Source: Rivularia sp. T60_A2020_040 (GTDB lineage Bacteria > Cyanobacteriota > Cyanobacteriia > Cyanobacteriales > Nostocaceae). From it: 64,000 nucleotides of DNA. The stretch is taken from contig JACYMD010000031.1 of the NCBI GenBank assembly GCA_015272215.1, forward strand, positions 1 to 64,000. The letters run 5' to 3'. Positions within the stretch are counted from its first letter, which is position 1. Each line of letters begins with the position of its first letter. The notes under the pieces are model-generated. The model saw only the letters and a list, made by a program, of their open reading frames with translations. It had not been told where the DNA came from and ran no database searches. This document shows positions 1 to 64,000 of the stretch, piece by piece. Made by a program: the position numbers and the translations under genes.

Positions 1-29
1 AGTTTATTAACTTGGCATTTTGATATTAA

Positions 30-2906
30 TTATTCATAGAGGGAGCGATAGAACCACAAAGTCAATAACTGTAATATTTCATTTTTCAAAGTACCATTGA
101 AAATCAAACCTTGATAAATATCTTCATCATCCAAAATGCCTTTATAAATATTGGCAAAAGTAGCATAAGAAATCACACCATTGTAATTACGTTCGGCACC
201 TTTACCAATAGTGACACCATTAAATAAATTGAAGAATACTACAGATTTTTTACTAGGGTCATCTACAAGATGTGATAATTCTACTGTATCTTGAATATAT
301 AACGAATTAACTGCAATTTTTACAGAAAGTTTACTAGCATAATATTTATCGAAAAACATGGGATAAATTTTGATATTATCGTGTTTAGCTTTAAAAGCTC
401 GGATAACTTCCCGTGACATAAAAAATAGTCCATCATCTTCATCCTTTTGAGTCATATATAAACTGCTAGTGTAAGGTGCTTTAGCAATATAAATAAAGCG
501 TTTATATCCTTGTTGATAGAGCTTAGCAACTTCATCAATCACTACAGTAGGATGAGTAAATAATTGTTGTTGTTGGTAATTATCAGAAAAAGTTTTGATT
601 AGTTTTATTTTCACAACTCCATTTTGACAAGTAAAGCCTAAAATTTCTCCCATAACGTTAGAAATTTTTTGAGAACCTTTCCAACTTCTATCACTTTCTC
701 GACTTGATACTATAATGATGACTAAATTATTTACTTCTTGGGGAGATTCTGAACAATGATTAAAAGTAATTTTTTTTGGAAGCACTGAATATAGGGAACT
801 AAAAACATTTGGTAATTTATATTTTAAACTTCTAATATCTATACCTTGGGAATTAGAACGATGTTCCTCATTTAATAAGTGAGATAATACTTTCGAGAAA
901 GAGACAATAAACTTTTCTATAGTCGTATTGTCTTCTTTATTATGTAAATGTAATCGTAAAATTGGGATAAATAATTTGGGTTTCTCAGGTAATAATACTT
1001 TTAAGCTTATATATACTAATAGAGAAAAAGTAAAATTATAAATAAACAATTGTTGAGCATCTAATTGATTGTCTTCTAATCTGTATGGGAACAATATTAA
1101 TTTACGTTGTTTTAAGCTTTGATGATAAACATCCTGACACTTCTTATCTTGAAACGGTAAAAACAATACAGGTAAAGCACGAATCCCTGTGATATCGTAC
1201 TGCATATTAAAACTTTGACATTCATCAGATGAAGCATAATGAATGTCACTAATCGTGATTTTACCAGGGAGAGAGCAAAGAGTATTTATTTTAGTACTCG
1301 CTTCACCAATAGATATATATTTAAGAAGTTGTTTTGGATTACCCCTCAAAATAGACTTAAAAAATGTATTTTGATTAAATATCTCCTCAATATCTTTTTC
1401 CAGAATACTTTTACCCACAGAAATATGTAAAGGATATTCTCTAGTAGGAAAATTTCGTTTTGATTTAATTAAATTAGTTAAAGATTCCTTGAGAATTGTA
1501 ATCTTATTTTGGATATGATATTTCTCAAAACCCTTAAGCATTTTTCTAAAAAGATTCCGTTTTGCTTCATCATCATCACCTTTGAGAATTGGTATTACCT
1601 TTTCATCAAATCCAGTAATTGGATTATATTCTAATTCCGGGTTTTGATTACTAACATCCGTTGATAAATTTGGACGATAGGCAAACATCATATAATACAA
1701 AAAAACGATTCTTAAAACTTTGCTCGCAAAAGATTTTTTTTGTAACTCATCATTTAACTCATCATGATGTTCCTTACTATCTGGATTAAGTAAATTCAGA
1801 TAATATTCAAATACATTTCTACCACCATAAGCTTGTACTTTCCCATCAAACTTGAGCTTCAAACCAAAAATAAACTGAATTTCTCCCTTTTCTTCGTCTT
1901 TTGTCTCTCCCAAATAACCTTCAACCTTGGGAATAATCGGTAAACTATCAAAAGCTTCACCACGGGAAAAAATATCTCGATAATTTAAAGAAACTCCTGC
2001 ATAATTTACTAAATAATCACCATCTGCTTTATTGATATCGTTAATATATTCATCTACTAAACGCAAACGTCTGATAGTATCTTGTAAATAAACCCTAGCT
2101 TGAACATTATTACCACTATCTACATTCAAATTCTCATGGAGAAACTCCAAATAATTTATTTGTGCTTGTTTTTTGAGTTTTCCTAAAGTTTCTCTATCGA
2201 TAATTTGTTTAAGTTTATAAAAATCCGATTCTAACTTATCTTTATCTTGATATAAATCATCCAGAATATAACTTAAATCTTCCCGCTCAGCTTCACTTTT
2301 ATCACCAAATTCAGCTTTAATATATTTGTCTAAACCCGCTCGTAACTGCTCGTTAAATTCTTTCGTTTTCTGTACACTGATAGTTAATTTATGAAATCGT
2401 AAAACTTCTTTGCCTTTTTCATTCTTCCCTGATACAGTTAAACGCTGTTTTTGTAAATTATTATAACTACCGAAAGGATAAGTAAAATCTAGACTAGAAC
2501 TATTACCCTTAAAACTCTGTAAATCTGTAGTTAAATCCTCTACAAACTGCTGAATTGATAATGAATGCTGCTCAACTTGAGATGTTAATAAATCTTCTAA
2601 ACAATCCTTAATTTCCCTAATTTGATTAGGAAACCTTTCTACAAAACCAGGGCTAAAATTCACCGTAGCAGTCTTTGCACTGTTCCCAGAAGCACCCAAA
2701 GGACTATTTATTGGTAAACTTATAACCTGATTTGCAATATTATTGATGTTAATTAATAACCTTTGTTTATCCTCAGATATTTTAAATATATTTTCATGAG
2801 GTGAATTTTTTAAACCTTGTATTTTTAAAACTTGTAAAATTTTATCTAATAAATCGCTGTAATCGACAAAAGCTAATTCGTTATTCCCCGATTGTAAACT
2901 ATTCAC
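30..2906 (-). CDS. Large protein of unknown function (958 aa)
   Basis: I do not recognise the family. The start is a GTG, supported by AAGGA about 10 bases upstream in the mRNA sense. The protein is soluble and Lys/Glu/Asn-rich with no signal peptide or clear membrane segment. Residues 190-300 look helical and charged. The last 250 residues look alpha/beta: a hydrophobic strand ending VIIIVSSRES, then a helix-strand unit around DEVAKLYQQGYKRFIYIAKAP, then a strand with IYPMFFDKYY. This spacing loosely recalls RNase H-like or Rossmann-like folds, but I see no diagnostic catalytic set. The nearest gene upstream is purQ, about 270 bases away, with no sign of a shared operon; the downstream neighbour lies outside the window. 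Confidence 0.75.
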   Translation of the reverse strand: MNSLQSGNNELAFVDYSDLLDKILQVLKIQGLKNSPHENIFKISEDKQRLLININNIANQVISLPINSPLGASGNSAKTATVNFSPGFVERFPNQIREIKDCLEDLLTSQVEQHSLSIQQFVEDLTTDLQSFKGNSSSLDFTYPFGSYNNLQKQRLTVSGKNEKGKEVLRFHKLTISVQKTKEFNEQLRAGLDKYIKAEFGDKSEAEREDLSYILDDLYQDKDKLESDFYKLKQIIDRETLGKLKKQAQINYLEFLHENLNVDSGNNVQARVYLQDTIRRLRLVDEYINDINKADGDYLVNYAGVSLNYRDIFSRGEAFDSLPIIPKVEGYLGETKDEEKGEIQFIFGLKLKFDGKVQAYGGRNVFEYYLNLLNPDSKEHHDELNDELQKKSFASKVLRIVFLYYMMFAYRPNLSTDVSNQNPELEYNPITGFDEKVIPILKGDDDEAKRNLFRKMLKGFEKYHIQNKITILKESLTNLIKSKRNFPTREYPLHISVGKSILEKDIEEIFNQNTFFKSILRGNPKQLLKYISIGEASTKINTLCSLPGKITISDIHYASSDECQSFNMQYDITGIRALPVLFLPFQDKKCQDVYHQSLKQRKLILFPYRLEDNQLDAQQLFIYNFTFSLLVYISLKVLLPEKPKLFIPILRLHLHNKEDNTTIEKFIVSFSKVLSHLLNEEHRSNSQGIDIRSLKYKLPNVFSSLYSVLPKKITFNHCSESPQEVNNLVIIIVSSRESDRSWKGSQKISNVMGEILGFTCQNGVVKIKLIKTFSDNYQQQQLFTHPTVVIDEVAKLYQQGYKRFIYIAKAPYTSSLYMTQKDEDDGLFFMSREVIRAFKAKHDNIKIYPMFFDKYYASKLSVKIAVNSLYIQDTVELSHLVDDPSKKSVVFFNLFNGVTIGKGAERNYNGVISYATFANIYKGILDDEDIYQGLIFNGTLKNEILQLLTLWFYRSLYE

Positions 2907-3175
2907 CCCGGTAGTTCCTTTTTTTCAACATCGCAAATAATGACTACTTAATAAGTAATCTTAATCCCTACTCAAACGCTACCGCGATTTAACGTAGAAA
3001 TTATATGATTATTGCTACTTGAGATCAACTTGAAGCTAGAAATTTTTGATTACAAATGCTTAGACTGCATTAAGCTTAGTTAATATTATTCCAAAAACTC
3101 TGCGTCCCTCCGCGCTTAACTTTGCGTGACTCTGCGTTTAAAAATATATACTTGATTAATTCCTATCGAACTTAA

Positions 3176-3847
3176 TTAAACCCCTACCAAAACCTTTTCC
3201 AACAAACCCCCAAACAACTTTAACCCATCAGTACTACCCAACATTGCATCAGCAGCCCGCTCCGGATGTGGCATCATCCCTAACACATTACCTTCACGAT
3301 TGCAAATACCTGCAATATCTCTTAATGAACCATTAGGATTATCACCGTAGCGAAATACAACTTGATGATTATCTTCCAACTCAGCCAAAGTCTTCTCATC
3401 CGCGTAAAAACGTCCTTCTCCGTGGGCTACAGGTAAAACTATGTTTTCGTCATTTTGATAACCTTGTGTCCAGGGTAAATCGTTGCGTTCAACCTTTAGC
3501 GCAACTCGATCGCAGATAAAATGTAAATCTCGATTTTTAATCAACGCACCCGGTAAAAGTCCAGCTTCAGTTAATACCTGAAAACCATTACAGATACCCA
3601 AGACAAACTTACCCTTTTGTGCTTCTTTGATTACAGAAGACATCACCGGAGAAAACCGAGCAATAGCACCACAACGTAAATAATCCCCATAACTAAAACC
3701 GCCAGGTAGAATTATCACATCGATATCAGAAATATCAGTATCTTGATGCCAAACCATCCGAGTTGGTTGATTAAGAATATCTCGCGTCACGTAAGCAACA
3801 TCACGATCGCAATTAGAACCGGGAAAAACAACAATACCAAATTTCAT
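3176..3847 (-). CDS. purQ: Phosphoribosylformylglycinamidine synthase, glutaminase subunit PurQ
   Basis: PurQ is the glutamine amidotransferase subunit of FGAM synthase in purine synthesis; it passes ammonia to PurL with PurS as linker. The sequence is a class I glutaminase: [16 protein letters not shown] at the N-terminus, the nucleophile in GICNGFQ (Cys about residue 88), and the catalytic His and Glu in MMPHPERA near the C-terminus. The length of 223 aa is normal. An upstream in-frame Met would add 18 residues encoded by repeat DNA (GGTTAAAGGTGAAAGG), so I start at the Met of MKFGIVV. purS lies 150 bases upstream on the same strand, separated by a heptamer repeat tract. purL is not in the window. 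Confidence 0.95.
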
Positions 3848-3908
3848 GATTGTTAAAGGTGAAAGGTGAAAGGTTAGAGGTGAAAGGTTAAAGGTTGGCA
3901 ATCAATAA

Positions 3909-3952
3909 CTGTCCACTGTCCACTGTCCACTGTCCACTGTCCACTGTCAACT
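3909..3952. repeat. Tandem heptamer repeat, unit TGTCCAC
   Basis: Six head-to-tail copies of TGTCCAC end in a TGTCAAC variant. It lies between purS and purQ. It resembles the short tandemly repeated (STRR) heptamers known from heterocystous cyanobacteria. Confidence 0.9.
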
Positions 3953-3999
3953 AACTCCTAATTTTTAATCCAAAATCCAAAATTTAAAATCCAAAATTC

Positions 4000-4278
4000 C
4001 TAGACTGCTCCAATAACCGACTCTACCTCAGTCAAATCGAAGCGGTAGTTTTCAATCGTGGGATTTGCGAGCATTTTGCCACATATTTTATCTAAATCTT
4101 GACGGGCTGAATTTTCGTCTTCAGAAGTAATGGTTAATTCGATGTATTTCCCAATTCGTACTCGTTCAACATTATTGTATTCCATCTGCTTCAACCCGGA
4201 TTCCACAGCTACACCTGCGGGATCTAAAACTGAAGGACGAAGAGTGACAAAAATTTTGGCTTGATACTTAATTGACAT
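4000..4278 (-). CDS. purS: Phosphoribosylformylglycinamidine synthase subunit PurS
   Basis: PurS is the small (92 aa) structural subunit of the three-part FGAM synthase (PurLQS). It dimerises and bridges PurQ and PurL. The sequence fits the family over its whole length: the N-terminal strand YQAKIFVTLRPSVLDPAG, the conserved G.....VRIGKYIEL region, and a C-terminal NPTIENYRFDL motif. It is the first gene of a purS-purQ pair on the minus strand and diverges from the Fur-family gene. The 147-base gap to that gene must hold both promoters. Confidence 0.93.
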   Translation of the reverse strand: MSIKYQAKIFVTLRPSVLDPAGVAVESGLKQMEYNNVERVRIGKYIELTITSEDENSARQDLDKICGKMLANPTIENYRFDLTEVESVIGAV

Positions 4279-4425
4279 TTAATTTTACCCCAATGCTGCT
4301 ATGGGTATACTATATCTTTCTAGGGTGACTAGATGGAAATCATATTGTTAAAAAGTTAAAGTAAATTAAAAAGTAGGCATGGCAATAGAAATTATTTCTT
4401 ACTGTTATTTAAATAGTTACATTTT

Positions 4426-4818
4426 ATGAAACCCATACGTACCCGCAGCCAAGAGCGGATTTTAAACCTGCTCAAAACGAGTAAACAAAGCATTTCTGCC
4501 CAAAATATTTATGTGCAACTGCGTAATAGCAATCAAAGTATGGGTTTAGCTACAGTTTATCGTTCCTTGGAAGCCCTAAAACTCGAAGGTTTAGTACAAG
4601 TAAGAACTTTATCTAATGGTGAAGCCCTATACAGTTTAGCGCAACAGGACAAACATCATTTAACCTGCTTGCAATGCGGTAGGTCAATTCCGATCAACCA
4701 GTGTCCAGTTCATCAACTAGAAACTGAATTAGAAACCAAACAAAATTTTAGAATATTTTATCATACCCTAGAATTCTTTGGCTTATGTGAAAAATGCCAA
4801 GCACAGCAAGCTTGTTGA
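4426..4818 (+). CDS. zur: Fur-family transcriptional regulator, Zur/FurB type
   Basis: A 130-aa Fur-family repressor. Residues 1-80 form the winged helix (QSMGLATVYRSLEALKLEGLVQ is the family's recognition region). The C-terminal half has the structural zinc pairs C-L-Q-C near residue 84 and C-E-K-C near 121, and a histidine run in DKHHLTC. The sequence is closest to what I know of cyanobacterial FurB/Zur, which represses zinc uptake genes when zinc is plentiful; peroxide sensing as in PerR is less likely but not excluded. It is alone on the plus strand, diverges from purS, and is followed directly by a heptamer repeat tract. I did not find a convincing Zur box in its upstream gap. Confidence 0.82.
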   Translation: MKPIRTRSQERILNLLKTSKQSISAQNIYVQLRNSNQSMGLATVYRSLEALKLEGLVQVRTLSNGEALYSLAQQDKHHLTCLQCGRSIPINQCPVHQLETELETKQNFRIFYHTLEFFGLCEKCQAQQAC

Positions 4819-4886
4819 TAGTGGACAGTGGACAGTTGACAGTGGACAGTGGACAGTGGACAGTTGACAGTTGACAGTGGACAGTT
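4819..4886. repeat. Tandem heptamer repeats GTGGACA / GTTGACA
   Basis: About nine heptamer copies start at the stop codon of zur. They are the reverse complement of the TGTCCAC/TGTCAAC units seen at 3909. They are followed by GTAAGAA repeats and CCCCTTGTC tracts to about 4965. Confidence 0.9.
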
Positions 4887-4967
4887 AGGAGTAAGAAGTA
4901 AGAAGTAAGAAATTATTACCCATCCCCTTGTCTCCCCATCCCCTTGTCCCCTTGTCCCTCCCGAACC

Positions 4968-5936
4968 CTATCTCCCCATCACTCCATCACCCTGTACGTC
5001 GGCAACGATAGAGCGTATCCCTTCTAGAGTACCAGGAATGGTGCGGGGGTCCATAAACATGACTTTTGCACTTCCGCTTTGTCCGATGGCTGCACCCATG
5101 TCCAAGTAACCCAAAGCCAATAATACTTCTAATGCTTGCTGGGCTTTGGGATTTTCTTTGATTTTTTGAGCGACAATTTCTGATGATTCAGCAACTGCAT
5201 GGGCTTTAAGTACTTGCTGCTGACGTTCGGCTTGCGCTTTCAAGATAGTAGCTTTTTGTTGTGCTTCTGCCTGTAAAATTACTGCTTTTTGATTGGCTTC
5301 TGCTTCTAAAACTTGTGCTTCGGCTCGACCTCTAGAACTATTAACCGCAGCTTCTCTTTCACCTTCTGATGTCAAAATTGCTGCCCGCTTACGTCTTTCT
5401 GCGGTCATCTGCAATTCCATTGAGTCTTGTACTGCTTTAGAAGGAATAATATCGCGCAATTCTACACGGGTGACTTTTACACCCCAAGGATCTGTGGAAA
5501 TGTCTAATTCTCGCAATAAAATTTCATTAACTTCGGTACGAGCGGTAAAAGTTTGGTCAAGTTCTAATTGTCCCATTTCCGAGCGAATTTGAGTTAATAC
5601 CAAATTCACCATCGCTGCTTGCAAATTTTCTACCTTATAGTAAGCTTTCTCCATATCCACAATCCGCCAGTAAACCACCGCATCAACTTCAATGGCTACA
5701 TTGTCGCGAGTAATGCATTTTTGGGGAGGAATGTCAATAACTTTTTCTCGAATCGTTTCGCGGAAAACTACGCGATCAAAAAAAGGAATCATGAAATTAA
5801 GTCCGGGTTCTAACTTGGTGTTGTAGCTACCCAATCTTTCCACTAAAGCTTCATTTCCTTGGTTGATAATTTTCACAGAACCAGCTACAGCAGAACCACC
5901 TAAAGCCAAGGATATCAGTAAAAATATTTGTTCCAT
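4968..5936 (-). CDS. Stomatin/paraslipin-type SPFH (band 7) membrane protein
   Basis: A 322-aa prohibitin-homology protein, QmcA/paraslipin-like. One N-terminal membrane helix (residues 1-20) is followed by the SPFH domain (about 25-190, with [12 protein letters not shown] and [15 protein letters not shown]), then a long Ala/Glu/Gln coiled coil (190-260). Such proteins form large oligomeric rings on membranes, and their genes often pair with nfeD. Here an nfeD-like gene lies 49 bases upstream on the same strand, so the two are likely co-transcribed. A GGAG sequence 7 bases before the ATG supports the start. The C-terminal 25 residues run close to a tract of repeated CCCCATCC sequence downstream. 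Confidence 0.9.
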
Positions 5937-5985
5937 TGTTTTCTCCGATGATTATTTTTCTTCATATAAAACTCAAATACGAAAA

Positions 5986-6414
5986 TTAAGAATGCAAAAT
6001 ATTTTCGGGCATGACAATCAGGGTTGTACCTTCGCGCCTAACAACGTAAACTCTTTGATCAGCTGCAATAAAAGCTTTGTGATCATCACATCGTGCTTGC
6101 CAGGAATTACCTTCATACAAAACTCGTCCGGTTTTTCCTGGTGGTATTTCAGTGATGGTTTCGGCTAAAACTGCATCCCGCATTTTCGATCTGCGTCGTC
6201 GTGGTGAAATATATTTACGGCTAAGCAATATTAATGTTGTCGAAAGTAGCAACCAAGACAAGGCTTGCAGCCATAAGTTTCCCAATACTAAAGACAATAA
6301 CGCTACTATAAAGGCGCTGATGCCCATCATAAAAGCGACAAAAGCAGTTGGGACAAATAATTCCGATAAACACAAACAGGCTCCAAGTATCAGCCATATT
6401 AAAGTCGTAGACAT
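5986..6414 (-). CDS. NfeD-like membrane protein
   Basis: A 142-aa short-form NfeD protein without the N-terminal serine-protease domain of long NfeD. Two or three membrane helices (residues 4-62) precede a basic loop (SPRRRRSK) and a C-terminal OB-fold (about 85-140, with GKTGRVLYEGNSWQARC). Short NfeD proteins work with stomatin-type partners in membrane organisation; the stomatin gene follows directly. The ribosome-binding site (AGGA, 7 bases before the ATG) lies inside a perfect 8-bp inverted repeat, described separately. Confidence 0.88.
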   Translation of the reverse strand: MSTTLIWLILGACLCLSELFVPTAFVAFMMGISAFIVALLSLVLGNLWLQALSWLLLSTTLILLSRKYISPRRRRSKMRDAVLAETITEIPPGKTGRVLYEGNSWQARCDDHKAFIAADQRVYVVRREGTTLIVMPENILHS

Positions 6415-6420
6415 AATGCC

Positions 6421-6443
6421 ATCCTAAAATCTACATTTAGGAT
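6421..6443 (-). promoter_or_regulatory. nfeD: Inverted repeat covering the nfeD ribosome-binding site
   Basis: Eight-base perfect arms ATCCTAAA and TTTAGGAT are separated by 7 bases. In the mRNA of the nfeD-stomatin pair the 3' arm contains the Shine-Dalgarno AGGA. The dyad could be an operator or an RNA hairpin that hides the ribosome-binding site. Confidence 0.45.
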
Positions 6444-6811
6444 AAATAAATTGTTAACAGCCAGTACTCAGAAGGTTCAAGTATAAAGTATGAAATTGAA
6501 AAAGCCATATTACAAGGGGAGTTAATTACTTTAAAAAGAAAGATTTGTTTAAGCTTGACAAGAGGGAAGAGGAAAGAGGAAAGAGTAGAATGTGTTTCTT
6601 TAGTTTATTGTGGGGGCATCCAAGGCTTCCCTTAGACACTGACGAATTTCAGCAAGTCCAAATTGTGATTTTTGGGGTAAATTTTGATTACTTCCAATAA
6701 AAAACTTTGGTTAACAAGATACTCACCCAGTCTAATGTAAACCTAAATTCTTTGACCGCTAAATGTAACTGAAATTTACGTGTTGATACTAACAGATGGA
6801 ATTTATACCTA
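6444..6811. other. Gene-free gap between divergent nfeD and PP2C genes
   Basis: About 370 bases with no plausible gene. It holds a short GAGGAAAGAGGAAAGAG purine tract (about 6560-6588) and must contain the PP2C gene promoter. I could not assign -35/-10 boxes with confidence. Confidence 0.6.
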
Positions 6812-8731
6812 ATGATTTCTACTCAAAGAATAGTTTATTGCACCAATCCCCATTGTACCGACCCGGTTAATACTTACGGTAATCGTCTTTGCGCTAATTG
6901 CTTAACACCATTAACTTATAAATATCTTTGGGCTGTAGATACAAAAAAAATTAACTTAGAACCAGGAGAAAAAATTGCTTCTCGTTATGAAATTATTTCG
7001 TCTCAAATTTGGTTGGATACTCAGCCAATATTAATACCTGATATACCCGAAAAAATACCTGACAAACTAATTCCTTATTTGCGCTTGCATAACTTGCGAT
7101 CGCACTTACCTCACGTCTACGGATTTGTGCGATTACCACAAAATAACAATGATAATATCTTGTTACTAGAAAATGTACCCATCAACGATAAAGGTAGTGT
7201 TTATCCGGCAATTACCGATGTGTGGGAACATTCAACGGCAGTCAGACAAGTTTATTGGTTGTGGCAAATTCTCGAATTGTGGCAGCCTTTATCAGAATTA
7301 GGAGTTGCGGGTAGTTTGCTGGTAGCCGAAAACCTCCGGGTACAAGGTTGGTGTGTGCGCTTGCTAGAACTAATCGAAAATACAAATCCACCATCTTTGC
7401 AACAATTAGGTGAATCCTGGCAACCGATTGTCGCGATTTCCAACACAAAAGTTAACAATAGCTTAAAGAAAATTGTCAAGCAGATGTGTAGTGGTGTAGT
7501 TGATTTTGAGAGTATTTCTGCTCAACTCAACCAATTATTACTATCAGCAGCAGCAGAATTACCTTTAACTTTAAAAGTATCTGGAATTACAGATAAAGGA
7601 CGGCAATTACACGCAAACGAAGACAATTGTTTTCCTAATAGTAATACTGCCAAAGAAAACTCAATATTGCCCAAAGTATCGATTGTTTGCGATGGCATCG
7701 GTGGACACGAAGGTGGTGAAGTTGCTTCCAATTTAGCGGTACAATCGGTAACGTTGCAAATTCGGGCTTTACTTGCCGAAGTTGCACAGCAAACCGAAAT
7801 CGTATCTCCAGAATTGTTAAAGCAGCAGATAGAAGCAAGTTTGCGAGTTGTAAATAATTTAATTTGTAACGCGAATAACGAGCAAAAACGCCAAAAAAGA
7901 GAACGCATGGCAACAACGCTGGTAATGTCAGTACAGATACCGCAAAGCGTGCAAACCACCGGAAATTGGCGTTCAGAAAATGCCTGTGAACTTTATCTAG
8001 CAAACATCGGTGATAGTCGTGCTTACTGGATTACCCGTGATTATTGTCAATTACTGACAATTGATGACGATGTAGCAACACGGGAAGTATCTCACAGTCG
8101 TAGTTTGTATCGTCAAGCATTACAGCGTCCCGATGCTACCGCACTGACTCAAGCTTTGGGTACCAAAGAAGGCGAATTTCTTCATCCCCACATCAGACGC
8201 TTGATTTTAGAAGAAGATGGAATATTGCTGTTATGCTCCGACGGTTTAAGCGATAATAATTTGGTAGAACATTATTGGCGCGATTATGCTTTACCTGTGT
8301 TAACGGGGGAAGTTTCAACCGAAGAAGCTGCGGATTCTTGGATTAAATTAGCCAATCAAAAAAACGGACACGATAACATTTCAGTAGTTATTACTCATTG
8401 TCGCGTCATTCCCGATTACTTAGCTGTCATCAGCCCCAAAGTATCTCAAGTAGAAGTTTTGCAAACAGAGCCAGAATTAGCAGCAAGTTCCCAAGCATTA
8501 CTAGACTTGCAACTTTCCGACGATGAACCCGTGACAACTACTACCGTAACCGCCAAGAAAAAACCCAAACGCAAACGTAATCCAATATTATTATTAACAG
8601 GATTATTGCTGATGCTTCTAGGCTTTACAGCATTAGGATTGCTTGGATGGTGGCTGATTCAACCTAAATCATTTAACAAAGCCTGTCAGCGACTTCCCTA
8701 CTCTTTAGAGCGGGTTTGTCCTCCTGATTAA
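6812..8731 (+). CDS. Membrane-anchored PP2C-type Ser/Thr phosphatase with N-terminal zinc ribbon
   Basis: A 639-aa protein. Residues 9-31 hold two cysteine pairs (CTNPHC and CANC) that look like a zinc ribbon, typical of cyanobacterial Ser/Thr kinase and phosphatase signalling proteins. A kinase-like or helical middle region without catalytic motifs follows (about 50-235). The PP2C domain spans about 255-530, with metal-binding motifs in NEDN, CDGIGGHEGGEVAS, NIGDSRAYW, LLCSDGLSDN and GHDNISVVI. A basic KKKPKRKRN stretch and one membrane helix (about 592-614) end the protein, so the phosphatase should face the cytoplasm at the membrane. It probably removes phosphate from Ser/Thr kinase targets. 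The gene stands alone and is followed by CCCC/GGGG repeat sequence. Confidence 0.88.
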   Translation: MISTQRIVYCTNPHCTDPVNTYGNRLCANCLTPLTYKYLWAVDTKKINLEPGEKIASRYEIISSQIWLDTQPILIPDIPEKIPDKLIPYLRLHNLRSHLPHVYGFVRLPQNNNDNILLLENVPINDKGSVYPAITDVWEHSTAVRQVYWLWQILELWQPLSELGVAGSLLVAENLRVQGWCVRLLELIENTNPPSLQQLGESWQPIVAISNTKVNNSLKKIVKQMCSGVVDFESISAQLNQLLLSAAAELPLTLKVSGITDKGRQLHANEDNCFPNSNTAKENSILPKVSIVCDGIGGHEGGEVASNLAVQSVTLQIRALLAEVAQQTEIVSPELLKQQIEASLRVVNNLICNANNEQKRQKRERMATTLVMSVQIPQSVQTTGNWRSENACELYLANIGDSRAYWITRDYCQLLTIDDDVATREVSHSRSLYRQALQRPDATALTQALGTKEGEFLHPHIRRLILEEDGILLLCSDGLSDNNLVEHYWRDYALPVLTGEVSTEEAADSWIKLANQKNGHDNISVVITHCRVIPDYLAVISPKVSQVEVLQTEPELAASSQALLDLQLSDDEPVTTTTVTAKKKPKRKRNPILLLTGLLLMLLGFTALGLLGWWLIQPKSFNKACQRLPYSLERVCPPD

Positions 8732-8865
8732 GAGGGGATGGGGAGACAAGGGGATGGGGAGCAAGATGCTCCCACTACACATATTTTCTTAATTTCTAAC
8801 TCTTAACTCTGGTGATTCTAACTCCTTGAATCTAAAATCTAAAATCTAAAATCCAAAATTCTTTG

Positions 8866-9156
8866 ATGGCTCAAGAAAATAAAGAACAACAACATCCACA
8901 GTATAATCGCGATCGCCCTTTAGTTGAAGGTTTATTAGTGGGGGAAGCGAGTGATTATAATTTAGTGGAATTAGCTAGATTGCGGATTCGCTACCATAAT
9001 TTTCCTGGTGCGAGAGATATTCAACGCGGGTTGGATGAAGTATTAGATAAGTGGGGGATTACGGAAGCGGAACTTTTCCAGAAAACCCGTGCAATTCACG
9101 CTGTTGGTGGAATGTATCGCACAAAAGGCAATAAGGAAGAACAGGATTGGAATTAA
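8866..9156 (+). CDS. DUF3288 family protein
   Basis: A 96-aa cyanobacterial conserved protein of unknown function. The sequence has the family's look: QHPQYNRDRPLVEGLL near the start, LARLRIRYHNFPGARDIQ in the middle, and GITEAELFQKTR towards the end. It is soluble with no signal peptide. An upstream TTG in frame would add one residue; I use the ATG at 8866. It is preceded by TCTAAAATCTAAAATC-type repeat sequence and followed by GGTTAAA repeats, which isolates it from both neighbours. Confidence 0.85.
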   Translation: MAQENKEQQHPQYNRDRPLVEGLLVGEASDYNLVELARLRIRYHNFPGARDIQRGLDEVLDKWGITEAELFQKTRAIHAVGGMYRTKGNKEEQDWN

Positions 9157-9234
9157 AGGTTAAAGGTTAAAGGTATTAACTAGCTTTCCCTTGTCCCCTT
9201 GTCCCCCCATCTTCCCACGAATTACGAATTATAT

Positions 9235-10668
9235 TCACTCTCTTGTCTTCTGATATTCCCGAAGTTGTTTTAAAAGTTCCTCTTGGGATGAGGAATTTGG
9301 CTGTAGATTTTTTGTTTGCTTGATTTTTTCGCTGCTTTTAACGGTAACGGATGAGGACTCAAATCGAAAAGGCTGCTTTCTAGTTGTTGGTGTTGGTGGA
9401 TTTAAATTAGCTTTTGCTGAATCAAGGGTGGCAGCAAATTTTACTTGCTGTTCTATTTGTTCTGTGGAAGATACTAAGCCACTTAAACCATTTACCAATT
9501 CTCTGAGGTTTTGTCGAAATCTGGGATCTCCGGTTAATTCGTCTAAATCTGAGGTAATTTTCTGGGTGTTTTCAAAAGTTACTCTCGCGGAATCTAATGT
9601 TTGTTGTAATACTAGTAAATTATTGGGGTCGTTGAGTGTTTTGGTGATATCCCTTAGATTCGTTGATGCTTCTGCTGCATTTGCTGAGAGAGTTTCGAGG
9701 TTTTGTAATAGCTCTCCTGTGGTAAATTGATTGATGGCTGGGGACAAACTGTTAACAGTAGTTCTTAATTGGGAACTAGTTGCGGTGATGTCGTTTAATG
9801 CACCTACAAGAGAGGAACGATTTGTTGTAACTAAGTTATCAATATTTGCTAATAGTCTGGAAGCTTGATTCGCAGTGGAACTAATTTCTTTGGCTGTACC
9901 GCTAAATTCTTGTGCCGTACTGCTAAACTGTCTTGCTGTTGTGTTGAGTTGCGACGCGGTAGTACTGAATTGATTGATAGTTTTATCAGTAGATGTACTA
10001 ACTTGACTAGCAGCATTAGCTACTTGTGTAGCAGCAGAAGAGAAAGTTTTTAATTCTTGTTGAGTAGCTTTTGTTAAACTGGAAACATCGCGAGTCAGTT
10101 GAGCGACTTGTGCTGCTGCTAAAGAGGTGTTTTTTAAAGCTTGATTGACATTGTTGTATACATCTGGTCGGCTGTAAACTTCCGATAAACGGCTGCTGTA
10201 GCGAATCAATTCGTCAACGCTGATACCGATTTCACCTTTGAGGCGAGAGCCGTTACAGACAATTATAGTCGGGTCGCAATTTTGATCTAAAGGTCCAGCG
10301 TCTACATTAGCACGAGAAATGGTGCTTTTTGGTGTAATTTCAATAATGCTTTCGCTGATTAATCCAGATTGATTAGCTTCAATTCTGACATCGCGGGGAA
10401 TTATTAGATCAGTTTTGTTGATATCAAGTTTTACATCTACGCTGTTCACACCTGCTGTAATAGAGGCGATATTGCCGACTTTGACACCGCGATATTGAAC
10501 AACAGCACCTTTTTGCATTCCACCAGCGTCCATAAACTCTACAGTAAAGCTGTAAGTACGACCACCGGCGCTTATTCTGTTCAGCCAGAGGAAAATTAAT
10601 CCAAAGACTCCCAAACCCAATAGAATTAATAATCCTACAGAACCTTCTCGAACCAATCGCGATCGCAT
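9235..10668 (-). CDS. MCE-domain lipid-transport protein (MlaD / TGD2 type)
   Basis: A 477-aa substrate-binding component of a lipid ABC transporter. An N-terminal membrane anchor (residues 10-30, LLILLGLGVFGLIFLWL) is followed by the MCE domain (about 38-115, with the VQYRGVKVGNI signature). Residues 150-400 are a long helical Ser/Thr/Gln-rich coiled coil built from repeated units such as STAQEFSGTAKEISSTANQ; such tails can span the periplasm as a tube or bridge. AGGAGGTGAAAA just before the ATG is a near-perfect ribosome-binding site. The matching ATPase is 191 bases upstream on the same strand. The MlaE-type permease is not nearby. Cyanobacterial homologues are related to the plant chloroplast TGD lipid importer. 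Confidence 0.9.
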   Translation of the reverse strand: MRSRLVREGSVGLLILLGLGVFGLIFLWLNRISAGGRTYSFTVEFMDAGGMQKGAVVQYRGVKVGNIASITAGVNSVDVKLDINKTDLIIPRDVRIEANQSGLISESIIEITPKSTISRANVDAGPLDQNCDPTIIVCNGSRLKGEIGISVDELIRYSSRLSEVYSRPDVYNNVNQALKNTSLAAAQVAQLTRDVSSLTKATQQELKTFSSAATQVANAASQVSTSTDKTINQFSTTASQLNTTARQFSSTAQEFSGTAKEISSTANQASRLLANIDNLVTTNRSSLVGALNDITATSSQLRTTVNSLSPAINQFTTGELLQNLETLSANAAEASTNLRDITKTLNDPNNLLVLQQTLDSARVTFENTQKITSDLDELTGDPRFRQNLRELVNGLSGLVSSTEQIEQQVKFAATLDSAKANLNPPTPTTRKQPFRFESSSVTVKSSEKIKQTKNLQPNSSSQEELLKQLREYQKTRE

Positions 10669-10859
10669 TTTTCACCTCCTTATATAGCTACAGTTAGAAG
10701 TTGTAAATAGGTAATAGGTCTTCGGACATTGTTTACTCGTTATCATTAATAATTTAGATGATTTCGATAATTTATACTTTTATATTTTTATACTTTTATA
10801 AATTTATACTCAATTAATTAATAGTGATTAATCACCAAGATTAAGTAATGCTTAATGTT

Positions 10860-11648
10860 TCATGCACCGGCAATTTTAATTGGACCATCAATGTTTCCAC
10901 TCATAAATTGTCTAATAGAAGGATGTTCTGTGGTGTCAACTTCGGAGACTTTTCCTGCCCACTGCACTTTACCTTGGTAGAGAAACACGATTCTGTCAGC
11001 GGTACGACGAATTGTACTGTGTTGGTGGGTAACGATAGCGTAGCTGCTAGAGGTTCCCTCAGCAACCTGTAATTGTCGAATTAAATCTTCGATGATAGTG
11101 GAAGCAATGGGATCTAATCCGGCTGTCGGCTCATCGTAGAGCAAAACGGATGGTGATTCTTCGGGTTTTTCTGGATTGGATATGATAGCACGAGCAAAAC
11201 TCACCCGTTTTCGCATCCCTCCAGAAAGTTCTGCGGGAAATCGATCTGCGACTCCGGGTAAACCAACCATTTCCAATTTTTCCTCAACTAGTTCCCGAAT
11301 CCTTCGTTTAGAAAGACTTGAATGTTGGTAAAGTAAAAACCCTACATTTTCATCAACTGTTAAGGAGTCAAACAAAGCCGCTTGCTGAAAAACCATCCCA
11401 ATTCCCAAAGCATCCACACCATCTTCGACTAAACCTTCTCGTCGCACACCTTGGATAAAAATTTCTCCTTCATCGGCAGGAGTTAATCCAGCAATTATCC
11501 GGAGAATCGTAGATTTACCAGTTCCCGAAGGACCAATTATTCCTAATGCATCTCCCTGGTAAATATTAAAATCTACCTGATCTAAAATCTTATTGCTACC
11601 AAAAGACTTAGAAACGCCTTTTAATTGAATTAGTGGTTGTTCTGTCAT
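10860..11648 (-). CDS. ABC transporter ATP-binding protein, MlaF / TGD3 type
   Basis: A 262-aa ATPase. It shows Walker A (GPSGTGKST, about residue 38), a Q-loop (MVFQQAALFDSLTV), the signature LSGGMRKRVSFARAI, Walker B (LLYDEPTAGLDP) and the H-loop (VTHQHSTI). MRKR after the signature and FQQ AALFDSLTV are typical of ATPases that serve MCE lipid transporters. It lies directly upstream of the MlaD-like gene on the same strand, so the two probably work together with a permease encoded elsewhere. A GACAGTT heptamer tract lies just upstream. Confidence 0.92.
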   Translation of the reverse strand: MTEQPLIQLKGVSKSFGSNKILDQVDFNIYQGDALGIIGPSGTGKSTILRIIAGLTPADEGEIFIQGVRREGLVEDGVDALGIGMVFQQAALFDSLTVDENVGFLLYQHSSLSKRRIRELVEEKLEMVGLPGVADRFPAELSGGMRKRVSFARAIISNPEKPEESPSVLLYDEPTAGLDPIASTIIEDLIRQLQVAEGTSSSYAIVTHQHSTIRRTADRIVFLYQGKVQWAGKVSEVDTTEHPSIRQFMSGNIDGPIKIAGA

Positions 11649-11667
11649 TACTCATCAGTTAATAGAT

Positions 11668-11700
11668 AGTGGACAGTTGACAGTTGACAGTTGACAGTGG
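11668..11700. repeat. Tandem heptamer repeat, unit GTTGACA
   Basis: Four to five copies sit between the ABC ATPase and the divergent oxidoreductase gene, followed by AACAACCAACAACC-type repeats to about 11760. Confidence 0.85.
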
Positions 11701-11766
11701 TTAGTAGTCAGTCAACAACCAACAACCAATAATCATCAACCAACAACTTACAACTTACAACTTATA

Positions 11767-13266
11767 GTGAAAAATTTTGATGTCATAGTCATTGGTAGTG
11801 GTATCGGTGGGTTAACTGCTGCTGGATTACTCAGTCGTTATGGTAAACGAGTAATCGTTTGCGAAAGCCATGATTTTGCGGGTGGTGCTGCTCATAGTTT
11901 TCGACGACGAGGATTTGAATTTGATTCTGGACCTTCATTCTATTGTGGACTGAGTGACGCTGGAAGTTTGAATCCTGTAAAACAAGTTCTAGATATTTTA
12001 GGTGAATCTCTCCAAACTGTACCTTATGATCCCCTCGGACATTATCATTTTCCTGAAGGTAGTTTTGCTGTTTATGGCAATTCTCAACGCTACCGAGAAG
12101 AGGTTGCAAAAATTACTCCCCAAGGTGCGAAGGAATTAGCAGAATTTGAAGGTCGTTTGTTGCCGCTATACGAAGCCATGAAAGGTATTCCGACTTTGGC
12201 TTTACGAGCCGATTGGCAGTTGATTCCTATTTTATTGAGTCGTTATTTACCTTCTTTATTAAAAATGTTACCCAATTTACCCTTGGTACAAAGTTCAGTA
12301 GGCAGTGTAATGGATGCAACTGTCAAAGACCCTTGGGTACGAAGGTTGATTGACGTGGAATGCTTTCTGCTATCGGGTTTAAAAGCCAGCGGTACCATTG
12401 CTCCGGAAGTAGCATTTATGTTAGGGGAACGTTCTCATACTGCAATTGAATATCCTTTGGGGGGTAGCGGTGCGATTGTAGATGCGCTGGTGCGGGGGTT
12501 GAAGCGTTGGGGTGGAGAATTGCGTTTGGGATGTCATGTAGAGCAGATTATTGTCGAAAATGGTCAAGCTGTCGGGGTGCGGTTGCCAGATAATCAACTA
12601 TTAAAAGCCCCGGTGGTAATTTCCAACGCTACAATCTGGGATACTTACGGCAAATTATTACATCCCGAAGATTTACCCGCATCTTACCGCCAAGCAGCTT
12701 TGGATACTCCAGCGGTGGAAAGTTTTATGCATTTACACTTAGGCTTTAGCAGTGAAGGTTTAGAAAATTTGACGGGACATCATGTAGTAGTTCACGATGC
12801 CAAGAAAGATATTACTGTACCAGGAAACACCTGTATGATATCGATTCCCAGTGTTTGGGATGCAACACTCGCGCCTCTAAATCATCATGTGGTTCACGCT
12901 TACACTTTAGAACCTTATGTGGGATGGGAAAAAAATCAAGGTTACGAAGAGAAAAAGAAACAAAAGGCGCAAATTTTATATAGCGCTATAGAAAAAGTAA
13001 TTCCCGATATTAGAGAACGAGTAGTTTTAGAACTTATCGGTACACCATTAACTCACGCTCATTATTTAAGAAGATATCAAGGAACTTACGGTCCGGCAAT
13101 TGCTGCGGGTAAAGGAATGTTTCCTAGTACTAATACACCAATAAAAGGATTGTACCGTGTTGGTGACAGCACCATGCCGGGAATTGGAGTTCCTGCGGTG
13201 GCTGCGAGTGGGATTTTATGCGCGAATTCTTTGGTGAAACCGTCACAGGTGATGGAGTTGTTGTAG
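11767..13266 (+). CDS. FAD-dependent oxidoreductase of the phytoene desaturase / CrtISO superfamily
   Basis: A 499-aa protein with an N-terminal FAD dinucleotide fold (VIVIGSGIGGLTAAGLLSRYG, then E at the end of the second strand) and the C-terminal superfamily motif GLYRVGDSTMPGIGVPAVAASGI that contacts FAD. This matches carotenoid isomerase/desaturase relatives, and the length is that of CrtISO. The region after the first motif (SHDFAGGAAHSF) differs from what I remember of true CrtISO, so the substrate is open: carotenoid isomerase-like or another lipophilic polyene. The start is a GTG; no better upstream start exists in frame. A 21-base palindrome directly follows the stop codon and may act as a terminator. 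Confidence 0.8.
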   Translation: MKNFDVIVIGSGIGGLTAAGLLSRYGKRVIVCESHDFAGGAAHSFRRRGFEFDSGPSFYCGLSDAGSLNPVKQVLDILGESLQTVPYDPLGHYHFPEGSFAVYGNSQRYREEVAKITPQGAKELAEFEGRLLPLYEAMKGIPTLALRADWQLIPILLSRYLPSLLKMLPNLPLVQSSVGSVMDATVKDPWVRRLIDVECFLLSGLKASGTIAPEVAFMLGERSHTAIEYPLGGSGAIVDALVRGLKRWGGELRLGCHVEQIIVENGQAVGVRLPDNQLLKAPVVISNATIWDTYGKLLHPEDLPASYRQAALDTPAVESFMHLHLGFSSEGLENLTGHHVVVHDAKKDITVPGNTCMISIPSVWDATLAPLNHHVVHAYTLEPYVGWEKNQGYEEKKKQKAQILYSAIEKVIPDIRERVVLELIGTPLTHAHYLRRYQGTYGPAIAAGKGMFPSTNTPIKGLYRVGDSTMPGIGVPAVAASGILCANSLVKPSQVMELL

Positions 13267-13287
13267 AGACGTAGCACTGCTACGTCT
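13267..13287. terminator. 21-base perfect palindrome AGACGTAGCA-c-TGCTACGTCT
   Basis: Ten-base perfect arms start directly after the oxidoreductase stop codon and are followed by TTTA. An identical element occurs at 54021-54041 and variants at about 39463 and 57029. It is a dispersed repeat that may serve as a terminator. Confidence 0.5.
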
Positions 13288-13333
13288 TTACGGGAGTTAG
13301 AAGTGAGGAGTTATTTCACCTTAACAGAATTTT

Positions 13334-13400
13334 AAGAAGTCGGGTTTTTCACCTAAATATTTGCTCAAATCAGATAATTATTGTAAAAACCCGACGAATC
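13334..13400. repeat. Hairpin repeat AAGAAGTCGGGTTTTT ... AAAAACCCGACGA
   Basis: Inverted arms of about 13 bases flank a 35-base AT-rich spacer. It is the same family as 30293-30356, 56181-56244 and the cluster at 59536-59880. It probably forms a stem-loop in RNA and could end transcription. Confidence 0.7.
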
Positions 13401-13525
13401 ACCTCACGAAAATAACGGTAAAGCATTTGTAGTGGGAGCGTCTCGCTCCCTAATGGTAAAAACGTGGCTAGAAGTATTCTCCTTAAGGTGACGTTAAGGC
13501 AGTACTAATTGCCAACATTTGATTT

Positions 13526-14161
13526 TCAAAGTTGACAGATTGCTTTTAACACTTGTAATAATTCAACTGCACGGTTTGGTTCCATCAAGTTTAATAATGG
13601 CATCATATGATAAGTTAGAACATTTCCCTGTTGGATATACACAAACTGGTAATATTGTCCATTGGTAACTAATCCCCACACAGATGTTTGATTTTGTAAG
13701 TTTGAACCAGCATATGTTAACAGTTGAGGTAAACCGGATGATGGGGAAATGCTGCTGTTTTTAGATTCAATTAATAATACCCAAAGAAAGGTTTTATCTG
13801 CTAATTTGCTAACTTTGTTAACAGCTAAAATATCTAATCTACCTGTAACAGTTGTATCTTCATCTTCTATTTTTATTTCAGCGATATCTTCTTCCAATTT
13901 TATCTGAATTGGGTAACTATAAAACCCTGCTAAACGCATTAAAGGAGCAATTACTAAGAATTTTACTTGTCCTTCGGAAACTTTACCTGCTGTGAGATAT
14001 CTATCAAAATCATTCCGAATTTGTAATAGTTCTTGTTGTTCTATTTCTGTTAAAGGTTCGAGAGACAATAATGAAGTAAATGAGTCATTGTAATTTTCTT
14101 GAAATCCTAATAGACGTTGAACATCTTCTAAGGATAAATTGCGAGCGTTGAGAAGTGTCAT
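13526..14161 (-). CDS. PD-(D/E)XK protein resembling a type I restriction enzyme R N-terminal domain
   Basis: A 211-aa protein with no helicase. Residues 50-200 look like the HSDR N-terminal nuclease fold: G-R-L-D-I-L at about 107 and L-I-E-S-K at about 130 give the D...ExK catalytic set, and QLLTYAGSN plus VWGLVTNGQYYQFV fit the family's later strand and helix. Such stand-alone proteins are common in cyanobacteria and need not belong to a restriction system; none of HsdM or HsdS is nearby. It sits between a repeat-rich gap and the dihydroorotase-like gene. The function is unknown. Confidence 0.75.
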   Translation of the reverse strand: MTLLNARNLSLEDVQRLLGFQENYNDSFTSLLSLEPLTEIEQQELLQIRNDFDRYLTAGKVSEGQVKFLVIAPLMRLAGFYSYPIQIKLEEDIAEIKIEDEDTTVTGRLDILAVNKVSKLADKTFLWVLLIESKNSSISPSSGLPQLLTYAGSNLQNQTSVWGLVTNGQYYQFVYIQQGNVLTYHMMPLLNLMEPNRAVELLQVLKAICQL

Positions 14162-14235
14162 GATTATATTGGGTTTATCTTATTTTATTTTTTAATATTG
14201 TAGGGTGTATGGCATTTAAATATTCCCCCCTTCTA

Positions 14236-15510
14236 CTAACACCAAATCCCCACAACTTTCCCCTTTAACTCTTCTCCCAACCACGGTGTATTACTTGATA
14301 AACTATGCAAATTCTTGCTCTCAACTTTCCAAGTTTCTTGGGGATTAAATAAAGTTAATTCGGCTTTTTCACCAACTTTAATATTACTCGGACTTTGTTT
14401 CAAACATTCTGCTGGATTAGTAGAAAGTGCTTTCCATAATTCTAAAGCTGTCAACTCACCTGTTTCTACTAAATTTTGCCATAACAAAGGTAATGCTAAT
14501 TCTAAACCTATGGCTCCTGATGGTGCTTGAGCAAAGGCTACGGTTTTTTCTTCGTAAGTATATGGTGAATGCTCGATCGCGATCGCATCTATTATTCCTT
14601 GCTGCACTCCCCGACGCAATGCCATCATGTCTTCTGGATTTCCCAGGGGAGATTTTAAATTTAGTGCTGTATTATAGCTTTTAATTGCCTTTGTGTCAAG
14701 TAAAAGATGCATCCAAGTCGTACTAGCGGTGATGGGTAAACCTTTGGATTTAGCATCAGCGATGAGTTGTACGCTACGAGCGGTAGATACACGCATGATG
14801 TGGATGGGGGTAAAAGTAGCGGTGACAATTTCGAGTAAAGCAGCGATTGCCGAAGTTTCCGCAGCTACGGGGATTCCTGGTAAACCCCATTGAATCGAAT
14901 TTGCACCTTCACGCATCACTCCATCAGCAGAAATATTGCCATCGCAACACCAAAAGGCTGCGGGTTTTCTTAAGGGCTGTAGATATTCTAAAACTCGACG
15001 TACCAAGGCTAAATTATTCAAAGCGTCACCATCAGCGAAACCGACTACTCCCGCAGTTTTTAAATCGGCTAATTCGGTGATTTTTTCACCTTTGACATGG
15101 TGTGTAATTGCACCCCAGATATTGAGAAGAGGGAGAGGGGATAATTGGGAAGCTTTACGAAGTTGTTGTAATTTGGCGACAACAGCAGGATTATCAATAG
15201 CTGGGGATGTTGTATCTGGTAAAAGAGTGATGCGAGTAAAACCACCAGCAGCAGCAGCTTTGAGTAAAGATATAATCGTTTCTCTTTCTTCAAAACCCGG
15301 TTCACCAGAATGACTATATAAATCGACTAATCCCGAACCTAAAATAAAAGATTGACAATCACGAATAGAAGTATTTTCTGGGATATCAGAGATTTTAATT
15401 TTATCATTAACTGAACGAATATAACCGTCCTCAATCAACACATCACAAATTTCGTCAGTTTTAGTTAGAGGGTTGATAATTCTTACTTGTTGTAAAAGTT
15501 CGATTGTCAT
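14236..15510 (-). CDS. PyrC-like dihydroorotase homologue lacking metal ligands
   Basis: A 424-aa amidohydrolase of the dihydroorotase family, which in its active form closes carbamoyl aspartate to dihydroorotate. Family landmarks are clear (GSGLVDLYSHSGEPGFEE, LPDTTSPAIDNP, GLPGIPVAAETSAI, GIIDAIAIEHSP). The metal-binding residues are changed: the usual D-H-x-H-x-R reads DLYSHSG, the HAED-like site reads WCCDG, TPHHL reads TWMHL, and the (T)DHAPH aspartate is Glu. It is therefore probably a non-catalytic homologue like those that assemble with aspartate transcarbamoylase, not the working PyrC. The gene is followed downstream by the PD-(D/E)XK gene on the same strand. Confidence 0.85.
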   Translation of the reverse strand: MTIELLQQVRIINPLTKTDEICDVLIEDGYIRSVNDKIKISDIPENTSIRDCQSFILGSGLVDLYSHSGEPGFEERETIISLLKAAAAGGFTRITLLPDTTSPAIDNPAVVAKLQQLRKASQLSPLPLLNIWGAITHHVKGEKITELADLKTAGVVGFADGDALNNLALVRRVLEYLQPLRKPAAFWCCDGNISADGVMREGANSIQWGLPGIPVAAETSAIAALLEIVTATFTPIHIMRVSTARSVQLIADAKSKGLPITASTTWMHLLLDTKAIKSYNTALNLKSPLGNPEDMMALRRGVQQGIIDAIAIEHSPYTYEEKTVAFAQAPSGAIGLELALPLLWQNLVETGELTALELWKALSTNPAECLKQSPSNIKVGEKAELTLFNPQETWKVESKNLHSLSSNTPWLGEELKGKVVGIWC

Positions 15511-15917
15511 GATGTAAGTTGACAGTTGATAGTTGACAGTTGATAGTTGACAGTGGACAGTTGACAGTGGACAGTTGACAGTTGATAGTTGACAGTGGAC
15601 AGTTGAAATCTTAAATTATTGGTGAGAAATTTATAAATAAATTGGGGCTTTATTAGCGCTATTACACAAGCGAAGTCCACATCAACCCGTGAAGACGGGT
15701 TTTGTTCGTGTAGCCGCGACTTCTAGTCGCCAGGTATTAATACAATTTACTTTCCATTACTTTCCATTTCCCGATTACATCTACTTTTCTTACGTTTAAA
15801 TTCGGATTACTATAGTTAATAGTTCTGACTAAAAATTAACCTCTAACCTCTAACCTTTATTTAACCTCTAACCTCTAACCTTTATTTAACCTCTAACCTC
15901 TAACCTCTAACCTTTAT
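15511..15917. repeat. Repeat-filled gap: GTTGACA heptamers, a REP-like element and CCTCTAA repeats
   Basis: Positions 15516-15606 hold about twelve GTTGACA/GTTGATA/GTGGACA heptamers. Positions 15655-15745 hold a partial REP-like sequence (ends CGACTTCTAGTCGCC) shared with the element at 52708-52873. From about 15838 CCTCTAACCTCTAACCTTTA repeats run into the 3' end of the phosphatase gene. No gene is visible. Confidence 0.85.
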
Positions 15918-17267
15918 TTAACCTCTAACCTCTAACCTTTGACCTTTAACCTTTATATTGATTGCTTGTACTACAGGTAAACCATTTTTACCTTTAGGAT
16001 AATCAATGACATTTAAACAACAATTATTCTGACGGAAATTCCAGAAATATTCTGCGGATAATCCTAAAATATGACAAAGTAATATTTGATTAATAACTCC
16101 ATGAGCAACTATTAATACAGTATTTAACTTATCAGTAAATGCGGTATTTAGAATTGATTCATAAACTGCTATTGTACGTTGCCAAACTTGTTGTAAACTT
16201 TCACCATTAGGCATTTTAACTCGTTCTGGTGTTTCGTACCATTGCTGTAATCCTCCGGGGAATTCTTGCTCAATTTCTATTTCTGTTTTTCCTTCCCAAA
16301 GTCCATGAATTATTTCTTTAAATCCATCATTTAATTCTAAATTAACTCCTTGATGGTGCTGTAAAATAATTTCTGCTGTTTGTTTGGCACGTAATAAAGA
16401 GCTACTAAATACTTTGTCAATAGAAACATCTTTGAGAAATTCAGCTAATTTTTCAGATTGTAATTTCCCATTTTCATTGAGGGGAATATCAATTTGTCCT
16501 TGATATTTATTTTGTTGATTCCAATCAGTTTCACCATGACGAACTAATAATAATCTGATTCCTTGATGATTCGGACGTAATGAAGGTAAAAATTCCCCCA
16601 TATGTTGAGTTTCATTGAATGATTCTATCTGAACTTTTTCTGGGTTTAAATTACCATTACCATTGTCAGCAAAATTAAGTATATTGATGCAACAATTAGA
16701 TTGGTGAAGATACTGCATATAACCGGCAGAAATATTATTTGCAGCTTGAATCAAACATCTATTTATACAACTATGAGCAACTAGAAGTATGGTTTGATTT
16801 TGATGTTGGGGTAAGATTTCTTGCCAAAATTCTTGTGCTTGTTTGTATAATTCTAAAATCGGAAAATATTCGACGGTTGTTTCACCATCTCGAATAAACA
16901 TCCGTAATTTATCAGGATTTTCCTGCCAAAGTTTATAATCTTCAGGAAACTTTTCTTTAACCTCTAAACTGAGCATTCCTTCCCATAAAGGTAGGTGAAT
17001 TTCTTTTAACTTATCAGTAATTTCAAGAGGGGGAATATGATCTAAATTAGCATTGAATTCACGATGAATAATTTCTGCGGTTTGCTTTGCTCTTTTGAGA
17101 GGACTACAATAAATTGCATCGAATGAGATATTATTGATTGCTCTACCCACTGTTAGCGCATCATTCCGACCTTTTTCGGTCAATTCTGATTCGTCTAAGT
17201 GTCCCTGAATCCTTCTCACGGTATTGTAGGTGCTTTGACCGTGGCGGACTATAATTACTCTTGTCAA
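15918..17267 (-). CDS. Tandem histidine phosphatase (phosphoglycerate mutase-like), two domains
   Basis: A 449-aa protein made of two histidine-phosphatase domains. Domain 1 (about 1-205) has VRHGQSTYN and, later, LVAHSCIN; domain 2 (about 235-435) has VRHGETDWNQQ, LLRAKQTAEII, GLWEGKTE and IVAHGVINQ. Both keep the catalytic RHG histidine and the second histidine, so both may be active. Homologues in cyanobacteria are usually labelled phosphoglycerate mutase but include phosphoserine phosphatases; I cannot choose between the two. The last 9-10 residues (KGQRLEVRG) are encoded by the CCTCTAACC tandem repeat, so the natural C-terminus has been replaced or extended by repeat DNA. Confidence 0.88.
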   Translation of the reverse strand: MTRVIIVRHGQSTYNTVRRIQGHLDESELTEKGRNDALTVGRAINNISFDAIYCSPLKRAKQTAEIIHREFNANLDHIPPLEITDKLKEIHLPLWEGMLSLEVKEKFPEDYKLWQENPDKLRMFIRDGETTVEYFPILELYKQAQEFWQEILPQHQNQTILLVAHSCINRCLIQAANNISAGYMQYLHQSNCCINILNFADNGNGNLNPEKVQIESFNETQHMGEFLPSLRPNHQGIRLLLVRHGETDWNQQNKYQGQIDIPLNENGKLQSEKLAEFLKDVSIDKVFSSSLLRAKQTAEIILQHHQGVNLELNDGFKEIIHGLWEGKTEIEIEQEFPGGLQQWYETPERVKMPNGESLQQVWQRTIAVYESILNTAFTDKLNTVLIVAHGVINQILLCHILGLSAEYFWNFRQNNCCLNVIDYPKGKNGLPVVQAINIKVKGQRLEVRG

Positions 17268-17474
17268 GTGTTCCCCTCCTTTATCTCAAGAAATAATTTT
17301 ACTCTAAAGTGGGTAATAATAGGCAATAGGCAATAGGGAATAGGGAATAGGGAAGGGTTTTATAACTGAGTGGTAATTAGATAAATAGGACTTAAGTTAT
17401 TATTTGTAAACGTAAAAGTAATTTACATATTTTTTGTCATAAAATATCAGATAAAGAACCAGGGTATAACAATC

Positions 17475-17666
17475 ATGCACAAAGAATATATAGAAGTTTT
17501 AGAAGCATTAATTGATAAATTGACATTATCTACTGTTTTAGAAATGTTAGAACGAATATGTCACAAAAAAGCCGAAAATCTCAGAACTCACTGGGAAGAT
17601 GAAGATTCAGCAAAGCTTTGGGAAAAAGCTGCTAGACAAGTAGAGCAGATAAATATTGATGTTTGA
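17475..17666 (+). CDS. Small conserved-looking hypothetical protein (63 aa)
   Basis: A 63-aa acidic helical protein with no signal peptide. It starts MHKEYIEVLEALIDKL and contains ERICHKKAENLRTHWED. The regular heptad of Leu and Ile and the clean ATG with purine-rich upstream sequence (AAAGAACCAGGG) suggest a real gene, but I do not know the family. It stands alone, divergent from the phosphatase, with AT-rich sequence on both sides. Base composition matches nearby genes. Confidence 0.6.
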   Translation: MHKEYIEVLEALIDKLTLSTVLEMLERICHKKAENLRTHWEDEDSAKLWEKAARQVEQINIDV

Positions 17667-17799
17667 TGTTTGACTTTTGATTAAATAAATAAATTTCACA
17701 AAATTAAAACCCGTAAAAACGGGCGAAATTACGATTATTAGAGTTAAAAAAGTTCACCTGAGAAATCTGATTATTTGCAATTTGCAATTCCAAATTTCC

Positions 17800-18171
17800 T
17801 TATCTATTAGTGTTAGTCAAATCAAACTGTAGCTGTAATCCGTCATTACCATTAATATTTTGTTGTCCCGGTTGCAGTAAAACGGATGTATTGCGTATTT
17901 GAACCTGTTCTCCAGTTGTGTTGTAATCAGGGGTAGGGAATATATTTTCCTCTACATTATTATTCACCAGAGTTGCACTGTTCGGTTGATAATTAAAGAA
18001 GATGGAGAAATCTTGATTGGCTGTTCTTTGATCGATTCCCGTTAATGAATCACCAGATAAAGTATAACCTTGGACATTACTATTTCGAGAAGATTGGGCG
18101 TTTACGGGATTGGCAATAGTTGCTAGAGTTGTAACTACTCCTAAAGCAGCCAGAAAGTTCATTTTCAACAT
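17800..18171 (-). CDS. Secreted hypothetical protein (123 aa)
   Basis: A signal peptide of about 25 residues (MLKMNFLAALGVVTTLATIANPVNAQS, cut likely after NAQ or AQA-like NAQ) precedes an Asn/Gln/Thr-rich mature part of about 98 residues with no cysteine. The composition and short hydrophobic strands suggest an extracytoplasmic beta-rich protein. I do not recognise the family. It stands alone on the minus strand with a 410-base AT-rich upstream region. Confidence 0.65.
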   Translation of the reverse strand: MLKMNFLAALGVVTTLATIANPVNAQSSRNSNVQGYTLSGDSLTGIDQRTANQDFSIFFNYQPNSATLVNNNVEENIFPTPDYNTTGEQVQIRNTSVLLQPGQQNINGNDGLQLQFDLTNTNR

Positions 18172-18584
18172 TTTTGCACGCTCCTATAATGTCTGCGATG
18201 ATTGGCTTCTAATTCTAAAAGATTTGTCATCTATCGCCATTATTATATGTAACTCGATATCAAAAAAACCTAGTTAATATACGTATTTTATCAAGCTATT
18301 ATTTACTTATAAAATTAAAATACTTAAAATCAGAGAATTTTAATTATAAAAAGTTTTTATAATTCTAAAATCTAAAACAAAGTTAATAAAAGGTTAAAAA
18401 TGTTAACATTTCAACCTTTTACTATTATTTCAAGCTTTGATTACAGAGTTTATGTTTGATAAAATTCTTTGTTGAAAATAAAAATATGTAGCTCTTCAAT
18501 AAATGGAATCAATTAAAAAAGCATCTAAATAGAAAACAGAAAATTAGAAATTTTATCCAATTACCCATTACCAATTACCAACTC
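18172..18584. other. AT-rich gene-free gap with a strong dyad
   Basis: No gene is visible in 413 bases. A near-perfect inverted repeat at 18388-18420 (AAAAGGTTAAAAATGTT paired with AACATTTCAACCTTTT) is flanked by A- and T-runs, so it could end transcription in both directions between the Bax1 gene and the secreted-protein gene. Confidence 0.6.
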
Positions 18585-19799
18585 TCAATCCAACACAGCT
18601 AAAACAGATTTCGGTAGTAATTTATCTTTAAACCAAACGATTTTCGCGGGGACATTATCTAATTTTACTCCGGCTTTATCTAAGTTTAAACGCTCGGAAA
18701 TTGCCAATATTAAATCGTTGCGTTCGGCGCTTCTAACCTGATAAAATTTCTTTTGTAAATATTCAGGTCGCCAATATCCAACTATTTCTAATAAATAGGT
18801 TCTACCATCGGGATGAACTAAGCGAAAATCGGGAATCATCACGCTACCGGGAATCGGAATTAAATCAACTTCACGCTCTAATACCCATTCTGTTTTTGCG
18901 GAATTCCATTTATCAACAAAAGACTCTTCTAACATACTATCGTATTCTTTTGCTGGTGGATAGTGAGATACTAAACCGCATTCAGAATTTAGGGTAAAAC
19001 GTTTGCTTGTCGAGTTACCAGAATAAACATCGCGGGTTTGTAAGGTTGCTGCTAAACTCCATTTTGTCACGTGAAGTAAAGCCGGAATTAACTTGGCGAT
19101 CGCCAATCCGTATCTTGTACTAGGATTAAATAAACTAGTGGGACCATCAACTGTAATTGTAAACCCGTGGTCGGCATCTCCTTCGATATAAGACATTAAT
19201 TGAAATAACTTAAGATAGCGAAATAAAATTTTATATTCACCGGGAGTATTCCGATGAGCGTTGAGAATTAACTGACTAGCTTTATAGAAAATACCTTGAG
19301 TTTGGGAAATATTATATCTATGTAATAAAGCGGATGGTGTAGGAGTATCAAAAGCGGTTAAAATTTTATTTTCATTCAAGTCAGCATATAAACCTTTACT
19401 AACTTGTTCGGGTAAAACTTCTCGTTCTAATTCGTGACTTAATTCATCAGCAATTTTTTTTAAAGTAAACTTTGCAGTATCACGACTGGGAACAGATTTT
19501 GCCGCACTAGCAAATACCCTTTCTCGTAACATCGGGGGTTCGAGGGGACTAACTACTTCAAAAGTAGAAAAACTGCTTTTCAAAATATAAGCCAAACCTC
19601 TTTTTATTTTATAATCTGTACTATCTCCTTCCATTTCTGAAAGTTGACGTTCAAGTTCACCTTGAGTTGTCCCCACAGCTTTTTTATAGCAATCAATTAA
19701 CTCAACAGCTAACTTTAAATGTAATTGATCAATATTTAATCGTTTGGGAATTATTTGCTCGCCATTTTGACGAAAAATCAGTAAATCAGATGGTAACAT
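18585..19799 (-). CDS. Bax1-like nuclease (DUF790), partner of the XPB-type helicase
   Basis: A 404-aa DUF790 protein. In archaea this family (Bax1) binds the XPB helicase and supplies a structure-specific nuclease for repair of damaged DNA. The start MLPSDLLIFR and the C-terminal PD-(D/E)XK-like core (IPDFRLVHPDG, then YLLEIVGYW and a later Lys, about residues 325-355) match the family. An upstream Met in frame would add 15 residues encoded by repeat DNA (GGGAATAGGGAATAGG), so I start at 19799. The helicase gene ends 48 bases upstream on the same strand; the gap is filled with heptamer repeats. The pair forms an XPB-Bax1 operon. Confidence 0.88.
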   Translation of the reverse strand: MLPSDLLIFRQNGEQIIPKRLNIDQLHLKLAVELIDCYKKAVGTTQGELERQLSEMEGDSTDYKIKRGLAYILKSSFSTFEVVSPLEPPMLRERVFASAAKSVPSRDTAKFTLKKIADELSHELEREVLPEQVSKGLYADLNENKILTAFDTPTPSALLHRYNISQTQGIFYKASQLILNAHRNTPGEYKILFRYLKLFQLMSYIEGDADHGFTITVDGPTSLFNPSTRYGLAIAKLIPALLHVTKWSLAATLQTRDVYSGNSTSKRFTLNSECGLVSHYPPAKEYDSMLEESFVDKWNSAKTEWVLEREVDLIPIPGSVMIPDFRLVHPDGRTYLLEIVGYWRPEYLQKKFYQVRSAERNDLILAISERLNLDKAGVKLDNVPAKIVWFKDKLLPKSVLAVLD

Positions 19800-19803
19800 T
19801 TTT

Positions 19804-19856
19804 AGGGAATAGGGAATAGGGAATAGGCAACTGTCAACTGTCAACTGTCAACTGTC
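19804..19856. repeat. Repeat tract between helicase and Bax1 genes
   Basis: GGGAATA repeats followed by four TGTCAAC heptamers. The heptamers reach the helicase stop codon and encode part of its last codons. Confidence 0.85.
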
Positions 19857-21386
19857 TTCTTGTTCGTTCCAAATATTCATTTGCTTGTGAGATTTCTTAG
19901 TAGAATATTTACCATCTGAAGATTTTTCAGCGGCTTTATAAGTTCTTCCTCCACCAGTTCCATATATCACTTGTAATCCTTCACCTTTGCGCTCTCTGTG
20001 TTTAGGTGGTTGTTCTTTTTCAACTCCTCTACGTCTTTCCGAAGTTCTTTCTTCACTAGTATTTTCCGCAATTACTTCATATAAAATTGCTCGTTTATTC
20101 TGAGTATTTCCCTTCCTCAATACTCTTCCCAATCTTTGAGTATATTCCCTTGCTGAACCAGTACCGGATAAAATAATTGCAATACTCGCAGCTGGTACAT
20201 CTACACCTTCATTTAACACATGGGAAGCAACTAAAGATTTATATTCACCTTCCTTGAATTTAGTTAGTATTTCATGTCTTTCTTTTACCGGAGTTTGATG
20301 GGTAATTGCCGGAATTAAAAACTCTTGAGAAATTCGATAAACAGTAATATTATCAGCCGTAAAAATTAATATTCTTTCTGAATAATGCTTTGTTAATAAA
20401 TCCGTTAAAATTCTAATTTTTCCATCAGTACCCAAAGCTATTTCTTTCGCTTCTCGATGCGCTAACATCGCACGTCTTCCAGATTGACTCCTAGCACTCA
20501 CCTGCACAAATCTTTGCCAACCTTCAATGCTTCCCAAAGAGATTTTAGAATCTTTTAAAAAGTTATTACGAGTTTCCATCAATTCGTTGTACCTATCCCG
20601 CTCTACTTGGGATAATTTAACTTTAATTTGGACAATTTCGTGTTCTGCTAAAGCTTTTCCTGATAAATCTTCGGCTCTTTTCCGATACACTTCTCTACCA
20701 ATAAGATAGTTTAAATCAGCGTGTTTTCCATCAGTTCGTTCTGGTGTTGCACTCAATCCTAAACGATAAGGTGCAATCGAAAATTCCGCGATAACCTTAT
20801 TAAAATCAGTTGGTAAATGATGACACTCATCAAAAATGATTAAAGCATATTGATTTCCTAAAGTTTCGGCATGAATTGCGGCACTATCATAAGTAGAAAC
20901 TAGTATAGGAGTTCTATCCTTGGAACCACCACCGAGTAAACCTATTTTGACATCGGGGAAAGCAGCTTCTAAATGAGCGTACCATTGATGCATTAAATCC
21001 AAAGTTGGTACAACAATCAACGTCGTGCGTGGGGTAGATTCCATCGCTAACTGTGCTAAATAAGTCTTCCCGGCTGCGGTGGGAAGCACTACAACTCCTT
21101 GTCTTTTGGCTAACTTCCAAGCCTTTAGAGCTTCACTTTGATGGGGATAAGGTTCCATCACCAAACCAGGATTCATTTCCACAGGATAAAATGCTTTAGC
21201 CTCATCGACAAAATCCGTTGCTTCTGCTTGTAGAGTTTCCACCAAACGGCGATATTCAATCGCTTTAATGCGGAATTTCTCTACTCTATCATCCCATGTA
21301 GCAAAATCCATCCATGCCTTACCTCCTGGTGGTGGATGTAAAATTAATGTACCGCGATTGAATGTCAGTTTGGGTATGCGAACCAT
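19848..21386 (-). CDS. XPB-type superfamily 2 DNA helicase
   Basis: A 512-aa SF2 helicase. It has Walker A (LPTAAGKTY, about residue 103), a DECHH-type motif II (IIFDECHHLP), motif III (GLSATPERTDG), motif IV-V (ASHVLNEGVDVPAA) and motif VI (YTQRLGRVLRKG). A 90-residue N-terminal part and an insertion between the two helicase lobes (about 225-320) fit XPB/Rad25-like enzymes. XPB opens DNA in nucleotide excision repair. The downstream DUF790/Bax1 gene makes this assignment strong. The C-terminal 60 residues are basic and Gly/Lys-rich. The organism would still be expected to have UvrABC, so this pair may add a second repair or a defence role. Confidence 0.88.
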   Translation of the reverse strand: MVRIPKLTFNRGTLILHPPPGGKAWMDFATWDDRVEKFRIKAIEYRRLVETLQAEATDFVDEAKAFYPVEMNPGLVMEPYPHQSEALKAWKLAKRQGVVVLPTAAGKTYLAQLAMESTPRTTLIVVPTLDLMHQWYAHLEAAFPDVKIGLLGGGSKDRTPILVSTYDSAAIHAETLGNQYALIIFDECHHLPTDFNKVIAEFSIAPYRLGLSATPERTDGKHADLNYLIGREVYRKRAEDLSGKALAEHEIVQIKVKLSQVERDRYNELMETRNNFLKDSKISLGSIEGWQRFVQVSARSQSGRRAMLAHREAKEIALGTDGKIRILTDLLTKHYSERILIFTADNITVYRISQEFLIPAITHQTPVKERHEILTKFKEGEYKSLVASHVLNEGVDVPAASIAIILSGTGSAREYTQRLGRVLRKGNTQNKRAILYEVIAENTSEERTSERRRGVEKEQPPKHRERKGEGLQVIYGTGGGRTYKAAEKSSDGKYSTKKSHKQMNIWNEQEDS

Positions 21387-21693
21387 TTAGAGTTTTCCCA
21401 ACTCTTTGATACTTTTATTAATAACCTATAATGGTGCATAATAAGTTACCAGAATCAAAATTAAATTTAAAAAAATCTGGGATTTATTCAGAATAATTAC
21501 AGATGTATTTTAAAAATATTGTTCTCGATCTGACTTACATAAACCTTGTCATACTGATACTCATTTCCATCTTTTTGAAAGTTAATTAATTTTACATTTT
21601 AGGTTTGAAATTAGAGCTAAGAATTTAGTGTCCACAACTATTCCCAATTCCCAATTACAATAAATAAACAAACCCTCTATATTTATTATTAAA
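21387..21693. other. Gap between divergent helicase and TPR genes
   Basis: AT-rich sequence of 307 bases with no gene. Both promoters must lie here. I saw no clear repeat except CCCAATTCCCAATT near 21640. Confidence 0.6.
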
Positions 21694-23538
21694 GTGTCTG
21701 AATTGCCATTACGGGATAAATATCTAGCCTTAATCGATGAAATTGTCCAAGCTACCCTCAAGGGCAAAATTAGTTCTCAAGGACAAGTGTATCAAATGCT
21801 GCTTAAAGGTATTTCCGTAGGGACGGGAGAAGTGTTTGAATTAGTCTTGAGTGAAAATTTGGATTTTACGACTCTTCGGGTGGATGGTGAAACTGATGAA
21901 TTGAAAAAAGCTAAGATAACCCGTACTTTAAGAGCATTAAAAACAATTCAAACTCAATGGAAACGAGTAGAAGAACAAAATAAGGCGACAGAATCAATTT
22001 TATCTGCTGTCAGGGAAATTACCACAGCACCAGAGAATGAACGTTTAACGATATTTTTGCGCGTTACCGATCCTAATAATAAACAACCTTTAAATCAAAA
22101 ACAACTCCAACAGTTGGCAAAATCACTACAGCAAAATGTAGAGACTTTTAACTTAAAATCTTTAGAGGAATTTTCTCAAGGTATCGCTCGCGGTATTGCT
22201 TCTTGTGAGAAAGTGCAACAGCATTTGATAAGCTGGATGTATGAACAAAATCGTTCGTCGATCGGATTTGGTGGAGTATCCGAAGAAAGTGGTCCTTGGA
22301 CAACTTGGGCAAAACAAGTTGATGGAGAGTTTAGTAAAGAATTATTTCGTATTTTAGCGAAACAACAATCTCCTGTAGAATTTGCACGCAATCAACGGAT
22401 TTTTAATCTGAGTGATTGGGTTGAATTAACTTTAATTTTACAATTTTTACAGCGAGGATTAGTTAATTGGTTTGACCAACAAGCTTACAATGTCAAAGCC
22501 GGTTCAAACTTATCAATTTCGACTTATTTAACCTTTGCTGTAATTTGGAGTCAGTTAGGAAACGGTTTTGGTGCCGATACTGCTTATGGTAGTGCTGCAT
22601 GGCAAATAGTGTTACAAATATTGCGTAACTTTTCACAAAGACCTTATTTTCCTTTGTATGGTGGAATCGTTGCTTCTTTTTCAGGTAATTATTTAAAAGA
22701 TGCACTTTCCTATTTAGATGAACCTTTACGAAGAGTTGAGGGAACTCAGGAAAAAGCGAGAATTTTGACGATTTTGGGTTACTCTCAAAGAGCATTAGGA
22801 CAATATGAAAGTTCGGTGAATTTTCATCAACAAGCTTTAGAAATAGCCCGGAATTTTGGAGATAGTGCTTGTGAAGTTGCAAACTTAAATCATCTGAGTC
22901 GTAGTTACGTTGATCAGAAAAACTATGCGGAAGCGATAAATAATTCTCAAAGAGCTTTAATATTAAGCAGACAAACTGGAGATAAAGTTTCTGAAGCAAA
23001 TGCTTTAGCGAATTTGGGTTACAGTGAAGTCATGCAGGCTCAAGAGTCGGGAGCAGAACCAGAAACTTATGAGATGGCAATAAATTATCTGCAACAAGGT
23101 TTGAGTTTATCAGAAAAGTTGGGTGATTTACAAAGTAAAGCTTTATGTTTGAGTAGTTTGGGTATAGCTTATTTAGTCACAGAGAAACCAGCAGATGCTA
23201 TTAAACATTTAGAAGCAGGTTTTAAGACTGCTCAAACTTGTGGAGATTTATATTTACAGGGTTTAAATTTAAGTAATTTAGCAGAAGCAAATTACAGTTT
23301 AGCTAGTTTTGAAAGAGCTATTTACACAGCTTCATTAGGGATGTATATACTCAATCAAATTGCTTCACGAGAATGGTATAAACCAGCTAAATTACTATCA
23401 ACTTTACAAAATCAATTGGGTGAAGAAGTTTTTAAAAACCTTTTGAATAATAATCGTCCTAAGATGATTGCTTTTATCGGAGTGGATGGATACGATTATA
23501 TTCCCCAGTTGATTGAAGAATATAGAAATAATTCGTAA
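21694..23538 (+). CDS. TPR-repeat protein (614 aa)
   Basis: A soluble 614-aa protein that starts with GTG. The N-terminal 200 residues are helical and contain no motif I know. Residues about 340-570 carry at least five tetratricopeptide repeats of the kinesin-light-chain/NPHP3 kind (ILGYSQRALGQYESSVNFHQQALEIA; ANLGYSEVM; SSLGIAYLV; SNLAEANYSLASFERAIYTASLGM). Such repeats bind other proteins. The partner is unknown. Proteins of this layout are frequent in filamentous cyanobacteria. It stands alone on the plus strand. Confidence 0.8.
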   Translation: MSELPLRDKYLALIDEIVQATLKGKISSQGQVYQMLLKGISVGTGEVFELVLSENLDFTTLRVDGETDELKKAKITRTLRALKTIQTQWKRVEEQNKATESILSAVREITTAPENERLTIFLRVTDPNNKQPLNQKQLQQLAKSLQQNVETFNLKSLEEFSQGIARGIASCEKVQQHLISWMYEQNRSSIGFGGVSEESGPWTTWAKQVDGEFSKELFRILAKQQSPVEFARNQRIFNLSDWVELTLILQFLQRGLVNWFDQQAYNVKAGSNLSISTYLTFAVIWSQLGNGFGADTAYGSAAWQIVLQILRNFSQRPYFPLYGGIVASFSGNYLKDALSYLDEPLRRVEGTQEKARILTILGYSQRALGQYESSVNFHQQALEIARNFGDSACEVANLNHLSRSYVDQKNYAEAINNSQRALILSRQTGDKVSEANALANLGYSEVMQAQESGAEPETYEMAINYLQQGLSLSEKLGDLQSKALCLSSLGIAYLVTEKPADAIKHLEAGFKTAQTCGDLYLQGLNLSNLAEANYSLASFERAIYTASLGMYILNQIASREWYKPAKLLSTLQNQLGEEVFKNLLNNNRPKMIAFIGVDGYDYIPQLIEEYRNNS

Positions 23539-23554
23539 TTAATTGTCAAAATAA

Positions 23555-23625
23555 CCCGTCAAGGACTATAAGTCCTTGTCTAATAGCATAAGTCCATTAA
23601 AATGGACTAGGAAAAATGCTTTTTA
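23555..23625. repeat. REP-like repeat with AGTCCATTAAAATGGACT palindrome
   Basis: Two nested palindromes, AGGACTATAAGTCCT and AGTCCATTAAAATGGACT, lie between convergent genes. A related copy in the other orientation is at about 59655-59725. Confidence 0.7.
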
Positions 23626-23633
23626 TCGTCATT

Positions 23634-24419
23634 TCATAGTTCCACTCGATCAGGAATTACAATATAACCAGTATTTGCATCACCTAATACTATATTCCGT
23701 TGTTCTCCCCAATACCACCAATAAGCCGCAACATAAGCACAGATAATACTATCAAGTTTGTCTTCTGCTGCTTTGAGGGCTATACCTGTCTTAGGAATAG
23801 AAGTAATAAATAAACCGCAGAGACAAGACAGTGCGTTGCGGGGGTTCCCCCCGTTGTAGCAACTGTCGCGCTGAGTACGCAGAGGAGGAGTGAGAGTTGG
23901 TAAAATATCGGTGATGTAATTGTACAACTTGGTTAGTTCGAGATGGCGATCGCTAATTCTGCCTTTTTTATATTTAAGAATACGTTGTAATCGGAAAAGG
24001 TTAACGATAGCGGGATGGGGAAACACCTCAATTTGATATCTACCAAGTTTTTGGGGTTGTATAGTCGGAGCGTGAAGATAACCGCGAGACTCTAATTCTA
24101 AACCAAAATTGACCGTGCGCTCAGCAAAAGCTAAACCAAGATTAGCGGGGTAACATCCAGCGTGATACTTACCAAAATGTTTGTGAGTCAGTTTGTCAGG
24201 TAAACGACTTCCCGTAGCGTTGGGAATCAAAGTTGGTGCATCTACACCGATAATTGCACTTTCATCCGCTTTGACACAATCATCAACCCAAGTCAGAATA
24301 TCTACAATTGAATCTTTTCTATCTAAATCTTGTAATTCCAACTTTCCATCAATTAATTCTAAATAACATAAACCACTTGGTTGCGATTTCCAACCCAAAT
24401 CAATACCGATAAATTTCAT
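23634..24419 (-). CDS. DUF429 family protein (predicted RNase H-like fold) with in-frame repeat insertion
   Basis: A 261-aa DUF429 protein. The start MKFIGIDLGWKSQPSGL, the acidic strand IIGVDAPTLIPN and the C-terminal AAEDKLDSIICAYVAAYWWYWG match the family, for which a ribonuclease H-like fold has been predicted; the function is unknown. Residues about 183-205 (RTQRDSCYNGGNPRNAL and following) are Cys/Asn/Gly-rich and unlike the rest. They are encoded by a hairpin-forming repeat at 23816-23887 inserted without breaking the frame. A GTG three codons upstream is a possible alternative start. Confidence 0.8.
   Translation of the reverse strand: MKFIGIDLGWKSQPSGLCYLELIDGKLELQDLDRKDSIVDILTWVDDCVKADESAIIGVDAPTLIPNATGSRLPDKLTHKHFGKYHAGCYPANLGLAFAERTVNFGLELESRGYLHAPTIQPQKLGRYQIEVFPHPAIVNLFRLQRILKYKKGRISDRHLELTKLYNYITDILPTLTPPLRTQRDSCYNGGNPRNALSCLCGLFITSIPKTGIALKAAEDKLDSIICAYVAAYWWYWGEQRNIVLGDANTGYIVIPDRVEL
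23816..23887. repeat. Palindromic repeat inserted inside the DUF429 gene
   Basis: About 72 bases with a GC-rich inverted repeat (GCGTTGCGGGGG against CCCCCCGTTGTAGC) and outer CAGT/ACTG arms. It is much more GC-rich than the host gene and has the look of the palindromic repeats scattered in Nostocales genomes. Confidence 0.75.
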
Positions 24420-24772
24420 TTTTTGCACTTGAATAAGTAGTTGGACAAAATTAAGTTCATATCTCCTTCGGAGACGCTTGCGCGAACGTTGAGACAGGGA
24501 ATAGGGAATAGGGAATAGGGAACATCCAATCTTGTTATGTAATTAATTCTGTCTTAGTACTTATAGAGTTATTTTCGCATTTTTTCAAATTTATTACGAA
24601 AAGCTTTCTAATGTGACACATAGTCCGTAGACTGATAGTCCACAAAAAGTGACAATCGCCATATGTATGAATCGAAAACAAAGATTCTTCGTGCTTTTGG
24701 TCATATTGTGAGACAAAAAAGGCTAAAAATCAGCAATAATAAATCAAAAGATATATTTTATTAAAGCAAATT
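24420..24772. other. Gap with repeats before the first toxin-antitoxin pair
   Basis: A CTCCTTCGGAGACGCTTGCG repeat (about 24463-24490) and GGGAATA repeats (24496-24522) are followed by AT-rich sequence. The toxin-antitoxin promoter should lie in the last 150 bases. No gene is visible. Confidence 0.6.
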
Positions 24773-25048
24773 ATGGCTATCTTACTTAAATTAGACCCTG
24801 AAATTGAATCACGTTTAATTGCTCAAGCTACAGCCCAGGGAACATCTGTAGAAATATTATTGAAAACTTTAGTTGAAGGTTTGTTAGCAAATTCATCACA
24901 ACCTGCATCTCTAACACTATCACATCAAGAACGTGCAGAAAGGTTTTCAAATTGGGTTAAAAATCACACGAAAAGCACAGCACCACCGCTTTCCGAGCAA
25001 GCAATTAGCCGTGAAAATATCTATACCAGAGAAGATGAAATATTATGA
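24773..25048 (+). CDS. Antitoxin of a VapBC-type pair
   Basis: A 91-aa protein. Residues 1-45 (MAILLKLDPEIESRLIAQA...EILLKTLVEGLL) look like a ribbon-helix-helix DNA-binding unit: a short strand followed by two helices. The C-terminal half is polar and likely binds the toxin. The stop codon overlaps the start of the PIN toxin by four bases (ATGA), a layout usual for antitoxin-toxin operons. It should bind and silence the toxin and repress its own promoter. Confidence 0.8.
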   Translation: MAILLKLDPEIESRLIAQATAQGTSVEILLKTLVEGLLANSSQPASLTLSHQERAERFSNWVKNHTKSTAPPLSEQAISRENIYTREDEIL

Positions 25049-25482
25049 GTTATCTGGTTGATACAAATATTTTATTGCGGAGTATCCAAGAAAATCACCC
25101 AATGCATGAATCTTCTGTTCAAGCAGTGAGGAAGTTGCTAGCACAAGAGGAAACTTTGTGTATAGTACCGCAAAATTTGATTGAATTTTGGGTGGTTGCA
25201 ACTCGTCCATTAGAAGTTAATGGATTAGGTTTATCGGTTGCTGATGCTTTACAAGAATTAGAACAGATGAAGACTTTTTTCGTTCTTTTACCCGATACAG
25301 CACTAATCTTTTCAGCGTGGGAAACCTTGATTAGTAAATACAAAATTATTGATAAACCTTCTCATGATGCTCGATTAGTTGCAGCGATGACAGTTCATAA
25401 TATGACTCATCTCTTAACATTCAATATAAATGATTTTAAAAGATTTTCTGAAATAATTGCAATTGACCCTCGTGATATTTGA
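25045..25482 (+). CDS. PIN-domain toxin (VapC-type RNase)
   Basis: A 145-aa PIN-domain protein. The acidic active-site residues are visible: Asp in LVDTNILLR (about 6), Glu in NLIEFWVV (about 48) and Asp in SHDARLVAAM (about 109), plus LTFNINDFKRF near the end. PIN toxins cut tRNA or rRNA when free of antitoxin. The start overlaps the antitoxin stop by four bases. It is likely a working pair because no motif is missing. Confidence 0.87.
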   Translation: MSYLVDTNILLRSIQENHPMHESSVQAVRKLLAQEETLCIVPQNLIEFWVVATRPLEVNGLGLSVADALQELEQMKTFFVLLPDTALIFSAWETLISKYKIIDKPSHDARLVAAMTVHNMTHLLTFNINDFKRFSEIIAIDPRDI

Positions 25483-25593
25483 TGACAACCAGACTAAGAA
25501 GATTGGAAGAAATCTGCGGATGAGTTGTATATCAACAGTATATTTCTGCAAAACCATGAGAAAATATCCCCAACCCCTACCTCACACATCATA

Positions 25594-26499
25594 ATGTCCA
25601 CCAACACCGATATTTTCCCATCACTACCATCAAAATCTTGGCAAGAAACATCTACAACTCTACATTTATGGACGCAAATAATCGGTAAAATCCGTATGGA
25701 ATTAACTCCATTAATCAACCATTGGTGGAATGTCACCCTTTACGTTACATCACGAGGATTAACTACTTCTCCCATACCTTACGAAACCCGATTCTTTCAA
25801 ATAGATTTTGATTTTATTGCTCACGAACTTTGTATTTCTACCTCTGACGGAGAACGTAGAACATTCGCTTTAAAACCCTTTTCCGTAGCCGAATTTTACC
25901 AGAAAACAATGGACGCTCTAACATCCCTTGATATTAAAGTAAAAATATCCACAATGCCTCAAGAAATATCCAACCCCATCCGCTTTGAGGAAGACACCAA
26001 ACACGCAGCTTATGACTCAAAATACGTACATAAATTTTGGCAAGTATTAGCCCAAAGTAACCGTATATTTACAGACTTTCGTTCCCGCTTTATCGGTAAA
26101 GTTAGCCCCACACACTTCTTCTGGGGAAGCTTCGACTTAGCTCTGACGCGCTTTTCCGGACGTATTGCACCCAAACATCCCGGAGCCTCTGGAGTAGCCG
26201 ATTTTATCACCCATGAAGCATATTCTCACGAAGTCAGCAGTTGTGGATTTTGGTCTGGTGGAGGTGGAGTCGAACCATTTTTCTATTCCTACACTTATCC
26301 CGAACCCGCAGGTTTTAAAGATTACCCAATCAAACCGGAAGGCGCTTATTATCACCAAGATATACAAGAATTCGTTTTACCCTTAGAAGCATTAAGAATA
26401 TCAGATTCCCCCGAAGAAACCTTATTATCCTTCCTACAAAGTACTTATGAAGCTGCTGCTGTACTCGGTAAATGGGATAGGGAAGCATTGGAACGTTAG
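25594..26499 (+). CDS. DUF5996 family protein
   Basis: A 301-aa soluble protein of unknown function, found widely in bacteria. The recognised features are FPSLPSKSWQETSTTLHLWTQIIGKIR at the start, NHWWNVTLYVTSRGLTTSPIP, the middle THFFWGSFDLALTRFSGR and the C-terminal FWSGGGGVEPFFYSYTYPEPAGF. An in-frame start 23 codons upstream would add an unlikely segment; the ATG at 25594 begins the family's conserved part. It sits between two toxin-antitoxin pairs and is read in the same direction. Confidence 0.85.
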   Translation: MSTNTDIFPSLPSKSWQETSTTLHLWTQIIGKIRMELTPLINHWWNVTLYVTSRGLTTSPIPYETRFFQIDFDFIAHELCISTSDGERRTFALKPFSVAEFYQKTMDALTSLDIKVKISTMPQEISNPIRFEEDTKHAAYDSKYVHKFWQVLAQSNRIFTDFRSRFIGKVSPTHFFWGSFDLALTRFSGRIAPKHPGASGVADFITHEAYSHEVSSCGFWSGGGGVEPFFYSYTYPEPAGFKDYPIKPEGAYYHQDIQEFVLPLEALRISDSPEETLLSFLQSTYEAAAVLGKWDREALER

Positions 26500-26518
26500 A
26501 AACTAACAGTTAAATTAA

Positions 26519-26827
26519 ATGCGTGTTATTAGTAAAAGGACGCTGAGAGAATTCTGGGAGAAGCACTCTAATGCTCAAACTGGTCTTATATTATGGTATC
26601 AGCGCATATCTGATTCTAATTTCAAAGACTTCAATGATATACGTCAGTTATTTGCCTCGGCAGATTTAGTTAAAAATTTTACCGTTTTTAATATTAGCGG
26701 TAATAATTACAGACTGATTACCTACATAGACTATGAATACCAAATAATATTTATTCGCGCTGTACTTACTCACGCTGAATACGATAAGGAAAACTGGAAA
26801 AATGACGACTGGTTTGAAAACTCCTAG
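26519..26827 (+). CDS. higB: HigB-type mRNA interferase toxin
   Basis: A 102-aa RelE-superfamily toxin of the HigB (HigB-like, toxin-first) group. The motifs MRVISKRTLREFWEKH, the middle YRLITYIDYEYQIIFIRAVLTHAEYDKENW and the final Trp/Asp-rich tail are typical. HigB toxins cut mRNA on the ribosome. The gene precedes its antitoxin, the unusual toxin-first order of this group, and the reading frames overlap by 26 bases. It follows the DUF5996 gene by only 19 bases and may be co-transcribed with it. Confidence 0.88.
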   Translation: MRVISKRTLREFWEKHSNAQTGLILWYQRISDSNFKDFNDIRQLFASADLVKNFTVFNISGNNYRLITYIDYEYQIIFIRAVLTHAEYDKENWKNDDWFENS

Positions 26828-27209
26828 TAGCTATTACATTGAATTAATCATTACCTTTCCTCCCCGTCCAATTACTAATGAAGAGGAATTAAAAGCTACT
26901 CAAAACCGAATTAATTCTATACTCGATAAAGAAAATATTACAAAAGATGATAAAGACTATCTAAAAGTATTGAGTACGCTAGTTTATGATTACGAAAATC
27001 AACATGAAGCAATACCAATTTTAAAAGGAGTTACTTTGCTCAAGGCATTGTTAGAAGAATCTTCACTTCAACCTCAAGATTTGATTCCTATTTGCGAAAG
27101 TGAATCAAGAGTTTTAGATATTTTAAATGGTAAAAGTCAACTTACTGAAAGTGAGATAAAACAGCTAGCTGATTTTTTCAAGATGTCTCCCAGTTACTTC
27201 CTAGGATAA
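26802..27209 (+). CDS. higA: HigA-type antitoxin with XRE helix-turn-helix
   Basis: A 135-aa antitoxin. The N-terminal half (residues 1-75) is charged and helical and should cover the toxin. The C-terminal half has a helix-turn-helix (about 83-130: LKALLEESSLQPQDLIPICESESRVLDIL... and LADFFKMSPSYFLG) as in XRE-type repressors of toxin-antitoxin operons. It starts inside the end of higB (26-base overlap), which couples translation of the two. Confidence 0.87.
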   Translation: MTTGLKTPSSYYIELIITFPPRPITNEEELKATQNRINSILDKENITKDDKDYLKVLSTLVYDYENQHEAIPILKGVTLLKALLEESSLQPQDLIPICESESRVLDILNGKSQLTESEIKQLADFFKMSPSYFLG

Positions 27210-27270
27210 GGGAAACTAATTTTTTGAAACGCAAAGTATCGCAAAGGTAAACGCAGAGGAACACGGAGAT

Positions 27271-28209
27271 TTAAAATCTATCGGTTGCATTTATTAAGGC
27301 TGTTTGAATACCCGGTTCGCTCATGGAATGTCCGGCATCGGGAACTACAATAAATTCAGCTTCCGACCAAACTTTGTGTAATTCCCAAGCTGATATCATC
27401 GGACAAACTACATCATATCTTCCTTGGACAATTACAGCGGGAATATGGCGGATTTTATTAATATTTAAAAGTAATTGGTCTTCTCGTTCAAAAAACCCTT
27501 TATTGACAAAATAATGACATTCAATTCTAGCAAAAGCATCTGCAAAAGCACTTTCACCAAAGGTTTGCATTAAAGATTTATCTAAAAATAATTTACTCGT
27601 ACTTGCTTCCCAAATTGACCAAGCTTTTGCTGCTTCTAACCTGATTTTTTGATTTTCACTAGTCAATCTTTGGTAATAAGCAGTTAATAAATTATCTCTT
27701 TCTTCTAGGGGAATTGGTTTTAAATATTCCTCCCAGGCATCGGGAAAAATATTACTCGCACCTTCTTGATAAAACCAATGTAATTCCTGTTGACGCAGCA
27801 TAAAAATACCGCGTAAAATCAAACCCGTGCAACGCTGTGGATGAGTTTGACTGTACGCTAAAGAAAGGGTACTTCCCCAACTGCCACCAAACACAACCCA
27901 TTTTTCTATACCTAAATGTTTGCGTAATTTTTCAATATCACCGACTAAATCCCAAGTTGTATTTTCCCGTAATTCTGCATGAGGAGTACTTTTACCGCAA
28001 CCTCTTTGGTCAAACATGATTAAACGCCATTTTTCTGGATTAAAATATTGACGATAATAATCTGGACATCCACCACCCGGACCACCATGTAATACTACAA
28101 TTGGTTTACCTTGAGGATTACCCGATTCTTCAAAATATATTGTATGTAAATCCGAAACTTGTAATTTACCTTCTTGATAAGCAACTCTAGGTGGATATAA
28201 TTCGCGCAT
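27271..28209 (-). CDS. pip: Proline iminopeptidase
   Basis: A 312-aa alpha/beta-hydrolase that removes N-terminal proline from peptides. It has the oxyanion motif VLHGGPGGGCPDYY (about 40), the nucleophile elbow GGSWGSTLSLAY (Ser about 111), the acid in QGRYDVVCP and the final His in PDAGHSMSEPG. FDQRGCGKSTPHAELRENTT is the family signature. It is cytoplasmic with no signal peptide. It diverges from trpS with only 30 bases between the starts, so the two promoters overlap the genes. Confidence 0.92.
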   Translation of the reverse strand: MRELYPPRVAYQEGKLQVSDLHTIYFEESGNPQGKPIVVLHGGPGGGCPDYYRQYFNPEKWRLIMFDQRGCGKSTPHAELRENTTWDLVGDIEKLRKHLGIEKWVVFGGSWGSTLSLAYSQTHPQRCTGLILRGIFMLRQQELHWFYQEGASNIFPDAWEEYLKPIPLEERDNLLTAYYQRLTSENQKIRLEAAKAWSIWEASTSKLFLDKSLMQTFGESAFADAFARIECHYFVNKGFFEREDQLLLNINKIRHIPAVIVQGRYDVVCPMISAWELHKVWSEAEFIVVPDAGHSMSEPGIQTALINATDRF

Positions 28210-28239
28210 AATTCAAACTGTTAACTGATTAAAAAATTT

Positions 28240-29262
28240 ATGAGTAAGCAACGAGTTTTTTCTGGAGTTCAACCAACTGGTAATCTACATTTAGGTAATT
28301 ATTTAGGAGCTATTCGCAATTGGGTAGAAATTCAAAATCAGTATAAAGAGCAATACGAAAATTATTTTTGTATCGTTGATTTACACGCTATTACTGTACC
28401 ACAAGACCCGAAAGCTCTTGCCGCAAATACTTATCATTTAGCAGCTGTTTACCTAGCCTGCGGACTGGATTTAAATTATTCTAGTATTTTCGTACAGTCT
28501 CACGTTTCTGCTCACAGCGAATTAACTTGGTTATTTAACTGTATCACTCCCCTCAACTGGTTGGAAGATATGGTTCAGTACAAGGAAAAAGCCATTAAGC
28601 AGGGTGAAAATGTCAATGTCGGATTATTAGATTATCCCGTACTCATGGCTGCCGATATTTTATTGTATCAAGCCGATAAAGTTCCCGTAGGTGAAGACCA
28701 AAAACAACACTTAGAATTAACCAGAGATATTGTCAATAGATTTAATCATCAATTCGCTAAACCCGATCAACCCATATTAAAATTACCAGAACCTTTGATT
28801 CGTAAAGAAGGAGCGAGGGTAATGAGTTTGACTGACGGTACTAAAAAAATGTCAAAATCTGACCCTTCAGAATTAAGTCGGATTAATTTAACAGATACCC
28901 CTGGGGAAATTACCAAGAAAATCAAACGCTGTAAAACTGATACCGTGCGTGGTTTAGAATTTGATAATCCCGAACGTCCTGAATGTAATAATTTATTAAC
29001 TTTGTATATGCTGCTTTCCGGTAAAACTAAACCAGAAGTTACCGCAGAATGTCAGGATATGGGATGGGGACAATTTAAGCCCTTATTAGCAGAAACTACC
29101 GTTAATGCTCTGCAACCCATCCAGGAGAAATATCAAGCCGTAATGGACGACAAAGCTTATTTAGAACAGGTTTTACGGGATGGTAGGGAAAAAGCCGGGG
29201 CGATCGCCAATCAAACTTTAAAACAGGTAAAATCAGCTTTGGGTTTCTCTATACCTTTTTAA
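28240..29262 (+). CDS. trpS: Tryptophanyl-tRNA synthetase
   Basis: A 340-aa class I aminoacyl-tRNA synthetase. The ATP-binding motifs are both present: GNLHLGNYLGAI (HIGH-like, about residue 15) and KKMSKSDPS (KMSKS, about 205). FSGVQPTGNLHLG, DLHAIT and PVGEDQKQHLELTRDI are TrpRS-specific. The length is normal for bacterial enzymes. It charges tRNA-Trp in the cytoplasm. metF follows after 21 bases with its own ribosome-binding site, so the two are probably read together. Confidence 0.97.
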   Translation: MSKQRVFSGVQPTGNLHLGNYLGAIRNWVEIQNQYKEQYENYFCIVDLHAITVPQDPKALAANTYHLAAVYLACGLDLNYSSIFVQSHVSAHSELTWLFNCITPLNWLEDMVQYKEKAIKQGENVNVGLLDYPVLMAADILLYQADKVPVGEDQKQHLELTRDIVNRFNHQFAKPDQPILKLPEPLIRKEGARVMSLTDGTKKMSKSDPSELSRINLTDTPGEITKKIKRCKTDTVRGLEFDNPERPECNNLLTLYMLLSGKTKPEVTAECQDMGWGQFKPLLAETTVNALQPIQEKYQAVMDDKAYLEQVLRDGREKAGAIANQTLKQVKSALGFSIPF

Positions 29263-29283
29263 GCTTTCCTAGGAGAGTCAGAT

Positions 29284-30243
29284 GTGATAGAGCTGTACCA
29301 AGTATCGAAATATCTCAATGTTATGCTTGGTACGCTAAATTCAACTCAATTAACAACATTTCGTGCATCAGCAACTAACGGTGAATTCCTAGTCACTGCT
29401 GAAGTAGCACCACCGAAAGGCGGTAATCCACAACACATGGTAGAAATGGCGGCGACTCTTAAGGGGAGAGTTCATGCCGTCAATATCACCGATGGTAGCC
29501 GCGCAGTTTTACGGATGTCTTCCTTAGCAGCGTCGGTAATTTTACATCAACAAGGAATAGAGCCGATATGTCAAATGGCTTGTCGAGATCGAAACCGCAT
29601 TGGTTTACAAAGTGACTTGATGGGCGCTCATGCTTTGGGTATCCGTAATATTTTAGCTTTGACCGGCGACCCTGTAAAAGCAGGAGACCATCCCGACGCT
29701 AAAAGTGTGTTTGACTTGGAGTCAGTACGGTTGCTGCAATTAATCGGGAAACTCAACAACGGCTTGGATAGTAACGATAAACCCTTAACCGACGGAGCCA
29801 CCGATTTATTTGTTGGTGCTGCGGTAGATCCACAATGTCGCAGTTGGAGTGGTTTACAAAAACGATTTGAGCGCAAATTAGCAGCCGGAGCGCAATTTTT
29901 TCAAAGTCAAATGATTACAGACTTTGACATTTTTGAAAAATTCATGACTCAAATAGCCGCAGGCTGCAACAAACCAATTTTAGCCGGAATTTTTCTATTA
30001 AAGTCGGCAAAAAATGCCAGATTTATCAATAAATGTGTTCCTGGAGTTGAAATTCCTGACCATATAATTGATAGATTAGAACAAGCAAAGAATCCCTTAG
30101 AAGAAGGAATTAAAATCGCTGCCGAACAAGTACAAATTGCTCAACAATTGTGTCAAGGAGTGCATATGATGGCAGTGAAACGCGAAGATTTGATAGTGCC
30201 AATATTGGATATGGCAGGAGTGAAAGCGGTTAGTAAAATTTAG
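29284..30243 (+). CDS. metF: Methylenetetrahydrofolate reductase
   Basis: A 319-aa TIM-barrel flavoprotein that reduces methylene-THF to methyl-THF for methionine synthesis. It shows VTAEVAPPKGGNP near the N-terminus, HAVNITDG, a QMACRDRNR motif (the conserved folate-binding region), NILALTGDPVKAGDHP and a Q-F-F-Q-S-Q-M strand. The GTG start is supported by AGGAGAG at 29271-29277, six bases upstream; a Met at residue 14 is a weaker choice. It follows trpS closely. A 64-base hairpin repeat after the gene may end transcription. Confidence 0.85.
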   Translation: MIELYQVSKYLNVMLGTLNSTQLTTFRASATNGEFLVTAEVAPPKGGNPQHMVEMAATLKGRVHAVNITDGSRAVLRMSSLAASVILHQQGIEPICQMACRDRNRIGLQSDLMGAHALGIRNILALTGDPVKAGDHPDAKSVFDLESVRLLQLIGKLNNGLDSNDKPLTDGATDLFVGAAVDPQCRSWSGLQKRFERKLAAGAQFFQSQMITDFDIFEKFMTQIAAGCNKPILAGIFLLKSAKNARFINKCVPGVEIPDHIIDRLEQAKNPLEEGIKIAAEQVQIAQQLCQGVHMMAVKREDLIVPILDMAGVKAVSKI

Positions 30244-30292
30244 GTTTTGGATTAGTTTTTAGATAATCCAACGTGAGTTAGAAGATAATCAT

Positions 30293-30356
30293 AGAAGTCG
30301 GGTTTTTATTAATGTTTTGTGTTGTTATAGATATTTATCGTAAAAACCCGACTTCT
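30293..30356. repeat. Hairpin repeat AGAAGTCGGGTTTTT ... AAAAACCCGACTTCT
   Basis: Perfect 15-base arms flank a 34-base AT-rich loop, just after metF. In either direction the stem is followed by T-rich sequence. It is the best-preserved copy of a family also at 13334, 56181 and 59536-59880. Confidence 0.8.
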
Positions 30357-30430
30357 TATCCCACCGTTAATCCAAAGTCTATTCGTTAAAATTGACAAGA
30401 TATCTTTTACGCTTCATTAAATCAAACTTA

Positions 30431-31000
30431 CTAACAACTACCTAAATCCTGCTCAAATTCCGCTATCGAACTAACAAGAATTGCCCTTCTGAGCAAACTT
30501 TTCAACACCGTAACATCATCTATTTTATTAATAGCTTCAACTACTTGCGTTGGTACTTCTTCAAATCGGGTTAACAAATTTTCAACTACGCTTTCTCGTG
30601 CATTTTCAATAACTCCTTCTTCCTTTGCCAATCTTTCAATACTGGTTACATAACGCATTCTATTTACCTCTCCATCATTTCTGAGTTCGACTTGAAAACT
30701 ATTTGCTAATTCTTGCGGTAAAAACATTATCCAGTCGATAAACCGGAATAATCCAATGATTTGTTCTCGGCTATATCCTCTCGTGAAAAGACTTCTAACG
30801 AGTCTTAGTTTCCACTGTAGACGACTTTCTGGATTTTGGCTGGTTGCTTTGGTTTTCAAGTGTGCCATGACAACCAATCCAAAGGGATTTTCGGCTATTT
30901 CAACATAAGCTTCATAAAAAAAGAATTCGAGAAACTGAGGAAAATAATCCTCAATAATTTCCTTCCACGGGCTATCGTAATTTGTATTTTTTTCGGTCAT
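30431..31000 (-). pseudogene. Rpn/PD-(D/E)XK transposase-like protein with its nuclease core deleted
   Basis: A 189-aa open frame. The start (NYDSPWKEIIEDYFPQFLEFFF) and the part from residue 40 on (ENPFGLVVMAHLKTKAT, FRFIDWIMFLPQEL, MRYVTSIERLAKEEG) match a very common cyanobacterial family related to Rpn recombination-promoting nucleases. In full-length members, as I know them, about 110-120 residues with the PD-(D/E)XK catalytic centre lie between these parts. Here FFF joins almost directly to YEAYVEIAENPFG. The deletion is in frame, so a short protein could still be made, but it cannot be an active nuclease. Confidence 0.7.
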
Positions 31001-31118
31001 AAATTGAAAGTTTAATTAAAAAAAAAAGACAGGTGAAACACCCATCAAAGAAATACTTGTTGATCTACAAACAAAAGCTTTTAAATTTTAAATTTTGACC
31101 TTTGATCTTTAACCTTCT

Positions 31119-32297
31119 CTACATCCACTTCGGTAAAGCCACCTCACAAGTTATAGGCTGTTCATTTACAACTTTCAACTGTGAATTAATAAATCTATCC
31201 ATCCAATTTCGCAGATAAATTCGATTAGCATTTTGCTCGGAAGGATTTTTAGTGTCTGCTGGATAAGGCATTAATCCGATAATTGCCGCAGTCGTAACAC
31301 AGTACATTGATTTTTGAAAACTTTTACAAATTTGCACTCGTAAATCGTCTTCCCCACGACGAGTTTGACGATAAATATTGTGTAAATATTCGGGTAGATA
31401 GTGACGCATATCCTGCATTAATAATGTCGGAGGAATACCCGCACCACCAATTGGCAAAGGATCTGCATACAATGCACCATATTGAAATTTTCCTTGGTCT
31501 GGAGGAATTTGATAAGCTTGAGCATTATAAGAAACTGTGCCGTGAAAAGGTGTTCCTCGGAAGAAAACTGCTTCTACATAAGGTACTGCTGTATCCATTA
31601 AAAAGGTTAAACCAGCTTTTTTAGGAATTATGTCGTAAACTTTATCCCGAATTTTTACAGCATAGGTAATAGGATTATTTGCATTTGCCACTAAAGCTTC
31701 TTTTACATGGTCTACAACTTGAGGAATTGATGTTATTTTACCTTGATCATAGAGGTCTGATAAACTCATAAATGCATCAGACATCACGCGCCAAAATTGA
31801 CCTAAAGCGCTGTAATAAGAACAAACTCGTAACTGTTCAAATAAAAATTCTGGAAACAGTTGATTAACACCCAAAACTAAAGGATTATTTGGAAACTTTG
31901 CATTAATAACTGCTTGCGCTAAGCGTCTAAACTCTTTTGAATCTACATATTCATCTAATCCACCACCACCGTGCCACATCATTGATTTCATGCAGTATTC
32001 GGCGTATTCGTAATTGATTCTATCGTGTTGCCAATGACGCAGTAATTTTTGAAAATTAATTTCGCCGTTAAAATATTTAAAAAACGGAAAGAATACTAAA
32101 AATTGATTTTCGGCAAAGTAAATTAGATTCTTTGAATAAGCATCCAAAACAATGCCGTAACTGTGAAGTACGCCGACAACTTCAATTAAATTTTCTGGAG
32201 TATCTAGAAGTAATGCGTCACCATTTAATAGACGCTCAATATATTCAGCTAAAGGATGATTTGTAGGTGTTTTTTTTGTAGTAGTTCTAACCATAAA
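31119..32297 (-). CDS. CO2 hydration protein of NDH-1 (CupA/CupB, ChpY/ChpX)
   Basis: A CO2 hydration protein that sits on a specialised NDH-1 complex at the thylakoid membrane and converts CO2 to bicarbonate using electron flow. The family is recognised by the N-terminal HPLAEYIERLLNGDALL, MKSMMWHGGGGLDEYVDS, the long middle block FFRGTPFHGTVSYNAQAYQIPPDQGKFQYGALYADPLPIGG and a C-terminal PKWM. I start at the Met of MVRTTTKKTP (392 aa); an earlier in-frame Met would add 20 residues coded by CCCCATCC repeats. It is the third gene after ndhF and ndhD on the minus strand. No cupS (fasciclin-domain) gene follows, so assignment to the A or B type is open. Confidence 0.88.
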   Translation of the reverse strand, partial: FMVRTTTKKTPTNHPLAEYIERLLNGDALLLDTPENLIEVVGVLHSYGIVLDAYSKNLIYFAENQFLVFFPFFKYFNGEINFQKLLRHWQHDRINYEYAEYCMKSMMWHGGGGLDEYVDSKEFRRLAQAVINAKFPNNPLVLGVNQLFPEFLFEQLRVCSYYSALGQFWRVMSDAFMSLSDLYDQGKITSIPQVVDHVKEALVANANNPITYAVKIRDKVYDIIPKKAGLTFLMDTAVPYVEAVFFRGTPFHGTVSYNAQAYQIPPDQGKFQYGALYADPLPIGGAGIPPTLLMQDMRHYLPEYLHNIYRQTRRGEDDLRVQICKSFQKSMYCVTTAAIIGLMPYPADTKNPSEQNANRIYLRNWMDRFINSQLKVVNEQPITCEVALPKWM

Positions 32298-32320
32298 GGC
32301 TTCTCCTATAATAATTTGGG

Positions 32321-32450
32321 GATGGGGAGACAAGGGGACAAGGGGATGGGGAGACAAGGGGATGGGGAGACATTATAAAATTAACAACTAACAACTAACA
32401 ACCAACAACTAACCACCAACAACCAACCACTAACCACCAACAACGAACAT
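32321..32450. repeat. Repeat tract between ndhD and the cup gene
   Basis: GGGGATGGGGAGACAAGG repeats (32321-32372) are followed by AACAACTAACAACC repeats (about 32382-32450). It lies inside the ndhF-ndhD-cup operon. Confidence 0.85.
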
Positions 32451-32456
32451 TTATTT

Positions 32457-33944
32457 TTACTTATTAAAAGACACGTTCACAATCTGATTTTGTGTATTCA
32501 TCATGACGTTAGTTGTTGATTGAGTCCAACGGATGAGCCAATTCGGTTGAATACCAAAAATTACGATTAAAACTGCTAAAACTATAGCTGGTATTCTATC
32601 AGACCAATATACACGGGGTAAATTAGTTACTTGTTGGGATAAGCGTCCGAAAAAGGCTTTACTCATCAAAATCAAGAAGTAAACCGCAGTTAAGCCGGTT
32701 CCAATCATGCACAGTAAAGTTTGGATGGGAAAAACTGCAAAACTGCCCCGAAATACGATAAATTCCGCAATAAACCCCACCATTCCCGGTATCCCAGCAC
32801 TTGCCATTACTGCCAAAACCATCAAACTACCAATTAAAGGTAAGCCTCTTTCGGGATTTAACAATCCTTGGATAACATCTAAATCACGACTACCTGCTTT
32901 TTTATAAATTACTCCTACGAGCAAAAATAGCAGCGCTGAAATTAAACCGTGGCTAACCATTTGCATGACAATGCCTAATATGCTTAAAGGTGTCGCTGCT
33001 GCTGCACCTAAAAGAATGTATCCCATATGTGCGACGGAACTGTAAGCTACCATTTTTTTCATGTCTTTTTGGGCGATCGCGCAAGATGCACCGTACAATA
33101 CACTAACTACTGCCCAAGTTGCCAGCCAAGGACTTAAGTATGTCCAAGCTTCTGGTAACAAATACATTCCAAAACGCAGCATACCGTAAGTTCCTAATTT
33201 CAACAGCACCCCAGCCAGCAAAACGGAAATTGGTGTGGAAGCTTCTACGTGAGCATCTGGCAACCAGGTATGCAAGGGAACTAAGGGAATTTTGATCCCA
33301 AAACCGATTAATATTCCCAACAACAGTAAAATTTGTGTTGCTAAGGGTATAGAGCTTGTGTGTAAGCTATCTAAACTAAAACTAGAACTACCACTCAGCC
33401 AAACTAAGCCCAGAAAACTGGCTAAAACCAGAATTCCCGAAACAGCAGTATAAATCAAAAACTTGGTTGCTGCATAACCCCGGCGCTCTCCACCCCATAT
33501 GGCAATCAGCAAATAGAGGGGAATTAATTCCAATTCATAAAATAGGAAAAATAGCAACAAATCCTGAGATAAAAACGCTCCCGTAACTCCCGCGTTGAGT
33601 AACAGCAATAAAGAATAATACAATCGATGTCGCCCTATAGATGTATCACTGGTATAAATAGCTATTCCAGTTAGCAATGCATTTAATATCAACAGAGGTA
33701 AAGATAAACCATCAATTCCAATATGATAATTCAATCCCAATACATCTATCCAAGGGATGAATTCACCAAATTGTTGATTAATTTCACCTAAATTAAACTG
33801 ACTAGCTAATACCAATGTCCACAAAAAAGCAATAATAGCAATAGTCAAAGCTATGCCACGGGAAATTTTTGGTGTGATGCCAAAAGGCAAAAATCCAATT
33901 ACAGCCGTACCTAAGAGCGGTAGCAAAATTAAAATACTCAGCAT
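32457..33944 (-). CDS. ndhD: NDH-1 subunit NdhD (CO2-uptake class, D3/D4)
   Basis: A 495-aa proton-pumping antiporter-like subunit with about 14 membrane helices. The Mrp-family motifs are clear: YELELIPLYLLIAIWGGE (key Glu in TM5), GFGIKIPLVPLHTWLPDAHVEASTPISVLLAGVLLKLGTYG (key Lys and the discontinuous TM7) and MVAYSSVAHMGYILLGA. It lies between ndhF and a CO2 hydration gene, which places it in the D3/D4 class of CO2-concentrating NDH-1 rather than the respiratory D1/D2 class. Confidence 0.92.
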   Translation of the reverse strand: MLSILILLPLLGTAVIGFLPFGITPKISRGIALTIAIIAFLWTLVLASQFNLGEINQQFGEFIPWIDVLGLNYHIGIDGLSLPLLILNALLTGIAIYTSDTSIGRHRLYYSLLLLLNAGVTGAFLSQDLLLFFLFYELELIPLYLLIAIWGGERRGYAATKFLIYTAVSGILVLASFLGLVWLSGSSSFSLDSLHTSSIPLATQILLLLGILIGFGIKIPLVPLHTWLPDAHVEASTPISVLLAGVLLKLGTYGMLRFGMYLLPEAWTYLSPWLATWAVVSVLYGASCAIAQKDMKKMVAYSSVAHMGYILLGAAAATPLSILGIVMQMVSHGLISALLFLLVGVIYKKAGSRDLDVIQGLLNPERGLPLIGSLMVLAVMASAGIPGMVGFIAEFIVFRGSFAVFPIQTLLCMIGTGLTAVYFLILMSKAFFGRLSQQVTNLPRVYWSDRIPAIVLAVLIVIFGIQPNWLIRWTQSTTNVMMNTQNQIVNVSFNK

Positions 33945-33957
33945 AGAAAGAGTTGTT

Positions 33958-34002
33958 AGTTGACAGTGGACAGTTGACAGTTGACAGTTGACAGTGGACA
34001 GT
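33958..34002. repeat. Tandem heptamer repeat GTTGACA in the ndhF-ndhD gap
   Basis: Six copies of GTTGACA/GTGGACA followed by AACCTTTAACCTTTAACC at 34022-34045. Confidence 0.85.
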
Positions 34003-34048
34003 TACTAATTGTTTATTACCAACCTTTAACCTTTAACCTTTAACCTGA

Positions 34049-35905
34049 TTAAAATGGTAAATTATCAAGCAATCCTAAAGACCAACTAATAAATAAGCCG
34101 ATTAAACTGACTCCAAGCACTATAGTCAGCACATAACCTTGAGAACGTCCGGAAATGCTGTATTTTAAACCTTGTCCGCTGAAAATAGCTGCAAAACCGA
34201 CTAAATTTACTAATCCATCGACTAAATAGCGATCGCTCCAAGCGGAAATTTTCGATAGCAACCCGACAGCACTGACTATGGTGACTCGATAAATACGGTC
34301 TATGTAAAAATCGTATCCCAATAAATCTTGGATAAATCTCCAACTGAAGACTGTTGACCTAGACCAAGCTTTATGCAGATAAATAGTAGAACCGATAATC
34401 ACTCCTATTAAGCTCGAAGATACTAATGCCGCTAATACATACCAATTGATACTTTCCCAAGTTGGTAATAAGTTCCATTGCTGAAGCATCATTGGTACTA
34501 ACAAAGTAACCACAGTTAGGGATACCATTGGTAATGCCATTGGCCAATGTACTTCGGGAGTGCGTCGGGTTTTTTGTTGTGGTTCTCCCCAAAACGCTAA
34601 TCTAAATACCCTTGTCAAATTCAAGGCTGTCAAACCATTAACTATGATTAAAATCCCAATTACCCAAGGACTAGTTATATAAAAACCATCAGCCCATGAC
34701 AACATTGCCCAAAAGCTGCCCAAGGGTAATAGCGTTACCATACCAGCCGCACCGACAATAAAGGCTGTAGTAGTTGCTGGCATTCGCGACCATAACCCGC
34801 CCATTTCCGTGATATCTTGAGTCTGGGTAGTATAAATCACCGAACCACCACTCATGAATAATAAAGCTTTGGCGATCGCGTGAGTAAACAACAATAACAA
34901 TGCCACAGCACCTTGTTCCATACCGGCTGCGACAAACACTAAACCCATGTATGCACTGGTGGAATGAGATAAGGTTCGCTTGATATCGATCTGGGCTATG
35001 GAAACTAAACTCGCACCAATGGCTGTCATCGTACCGATAATTAATAAAGCATCTAAAGCTACTGGTGATAAAGCTAAAATTGGTTCGAGTTTGTAAAGTA
35101 CATAAGCTCCACCAGCAACTACCAAGGAGTTTCGTAATACTGAAGCTGGGTTTGGACCTTCCATTGCTTCATCTAACCACAAATGCAGGGGAAACTGAGC
35201 GCATTTACCGGCAGGTCCGGCAATTAATGCTAAACCGAGTAAAGTTGATGTTAAAGGACTTAATTGTGCTGTTTGCGCCCATTTGTATAAGTCGGAGAAA
35301 TCCCAACTACCTGCCATAGTACCTATAGCTACCACGCCCATCAACAACAATAAATCTCCTACCCGTTTGGTGAAAAATGCATCTCGCGCTGCTGTAACTA
35401 CCAACGGTTGAGCGTACCAAAATCCAACTAACAGGTAAGTTGAGAGAGTTAAAACTTCTAATACCATGTAGCTGAGTAATAAAGAATCGCTGATCGCTAA
35501 AGCGCTCAATGCTGCTTCAAAAAAGCCCATCAAAGCAAAAAATCTCGCTGTTGCCCAATCTTTTTCTAGATAACCTAAAGCATAAATTTGCGCTAATAAA
35601 CTCAATCCGGCAACTAAAACTGTCGCACCAAAACTTACTGACGATATCTCTAATGCAAAAGATAAATTTAAATCTGCGGCTGTAAACCAATTTAAAACAA
35701 TAGTTTCTGGTTCCCTGTTCCAAATTTGTTTAAATACGAATACACTATGAAAAAAAGCTAAACCTGTTGTTAATAAATTCAAATAAGCTGCTGGTCTTGG
35801 TCCAGTACGCTTAATTAATCCCGTTGCCCAGGGTAAAGTTAACAACGCACCTACTAATCCATATAAGGGCAAACACCAAGTTGTTGAAAATAGAAGCTCA
35901 TTCAT
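34049..35905 (-). CDS. ndhF: NDH-1 subunit NdhF (CO2-uptake class, F3/F4)
   Basis: A 618-aa membrane subunit, the first gene of ndhF-ndhD-cup. Antiporter motifs are visible: MVLEVLTLSTYLLVGFW (key Glu), AFFTKRVGDLLLLMG, PAGKCAQFPLHLWLDEAMEGPNPASVLRNSLVVAGG and SHSTSAYMGLVFVAAG. The HLWLDEAMEGPNPASVL version (not HTWLPDAMEGPTPVSAL) is characteristic of the F3/F4 class in CO2-uptake complexes. The promoter should lie in the gap shared with the ccm operon, where a TnpB element is inserted. Low-CO2 control by the LysR regulator encoded after ccmO is plausible but not shown. Confidence 0.92.
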   Translation of the reverse strand: MNELLFSTTWCLPLYGLVGALLTLPWATGLIKRTGPRPAAYLNLLTTGLAFFHSVFVFKQIWNREPETIVLNWFTAADLNLSFALEISSVSFGATVLVAGLSLLAQIYALGYLEKDWATARFFALMGFFEAALSALAISDSLLLSYMVLEVLTLSTYLLVGFWYAQPLVVTAARDAFFTKRVGDLLLLMGVVAIGTMAGSWDFSDLYKWAQTAQLSPLTSTLLGLALIAGPAGKCAQFPLHLWLDEAMEGPNPASVLRNSLVVAGGAYVLYKLEPILALSPVALDALLIIGTMTAIGASLVSIAQIDIKRTLSHSTSAYMGLVFVAAGMEQGAVALLLLFTHAIAKALLFMSGGSVIYTTQTQDITEMGGLWSRMPATTTAFIVGAAGMVTLLPLGSFWAMLSWADGFYITSPWVIGILIIVNGLTALNLTRVFRLAFWGEPQQKTRRTPEVHWPMALPMVSLTVVTLLVPMMLQQWNLLPTWESINWYVLAALVSSSLIGVIIGSTIYLHKAWSRSTVFSWRFIQDLLGYDFYIDRIYRVTIVSAVGLLSKISAWSDRYLVDGLVNLVGFAAIFSGQGLKYSISGRSQGYVLTIVLGVSLIGLFISWSLGLLDNLPF

Positions 35906-36379
35906 TCAAATTTACCACTATAAATACTCTTTAAATAGTCTTTAAGAAATTTTCCTATTTCTTTTAATACTTTAATGTAAATCAATAACAGAAAATATCA
36001 ATTCATTTTTTCACACTTGTCACTTTTTTAAAAATACTTGACAAAAGAATCAAATTGTATTCTCAATATCTCACTCTTTTTGGAATATTTTTTTGATGAG
36101 TAATGTTTATTTATTGTTTCAGTTTTCTTAATTAAAAAACCTACAATAATCTGTCTGATAAGAAAATTTTATATTTCCTTTATATCTTTTTCGCACCAAT
36201 AGTTATGGATTCGGAAAGTAGGCTCTAGAACTCTTTGAGACTAAAGTGACTCTTGCCTATGTCAAATTTACGCTTCTATGAAAGCGATTTGGGCGAATGT
36301 GATAAAAAAAGTATAAAGCAGAAGTGTCTACTAAAACAATGCGGGAGTTTGAGAGCCTGCCTAATTTATCGTCCGGATC
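35906..36379. other. Intergenic region between ndhF and the TnpB element
   Basis: About 470 AT-rich bases with no gene. It should hold the ndhF promoter. An AGACTAAAGTGACTC stretch near 36238 may be near the left limit of the inserted element; I could not fix that limit. Confidence 0.5.
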
Positions 36380-36425
36380 AAAAACGACTCGACAGGGCTT
36401 TAGCCCGCTGTGTGGGGTCGTTTTT
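36380..36425 (+). terminator. Strong hairpin upstream of tnpB
   Basis: Outer arms AAAAACGAC (36380-36388) and GTCGTTTTT (36417-36425) enclose an inner GGGCT/AGCCC stem. The 3' T-run gives it the form of a terminator that works on the plus strand, and A-runs make it work on the minus strand too. It may be the left-end hairpin of the element. Confidence 0.5.
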
Positions 36426-36499
36426 CGAATCTCGCAATTTATCCTACACATGAACGTAGGATATACTATAATCGAAGCATCCAAGGTCGAAGGATGTAT

Positions 36500-37678
36500 A
36501 TGGCTGAACTTACACTGACTCTAAAACTTCCATTTCACAAGCTAAATCAGTCTAAAGCCTCTGAGTTTGCGCGCCTTGAGAAAATCAATACTGACGTGGC
36601 TAACGACTTACTAAAACTCGAAAAAGCGGACAGAAAGAAGTTGACTAGCAGTGCGTTCGGACATATTGAAATAGGTTCGATGTGGATTAACCAGACCATC
36701 CGAAATTGCAATGCTAAGACGAAGGTGAAGCACTTTAAGCGGTTGCCGCTCGAAGTGAATAATCAAGGCTATGCAGTGCAAAAGTCGGGTGATTTGTTCA
36801 CTGTCTCTTTCTCGCTATATCGTGGGAGGAAAGGACGTATCCCGCTCGAAGTTCATTCCGCTTCACATACCGAAGTCTTAGATAAAGTGCCCAAGGGAGA
36901 AGCTAAGTTAGGCTCTTTGAAGCTGAATAAATCTAAGAAAGGGATATGGTATGCACTCATTTCCGTGTCGATGGAAGTTCCCGACACAGGTGAGGTTAAA
37001 GGCTGGATTGGCGTAGACCGTGGACAGAATAATATTGCTGTTGCCGCATTACCTAAAGGATTTGGACGTTTCTGGAAAGCTGGACGGGTTAAAGCACTCA
37101 GACGACAGTTTCAGAAAACCCGTAAAGCCTTGCAGGAATCTAAGAAAACTAAGGTGGTGAAGCGACTAGAGCAACGTGAAAGACGCATCATGACCCATAT
37201 CAATCACGCCATCTCGAAAGAATTGGTGCAGCTTGCCAAGGATTATGGGATGGGCTTGCGGTTTGAAGATTTAAGCGGGATTCGACAAACATCGAAGCAA
37301 CGCCAGAAAACCAAATCGGACGCAGGTAATAACCGTGATAGTTGGGCATTCTATCAGCTTGAAATCTTTACTCGATACAAAGCGATTCGGGCTGGCGTGC
37401 CAGTCGAGTCAGTACCCGCACCCTATACCAGTAAATCAGATCATCGTAATGGTGTGATTGGGAAAAGGAATGGGCATTGGTTCAAAGGGTTTGACGGGTA
37501 TCGGTGTAATGCTGATTGGAATGCTTCGCAGAATATTGGTCAATGGGTTGGTTTTTCATGCCCACTGGATCTTCAGAACGTTTTGCCTGTAATGGGTGAG
37601 GCTGATTCAATGGGTGGGGTCAATGACAGTCCCTTAACTGAGAATGAGTCTAAGCGGATGAGTTCACTCTCCGCTTAG
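36500..37678 (+). CDS. tnpB: TnpB RNA-guided nuclease of an IS200/IS605-type element
   Basis: A 392-aa TnpB. The RuvC-like catalytic residues are present: Asp in WIGVDRGQNNIAV (about 190), Glu in GLRFEDLSGIR (about 280) and Asp in RCNADWNASQNIG (about 355). The zinc ribbon normally found before the last motif (TSxxCxxCG ... CxxCG) is eroded: PYTSKSDHRNGVIG and WFKGFDGYRC keep one Cys only. I choose the ATG at 36500 because GAAGG lies six bases upstream; earlier in-frame starts read through non-coding sequence. TnpB uses an RNA from the element's own right end as guide to cut DNA at the empty site. Confidence 0.87.
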   Translation: MAELTLTLKLPFHKLNQSKASEFARLEKINTDVANDLLKLEKADRKKLTSSAFGHIEIGSMWINQTIRNCNAKTKVKHFKRLPLEVNNQGYAVQKSGDLFTVSFSLYRGRKGRIPLEVHSASHTEVLDKVPKGEAKLGSLKLNKSKKGIWYALISVSMEVPDTGEVKGWIGVDRGQNNIAVAALPKGFGRFWKAGRVKALRRQFQKTRKALQESKKTKVVKRLEQRERRIMTHINHAISKELVQLAKDYGMGLRFEDLSGIRQTSKQRQKTKSDAGNNRDSWAFYQLEIFTRYKAIRAGVPVESVPAPYTSKSDHRNGVIGKRNGHWFKGFDGYRCNADWNASQNIGQWVGFSCPLDLQNVLPVMGEADSMGGVNDSPLTENESKRMSSLSA

Positions 37679-37722
37679 ATAGCCTCTTGGAATCCCCTGT
37701 CATTTATGCGGGGGAGTGTCAA
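37600..37722 (+). ncRNA. Candidate guide-RNA scaffold (omega RNA) at the tnpB 3' end
   Basis: In TnpB elements the guide RNA overlaps the end of tnpB and the right end. Here a strong stem CTAAGCGGA/TCCGCTTAG (about 37650-37678) overlaps the stop codon, followed by the right-end hairpin at 37694-37714. The guide would begin just after 37722. The 5' limit is a guess. Confidence 0.4.
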
Positions 37723-37959
37723 TCTAGAAACCGTAAACTTCGATTGAGTAGTGAGTAATTCTAGACCCTCGATCAAAGATATGTTAAGTTTTTTAAAATC
37801 CTTTGATTACAAACTATTATAGTAATTTATATTGCAATGGGTGCAAAGCTTTCATATGCTTAATTTGGGGGAAGTTTTTTTTCAGCTTTTAAATGAGCAT
37901 ACCCGTCAAAAAAAGTCTTCGTAGAGTCATAAATTTAGTAAAGTTGTTGGAGTCAGTAA

Positions 37960-38268
37960 ATGCCTATAGCAGTTGGAATGATTGAAACTAAGGGATTCCC
38001 CGCAGTAGTAGAAGCAGCGGATGCCATGGTGAAAGCCGCTCGCGTGACCTTAGTCGGTTACGAAAAAATCGGTAGCGCTCGTGTAACTGTAATCGTGCGG
38101 GGAGATGTATCTGAGGTACAAGCTTCAGTTGCAGCAGGTATCGAAGCTGCAAGACGGGTAAACGGTGGTGAAGTTGTTTCCACTCATATTATTGCCCGTC
38201 CCCATGAAAATTTGGAATATGTTCTACCAATTAGATATACCGAAGCAGTGGAACAATTCCGAACTTAA
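37960..38268 (+). CDS. ccmK2: Carboxysome shell hexamer protein CcmK (CcmK2-like)
   Basis: A 102-aa single BMC-domain protein, the main facet tile of the beta-carboxysome shell. It reads [23 protein letters not shown] at the start and [21 protein letters not shown] at the end, close to CcmK2 in length, with the pore loop KIGSAR. It is the first gene of the ccmK-K-L-M-N-O run. TTGGAG lies upstream as ribosome-binding site. The number 1 or 2 is assigned by length and order only: the shorter one first, as in Synechocystis. Confidence 0.9.
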
Positions 38269-38629
38269 AGGGTATTGATAACTTGAAATGCCTAAATATT
38301 GGATTTATTTTCGGAAAAAGTAACCAATTGTTAAAAAATCTAGTCGTCATTTAACACTAATACAGGAACCTAGAAAATCAACCCTTGTAATCAAACCTAT
38401 AGTGAAAGCGCAGGGTAATACAGGTTGTAAAATAGCCTTTGAGCTTGAGAAAAATTTGTTTCTAGGTCTTTCCTAAATTAACTAGATATATTTAGTTAAA
38501 TCTGAGTGGAGAATTTAGCAGCGCTACAGTAGTACTATAGGTTTACGACTAGCTAGACAAATGAAAGATACCCATTTGTTTACAACATGGGGACAGTCAA
38601 TTTAGAAAATTTTTTGAGGATAGAAAGTA
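38269..38629. other. Gap between the two ccmK genes
   Basis: 361 bases without a gene, long for an operon. A second promoter or an mRNA processing site could lie here, allowing different doses of the two CcmK proteins. I see no tandem repeat in it, unlike most gaps in the window. Confidence 0.5.
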
Positions 38630-38974
38630 ATGTCAATTGCAGTTGGAATGGTAGAAACTCTGGGTTTTCCAGCAGTTGTAGAAGCAGCGGATGCGATGGT
38701 GAAAGCTGCTCGCGTCACCTTGGTTGGATATGAAAAAATCGGTACAGGTCGCGTTACCGTTATTGTGAGAGGAGATGTTTCTGAGGTACAAGCTTCAGTT
38801 GGAGCAGGAGTTGAGTCTGTGAAGCGAGTGAATGGGGGACAAGTATTGTCTACTCATATCATCGCTCGTCCCCACGAAAACCTAGAATACGTTTTACCAA
38901 TTAGATATACCGAAGATGTAGAGCAATTCCGGGAAAATGTCAACGCAATTCGTCCTTATGGTGGAAGACCGTAA
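38630..38974 (+). CDS. ccmK1: Carboxysome shell hexamer protein CcmK (CcmK1-like)
   Basis: A 114-aa BMC-domain protein, about 90% like the preceding CcmK over 100 residues, with a short extra tail ([13 protein letters not shown]). A tail of this size marks CcmK1-type proteins. It has the pore loop KIGTGR. It should mix or alternate with CcmK2 in the shell facets. GAGGA lies about 10 bases before the ATG. ccmL follows after 14 bases. Confidence 0.9.
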
Positions 38975-38988
38975 TATTGTAAAAAGCA

Positions 38989-39288
38989 ATGCAAATTGCC
39001 AGAGTTCGCGGTACAGTATCTAGCACGCAAAAAGATCCAAGTCTTAGAGGAGTGAAACTGCTGTTATTACAGTTAATCGATGAAGAAGGACGTATCCAGC
39101 CAGAATACGAAGTTGCGGCAGATATTGTGGGTGCGGGAGTTGATGAATGGGTACTCATCAGTCGTGGTAGTGCTGCGCGTCAAATTGACGGCAACGAACA
39201 GCGTCCAATAGATGCAGCAGTAGTGGCGATAATTGATACAGTTTATGTGGAAAATCGCTTAATTTACAGCAAAAAAGAACAATATTAA
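38989..39288 (+). CDS. ccmL: Carboxysome shell vertex protein CcmL
   Basis: A 99-aa pentamer-forming EutN/CcmL-family protein that caps the corners of the carboxysome. The start MQIARVRGTVSSTQKDPSLRG and the core VGAGVDEWVLISRGSAARQ are diagnostic. It sits between ccmK1 (14 bases) and ccmM (241 bases). The gap to ccmM is filled with GGTTAGTTGATAGT-type repeats. Confidence 0.95.
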   Translation: MQIARVRGTVSSTQKDPSLRGVKLLLLQLIDEEGRIQPEYEVAADIVGAGVDEWVLISRGSAARQIDGNEQRPIDAAVVAIIDTVYVENRLIYSKKEQY

Positions 39289-39290
39289 TA

Positions 39291-39392
39291 ATTAGTGGTT
39301 AGTAGTTAGTGGTTAGTTGATAGTGGTTAGTTGATAGTGGTTAGTTGATAGTTGTGAGTAGATAGTGGTTAGTTGATAGTTGTTAGTTGTTA
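39291..39392. repeat. Tandem repeats GTGGTTA / GTTGATA in the ccmL-ccmM gap
   Basis: About fourteen heptamer-like units (GTGGTTA, GTTGATA, GTTAGTT) inside the ccm operon, then TAACTCCTAACTCTTAACTCC and a variant GACGTAGCAATACG palindrome to about 39490. Confidence 0.85.
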
Positions 39393-39529
39393 ATAAAATA
39401 ACTGATAATTCATAACTCCTAACTCTTAACTCCTAATTTCTAACTCCCGTACAGACGTAGCAATACGCCCCGTCTCTACAAAACTAACTCTTAACTAATA
39501 AAAAAATGCATTTAAGGAGAAACAACGCT

Positions 39530-41293
39530 ATGAGAGTCCGCACCACCACAGCGGCTCCCCCAACCCCGTGGTCTAAGAATTTGGCTGAACCACGAATTCA
39601 CGAAACTGCTTTCGTCCATTCGTTTTCATACATTATTGGTGATGTTGAAATCAGTTCAAATGTTATAGTTGCTCCCGGAAGTTCGGTGCGAGCAGATGAG
39701 GGGTCGCCATTTTATATAGGTGAAAATACCAATATTCAAGATGGTGTTGTTATACATGGATTAGAACGAGGTCGTGTACTGGGAGATAACAACAAAGAAT
39801 ACTCAGTATGGATAGGGAAAGACAGTTGTATTACCCATCTGTCTCTGATTCACGGACCGTGTTATGTGGGTGATAACTGTTTCATCGGCTTTCGTTCCAC
39901 AGTATTTAATGCCAAAGTGGGCGACGGTTGTATCGTGATGATGCACGCCTTAATTCAAGATGTGGAAATTCCTCCCGGTAAATACGTACCTTCTGGGGCT
40001 GTGATTACCAGCCAACACCAAGCTGACCGTTTGTCAGATGTAAATTCAGAGGATCAAGAATTTGCTCATCATGTAGTAGGAGTAAATCAGGCACTGAGAG
40101 TAGGTTATCTTTGTGCCGAAGATAGTAAGTGTATTGCAGCAGTTCGCAAAAAAATAGACATATATAATACAAACGAAGATAAAGGTTTAGAAAGGAGTAT
40201 TGAAGTGTATAACAATGGTTTGGATACTCAAACAGTAGAGCAAGTGCGCTATCTGTTAGAGCAAGGGTTTAAAATTGGCACCGAACACGTAGATAATAGA
40301 CGTTTTCGCACTGGTTCTTGGCATAGCTGTCAACCGATTGAAGCCAGAAGCGTAGGTGAAGCAGTATCAGCCTTAGAAGGCTGTATGACTGAACACCAAG
40401 GCGAATACGTGCGTTTATTTGGAATCGATGCCAAGCAGAAAAAACGGGTATTAGAAACCATCATTCAACGTCCAGATGGTTCGACAAAACCAACTATAAT
40501 CTCAACCTACAGCGCTCCTGCAAGCAGTAGTAATGGTAGTTATAGCAATAGTGGTTCAAGCAATGGTGGTCGCAACAGTAGCTATAGTAATGGGAATTCC
40601 AGCAGTGGTAGTTCCCAATTAGATAGTGAGACAATCGATCAAATGCGTAACCTACTTTCAGGAGGTTACAGAATTGGTATGGAACACGTTGATAGCAGAC
40701 GCTTCCGTACAGGTTCCTGGCAAAGCTGTAGCCCAATTGAAACAAAAAATCTCAATGAGGCTATTTCTGCTTTAGAAGAATGCATGAGAAGCCATCAAGG
40801 CGAGTATGTGCGCCTAATTGGTATTGACACCAAAGGGAAACGCCGGGTATTAGAAAGCATTATTCAACGTCCTGATGGTTCTGGTGGTACTGCATCCAAA
40901 GGTAACGGTAGTTCATATAAGAGTGATACAAGTAAGAGGGATACAAGTTCAAGTTACGCCTCAACTTCGAGTTCTACTCCCGTAAAAAGTTACAGTACGG
41001 CGAGTGGTGGTACTGCAACCCTTACCAATAATCAATTAAGTACCGAAGTTTTAGAAGAAGTTCGACACCTGTTGCATGGCGGTTATAAAATCAGTGCCGA
41101 ACACGTAGACAACCGTCGTTTCCGTACAGGTTCTTGGTCAAGTTGCGGACAAATAGAGTCAACGAACGAAAGAGAAGTACTAGGTATCCTCGAATCTTAT
41201 CTCGCAGAATATCCAGGAGAATACGTCCGCTTGATTGGTATCGATCCGAAAGCCAAGCGTCGCGTAGTCGAAAACATTATTCAACGTCCGTAA
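39530..41293 (+). CDS. ccmM: Carboxysome assembly protein CcmM (gamma-CA domain plus three Rubisco-small-subunit-like domains)
   Basis: A 587-aa organiser that links Rubisco into a condensate and to the shell. The gamma carbonic anhydrase domain (about 1-210) keeps three His regions (VVIHGLE, LSLIHGP, IVMMHAL) and a Cys195/Cys201 pair like the redox-switch disulfide of active CcmM. Three small-subunit-like domains follow at about 232-315, 364-447 and 504-587, each with [14 protein letters not shown]; domains 1 and 2 have a second Cys, domain 3 does not. The linkers are Ser/Asn/Gly-rich. I start at 39530 because AAGGAG precedes it at 39514. An internal start at 40205 should give the short form. 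Confidence 0.96.
40192..40207 (+). promoter_or_regulatory. ccmM: Internal ribosome-binding site and GTG start for short CcmM
   Basis: AAGGAG (40192-40197), seven bases, then an in-frame GTG at codon 226, just before the first Rubisco-small-subunit-like domain. It would give a 362-aa form of three such domains. This matches the internal GTG that makes M35 in Synechococcus elongatus. Confidence 0.8.
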
Positions 41294-41336
41294 TCGAATT
41301 TTAGATTTTGGATTTTAGATTTTGGATTAGAGGATA

Positions 41337-41448
41337 GGGTTAGCAGTGAGGAGTGAGGAGTGAGGAGTAAAGAGTTAGGTGTTAGGAGTGAGGAGTTATT
41401 TCCCCCCATCCCCTTGTCCCCCCATCCCCCATCCTCCCATCCTCCACC
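41337..41448. repeat. GTGAGGA repeats and CCCCATCC tract between ccmM and ccmN
   Basis: GAGGAGTGAGGAGTGAGGAG units are followed by a C-rich CCCCCATCCCCTTGTCC tract. Confidence 0.85.
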
Positions 41449-41470
41449 AACGAGGTAAAATAGGTAAAAT

Positions 41471-42214
41471 ATGTCCGTGCCGCCACTGCGCCTATATAAT
41501 AATTTCGAGCCTTTTTTCAGTGGCGAGGTGATTGTTCATGCTAGTGCGGTTATCGCGCCAGGGGTAATCATGCAAGCGGCTCCCAATAGTAAAATAATTA
41601 TCGGTTCTGGAGTTTGTATTGGTATGGGGTCAATTCTCCAGGTCGATGCAGGAATTTTAGAGATCGAATCGGGAGCAAATTTAGGAGCCGGTTTCCTGAT
41701 GGTTGGCGCAGGTAAAATTGGTGTAAATGCTTGTATAGGTTCGGCTACAACTGTCTTTCGTGCTAGTGTGGAAGCGGGGAAAGTCGTTCCGGCAGGTTCG
41801 GTTATTGGAGACAATAGCAGGTCTTTGAGCGAATCTTCCAACGAGGAAATGAATGGTAAACTCAAGCAAACTCAGTTACCTCTAACTGAAGAAGTCAAGG
41901 AAGAAATTTCCTCTCATATTCCCAATTCTCCAACTTACGTCACTCCCCCCCTTACCCCATCACCTCGTCCTTACGTTAGTCCATCTCCAATTTCGTATTT
42001 TTTTCCTGTTAAAGATTCAATAGAAGAAAAAGCTGTTTCCTCGGATTCAGCAGCAGAAGAATCAGCCGAACAACCCACCAATGTTAATTCAAACGGGGTT
42101 GGAAATCATATATATGGAAGAACTAATATCAAAAGTCTGTTGATAACTTTATTCCCTCATAGACAATCTTTGGATACACCTGTATCTGAGGATAACCAAT
42201 CGGAAGATGGATGA
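41471..42214 (+). CDS. ccmN: Carboxysome assembly protein CcmN
   Basis: A 247-aa adaptor between CcmM and the shell. Residues about 15-120 form a left-handed beta helix of hexapeptide repeats (VIAPGVIMQA, IIIGSGVCIGMGSIL, IGVNACIGSATTVF) that binds CcmM. A Pro/Ser/Glu-rich linker (130-210) follows. The C-terminal amphipathic helix YGRTNIKSLLITLFPHR is the encapsulation peptide that docks on CcmK; the related motif in Synechococcus ends in MFPDR. AGGTAAAA lies upstream of the ATG. Confidence 0.93.
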   Translation: MSVPPLRLYNNFEPFFSGEVIVHASAVIAPGVIMQAAPNSKIIIGSGVCIGMGSILQVDAGILEIESGANLGAGFLMVGAGKIGVNACIGSATTVFRASVEAGKVVPAGSVIGDNSRSLSESSNEEMNGKLKQTQLPLTEEVKEEISSHIPNSPTYVTPPLTPSPRPYVSPSPISYFFPVKDSIEEKAVSSDSAAEESAEQPTNVNSNGVGNHIYGRTNIKSLLITLFPHRQSLDTPVSEDNQSEDG

Positions 42215-42414
42215 ATTATTCACGACACAGTTTGCAATCGCCTAGTGTAAGCTCGTTGCGATCGCAAATAATGCATTTTTGATGACAATTATTTTTCATG
42301 CTTCATCCTCAATCTTTTATAGAAGCTAAAGTGAAAGGTAAGGCGTAAAAACAATATGTTTAATTTTTATCCTTCACTTTTTATAGTCAATGGGAATTTT
42401 GGGGAGAAATACTA

Positions 42415-43218
42415 ATGCATTCTTATAATCAATCTTCATCACACAGTCGAGAAAAAACTAAAGGTGCTGCTTTGGGGTTAGTATCTACTCAGAGTTTCCC
42501 TGCAATTGTGGGAACGGCGGATATGATGCTCAAATCTGCTGGGGTTCACTTAATTGGATATGAAAAAATTGGCGGGGGACATTGTACTGCTGTGATTCGC
42601 GGAGGGGTTGCTGATGTCCGTTTGGCTGTAGAAGCTGGTGAACAAACCGCTAAGCAATTCGGACAGTTTATTTCTAGCTTGGTAATTCCTCGTCCTTATC
42701 CTAATTTAAATATAGTATTACCTATTACTAGTAGATTAAGTGAAATTGCTGATGGTTCCACCTATAATAGATTGAGCAATCAAGCAGTGGGGTTAGTAGA
42801 AACAATCGGGTTTCCGGCGATGGTAGGAGCAGCGGACGCTATGCTTAAATCAGCAGATGTCCAGTTAGCGGCTTATGAAAAAATCGGCTCTGGATTGTGT
42901 ACTGCAATTATTCGCGGTTCTGTAGCAAATGTTGCAGTAGCAGTAGAAGCTGGGATGTACGAAGCAGAACGCATTGGAGAATTGAATGCGGTGATGGTGA
43001 TACCTCGTCCCTTAGATGAGCTAGAGCAAACTTTACCAGTAGCAAGTTGTTGGATTGAGCAGCGTCAACCCGTAAGATTACCAATTAACATTAAAGAGCA
43101 AGTTGGGGAAGCAGAATTAATCGAGTTGCCAGAATTAAATAAGTTACCCGAAAAAGTAGTCGAAGAAATATCGATTTTACCGGAAGTCGAAAGGTTAGAA
43201 ATGGGTGAGTTGGAATAG
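42415..43218 (+). CDS. ccmO: Carboxysome shell protein CcmO (two BMC domains)
   Basis: A 267-aa tandem-BMC shell protein. BMC domain 1 (about 16-110) reads GAALGLVSTQSFPAIVGTADMML; BMC domain 2 (about 122-208) reads AVGLVETIGFPAMVGAADAMLKSADV. It forms pseudo-hexameric trimers needed for shell closure. The C-terminal 55 residues are acidic and Leu/Pro/Glu-rich. GGGGAG lies 10 bases before the ATG. It is the last ccm gene, after a 200-base gap from ccmN; in some cyanobacteria ccmO lies elsewhere. Confidence 0.93.
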   Translation: MHSYNQSSSHSREKTKGAALGLVSTQSFPAIVGTADMMLKSAGVHLIGYEKIGGGHCTAVIRGGVADVRLAVEAGEQTAKQFGQFISSLVIPRPYPNLNIVLPITSRLSEIADGSTYNRLSNQAVGLVETIGFPAMVGAADAMLKSADVQLAAYEKIGSGLCTAIIRGSVANVAVAVEAGMYEAERIGELNAVMVIPRPLDELEQTLPVASCWIEQRQPVRLPINIKEQVGEAELIELPELNKLPEKVVEEISILPEVERLEMGELE

Positions 43219-43368
43219 AAATTGGTAATGGGTAATTGTCAACTGTCAACTGTGTAATCCTTTTTAATCCGTGGTCTAGGGATGCGGTTAATTATGATCA
43301 TAACTTCTAAATGTCATAAGTTAAATACCGAATTTTGAATAACAAACATAGACTTTTCTCTATGTAAA

Positions 43369-43391
43369 CCCTCAGATTTTTTTCGTGAGGG
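43369..43391 (+). terminator. Possible terminator after ccmO
   Basis: CCCTCA (43369-43374) pairs with TGAGGG (43386-43391), followed six bases later by a run of six T. A second short palindrome CTCTCTATGAGAGAG lies at about 43435-43449, near the start of the LysR gene. Confidence 0.4.
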
Positions 43392-43501
43392 AAAGCATTT
43401 TTTACTTAATTATTCGGTAATACTTATATATATATCTCTCTATGAGAGAGCATCCTTTTGAGGGTGTTTATTTATGAAGTGTTATAAGAGGATAATCACC
43501 A

Positions 43502-44422
43502 TTGAATCAAGCGACGCTGCATCAGTTAAAAGTGTTCGAGGCTGCGGCACGACACAGTAGTTTTACTCGCGCCGCAGAAGAATTGTTTCTTACGCAACCC
43601 ACTATTTCGATGCAAATAAAACAACTAACAAAATCAGTGGGAATACCGTTATTTGAACAAGTTGGTAAACGCTTGTATCTTACGGATGCAGGACGAGAAT
43701 TATTTGCTACTTGCCAAGATATATTTAATATTTTGGCTAAATTTGAAATGAAAGTAGCGGATTTAAAAGGATTAAAACAAGGGCAATTACGTTTAGCAGT
43801 AATTACCACAGCAAAATATTTTATTCCACGTTTATTAGGCGCATTTTGTCAGCTTTATCCGGGAATTGAGATTGCTTTACAAGTAACAAATCATGAAGGA
43901 ATTCTGGAACGAATGACGAATAATCAAGACGATTTATATATTATGAGTCAAATTCCAGAAAATCTTGACATCAATTATCAAGAATTTTTAGATAATCCTT
44001 TAATAGTTTTAGCTCCAATTAATCATCCTTTAGCTGGTGAAAAGAATATTCCAATATCAAGGTTAGCAAATGAACCTTTTATTATGCGAGAACCCGGTTC
44101 TGGAACACGAAGAGCGGTGCAAAAGTTATTTGAAGAAAAGAATGTAGAAGTGAAAGTAAAATTGGAATTAGGTAGTAATGAAGCGATTAAACAAGCTATT
44201 GCCGGAGGCTTGGGAATATCGGTTTTATCTCGTCATACATTAATGCCTTATGCTGAAGATTTAATAATTTTAGATGTAGAACATTTCCCCATAAAACGCA
44301 ATTGGTATATGGTTTATCCCAACGGTAAACAATTATCGATTGTTGCACGTGCCTATTTTGAATATTTATTAGAAGCTGCAAAGCAATTTGCTTCAGAAAC
44401 AGCTTTGTATGGGAATGGGTAA
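43502..44422 (+). CDS. LysR-type regulator of carbon genes (RbcR/CmpR/CcmR type)
   Basis: A 306-aa LysR-family activator/repressor. The N-terminal helix-turn-helix (LHQLKVFEAAARHSSFTRAAEELFLTQPTISMQIKQLTKSVG) and the effector domain (ITTAKYFIPRLLGAFCQLYPGIEIALQV; EPGSGTRRAVQKLFEE) are those of the CbbR/RbcR group that responds to carbon status. The start is a TTG, supported by AAGAGGA nine bases upstream and an in-frame stop just before. It follows the ccm genes, so it probably controls ccm, ndhF-ndhD-cup, or bicarbonate uptake. Which of RbcR, CmpR or NdhR it is cannot be told from this window. Confidence 0.88.
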   Translation: MNQATLHQLKVFEAAARHSSFTRAAEELFLTQPTISMQIKQLTKSVGIPLFEQVGKRLYLTDAGRELFATCQDIFNILAKFEMKVADLKGLKQGQLRLAVITTAKYFIPRLLGAFCQLYPGIEIALQVTNHEGILERMTNNQDDLYIMSQIPENLDINYQEFLDNPLIVLAPINHPLAGEKNIPISRLANEPFIMREPGSGTRRAVQKLFEEKNVEVKVKLELGSNEAIKQAIAGGLGISVLSRHTLMPYAEDLIILDVEHFPIKRNWYMVYPNGKQLSIVARAYFEYLLEAAKQFASETALYGNG

Positions 44423-44431
44423 TTGGTAATT

Positions 44432-44475
44432 GATAACTGTCAACTGTCAACTGTCAACTGTCAACTGTCAACTGG
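44432..44475. repeat. Tandem heptamer repeat, unit TGTCAAC
   Basis: Six copies of AACTGTC directly after the LysR gene. Confidence 0.9.
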
Positions 44476-44565
44476 GTAATTAAATCCGTGAAATCAGTGT
44501 AATCCTATTCCATCCGTGATCTACAATTAACCAGCATAACCGTTCGCAATTAAGGAAAACTGGCA

Positions 44566-46194
44566 GTGGTTAACCAGGAAATACCATCATCGCGTAAATT
44601 TGTCGAAACAGATATTGTCGCAGTTGCAGTTTATACTCATCAAGCATTGGTGACACGCCGTGGTGCAATCAAATTAAACGGAACTGAGCAGGAATTAATC
44701 ATCTCACAACTGCCAGAAACTATTGAAACGGAGTCGGTGCGGGTTAACGGTAAAGGTAATTTGGCTGTGCGTTTGTTGGGTGTAAATGTGGAGCGTATTT
44801 ACACAACTGAGTCAGTAGTAGCGCGGATATCACAGTTAAATCAACAAATCGAGGAGTTGGAAGCACAGAAACGTCAATTTCAAGCTCAAATGGATGCTCT
44901 AGCCTTACAATCGCGGTTTCTGGAAGGTTTGCGGGAGAAGACTGAGGAGCAATTTTCGATTAGTTTGGCACGTAAAAGTATTAGCTTGAGCGAAACTCTA
45001 GATTTACTCAACTTTCTCGGCAGTCAGTATACTGAATATGCTATTTCCATGGAAGATTACAAAAATCAACAACGGGAATTAGATGCTCAGTTGGAGGTGT
45101 TACACGCTTCGTTACAACAAATTCGCTCTCCTCAACCTAGTGTTAGTTTTAATTTAACGGTGGGAATTGAAGCTTTGGGTGTGGGAGAGTTTGAGTTAGA
45201 AGTGTCTTATGTAGTTAACAGAGCAAGTTGGAAACCGCTTTATGATATTCGAGTTGATCCGAAAAATCAAAGCGTGAATTTGGTATACTTGGCACAAATT
45301 ATCCAAAATACCGGCGAAGATTGGACGAATGTAAATTTAACTCTTTCTACAGCTAAACCCGGTAGTGGAACTTTACCACCGAAACCTCAACCTTGGTATA
45401 TTGATATTCCCCAACCACTAATGACTCGTAAAAGAGTCAGAGGGTTTGCTGATGCATCAATGGCTGCACAATCTCCTAATTTTGATGTTGAGGAAGGAAA
45501 TTATATCTCGGAAATTGAAGAATTAGAAAAAGAAATAATCCAAGCAGAGGTAATCACAGCGGAAGTATCTCAGGAAGGAAATGTAGTTACCTTTAATTTA
45601 GATGGTAGTGGAAATATACCCAGCGATGGTGCACCTCACAAAACTACTATTTTCCAAGATGATTATCCCTGTAATTTTGGCTATATAGCAATGCCGCGTT
45701 TGGTAAGTTTTGCTTATCTACAAGCTAATGTCAAAAATAATTCCCAGGGTACAACTTTATTACCGGGTAAAGTCAATATTTTTCGCGATCGCATTTTTGT
45801 GGGAGTTTCTGATTTACAAAATATCGTACCAGGTGAAGAGTTTAAATTAAACTTGGGAATTGACGAAGGTTTGAAAATTGAACGGGATTTGGTTGAGCGG
45901 GAAGTCGATAAAAAATTTATTGGTAATATAAGTAAAATCACTTATGGGTATAGATTAAAAGTTAGTAATTTACTTGATAGTGAAGCGAAATTAGAATTAA
46001 TTGAACAACTACCAGTAAGTCGTAATGAACAAATAAAAGTACGTCTCAACCGCACAAATCCGCAAATTCAACCTGGTGAAATGGGAATATTAAAATGGAA
46101 TTTAACTCTTGCACCACAAGATAAACAAGAGATTTATTATCAATTTACTGTAGAATATCCACCGCAATTAACTGTGATGGGGTTGGATATATAA
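44566..46194 (+). CDS. DUF4139 / mucoidy-inhibitor MuiA family protein
   Basis: A 542-aa protein. The N-terminal domain (about 15-100) has VYTHQALVTRRGAIKLNGTEQELIISQLP, followed by a coiled coil (100-190, ISQLNQQIEELEAQKRQFQAQM) and the C-terminal DUF4139 beta domain (200-540) with VSYVVNRASWKPLYDIRVD and NTGEDWTNVNLTLSTAKP. The family is widespread, with unknown molecular function; the name comes from a colony mucoidy phenotype. The GTG start has AAGGA nine bases upstream. There is no signal peptide. A long repeat tract follows. Confidence 0.85.
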   Translation: MVNQEIPSSRKFVETDIVAVAVYTHQALVTRRGAIKLNGTEQELIISQLPETIETESVRVNGKGNLAVRLLGVNVERIYTTESVVARISQLNQQIEELEAQKRQFQAQMDALALQSRFLEGLREKTEEQFSISLARKSISLSETLDLLNFLGSQYTEYAISMEDYKNQQRELDAQLEVLHASLQQIRSPQPSVSFNLTVGIEALGVGEFELEVSYVVNRASWKPLYDIRVDPKNQSVNLVYLAQIIQNTGEDWTNVNLTLSTAKPGSGTLPPKPQPWYIDIPQPLMTRKRVRGFADASMAAQSPNFDVEEGNYISEIEELEKEIIQAEVITAEVSQEGNVVTFNLDGSGNIPSDGAPHKTTIFQDDYPCNFGYIAMPRLVSFAYLQANVKNNSQGTTLLPGKVNIFRDRIFVGVSDLQNIVPGEEFKLNLGIDEGLKIERDLVEREVDKKFIGNISKITYGYRLKVSNLLDSEAKLELIEQLPVSRNEQIKVRLNRTNPQIQPGEMGILKWNLTLAPQDKQEIYYQFTVEYPPQLTVMGLDI

Positions 46195-46199
46195 ATTGG

Positions 46200-46432
46200 A
46201 GAGTTAGGAGTGAGGAGTGAGGAGTGAGGAGTGAGGAGTGAGAAGTGAGGAGTGAGAAGTTAAGAGTTAGGAGTTAGGAGTTAAGGTAGTAAGCATATTA
46301 ATAGATTATTGTTCAATGCCAACTGTCAACTGTCAACTGTCAACTGCCAACTGTCAACTGTCAACTGTCAACTGTCAACTGTCAACTGTCAACTGCCAAC
46401 TGTCAACTGTCAACTGTCAACTGTCAACTCTT
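46200..46432. repeat. Long repeat tract: GTGAGGA units then about 13 TGTCAAC heptamers
   Basis: GAGTGAGGAGTGAGGAGTGA repeats (46200-46290) are followed by AACTGTC/AACTGCC heptamers (46319-46430) that reach the stop codon of the LRV gene on the minus strand. It is the longest heptamer tract in the window. Confidence 0.92.
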
Positions 46433-48688
46433 CGCGGCTGCACGAACAATTCGATTAGCATCACCAGTTAAAGCAGCACGAATTTCAGGCGGAGTGTGGG
46501 GATTTTTGGCGATGGCGTATCTCTCTAACCAAGATGAGGAATGAATATTCTCTGCTAATATTTCCTTTGGTGTTGAAGGATGTAGAAAAACGAGTAAGCG
46601 GGTGAATGTGGGAGTTGTGGAGGTGACACAATCTGCTAATACTTGAGTGATTCTCTGGGGAAAGCGATTTATTAAAGCTTTGATTGCTGCTTGTTTAATT
46701 TGATTATCTGCTTTTCCTAAAATTGCTAATTGTTCGAGAATATTTAAAGATGTTTTGGGATGAGAAGCAACTGCGATCGCAATTATATCGCAATTATCTA
46801 GTGCTAATAATTCTAGTAAGCTACTGGGAGTATTGGGGTTTTCTGCTACACCTAGACGCACCATACTAATCTTATCTTCTGCAAGTTGTTTAAGCAGATG
46901 TTTATCTGTGTTGGGATGACGTGCAACCCCTTGACGAATGACTACCCATTGACTGTGAGAAAGCTGATTAAGAATATCTGGAGATAAATTTGGATTTTTA
47001 AGAGTTTCAAGCTGTTCTAAGACGCTTTTAGAAGCATAAGGATTATTTATCGCTGCTTCTCGAACTGTTCGATGTTTATCTTGAATCAATTGTACAAGGG
47101 TTGTGAGGGGAGTTTTGAGATTTTTGGCGACTATAGTACGAACTTCCCAACGATGATGTTTGGCTAATTCTGCGAGTGTTGTGCTAGAAGCGTTGCGATG
47201 ACGTGCTACAGCAGCGCAAATTTTTAAATCGGAAGTTTGTACTAAACATTGTAAAGTACTATCGGGGGTTTTGGAGTTGCCAGAAAGGTTAGTTAGTGCG
47301 GTTTCCAAAATCGAATTGTTTTCTTTCTCAACGAGTTTTTCTAAAACATGAATGGGAGTATTGGGGTGTTGTGCAACTCTTTGACGAGTATCGTAATTAG
47401 TACTATCTGCCATCGCTGTTAATAAATTGGGGTCGTAAACAGCGTATACTGGCATAATTGGGATACCTTGAGCGCGTGCCGTATTTATATAATCGTATAT
47501 TGTATTTTTTTGTAGATTGAAAGGAATTTGTGTCGGATTATTCGGATGAACTGCGACAATTTTACTTATCCAAACATCGTTATCTGTTGCCAATTTTTCT
47601 AATGCTGCGACGGTAGAATTAAGATTCAGGGCTACAGCTTTACGTACCATAACATCTTCATCTTTGGCTAACTCGAATAATACATCCCCAGGAGTGCTAG
47701 AGTGAGCGGCAATAGCCAAACGAATCCGCATCCATTGACTGGTGGAAAGTTGTCTGAGAATTTCTTCAGAAATCAGCGGATTTTCGGTTAGTTCTAATTG
47801 GATTTGAAACTGTTGGTGTAAACTCAGGGGTGTGCGGGGATGATAAGCGACTGCTTCCCGTACTGTATCACTAATATCTCCCATTAACTGTTCCACAATA
47901 TTTATGGGAGTATGGGGATTTTGAGCAACCATTGCCCTTACTTTACTATAACTATCCGTCGCTAATTTTGCTAAAATCTGCTCGTTGGTGTTGAAATTTT
48001 CGGCAATATATAAACGTACTTCAGCATCAAGAGTTTCTAACAGATATTCCGGTACAGCACCAATCGACCATAAATAAATCGAAGATTGACGTTCCCGTGG
48101 TAAATTGGTAGATTGCATTGCCATGATTGCAGCTTTATCCCATCCCTGCTGCATTTCTCCCGCTAAAGTTATGTGTAACTGTGCAGCTTCAGCTACTTCT
48201 GTATTTTCTACCTGAGTTAATGAGAGTAAAGCTGTTTGCGGCGTTTTGGGATGCATGGCGATCGCTAATAACACTTCTACATCACGATGACTGGTTGCTA
48301 ATTCCAGAAATTGAGGTGATATACAATCAAGTTTTAACAAAGCTTGTAAAGTCATTAGGGGAATTTCCAGGATGAAATTTGGATTTTCTAATAATAATAA
48401 AGAAAACACCGGATTTTCTAACAACTGCTGGGGAAATTCCGCTGCTAATTTCAATAAAATTTCTGTTGGTGTATTAGGATTACCCGCTACATTTTCTCGA
48501 ATAATGTTATCAGAACTATTACTTAAATCAAACAATAAATCCGGAGCCGCATTGGCATTTTTGGCTACAATTCGTGTTAATTCAATATCAATTCCAGCTA
48601 ACTCTTGTAATCGTAATGATGAAGTTTTCTCGCTCGCTGCTTGTTGCCGAAGTTTAGATAAATTCGGTTCTGGAGAACGATTAGCCAT
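46424..48688 (-). CDS. Leucine-rich-repeat-variant (LRV) protein, 754 aa
   Basis: A soluble all-helical repeat protein. Units of about 24 residues recur throughout: VAxHPNTPxxxLxxLAxDxxxxVR (for example VAQNPHTPINIVEQLMGD, VARHPNTDKHLLKQLAED, VAENPNTPSSLLELLALD). This is the LRV pattern. The Azotobacter LRV protein has an N-terminal iron-sulfur cluster; here no cysteine cluster is seen. LRV proteins form curved scaffolds for binding partners. The N-terminal 120 residues (FPQQLLENPVFSLLLLENPNF) are closely similar to the LRV protein at 54081-55868, so the two are paralogues. It lies downstream of the DUF2201 gene on the same strand, with the restriction pair between. Confidence 0.87.
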   Translation of the reverse strand: MANRSPEPNLSKLRQQAASEKTSSLRLQELAGIDIELTRIVAKNANAAPDLLFDLSNSSDNIIRENVAGNPNTPTEILLKLAAEFPQQLLENPVFSLLLLENPNFILEIPLMTLQALLKLDCISPQFLELATSHRDVEVLLAIAMHPKTPQTALLSLTQVENTEVAEAAQLHITLAGEMQQGWDKAAIMAMQSTNLPRERQSSIYLWSIGAVPEYLLETLDAEVRLYIAENFNTNEQILAKLATDSYSKVRAMVAQNPHTPINIVEQLMGDISDTVREAVAYHPRTPLSLHQQFQIQLELTENPLISEEILRQLSTSQWMRIRLAIAAHSSTPGDVLFELAKDEDVMVRKAVALNLNSTVAALEKLATDNDVWISKIVAVHPNNPTQIPFNLQKNTIYDYINTARAQGIPIMPVYAVYDPNLLTAMADSTNYDTRQRVAQHPNTPIHVLEKLVEKENNSILETALTNLSGNSKTPDSTLQCLVQTSDLKICAAVARHRNASSTTLAELAKHHRWEVRTIVAKNLKTPLTTLVQLIQDKHRTVREAAINNPYASKSVLEQLETLKNPNLSPDILNQLSHSQWVVIRQGVARHPNTDKHLLKQLAEDKISMVRLGVAENPNTPSSLLELLALDNCDIIAIAVASHPKTSLNILEQLAILGKADNQIKQAAIKALINRFPQRITQVLADCVTSTTPTFTRLLVFLHPSTPKEILAENIHSSSWLERYAIAKNPHTPPEIRAALTGDANRIVRAAAKS

Positions 48689-48773
48689 AGCTCATAGTTA
48701 GTTAGTTAGTTAATTAAGTAATTAATTAATTCTACAGATTTGAATGTAGAACTTTTTAACATTAGATATTAAG

Positions 48774-48890
48774 TAAGTAGGTCAAATTACATATAAAACC
48801 TCACCCTGCCGTACTGCTCCCTCTCCTTAATAAGGAGAGGGATTGAGGGTAAGGTTCTTATTTTATATTTAATTACGCCTACCTACTTAC
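48774..48890. mobile_element. Miniature inverted-repeat element (117 bp)
   Basis: Terminal arms of about 40 bases, GTAAGTAGGTCAAATTA at the left and TAATTACGCCTACCTACTTAC at the right, enclose CCTCACCCT/AGGGTAAGG and a central palindrome CCCTCTCCTTAATAAGGAGAGGG. It has no coding capacity. Confidence 0.75.
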
Positions 48891-49299
48891 ACAATTTTTT
48901 CTGAAGTTTACGTTATTAGTCAATAGTAAACTTTACTTTTATAATTTACTAATAAAAAGTTAATAAAAGTAATCTAAACAACATATTAATCACTAAGAAT
49001 TATCTAAATCTTCTCTTTTATTCGGTTTGGTTTCAGTAGCGATACCAACTAAATTAATTGTAAAAATGGCTATACCTTTACAAATTAATGCTAAATATCG
49101 ATACTTCAATTTTGACATCCGTAATTACAGATTCAACGAATATTACAAAATTTAATCACAAAAATCACAGGGATGTGTATAATGAATAACTCGTTTCACC
49201 AGCTTTATCGAAAAAATAAGTTGAATTTGTATCGCTTTAAGCAAAAGTATGGTACTAGTGAACTAAAATAAATTTGTGATATTTGTACAGGTATAGTTA
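48891..49299. other. AT-rich gap before the GATC methylase gene
   Basis: About 410 bases, roughly 70% AT, without repeats of the kinds listed. No gene is visible. It should hold the promoter of the restriction-modification pair. Confidence 0.5.
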
Positions 49300-50241
49300 A
49301 TGGTTTCAACTGTTCCACATAAGTTTGATTATGAAGTAGCACCAAAGCCTTTTTTGAAATGGGCTGGAGGAAAAACTCAGTTAATCAAACAAATAAGTAA
49401 ATTTTTGCCTTTGGGGTTAAATAACGGTTCAATAAAAAAATATGTAGAACCATTTATAGGAGGTGGTGCGTTATTTTTTTGGATAGCATATAATTATCCG
49501 GTAAAAGAGTTATTTATCTCCGATATCAATGTTGATTTAATTTTGGCATATAAAACTATTCAATGTAATATAGATGATTTAATTGAACTTTTGTCAGATA
49601 TTGAAAATAAATATTTATCATTAAATAATCATCAAAGGGCTGAATATTTTTATCACGTAAGAAATAAATTTAATCAGCAAAGAAACCAGATAGATTTAGT
49701 TGAATATAATTCCGATTGGGTAGAAAGGACAGCCCAAATGATATTTTTAAATAAAACTTGTTTTAACGGCTTATTTAGAGTTAATTCTAAAGGAGAATTT
49801 AACGTTCCTGTAGGAAAATACAAAAAACCATCAATATGTAATCAACAAACTTTAAAAACAGTGAATAAAATTATGCAAAGAACAGAAATTATCCAAGGAG
49901 ACTTTAGTAAATGCGAAACATTTATCGATGATACTACTTTAGTATATTTTGACCCACCTTATAAACCGATTAGTAACACATCTAATTTTACTGCTTATTC
50001 GCATCAAATTTTTGATGATTCCGAACAATTAAGATTACACAATTATTTTCAAAAACTAGATAAAAAAGCAGCATTGCTAATGCTGAGTAATTCCGATCCG
50101 AAAAATTATAATATTGACGATGATTTTTTTGAACAGCTTTATAGTGGTTATCGAATAGAAAGAGTCAAAGCATCCCGCTCCATAAATAGTAATTCAGCAA
50201 AACGCAACCCTATCAATGAACTGTTGATTATGAATTATTAG
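49300..50241 (+). CDS. DNA adenine methylase of the Dam/DpnM type (GATC)
   Basis: A 313-aa class-alpha (D12) adenine-N6 methyltransferase. The SAM motif FLKWAGGKTQLI is at about residue 18, YVEPFIGGGALFF at about 47, and the catalytic DPPY in LVYFDPPYKPIS at about 224. This type methylates GATC. The DpnII-like nuclease gene lies 21 bases downstream, so it protects host DNA in a restriction system. The gene is AT-rich and Asn/Ile/Lys-rich compared with carbon and purine genes in the window, a hint of transfer. Confidence 0.9.
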   Translation: MVSTVPHKFDYEVAPKPFLKWAGGKTQLIKQISKFLPLGLNNGSIKKYVEPFIGGGALFFWIAYNYPVKELFISDINVDLILAYKTIQCNIDDLIELLSDIENKYLSLNNHQRAEYFYHVRNKFNQQRNQIDLVEYNSDWVERTAQMIFLNKTCFNGLFRVNSKGEFNVPVGKYKKPSICNQQTLKTVNKIMQRTEIIQGDFSKCETFIDDTTLVYFDPPYKPISNTSNFTAYSHQIFDDSEQLRLHNYFQKLDKKAALLMLSNSDPKNYNIDDDFFEQLYSGYRIERVKASRSINSNSAKRNPINELLIMNY

Positions 50242-50262
50242 TTAGATGGAAACACATCTATC

Positions 50263-51189
50263 ATGAAATTTAATTATTTATTTCAAAAATATTTCAACTG
50301 TGTTGATGAATCAGAAGTTTTTCAATATTTTCAAGATACATTAACAGATTCAATCACTGGATGGGATTATTTTGTTGATTGGACAAAAGTGCTGAATAAG
50401 TTTAAACAAGTAGAAATTTATTTGAATGCATTAAATTATTTAATTGGTAAAGAAGATATCGAAAATGAATTTCGTTATCTTTTACAACAAATGCCGCAAA
50501 TTGTGAATGTAATACCGATTTTAATTGCTTGTCGTACCTTTAATTTTCAGATATTAACTGATTACACAAATAATAATTTTAGTTATAAATCTTTTAATTT
50601 TAAAAATCAAACTATTTTATTTCCAGGAGATATCGATAATATTGTTGAATTTGCCAAAAATATGGGGTTATTAGAACTATTTAAAAATAAAACTCTTAAA
50701 AGTATTCCTGATTACGTTTTGGGTATTGAAGTTGGTTTAGACACAAACGGTAGAAAAAATCGTGGTGGAACAACAATGGAAAATATTGTTGAAAATCTAA
50801 TTACCATCATCTGTGATCAAACTAATTTTCTATTTATTCCCCAAGCAACATCTGACAAAATAAAAAAACAATGGAATATTGATATTCAAGTAGATAAATC
50901 GAGTCGTCGTTTTGATTTTGCGGTTAAAAATCATCATCATCTCTACTTAATAGAAACTAATTTTTATGGTGGAAGTGGTTCCAAATTAAAAGCAACCGCA
51001 GGAGAATATAAAAGTTTATTTGATTTTATATCTAGACAAGGACATAAATTTATTTGGGTAACAGATGGCTTAGGCTGGAAAAGTACTAGTCGTCCTTTAG
51101 AAGAGACTTTTAAACATATTGATTGTACTTTGAATTTAAATATGGTTGTTAGTGGTTTTCTTGAAGAATTAATTACAGAGAATTTTTAA
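50263..51189 (+). CDS. DpnII/MboI-type restriction endonuclease (GATC)
   Basis: A 308-aa type II restriction enzyme. The family signature EVGLDTNGRKNRGGTTMENIVE lies at about 160-181, followed by RRFDFAVKNHHHLYLIETNFYGGSGSK (about 218-245), where Asp and the Glu of the IET strand form the PD-(D/E)XK-like centre. Enzymes of this group cut unmethylated GATC. It follows the Dam-type methylase by 21 bases in one operon and is as AT-rich. It ends 30 bases before a miniature inverted-repeat element. Confidence 0.88.
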   Translation: MKFNYLFQKYFNCVDESEVFQYFQDTLTDSITGWDYFVDWTKVLNKFKQVEIYLNALNYLIGKEDIENEFRYLLQQMPQIVNVIPILIACRTFNFQILTDYTNNNFSYKSFNFKNQTILFPGDIDNIVEFAKNMGLLELFKNKTLKSIPDYVLGIEVGLDTNGRKNRGGTTMENIVENLITIICDQTNFLFIPQATSDKIKKQWNIDIQVDKSSRRFDFAVKNHHHLYLIETNFYGGSGSKLKATAGEYKSLFDFISRQGHKFIWVTDGLGWKSTSRPLEETFKHIDCTLNLNMVVSGFLEELITENF

Positions 51190-51220
51190 GAGGTTAGAGG
51201 TTAGAGGTTAAAGTTATTAA

Positions 51221-51437
51221 GAGGATGTTTTAGAAGTATCCGGCGCTTTTTTATCGCGACTACACAAACAAAACCCAGATGGTGCGTGGGTTTATAATCT
51301 TTAATACGGGTGGTTAGTTAGTCCGCATAGACGGACTTTGGTTGTGTAGTAGCGAAGCGCGAAGCGTGTCCGCAGGACATATTATATTCGCCGGGTATGA
51401 TATTAATTTAGACTTTTCAAACTTTTCAAACATCCTC
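51221..51437. mobile_element. Miniature inverted-repeat element, copy 1 (about 217 bp)
   Basis: The ends GAGGATGTTT and AAACATCCTC form terminal inverted repeats, with TAA on both sides as probable target duplication. Inner parts pair as well: GTATCCGGCG with CGCCGGGTAT. The right end supplies the stop codon of the DUF2201 gene. A related copy is at 52708-52873. Confidence 0.75.
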
Positions 51438-52654
51438 TAAACTGATAGCAATCGTACCGCTTCCCCAAAAGGAAATTCATCTAAGGCTAAACCACCAGGA
51501 GTAACTACCCATAACACTGGTAATTCCGGTAGTATATCCGGGAAAGTACCGTAACCATCTGTTAAATAAACACATACAGCTTGTTGTTGTCCATCCCATG
51601 TTCGAGCGACTTGCTCGAAGAAAGGAACAAAAGATGTCCCACCACCACCTTGAGGTTTTGGTGGCATGGAATTACCGTTGAGTTCATAAGGACCATAAAC
51701 TTCGGCATCAACATAGTAAAACTCGCATTTTATATGGGGGTAAGCACTTAAAATACCCTGCACTTCCGAGAAAAATAATCCCAGTAATTTTGTATCAATC
51801 GAACCGCTAGTATCCAAAGCTAAATAAACGCGAATCGATTCACCTTGCAAGCTTTCGAGATACAACCTACGTCCGATAAAACGGCGGTCAAATCCAGAAA
51901 AGTCAGTAGGGGTTTGTACTAAATATCGCCAAAGATAAGAACGCCAATCAATTTGAGCAGAATTTAAACTTTCTAACTCTCGTTCAATTGCTCCCCCAAG
52001 ATTACCTTTATTTGCAGTACGGGCGACAGTTGCAGCTTGCTGCATCGCATTTTGCCAATGGGCTTCCATTGCGGCTTTTTTTGCTTGGGACATACTATCA
52101 CCATTTTCAGAAGTCGAGGAACTTTCTCCTTTTCCTTCCTGCTCTCCTGCTTCTTGACTTTCTTGGTTATTACCTTCTTGTTGAGAACCACCAGCATCTT
52201 CCGGTGGACTATCGAGTAAATCGGGGTTAGTTAATTGTGGAGCATTATCAGCATCTTGAAGCAGAATTTCATAAACTTCCTCAACGCTTAAATGTTCTAA
52301 TTTAACATCTCTCAAAGTTCCTTTGGGTAATTCAAAACCATGAGTAGCAATCATCCCGTTAATCACGATATCAGCCGCAATATTCCATAATTGAGCATCC
52401 CTAACACTCCGACGAGGTACATGGAGCAACGCTGCGTGTAAAACTTCGTGTAGCAACACTCCATCAAGTTGTTTCGCAGGTAAAGATAATAAAAACTCAA
52501 CATTATAGAAAATATCTTTACCATCAGTAGCCGCTGTTGGTAATTTTTCCGTAGGAATAAAACGAGCAAACATTGCTAGTGTTGCAAAAAACGGTGATTT
52601 TGTTTGCAAACGCAATAAAGACGCGCTAATACTTTTTTGAATATCTTCAGTCAT
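51437..52654 (-). CDS. DUF2201 protein: zincin-like HEXXH domain plus VWA-like domain
   Basis: A 405-aa protein in two parts. Residues 1-150 hold an HEXXH zinc motif (LLHEVLHAALLH, about 68-79) as in metallopeptidases, typical of DUF2201. A Glu/Gln/Gly/Ser-rich linker follows (about 150-195). Residues 260-405 form a VWA-like domain with a MIDAS-type DTSGS (ALDTSGSIDTK) and a later YLTDGYG. Such proteins pair with MoxR AAA ATPases; the MoxR gene is directly upstream on the same strand, separated by a miniature element and repeats. The stop codon lies in the end of another such element. Confidence 0.85.
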   Translation of the reverse strand: MTEDIQKSISASLLRLQTKSPFFATLAMFARFIPTEKLPTAATDGKDIFYNVEFLLSLPAKQLDGVLLHEVLHAALLHVPRRSVRDAQLWNIAADIVINGMIATHGFELPKGTLRDVKLEHLSVEEVYEILLQDADNAPQLTNPDLLDSPPEDAGGSQQEGNNQESQEAGEQEGKGESSSTSENGDSMSQAKKAAMEAHWQNAMQQAATVARTANKGNLGGAIERELESLNSAQIDWRSYLWRYLVQTPTDFSGFDRRFIGRRLYLESLQGESIRVYLALDTSGSIDTKLLGLFFSEVQGILSAYPHIKCEFYYVDAEVYGPYELNGNSMPPKPQGGGGTSFVPFFEQVARTWDGQQQAVCVYLTDGYGTFPDILPELPVLWVVTPGGLALDEFPFGEAVRLLSV

Positions 52655-52707
52655 TTTACAGTTTACAGTTGACAGTTGACACTTGACAGTTAGGAGTTGG
52701 GAGTTGG
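52655..52707. repeat. Heptamer repeats between DUF2201 and the miniature element
   Basis: GTTGACA/GTTGACACTTGACA heptamers followed by GGAGTTGGGAGTTGGGA. A second tract (TTAGGAGTTAGGAG) occupies 52875-52950 on the other side of the element. Confidence 0.85.
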
Positions 52708-52873
52708 GAGGATGTTTTAAAAGTATCTGGCGGTTTAAACCGCTACTACAGAAACAAAGTCCACCTGCGTGGACTAGTTAATTTAGAACCCGCTACCACG
52801 GAGGGTTTTGTTTTTGTAGCCGCGACTTCTAGTCGCCAGGTAAAGTATTAAATTAGACTTTCAAAACATCCTC
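52708..52873. mobile_element. Miniature inverted-repeat element, copy 2 (166 bp)
   Basis: Ends GAGGATGTTTT and AAAACATCCTC; inner arms GTATCTGGCGG and CGCCAGGTAAAGTA; inner palindromes AGTCCACCTGCGTGGACT and CGACTTCTAGTCG. It lies between the MoxR gene and the DUF2201 gene and is related to copy 1 at 51221-51437. Confidence 0.78.
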
Positions 52874-52960
52874 TAAGAGTTAGGAGTTAGGAGTTAGGAG
52901 TTAAGAGTTAGGAGTTAGGAGTTAGGAGTTAAGAGTTATAACCTCTAACCTCTAACCTTT

Positions 52961-53962
52961 CTACGGTTTCTGGGAATCTAGATAATCTTGTAATAATTTC
53001 TTAAATTCGGGATTTTTGCTGAGTAAATTGGCTAAAACTCCCCGCTTACCTTTACTTTCCATGACTCGCGATAAATCTACGGCAAAAAGTCTTACCCATT
53101 CATTGGCTGCAACTTGATTTAACCAATTAAAAGCATTAAGCGCTTGAACAGCATTTTCCGCACGTACTGTTAATCCAACTACCGTTGCATATCTGACGCT
53201 GGGTTCTTTAGGAAATTGAATGGTTTCGCCTTTTCCTTCCAAAATCGCAATTAGATTAGGTAGATTTTCGTACATAGATATGTATGAAGAAAATTCAGTA
53301 GCAGCAGCAGTTCCTACCGCTGGATTAATATTTAATCCGGCACAATGTAAGGCACTTGCCATTACCCAAGAGCGAGGAGAAGCCCAAGCCGGTTGTTGGG
53401 GGTCAATTTTATGTAATAAAGTAGTACGGAAGGAAAGAAAAGCAATTATTTGCTCATGTATACCTTTTTCTAAAGCATAGGCTTTGAAACTTTCAAAATC
53501 CGGTTGTACTTCTACGTGCAAAAACCTATTTGCTAAAGGTGAAGGCATATCGAATACAGCAGCACGGTCTTCTTTACGGTTCCCTGCTGCCCATACAAAC
53601 CAACCATCTGGCACTACGTAGGAGCCTACACAGCGGTCTAAAATTAACTGTTGTGCCACTCCCTGCATTGCCGGAGGAGCCATATTTAACTCATCGAGAA
53701 ACAATACACCTTTACCCTTACGAGGTAGAAATTCTGGTGGAAACCACTTAGAAATACCATCTTCAGCAACCGGCAACCCACGTAAATCAGTAGGTGCTAA
53801 CTGAGACAAACGAACATCTACAAAATCAATCCCACTTTCTCGTGTTAGCTGACTAACAATACTAGATTTACCAATACCCGGAGGTCCCCAAATCATGGTA
53901 CTGATTTGAATATTATTACGAATAAGCTGGTCTAAAAATAATTTGAGTTCGTTGGGAGTCAT
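52961..53962 (-). CDS. MoxR-type AAA ATPase
   Basis: A 333-aa AAA ATPase of the MoxR/AAA_5 group. It has Walker A (WGPPGIGKSSIV, about residue 26), Walker B (GVLFLDELNMAPP, about 86), sensor 1 (WAAGNRKED) and an arginine-finger region (SPLANRFLHVEV). MoxR ATPases act as chaperones with VWA-domain partners, and a VWA-like DUF2201 gene follows. I start at the Met of MTPNELKLF; an earlier in-frame Met would add 13 residues encoded by TTTTGGATTTTAGATT repeats. The LRV gene ends 118 bases upstream on the same strand. Confidence 0.9.
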   Translation of the reverse strand: MTPNELKLFLDQLIRNNIQISTMIWGPPGIGKSSIVSQLTRESGIDFVDVRLSQLAPTDLRGLPVAEDGISKWFPPEFLPRKGKGVLFLDELNMAPPAMQGVAQQLILDRCVGSYVVPDGWFVWAAGNRKEDRAAVFDMPSPLANRFLHVEVQPDFESFKAYALEKGIHEQIIAFLSFRTTLLHKIDPQQPAWASPRSWVMASALHCAGLNINPAVGTAAATEFSSYISMYENLPNLIAILEGKGETIQFPKEPSVRYATVVGLTVRAENAVQALNAFNWLNQVAANEWVRLFAVDLSRVMESKGKRGVLANLLSKNPEFKKLLQDYLDSQKP

Positions 53963-54020
53963 AGAATTTTGGATTTTAGATTTTGGATTTTGGATTGACA
54001 ATATTTAGGAGTTTTTGTAG

Positions 54021-54041
54021 AGACGTAGCACTGCTACGTCT
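54021..54041. terminator. 21-base palindrome, same as at 13267
   Basis: AGACGTAGCA-c-TGCTACGTCT between the LRV gene and the MoxR gene. If it ends transcription it would reduce read-through inside this gene group. Confidence 0.45.
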
Positions 54042-54080
54042 GTTATTGAGTTAGGAGTTATAACCTTTAACCTTTAACCT

Positions 54081-55868
54081 CTAACCTTCTCCCTGACGTT
54101 TTCTTAAAGAACGCTTTGCGGATTTGGCAACAACGGGGTCTTCGTCTTGGGCTAGATGTTCTAAAATTTCTACGGGCGTTTCTCGATGTCTTGCGACAAA
54201 TAACCTTTCGGTTTCCACAACGCTAGTAGAAAATTCTTCTAATAGTTTCTGGCGCAGTTTGGGTGGAGTGTTGGGATGCTGTACTATATGCCAGTCGTAT
54301 CGGAAAAATTGTGTTAGTTGTTCTAATGCTGTAGCGGGAGTACTAGGATTTTGAGCAATAAAGGAACGTAAATGCCAATCCTTAATTAATATCTCCAAAA
54401 CATTTCCGGGTGTTTGAGGATTACTAGCTACAGCTTGACGAACTTCTAATCGCCAATCTTCAGCCAGTTTTTCTAAAACCTGGGGAGGGGTATTAATATT
54501 TTTCGCCACACCATAACGCACATCTTTGGATGTATCTTTGGCAAGTTCTTCTAAAACCTGGGATGGAGTGCGAACGTTCAAGGCTATCCACGGACGAAGT
54601 TCTGGTGAATGTTTCGCCCATTGAACTAAGATTGACATTGGTGCATGGTCGTGCTGTGCTACATATTTGCGAACTGATAAACGTTCGTCTAATGCCAAAC
54701 GCCAAAGCACTTTTTGTAAGGTTGATTCTGGTGTGTTGGGATGACGTGCTAATAACAAGTCGTGAAACGGCGTACTACCCAATATCTCTAATACATAACC
54801 TGGAGTACTACCATTCCTGGCAACAGCTGCCTGGATATCTCCCCGACTATCCATTGCTAATTCTTCAAGAATTTTTGGAGGAGTATTAGGGTTTTCTGCA
54901 ACAAACTGGCGCAGTTGCAAATCCTTTGCTGCTTCTACTAGTAAATATGCTGGTGTGTTAGGATGTCTTGCTACCATCTGCCGCACCCGTTCATGGGGAT
55001 GTTCTGCCATTTCCTCCAACCAACTACTAGGGATGTGAGGATTCTGAGGCAGAAAATTCATCGTATGCACCCGATAATCCATTGCCAATTCGATGATCAA
55101 ATGCTTGGTTAAATCAGAACGTTTGGCGATCGCACTTTTGACTTTGGTTAATGGTACCTTAATCAACTTTTCTAGAACACTTAGGGGTGTATTGGGATTT
55201 TTAGCAATACTTGTTTCAATAGCTACTCTTAAATTCCAATTTGGTTCTGGATTATCGACTAAAATTTCCAAAACTTTCACAGGAATTTTGGGATAAGTAG
55301 CAAGATACAAGCGAACGGAACTTGCACCATATTCTGCTAATTTTTCCAAAACCCTTTGAGTTATATCTTTGCGTTGTGCAATACATAAACCCAATTCGGG
55401 ATCGTACCGACTTTTAATCGCTAACTGTTCTAAAATGTGTTCTGAAGCTTGTTGATGTTTGGCTACAGCTTCCAATACCAAAGAATTGGAATGCATTGCA
55501 GCACAAGCTAAAAACCATTCCGGAGCTTCATCCTGTTTTAATAGCTTTAATAAAGACCAATATGATATATCTGTTGCTAAATTGGGATTTTCCAGCATCA
55601 ACAGGGATAACACCGGATTAGAGAAAAATGAAGCCGGAAAATCTCCCGCCAATTTCAGCAGTACATCAGTCGGTGAATTGGGATTTTTCGTGATATTTTC
55701 GCGAGTAGCCTTATCTTCACTCGATGCTAACTCCCGCAATAAATCCGGTTCAGCACTGGGATTTGCTGCCACCAATCTTCCTAGTTCTATACTTTCATAA
55801 GCAAGAACCCTGAGCTTATCGGGTGGAGTAGCTTCGTCAGCGGCCAGTTGTTCTGGGGTTGGGTACAT
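54081..55868 (-). CDS. Leucine-rich-repeat-variant (LRV) protein, 595 aa
   Basis: A second LRV-repeat protein, paralogous to that at 46424-48688. Repeats of about 24 residues run through it (VARHPNTPAYLLVEAAKD, VAENPNTPPKILEELAMD, VAKNINTPPQVLEKLAED, VASNPQTPGNVLEILIKD). The N-terminal part LLKLAGDFPASFFSNPVLSLLMLENPNL is shared with the paralogue. No cysteine cluster or signal peptide is seen. It is the first gene of the LRV-MoxR-DUF2201 run on the minus strand. A role as target-binding or scaffold partner of the MoxR/VWA pair is inferred from position only. Confidence 0.87.
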   Translation of the reverse strand: MYPTPEQLAADEATPPDKLRVLAYESIELGRLVAANPSAEPDLLRELASSEDKATRENITKNPNSPTDVLLKLAGDFPASFFSNPVLSLLMLENPNLATDISYWSLLKLLKQDEAPEWFLACAAMHSNSLVLEAVAKHQQASEHILEQLAIKSRYDPELGLCIAQRKDITQRVLEKLAEYGASSVRLYLATYPKIPVKVLEILVDNPEPNWNLRVAIETSIAKNPNTPLSVLEKLIKVPLTKVKSAIAKRSDLTKHLIIELAMDYRVHTMNFLPQNPHIPSSWLEEMAEHPHERVRQMVARHPNTPAYLLVEAAKDLQLRQFVAENPNTPPKILEELAMDSRGDIQAAVARNGSTPGYVLEILGSTPFHDLLLARHPNTPESTLQKVLWRLALDERLSVRKYVAQHDHAPMSILVQWAKHSPELRPWIALNVRTPSQVLEELAKDTSKDVRYGVAKNINTPPQVLEKLAEDWRLEVRQAVASNPQTPGNVLEILIKDWHLRSFIAQNPSTPATALEQLTQFFRYDWHIVQHPNTPPKLRQKLLEEFSTSVVETERLFVARHRETPVEILEHLAQDEDPVVAKSAKRSLRKRQGEG

Positions 55869-56398
55869 TAGCGCTAACCTACCTCTTGCGTAGATGTATT
55901 ATTTTATTCCACCTTATTTAGTAATTTCTAGTAAAAAGGCTACATTTTTGCCATTAGTAGTAAATTATCTTGACTACTTCTAAACAACAGTTATCCAAGT
56001 CACTTTCTCAAACCTAAAATTGTCACAATACCTAGGAAGAATCACTTATTCAACAATGCTGTCGTGATTACTGACGTTCTATCTAAATCAAATTTTTACT
56101 AAACTTCAGCAGCCCAAATCTTGAATTAAGCTTAAAAGTACAATGTGTTTATAATTACTAAGATTTTTGCGTATAACTCTAGAAGTCGGGTTTTTAGAAT
56201 AAGTATCTGTAACACCGAAAAATTCTCATCAAAACCCGACTTCTCATCTAATGCACCCAGTAGCGCGATAAAGACGCGACAAATCTAGCCCACCTTTGTT
56301 AAGAGATTGGCACGTACCAAGTTAGCTAAATCAATTCATGATGTTGGTTTTGAAATGTTATTTAATTTTATAATTAAGAATATTTGGGAGATAAAACT
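55869..56398. other. Gap with hairpin repeat between LRV operon and toxin-antitoxin pair
   Basis: About 530 bases without a gene. It should hold the promoter of the LRV-MoxR-DUF2201 run near 55900. It contains the AGAAGTCGGGTTTTT/AAAACCCGACTTCT hairpin at 56181-56244. Confidence 0.6.
56181..56244. repeat. Hairpin repeat AGAAGTCGGGTTTTT ... AAAACCCGACTTCT
   Basis: Fourteen-base arms around a 35-base AT-rich loop. Same family as 13334, 30293 and 59536. Confidence 0.8.
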
Positions 56399-56596
56399 GT
56401 GCCATTAATCAAAATACCAAAACATTATCTTGTATCTCAGGATGAAGATTCAATTACAGTAGATGTACCAGAGTCAATGCTCTTGCATTGGAAAAGAGAT
56501 TACGAAAAAATTACTAAAGCCAAAGGAATTTTAAAGGATAAGAAAGAAGCAATTCTTACTCATTTAGACACTCTTCGCCAGGAATGGGATGAATGA
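56399..56596 (+). CDS. Antitoxin of a PIN toxin pair
   Basis: A 65-aa charged protein (MPLIKIPKHYLVSQDEDSITVDVPESMLLHW...). I use the GTG at 56399 because GGGAG lies eight bases upstream; a TTG five codons earlier overlaps that ribosome-binding site. The C-terminal part is a charged helix likely to wrap the toxin. I do not recognise the DNA-binding family. The stop overlaps the toxin start by four bases (ATGA), the usual layout of such pairs. Confidence 0.7.
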   Translation: MPLIKIPKHYLVSQDEDSITVDVPESMLLHWKRDYEKITKAKGILKDKKEAILTHLDTLRQEWDE

Positions 56597-56976
56597 GATA
56601 TCTGTATGATACAAATATTTTTATCTACTATCTTGCTGGTGAGTCAATAGTTGATTCGTTGTTTGCAGAAGATTTTCTGAATTTACATGACATTTTAACT
56701 TTGCCGATTGTCCGTATTGAGTTGCTTAGTTTTTCTGGCTTATCAGAGGATGAGGAGCAGTCGATCAAAGATTTACTATCGCAGTTTAGCTCGGTTCCAT
56801 TGTCGCGAGAAATTGAAGAGCAGACAATCGAGTTAAAACGAAGATATAAAATTAAGCTCCCTGATGCAATTATTGCGGCAACTGCACTAAATCAAGATGC
56901 ATTTTTAGTTACAAGAAATGTTCGTGATTTTAAAGGAATTGCTGAACTCAAAGTTGAAAATCCGTTTTCAGATTAG
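56593..56976 (+). CDS. PIN-domain toxin (VapC-like RNase)
   Basis: A 127-aa PIN-domain protein. The active-site acids are visible: Asp in RYLYDTNIFIYYL (about 6), Glu in VRIELLSF (about 41) and Asp in IKLPDAIIAATAL (about 97), and TRNVRDFKGI near the end. It should cut RNA when the antitoxin is lost. It is read from the same transcript as the antitoxin. The pair differs in sequence from the pair at 24773-25482, so it is not a recent duplicate. Confidence 0.87.
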   Translation: MRYLYDTNIFIYYLAGESIVDSLFAEDFLNLHDILTLPIVRIELLSFSGLSEDEEQSIKDLLSQFSSVPLSREIEEQTIELKRRYKIKLPDAIIAATALNQDAFLVTRNVRDFKGIAELKVENPFSD

Positions 56977-57028
56977 GGAAAGTGGTTTTTTAAAATTGAC
57001 AATCTTCTGTGAATAAACAAAAAATATA

Positions 57029-57053
57029 GAGACGCAGCATATTGCAACGTCTC
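57029..57053. repeat. Palindrome variant GAGACGCAGCA ... TGCAACGTCTC
   Basis: A diverged copy of the 21-base palindrome (13267, 54021), between the PIN gene and sir, which converge here. It could end both transcripts. Confidence 0.5.
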
Positions 57054-57088
57054 CTAATTAACATACTTCCAATAACTACTACAAACCT

Positions 57089-59116
57089 TTACTCGATTTC
57101 TAAATAAGCTTTCAAAGCTTCATTTACCAAATCCGTCATCGGTTTACCCTGACTTTCAGAAGCTTGCTTGAGCTTGTCGTAAATATCATCTCTAACACTG
57201 ATTCGATGTCTTAATTTCTTCGCAATCGTAGTATTATTAATCGCAACTACTTGACCATTGCTTTCTTCTGTAATCGGTGCCGTAGTCGAATCTGCCATTG
57301 CTTCAACCAAACCATCACGCTCGTCTGATATTCCAGAAGCAACTGTTTTTACTTCGTATTTGGCTGCATATTCGCGAATCGCGTCAAAGCCAACTCTATG
57401 ACAAAAGTCACCAAAGCTTTCCTGAGTTTCACGGGATTCTTTAAAATAAACAAACATTGGTTCTAACTGCGTTTCCAAATCATCAACGTGCAGCCTTTCC
57501 ATGTAAGGTAACGCTAACCGAGTTTGATTTGGCGAACCTCCCAACCACAATTGATAAGCATCGGGAGCGCTACCGACAAAACCTAACTCTGCCATGTAGG
57601 GACGAGCGCAACCGTTAGGACAACCAGTCATCCTTACCACAAAATGCTCATTTTGTAAACCTATCTTATTCAAAAGTGTGCGAATCCGGTCTAAAATACC
57701 GGGAATTACTCGTTCCGATTCGGCTATCGCTAATCCGCAGGTAGGAAATGCGGGACAAGCCATTGCGTAACGCACCAATGGTTCAATTTTTTCTGGGTCG
57801 CTATTGATACCGTGTTTTTGGAGAATTTCTTCAATAGCTGGTTTATTTTCGGGTGCGATGTCGAGGAATATTAAATTATGGTTAGCGGTAAGACGAATAT
57901 CTAAATTGAATTGCTCGACAATTTTGCGGAGTGCGGTTTTGAGTTGAAAAGAACCTTCGTCTTTGACTCTACCATTTTCGATTGAAATACCTAAAAATAG
58001 TTTGCCATCACCTTGTTCGTTCCAACCGAGATAGTCGTAATATTTAAATTCCGGTAAAGGTTTGAAAGGTTCTACAGCCTTACCAAAATATTCCTCAACC
58101 TGGGAACGGAATTTTTCCACACCCCAATCGTTGATCAAATATTTTAAACGAGCGTGTCGTCTTTGAGCGCGATCGCCATAATCTCTTTGAGTAGCGACAA
58201 TCGCTTTGACTAAATCGTAAACATCTGATTTTGAGACATAACAAATCTCATCAGCTTTCCGAGCAAAAGTTTCTTCTTTGTTGTGAGTTCTTCCCAAACC
58301 ACCACCAGCAAAAACATTGAATCCTTGTAATTGGGAATTTTCGTCGGTAATTACTACCAACGATAAATCCTGAGTATAAAGGTCAATACTATTATCACCA
58401 GGTACCGTGACGCTAATTTTAAACTTGCGCGGCATATAGTGGCTACCGTAAATCGGTTCTTCAGGATTATCGTGAAAAACAGTTCCCGTACCATTACGTT
58501 GACGAGCGGCTTTTATTTCCGGACTTTCTTCAGCGGTTATGGCTTTTTCACCATCAAGCCAAATTTCATAATAAGCACCAGTTTGGGGTGTAAGTAAATC
58601 AGCAATTTTATCGGCGTATTCGACAGCGTATTGATATTCTGGTTTATTTTTAAAAGGAGCAGCAGGTGCCATGACATTGCGATTCAAGTCTCCACAAGCA
58701 CCCAAAGTGGAACCCATGTTTTTAACAATCGCGGCAATTGTCGATTTGAGATTTTTCTTTAAAATTCCATGCAACTGGAAACCTTGACGAGTAGTTACCC
58801 GCATCGTGTGGTTTCCATAATCATCCGAAAGTTTGTCTAAAGTTAAATACAATTGCGGTGGAATAAAACCCCCCGGATTCCGGGTTCGCAACATCATTTG
58901 ATAATCTTTTTCTTGTCCTTTAACGCGATTATCGCGATTATCTTGCTGATAAGAACCGTGAAACTTGAGAATTTGTATGGCTTCTTCACTAAAGTGAGTA
59001 GTATCTTCGAGAATCTCAGTTGCTACAGGTTCGCGTAAAAAATTGCTGCGTTCTTTGATTCCTTCAACTTTGGATAGCTTACGGATTGTGGTTTCGGGAG
59101 GAGCAGACTTAACCAT
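57089..59116 (-). CDS. sir: Ferredoxin-sulfite reductase with C-terminal RHH-like tail
   Basis: A 675-aa enzyme that reduces sulfite to sulfide with six electrons from ferredoxin. It has two sulfite/nitrite-reductase repeats: [19 protein letters not shown] and TRQGFQLHG in the first half, [19 protein letters not shown] and [11 protein letters not shown] in the second. The siroheme-[4Fe-4S] cysteines lie in [17 protein letters not shown] and [15 protein letters not shown]. The last 40 residues ([38 protein letters not shown]) look like a ribbon-helix-helix (CopG/Arc) fold joined by a Ser/Thr-rich linker, which common Sir proteins of about 635 residues lack. It stands alone on the minus strand. 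Confidence 0.92.
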
Positions 59117-59535
59117 TACAGTGGTATTGTGTTCTCAATAGGGCATTTTGTATTGCCGAGGTACAATTTTTACAGTGTTTTAATTACCAATTGTTGTTTC
59201 AATGACACTGACTAAAATACCGCCTTTACTTCTACTATCAAATTGATCTAAGAAGCTGAAGGGGTATTTTACATCGATTATTCATATCACTGATCGGTGG
59301 TCACTGATCAAGATGCATCCCTTCGGCTAAGTACATTCCTGGTATTCCAGTCGGAATTAAGGGGAACTTTTTAATTTTATCACGGTAAAATGCCTGATTT
59401 ACCATTGAAGCAACACTTAACAAAAGAATAGGGAATTGGGAATAGGGAATTGGGAATTGGGAATAGGGAATTGGGAATAGGGAATAGGCAGTAGGCAATA
59501 GGGAATATATCTTTAGTAGTATTAGTCCTGTTTAA
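59117..59535. other. Gap upstream of sir with a long-range stem and GGGAATA repeats
   Basis: The sir promoter should be near 59120-59170. AGCTGAAGGG (59254-59263) can pair with CCCTTCGGCT (59319-59328), enclosing two CACTGATC repeats. GGGAATTGGGAATAGG repeats run from 59429 to 59505. No convincing gene is visible. Confidence 0.55.
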
Positions 59536-59884
59536 TTCGTCGGGTTTTTGACTTAACTATTAGTAAAACGAGATAACTGATATCTTGCATCACTAGCATC
59601 ATCAACTAGATCATAAAAATATAAATAAAAATAGTACTAACATAAAAATGCAACATTCTAGTCCATTTTAATGGACTTCTGCTATCAGACTGGGACTTGC
59701 AGTCCCAGGCGGGTAAGAACGACAGGAAAACAATTAGTAATTATTTTAACGATAGGTTTTTATGGTGCAAAATGTAAAATAACCATAATCAAAACCCGAC
59801 TTCTCAAACTTTTAAGAAGTCGGGTTTTTAACTTTAACTATTAGTAAAACGAGATCACCATCATCAAAACTCGACGAATCACTT
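59536..59884. repeat. Cluster of hairpin repeats and a REP-like palindrome
   Basis: Three partial or full copies of the TCGGGTTTTT hairpin family (59536-59550, 59791-59830, 59814-59880) and one AGTCCATTTTAATGGACT element with GGGACTTGCAGTCCC (59655-59725) lie close together. The sequence ACTATTAGTAAAACGAGAT occurs twice. No gene is visible. Confidence 0.75.
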
Positions 59885-59982
59885 CAAAAATAGAAATTTT
59901 CAAGCATATTCCCACTAAACGGTATTCGAGGAGTCCGGATTAAATTCACATTAAATTAATGGTAATCAGGCAGAAATTACTA

Positions 59983-60516
59983 TTAGAAATTAAAACCAAC
60001 ACCACCACCGACGTTAACAGGTAGAGTTTTGCTATTATCAAAGCCATCAAGGGATACAGTAGCATTACTGTAAACAACAATTCCTTTCTTAACTTGGGAT
60101 TCTACACCAATACTTGCAGTTACTGAATCTTTGTTACCTAAAGGAGATGATTGACCATCTTGTTCAATAAAAGAATAACCCACAGCACCATATAGATTAG
60201 TACTCTTATTAATACCTAAATCGGCGGAAATTTCAGGATTGATAGCAGTTGCATCATTGTTCCACAAAACCTTAGTACGTGCCGAAATTGGGGTATTTTT
60301 AATTTTGACACGACCTTGGATATTACCGCCGAGGTTAGCAGCATCGTTTTGCTGACCACCGTTAGTTACCTGACCGCTAAGACCACCACCAACATAATTG
60401 CCATCAAAACCTTTTTTAGGCTGTGCAGAAGCCTGACCAGCAGACAAAACAACAGGAGCAATTAATAAAGAAGATAATGCTGAAATTGTGACGCAAGACT
60501 TAATAAAGCGTTTCAT
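59983..60516 (-). CDS. Secreted beta-rich protein, possible small outer-membrane protein
   Basis: A 177-aa protein with a signal peptide of about 31 residues (MKRFIKSCVTISALSSLLIAP..., cut likely after SAGQASA). The mature part alternates hydrophobic and polar residues (NLYGAVGYSFIEQDG, VTASIGVESQVKKGIVVYSNATVSLDGF) and ends in GGGVGFNF. A terminal Phe after alternating residues is typical of outer-membrane beta barrels. The family is unknown to me. It stands alone with an AT-rich 380-base upstream region. Confidence 0.75.
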   Translation of the reverse strand: MKRFIKSCVTISALSSLLIAPVVLSAGQASAQPKKGFDGNYVGGGLSGQVTNGGQQNDAANLGGNIQGRVKIKNTPISARTKVLWNNDATAINPEISADLGINKSTNLYGAVGYSFIEQDGQSSPLGNKDSVTASIGVESQVKKGIVVYSNATVSLDGFDNSKTLPVNVGGGVGFNF

Positions 60517-60898
60517 AATTATTCACCAAATATTGTAGAAGTTGCTTTTACATTCATTGTCGAAAAACAACCTAAAAGGTTCCAAAAATTTTTGCTCAAT
60601 TGTTAATTTATTACTTCAACCTTTGAAAATACTGATAACTATATCTTTATCGTTTTATTGGATTCAAAACAATAGTTTTAGTATGACTTATAAATCAAAA
60701 AAATGTTTCCTAAAATAAATAAAAAATAAATAAAAATATTTTAGTAGACTCTTTATAATCTGTCACAGCTTAAACATTTTAATCAAAAATATCGAATAAT
60801 AAAATTTGAACTAACTAAGTTATCTTACAGATGAAATGCCTTCTGATTATTTACAACTCAATCGGATTGAGTTAATAAAAATAATCAGCAAAATGTCC
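60517..60898. other. AT-rich gap upstream of the secreted beta-rich protein
   Basis: 382 bases with no gene and no tandem heptamers. It separates the secreted-protein gene from the end of the O-antigen-ligase-like gene and must hold the former's promoter. Confidence 0.5.
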
Positions 60899-62173
60899 CT
60901 AGAAAGATTTCTCATGCTTAATTCGGGCTACAGCACTCAACATTAACCACGAAAACGTATTTAAGCGAAAATCAAACAGCGTTACATCCACCGTGTTGAA
61001 AAGTATCCAGGCTGCAAACACCAATAAATAGCTGAAAAATATTAACTTATCTTCATTGGGGATAATTCTTTGTGATCGCACTCCTTTGATAAATACCCAA
61101 CCCAACAAACCGTAAAATAACAGTGTTGCAGGAAGTCCAGTTTCAGCAGACAGCATTAAAAATAAATTGTGTGGATGACCTAACCACAAGTTCATTTTCG
61201 CTTGATATATATCCGAAAAATTACGTAAACCCCAACCAGTCCAAGGACGCTGCATAGTTAAAGACCAGGCAAAATCCCATTGAGTTGTACGCATGAGAGC
61301 AACTGGTCTATCCGGGTGTAATTGGTCGTTAAAACGCCCCCAAAAAAAAGCCGGAACCACTTTACGAAATAACTGTGCAATACTTAGAGGAGCAAAAGCA
61401 GCCAAAGCTATGCTAGTCGCAATTGAGACAAAGATAGCTATAAGCGATCGCCATTTTTGGTAAACAGCATAAGCCAAACAAGCCACTAAAGCAATTACCC
61501 ATGCATTACGGGAATTAGTTAAAATTAACCCCGCGAAGTTTATGATTACCGCAAAGGTGAGGAAAATGAAGCTAGAGGCAGAAAATTCGATCTTATCCTC
61601 TTGTCTTCTTGTCCTCAATTTCCGCCATTCCTGCAACCATAAACCCAAACTTAAGATGAAAACGATTACCAGATAACCAGCCAAAGTATTAGCGTACATG
61701 AAAACTGAAGCCATACGTTCGGGTGGGTTTCCTCCTGCGACAAGCGTCCAACCAAAAATACTGTTTGAACTACTCCAACCTAAAAATAACTGTCCCATAC
61801 CGATAATTACTATTGGTAAGGAATTAATTGTTAAAATCCAAGATATACGCTGTAATTGCCAAGTTGTTTGGATTAAATGACTCCAACCCGCAAACAATAG
61901 AAAAAAAGGTAATAAATTAAATAAGCCAAGAAAAGCCGTTGTTTTATCAGCAGCAAAACCAGCGGTAATTACTAATAATAAACTTAAAAAAATAAATCCT
62001 TTATATAAAGGATTCTGGATAATCTTGCGATATTCTCGCACACAGGTGATTAAAGAACTTAAGAATAAACCGACAGCACCCAAAGCCGGAAACAAAGGAA
62101 AAATAAATAATCCCAATTGCAAACAATACCAAGAAAATCGCAGTTTCGGGTCTGGATGTCGTAAATACGTCAT
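60899..62173 (-). CDS. O-antigen ligase / Wzy-like (IctB-related) membrane protein
   Basis: A 424-aa protein with about 11-12 membrane helices. The large loop with MRTTQWDFAWSLTMQRPWTGWGLRNFSDIYQ followed by LGHPHNLFLMLSAETGLPATLLFYG is the Wzy_C (O-antigen ligase) motif. Family members link or polymerise surface polysaccharide. Cyanobacterial relatives include IctB, once proposed for bicarbonate uptake; I have no evidence for that role here. I start at the Met of MTYLRHPDP, since an earlier in-frame Met would add 49 residues encoded by repeats (CAAAATCTAAAACTTG, GGGGATGGGGAG) and would overlap the next gene. Confidence 0.85.
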   Translation of the reverse strand: MTYLRHPDPKLRFSWYCLQLGLFIFPLFPALGAVGLFLSSLITCVREYRKIIQNPLYKGFIFLSLLLVITAGFAADKTTAFLGLFNLLPFFLLFAGWSHLIQTTWQLQRISWILTINSLPIVIIGMGQLFLGWSSSNSIFGWTLVAGGNPPERMASVFMYANTLAGYLVIVFILSLGLWLQEWRKLRTRRQEDKIEFSASSFIFLTFAVIINFAGLILTNSRNAWVIALVACLAYAVYQKWRSLIAIFVSIATSIALAAFAPLSIAQLFRKVVPAFFWGRFNDQLHPDRPVALMRTTQWDFAWSLTMQRPWTGWGLRNFSDIYQAKMNLWLGHPHNLFLMLSAETGLPATLLFYGLLGWVFIKGVRSQRIIPNEDKLIFFSYLLVFAAWILFNTVDVTLFDFRLNTFSWLMLSAVARIKHEKSF

Positions 62174-62301
62174 TCGATTTTGGATTTTAGATACTTCGGC
62201 AAGCTCAGCACAAGTTTTAGATTTTGGATTGAGGTTTAGGAGTGAGGAGTTGACAGTTAATTTCTCCCCATCCCCTTGTCTCCCCATCCCCCATTCACTT
62301 T

Positions 62302-63144
62302 CTAAGCCATTTCCCAACATTCATCCCTTGTCAGACGAATTTGAGCCAAAGCGAAGATAGTGGGAATAATTCGACCATAATTTGTGGCGATCGCTCTCCA
62401 TCCTAAATCGGCGAAAAACCAAGCCCACATCATCGGCCCGACAAATGCAAATACGCTTCTGACGGCACCATAACGGGCTGCACTGACAGCCATACCCCGA
62501 CGGGCTATTTGTGCGGTTGCATAACCCTGGAATTGCTTAGCAGCGACAGTTCCACCTTTAATTGCAGCTTGTTTAGCAACTTCATAAGTAGCTAAATGAG
62601 TAGCAAACTGACGAGTAATTTGCTTGAGTAACATTGGTTGAATCACCGAAGTCACAGCTAAAGCACTACCACCTTTAAAAATTAAACCCAAGGGGTCTTT
62701 TTGTAAAGCCAAAGGTAAAGGTTCCTTGAGTTCCGATTTTACTAACTGCTGCTGTACTTTTTCGGTTAACTTTCTTTTTTCTCCCGCAGGTAGTTTGTTC
62801 CAAACTTTTCCTAAAAGATGTAGAAACACTTCAGCTTCTAAATCTACGGTTGTTAAGTCGTCAGAATAAGGAATTTTTAAATATTTACAGACTTGTAACA
62901 AAGCTTCACGATAAGTTACTTGTTTGCTACGCCCCTGTAATACTGTCATTCCAGGAGCAGCCAGAAAACGAAAACGTTCTTCAAGTGTATCCAACCAAGC
63001 TTGACGACTTTGACTTTGCACTTCTATCGGATCTGGTGTTTGCACGTAATCCAAAGGATTAAATTTACGACTAAATAAAATCGCAGTTAAATCTTGCAAT
63101 TCTTCTTCAGTAGCTAACTCTAGCGCTACCCTTAATTCATCCAA
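62302..63144 (-). CDS. YaaW-like (UPF0174) family protein
   Basis: A 280-aa protein. The N-terminal part MDELRVALELATEEELQDLTAILFSRKFNPLDY, the middle RYREALLQVCKYLKIP-type region and the Gly/Ala-rich C-terminal hydrophobic segment (about 155-265, including AFVGPMMWAWFFADLGWRAIATNYGRIIPTIFALAQIRLTR) match the YaaW/UPF0174 family of unknown function. The hydrophobic segment could associate with membranes. The O-antigen-ligase-like gene follows after a 128-base repeat-rich gap on the same strand. Confidence 0.82.
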   Translation of the reverse strand: MDELRVALELATEEELQDLTAILFSRKFNPLDYVQTPDPIEVQSQSRQAWLDTLEERFRFLAAPGMTVLQGRSKQVTYREALLQVCKYLKIPYSDDLTTVDLEAEVFLHLLGKVWNKLPAGEKRKLTEKVQQQLVKSELKEPLPLALQKDPLGLIFKGGSALAVTSVIQPMLLKQITRQFATHLATYEVAKQAAIKGGTVAAKQFQGYATAQIARRGMAVSAARYGAVRSVFAFVGPMMWAWFFADLGWRAIATNYGRIIPTIFALAQIRLTRDECWEMA

Positions 63145-63267
63145 TTTCCCTTCCTCCCTTACATTAGTTTTTTCCCGTACTTTATTCTACTATTAGCTTT
63201 CGGCACTTATTGGTAATCCTTTGTAAGACTGTTGAAAACTGATAATTATATAGCGGGCTATTGACTA

Positions 63268-64000
63268 ATGACTAATGTTGCTGTAATTGGTGCCGGAATC
63301 GCGGGTTTAGTTTGCGCTCAGCAATTAACCCAAGCCGGATATTCGGTAAGGGTAATAGATAAATCTCGTGGTGTTGGTGGAAGAGTTGCTACCCGTCGTT
63401 TATTTGAAGCAAAAGCGGATCATGGTGCTTGTTATCTCAAACCAAAAGGTGAAGTTTTGCAAGGTTTGGTAAATTTACTTGTTGAAAAAGGAGAGTTAGA
63501 AGTTTGGACTAACACTGTTCACGAAATAGAAGCTAATTCTTCATCTATTATCCCTAAGATTCCATCATCTCTTCCCTACATTGCACCATCTGGAATGAAT
63601 GCGATCGCAAAATTTCTCACACCAGGTTTAGAAATAATTCACAATCAACGTATTAATTCGATTACTTTTAATTCTGAAAATCAATGGTTTTTAACCAGTG
63701 AAACTAACAAAGAATTTACAGCTTCATCTCTAGTAATTGCGATTCCTGCACCGCAAGCTGTGATGTTATTAGAAACATTCGCGGAATTTTTAAATAATAG
63801 TTTTTTTGATGAATTATTTAGTGTGGAATTTTATCCAGCTATTACAGTAATGGCAGGATATAGCAATTCATTGCAACAACCGGAATGGAAAGCAATTACA
63901 TTTAAAGACAACTCTATTTTGGGATGGATTGGGTTAGATAGTAGTAAACGAAAAAATCCCACACAACCACATTTTGTGATTCACAGTAGTGCTGATTTCG
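63268..64000 (+). CDS. Renalase-like FAD-dependent oxidoreductase (partial, cut by window end)
   Basis: An open frame of at least 244 codons running off the right edge. It starts MTNVAVIGAGIAGLVCAQQL, a clear FAD-binding dinucleotide fold, followed by VIDKSRGVGGRVATRR, the amine-oxidase/renalase signature. Later parts are VIAIPAPQAVMLLE and DNSILGWIGLDSSKRKNP, typical of cyanobacterial renalase-like proteins that probably oxidise isomeric NAD(P)H or a related substrate. It diverges from the YaaW-like gene with about 120 bases between them. Confidence 0.85.
   Translation, partial: MTNVAVIGAGIAGLVCAQQLTQAGYSVRVIDKSRGVGGRVATRRLFEAKADHGACYLKPKGEVLQGLVNLLVEKGELEVWTNTVHEIEANSSSIIPKIPSSLPYIAPSGMNAIAKFLTPGLEIIHNQRINSITFNSENQWFLTSETNKEFTASSLVIAIPAPQAVMLLETFAEFLNNSFFDELFSVEFYPAITVMAGYSNSLQQPEWKAITFKDNSILGWIGLDSSKRKNPTQPHFVIHSSADF

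Follow-up and report, generated by a model that had tools for sequence, protein, structure and literature searches.

LRV-repeat proteins genomically linked to a MoxR-like ATPase and a zincin-VWA protein in Rivularia and other bacteria

The locus considered here lies in a window, the whole stretch of 64,000 nucleotides that was analysed, from Rivularia sp. T60_A2020_040 (contig JACYMD010000031.1). Four intact open reading frames are encoded on the minus strand, namely LRV1 (54081..55868; 595 aa), a MoxR-like AAA+ ATPase (52961..53962; 333 aa), DUF2201 (51437..52654; 405 aa) and LRV2 (46424..48688; 754 aa), and the gene content and shared strand given in the original prediction are thereby upheld, with Pfam backing for the LRV and DUF2201 assignments. 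The gap separating MoxR and DUF2201 (52655..52960; approximately 306 bp) consists mostly of repeats that recur at dozens of other sites in the Rivularia genome, while a DpnII-type methyltransferase and endonuclease pair (49300..51189, plus strand; Pfam MethyltransfD12 4.2e-60, DpnII 1.6e-97) sits amid DUF2201 and LRV2. This restriction-modification pair is probably an insertion outside the LRV/MoxR/DUF2201 system and, given this pair and the repeat-rich gap, co-transcription in the Rivularia strain is not evident from the sequence.

Both LRV proteins match PF01816 far above its gathering cut-off of 21.6 bits (LRV1 157.6 bits, 1.1e-47; LRV2 181 bits, 3.8e-55), LRV1 additionally matching PF25591 (4.6e-33), and the five LRV family matches (E 1e-3 or better) in the whole 6.0 Mb genome are confined to these two proteins. 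LRV1 is predicted to form a continuous alpha-solenoid (mean pLDDT of the AlphaFold2 model 93.1) with an N-terminal signature segment extending from residue 62 to approximately 101, on which a profile was defined. LRV2 carries the same N-terminal module (48278-48655, E 2.7e-47, the segment itself being a row of the profile) and is, as originally noted, a paralogue of LRV1. The sole solved relative of LRV1 by sequence is 1lrv (E 0.00038), and Foldseek finds mainly HEAT/ARM-type solenoids with a TM score of at most 0.30 among the matches listed (best 50), so that the LRV1 solenoid represents a common arrangement.

The ATPase possesses the Walker A motif GPPGIGKSS and the Walker B motif LFLDELN, with K32 kept in 67/67 and D90 in 66/67 of the relatives that have letters at those sites. 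Its start is more likely the ATG at 53962, with a TTG at 54001 as a possible alternative (open reading frame 52961-54001). While the AAA (PF00004) and AAA_5 (PF07728) models exceed their Pfam cut-offs, the match to the MoxR model AAA_3 (PF07726) stays under the curated one (22.0 versus 27 bits). The relative on the Synechocystis plasmid pSYSA is annotated as a MoxR family ATPase, and Midasin is the top PDB sequence match (1.6e-9). An insert in helix 2 is a feature of the MoxR clade as far as the cited text describes it (PMC7159879).

The third protein combines an N-terminal zincin-like domain (HEVLHAALLH) with a C-terminal VWA domain bearing a MIDAS, as both corresponding Pfam models, PF13203 and PF09967, score over their cut-offs in the single Rivularia protein: DUF2201_N, a putative metallopeptidase, with 5.5e-38 (131.6 versus 23.2 bits) and the VWA-like DUF2201 domain with 2.4e-18 (66.9 versus 26.4 bits). 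The HEXXH motif occupies residues 69-73, DTSGS residues 281-285, and the MIDAS residues are D281, S283, S285, T340 and D366. Among the 85 DUF2201 sequences aligned, H69, H73, H78, D281, S283 and S285 are invariably kept and E70 is kept in 81; the other four, from Herpetosiphonaceae, have Q in place of the catalytic E, and proteolysis is therefore not universal. At E 0.1, no solved structure is related to DUF2201 by sequence; fold searches with its model return VWA domains, the predicted fold of residues 272-405 aligning with Z 13.0 and an rmsd of 2.5 over 133 residues.

The original prediction that LRV proteins belong together with MoxR and DUF2201 is borne out by the genomic neighbourhood. 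One genome scan with DUF2201 recovered 80 loci, many of them close relatives, and an LRV gene was found in the flanks, searched up to 10 kb, in 47 loci from six phyla. LRV-MoxR-DUF2201 on one strand is the commonest order of the LRV-bearing loci; the nearest LRV gene lies at most 1.5 kb from MoxR or DUF2201 in 43/47, and at least one LRV gene shares their strand in 44/47. Of the 51 LRV loci, 42 have an LRV gene on the strand of MoxR whose spacing could be measured. In 26 of these 42, an LRV gene ends no more than 150 bp upstream of MoxR, including 14 within 20 bp and seven with a 4-bp overlap, a tight spacing that is seen in Cyanobacteriota, Chloroflexota and Deinococcota. Among 386 cyanobacterial genomes sampled, the LRV module is present in 7/9 with DUF2201 versus 6/377 without (Fisher 2.5e-10). 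In three lineages, Calothrix NIES-3974 with a relative, Hyella and Chamaesiphon, the cluster is split, with LRV still adjoining MoxR and DUF2201 located elsewhere. Around unlinked LRV genes, neither MoxR nor DUF2201 was matched by any open reading frame of 19 stretches of 7.8-16 kb; the absence of DUF2201 stems in part from how these stretches were chosen, that of MoxR does not.

An accidental co-location, or mere shared ancestry in a few cyanobacteria, could draw on the many close relatives among the 80 loci and on a tree in which the LRV label needs just 12 changes. This reading is, however, contradicted by the spread over six phyla, by the comparison with 26 changes in shuffled labels, at least ten of the 12 being forced by well-supported branches, and by the LRV-MoxR adjacency that persists after splitting of the cluster, and can hardly be entertained. 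That LRV, MoxR and DUF2201 constitute one system is well supported.

The LRV proteins of these loci share, moreover, a characteristic N-terminal module. It occurs in 96/108 linked versus 2/22 unlinked LRV open reading frames (Fisher 2.5e-13, kinship ignored). Of 16 held-out linked LRVs from outside the Cyanobacteriota, 13 are matched by a profile built on cyanobacterial sequences, and those without a match, three in number, begin at a contig edge. A regular expression for the signature was dropped, as it matched no listed unlinked open reading frame whereas the profile matched two. Orthologues of LRV1 are conserved over their full length. Whole-gene dN/dS of LRV is 0.10-0.33, which rules out fast evolution at this level; in each of the 18 pairs for which it was measured, it is higher for LRV than for either MoxR or DUF2201.

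On balance we favour, with some reserve, the explanation that the LRV proteins serve a MoxR/zincin-VWA remodelling protease as its dedicated third component, an adaptor or a sensor, the module docking and the variable solenoid selecting clients. The ATPase, probably as a ring, and the zincin-VWA protein would form the engine. The MIDAS site of the VWA domain would capture a carboxylate of a peptide or partner, which ATP hydrolysis would pull or twist and which the zincin site would probably cut. The LRV protein would attach to the engine via its conserved N-terminal module, with MoxR as the likeliest docking partner and the C-terminal solenoid bringing clients or signals, and several LRVs per genome may serve one engine. 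A candidate centre of the docking interface is the EFP..NP...LLLLENP segment of LRV1. The constant module, the variable repeats and the tandem paralogues fit with client selection by LRV, which we infer, as we do the docking, the direction of action, the proteolysis and the biological role.

Instead of being an adaptor, the LRV protein could equally be a client or an effector. MoxR and DUF2201 would then hold, cut or release the LRV protein rather than be guided by it, with the constant module as a possible recognition tag for the engine, and the pair of the published ternary systems has, in the cited text, been proposed to restructure a complex with the third component (PMC7159879). On the other hand, the signature belongs to a confidently predicted folded solenoid rather than to a disordered tail (LRV1 residues 61-110 have pLDDT block means of 83-92), and we regard this reversal of roles as doubtful.

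As 33/80 DUF2201 loci are without a linked LRV, they count against LRV being necessary. The LRV module is absent at E 1e-10 from 16 of the 32 searchable genomes of LRV-free loci, while in six of the remaining 16 it is distant from both MoxR and DUF2201. DUF2201 relatives are found in 316 records of an annotated phage collection (a DUF2201 scan of viral_contigs retrieved none), whereas none of 50,697 phage records holds a relative of LRV1 at E 1e-5. Loci, genomes and phage records together indicate that the engine exists without LRV in phages and in some lineages, mostly Chloroflexota. Conversely, six of the 386 cyanobacterial genomes have the module and no close DUF2201, and an LRV match of some kind at E 1e-6 occurs in 31/386.

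With respect to other neighbours, no non-core family is common to more than 15 clustered loci; pentapeptide repeats, which long multidomain proteins tie together, and ABC transporters make up the largest groups. A nitrite/sulphite-reductase-family gene was found near the set in just the Rivularia window and two further loci (L065, L169; a match at L034 is a stretch of the window) and was rejected as a regular neighbour. These observations bear on the possibility of a chaperone for assembly or metal insertion of the NorQ-NorD or CbbQ-CbbO type, in which LRV would be the scaffold of one housekeeping target complex. Studied MoxR-VWA pairs act in this way according to the cited texts (PMC9976466, PMC13036017, PMC7159879), and the full-length conservation of LRV1 orthologues, purifying selection and the reductase would be compatible with it; the confinement of the reductase, the lack of a widely shared neighbour and the several LRV paralogues per locus, which poorly match one fixed target, make such a chaperone a rather unlikely candidate.

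A role in 'stress response or defence', as originally suggested, receives divided evidence. In Synechocystis PCC 6803, LRV, DUF2201 and MoxR lie within approximately 8.4 kb on the defence plasmid pSYSA, next to type I-D cas genes, toxin-antitoxin-type genes and a gene for a DUF262 protein (PADLOC Orf5 5.3e-172), yet defence genes are not in excess among the chromosomal neighbours sampled, and the dN/dS of LRV does not rise above 0.33. The pSYSA genes are SGL_RS00715 for LRV, SGL_RS00745 for DUF2201 and SGL_RS00750 for MoxR. With PADLOC and Pfam applied to both neighbour sets, 148 proteins at 37 LRV loci (sampled from 202 neighbours of 100-900 aa, 241 before nine close-relative loci were removed) match 89 PADLOC families, versus 90 for all 136 proteins at 28 LRV-free loci (out of 164 prior to removal of five loci), at E 1e-10 or better, a comparison that counts members per family and not distinct proteins with any match; no family has more than three members in either set among the first 25 families listed. 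PADLOC-DB 2.0.0 has at E 0.01 no model for LRV1, LRV2 or DUF2201, and for the ATPase only the weak AAA matches of IetA (0.0045 and 0.0077).

These results weigh on an anti-phage ternary conflict system, in which tandem-duplicated LRV solenoids would sense invaders and MoxR with the zincin-VWA protein would then cut a target with an abortive or signalling outcome. Beside the pSYSA neighbourhood, the patchy presence of close DUF2201 (9/386 cyanobacterial genomes) and, as far as the source describes them, related ternary systems that also place a third component 5' of MoxR-vWA (PMC8195603) speak for it, as does an upstream same-strand gene at four Ktedonobacteria loci (L116-L118, L132) in which a PD-(D/E)XK/DUF6602-like domain, itself a weak match, is combined with a four-cysteine SDR. 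The SDR, though present in 13/50 engine-bearing genomes (three of which were previously known to hold it), occurs in 11/386 cyanobacterial genomes and in none of the nine with DUF2201, and was rejected as a core fourth part because it is found where the engine is absent. Taken with the PADLOC results and the purifying selection on LRVs, this leaves an anti-phage system as a possibility, albeit not a likely one. An immune-receptor-like machine, with tandem diversified LRV sensors sharing a docking module, one MoxR ATPase and zincin-VWA protease, solenoids that can be exchanged, as for pentapeptide repeats in one clade of cyanobacteria, and the Ktedonobacteria nuclease-SDR effector, is put forward speculatively.

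If LRV is indeed the adaptor or sensor, this would be a MoxR-VWA system with the choice of clients placed on separate, duplicable repeat proteins, and target selection by a MoxR machine would become directly testable. The pSYSA copy brings the system within experimental reach in Synechocystis PCC 6803, a model cyanobacterium and standard laboratory strain.

Among known proteins, that of PDB 1lrv, presumably the LRV protein of Azotobacter vinelandii with, we assume, a 4Fe-4S domain, has LRV repeats as in LRV1, and we know of no link of it to MoxR. NorQ-NorD, CbbQ-CbbO and RavA-ViaA likewise combine MoxR and VWA in ATP-driven remodelling and have, to our knowledge, neither a zincin domain nor an LRV partner. 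The same engine parts, a MoxR AAA+ ATPase and a VWA cochaperone fused to an N-terminal metallopeptidase, have already been described as a pair in jumbo phages of group 2.2, for which the cited text proposes a role in virion assembly (PMC7824862); the phage records hold no LRV1 relative at the threshold given above. MoxR-vWA ternary conflict systems, as their source presents them, have VMAP, iSTAND, FtsH or beta-propeller third components (PMC7159879), further ones being iSTAND2 and TERNS3 (PMC8195603), and the word 'LRV' has no occurrence in the main texts of both papers. According to these sources, the ternary systems share with the LRV set MoxR, VWA and a third component, as well as multicellular cyanobacteria and chloroflexi among the hosts, and their third component is VMAP, iSTAND, FtsH or beta-propeller-vWA where here it is by Pfam an LRV solenoid. 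Unlike the VWA described there, that of the LRV set follows a zincin-like domain, and whereas an effector is typically C-terminal to VWA in the cited account (PMC7159879), the VWA domain forms the very end of DUF2201 (Pfam 277-402; model 272-405 of 405), which has no C-terminal effector. Cumulatively, with MoxR, VWA and a conserved third component, LRV being linked in 47/80 loci, the set resembles the published MoxR-vWA ternary systems, with a different third component.

The four genes that the original prediction grouped are all intact open reading frames on one strand (-), namely LRV1 (54081-55868), a MoxR-like ATPase (52961-53962), DUF2201 (51437-52654) and a second LRV protein, LRV2 (46424-48688), and Pfam bears out their assignment as LRV-repeat proteins, AAA ATPase and zincin-like/VWA protein. 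For the ATPase, the AAA and AAA_5 models score above cut-off and the MoxR model AAA_3 only below it; midasin is its top sequence match among solved structures (1.6e-9). Across the whole genome (6.0 Mb, 139 contigs), LRV family matches are confined to LRV1 and LRV2. DUF2201 and LRV2 are separated by a DpnII-type restriction-modification pair (Pfam) in the opposite orientation. Both intergenic gaps of the cluster, 52649-52960 and 53956-54088, hold genome-wide repeats including tandem taactcc units; 72 matches to a 4.4-kb query were obtained in its own genome, and those other than itself fall inside these gaps or at their margins. Upstream of LRV1, on the opposite strand, lies a PIN-domain protein (PF01850; 56593-56976) which we read as VapC-like. 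A 675-aa nitrite/sulphite-reductase-family protein (57089-59116) carries a possibly DNA-binding C-terminal tail with a weak ribbon-helix-helix match (PF12651, 7.5e-4, below cut-off).

The neighbourhood recurs widely. In a first sample, DUF2201 was matched in 9 of 146 cyanobacterial genomes, seven with near-complete relatives (the window's own included) and two with a more distant protein roughly 600 aa long; six of the seven carry an LRV1 relative within a few kb on the same contig. When genome contigs were scanned with an alignment of the seven and the best 80 loci of 165 relatives retained, LRV genes were found in the flanks (up to 10 kb) of DUF2201 in 47, although these 80 loci are not independent, as close relatives and several short contigs are among them. 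The 47 span six phyla, 33 being from Cyanobacteriota and 14 from Chloroflexota, Deinococcota, Armatimonadota, Verrucomicrobiota and Pseudomonadota. In 43 of them the nearest LRV is at most 1.5 kb from the MoxR-DUF2201 core, and only three (L070, L071 and L073, Nostoc) possess exclusively opposite-strand LRVs. The order LRV, MoxR, DUF2201 is most frequent, with MoxR, LRV, DUF2201 in Crocosphaera and Cyanothece. On the DUF2201 tree (82 rows) the LRV label requires 12 changes versus 26 in shuffles.

The common denominator of the LRV proteins linked to this core is an N-terminal module with the profile consensus NPNTPTEVLLKLAEEFPQEVLSNPVLPLLLLENPNFLKEL. Among 51 linked loci (the 47 from the scan together with L027, L028, L029 and L031; L026 was omitted as a copy of L113), the full module is present in 96 of 108 LRV ORFs, fragments included (10 are <200 aa), and of the 12 ORFs without it L093_2, L110_2, L111_2 and L141_2 start at a contig edge. 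By comparison, it occurs in 2 of 22 LRV ORFs remote from the core (19 stretches, same phylum sample). As the profile had been built from linked members, a hold-out test was run, in which a profile of cyanobacterial members recovered 13 of the 16 linked LRVs from outside that phylum, one weakly (10.3 bits) and the others at 31.7-63.5 bits; the misses were L110_2, L111_2 and L141_2. Repeat number varies, and 24 of the 51 loci have 2-7 LRV ORFs, seven consecutive ones in L029. Very long LRV ORFs were seen elsewhere, one of 1564 aa with 51 repeat matches by profile (L166:7265-11959) and two of 1206 and 1317 aa on a Deinococcus psychrotolerans plasmid (L201:9886-18789), with no MoxR or DUF2201 match in the 19-kb L166 stretch or in that of L201. 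On Allomeiothermus silvanus pMESIL01 (L203:9863-13447) an LRV without the full signature adjoins both a distantly related DUF2201, scoring 76 bits, and a MoxR match of 34 bits, perhaps an independent pairing.

Among 386 cyanobacterial genomes, 9 encode close DUF2201 relatives (E 1e-30), 31 have any LRV match at E 1e-6 and 13 are module-positive under a rule fixed after viewing the rows (match to model position >=120 at E 1e-17 or better). The module is found in 7 of the 9 genomes with close DUF2201 versus 6 of the 377 others. Six of the seven are linked; in the seventh, Calothrix NIES-3974 (G174), LRV and MoxR are adjacent near 5.5 Mb and DUF2201 stands alone at 1.65 Mb. Both genomes with DUF2201 and no module (G109, G187) have a shortened MoxR frame, too. 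Of the 33 LRV-free scan loci, 32 have searchable genomes; 16 of these contain the module elsewhere and in the other 16 it is absent at E 1e-10. In 6 of the 16 (NIES-3974 and a relative, Hyella, three Chamaesiphon) it adjoins MoxR apart from DUF2201, which in all except NIES-3974, as drafts, is located only as outside the flanks examined. In two (G394, G414) it is part of a second complete locus, in two further Chamaesiphon (G395, G398) it is unplaced relative to MoxR owing to the contig or the MoxR search, and in six (G388, G392, G403, G406, G407, G417) it is separate from both MoxR and DUF2201. The 15 matches on 12 contigs of Hyella indicate that LRVs occur also beyond the cluster.

Across 85 DUF2201 sequences H69, H73, H78, D281, S283 and S285 are invariant. 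Residue 70, the HEXXH glutamate, is E in 81 of them; the remaining four, all from Herpetosiphonaceae (L134, L135, L137, L142), carry Q instead, so that protease activity seems unlikely there. In the predicted DUF2201 model (mean pLDDT 78.5) the VWA domain (residues 272-405) resembles solved VWA domains (Z 13.0, with 133 residues superposed at 2.5 A), and the N-terminal half shows short strands followed by a long helix (60-75) that holds the HEXXH motif, the arrangement expected of zincins. LRV1 is predicted as a single uninterrupted alpha-solenoid (mean pLDDT 93.1). Among 18 close-relative pairs, dN/dS ranges from 0 to 0.09 in the ATPase and from 0.04 to 0.11 in DUF2201, against 0.10-0.33 in the LRVs, which are thus the least constrained of the three parts, still under purifying selection.

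Accessory genes accompany the core in places. Within one clade of the DUF2201 tree, five cyanobacterial loci devoid of LRV have a pentapeptide-repeat gene directly after DUF2201 on the same strand (L095, L096, L101 and L108 by Pfam, L124 by sequence similarity); L100 has both LRV and pentapeptide. In Nostoc, an opposite-strand pentapeptide gene sits between DUF2201 and the LRV gene (L070:11256-13519, L071:11289-13598, L073:2564-4870), with WD40 repeats in L071 (Pfam) and split into two frames in L070. Near the core, 9 of 80 loci encode an SDR protein whose N-terminus bears four invariant cysteines (zinc-ribbon-like in our reading); as this SDR is also found without the core, it is regarded as accessory. 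In Ktedonobacteria (L116, L117, L118, L132; e.g. L118:4958-6721) a fusion of a weakly PD-(D/E)XK/DUF6602-like part and SDR precedes LRV-MoxR-DUF2201; two members tested gave weak PD-(D/E)XK matches (5.8e-9 and 1.7e-9) and DUF6602 at or below cut-off. At L216:5833-8199 and L217:7324-9669 a pentapeptide-like gene (ADL motif count) is followed by the same four-cysteine SDR, and the ORFs listed include neither MoxR nor DUF2201; this may be an independent pair that joins the core elsewhere. A small conserved opposite-strand protein closely follows DUF2201 in Chloroflexota (L120, L128, L129, L131, L133), with no Pfam match for the member tested (L129:11202-11624).

The proposed role in defence stands as one of several possible readings. 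In its favour, Synechocystis PCC 6803 pSYSA, in the passage cited a defence-specialised plasmid (PMC9978351), holds within about 8.4 kb a signature-bearing LRV (SGL_RS00715) and, on the opposite strand, DUF2201 (SGL_RS00745) and MoxR (SGL_RS00750), adjoining type I-D cas genes. A toxin-antitoxin table locates sll7030 and sll7031 in this region (PMC4963859), and by gene order the MoxR gene is probably sll7029, which together with its antisense RNA decreases early during iron starvation according to the passage cited (PMC3516471). Against it, beyond pSYSA and the DpnII pair of the window's clade, nothing among the sampled neighbours points to defence islands, with 89 PADLOC families among 148 neighbours at LRV loci versus 90 among 136 at LRV-free loci.

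According to PMC7159879, published MoxR-VWA pairs follow a common scheme, with capture of a peptide by the VWA and alteration of that peptide through ATPase action. As the LRV stays with MoxR where DUF2201 departs, we infer that the LRV module would dock on the ATPase, and that the variable solenoid would select what is presented to the VWA and zincin sites. No description of LRV combined with MoxR and DUF2201 was found in open-licence PubMed Central papers; the set is real and conserved, and undescribed within the literature searched. Within that literature, DUF2201 is listed for four papers. A MoxR/metallopeptidase-vWA pair has already been described in jumbo phages (passage in PMC7824862). 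Six kinds of MoxR-vWA ternary systems are described (PMC7159879, PMC8195603), and in none of them is LRV the third component. The LRV-MoxR-DUF2201 set belongs among the MoxR-VWA systems, as a novel form.
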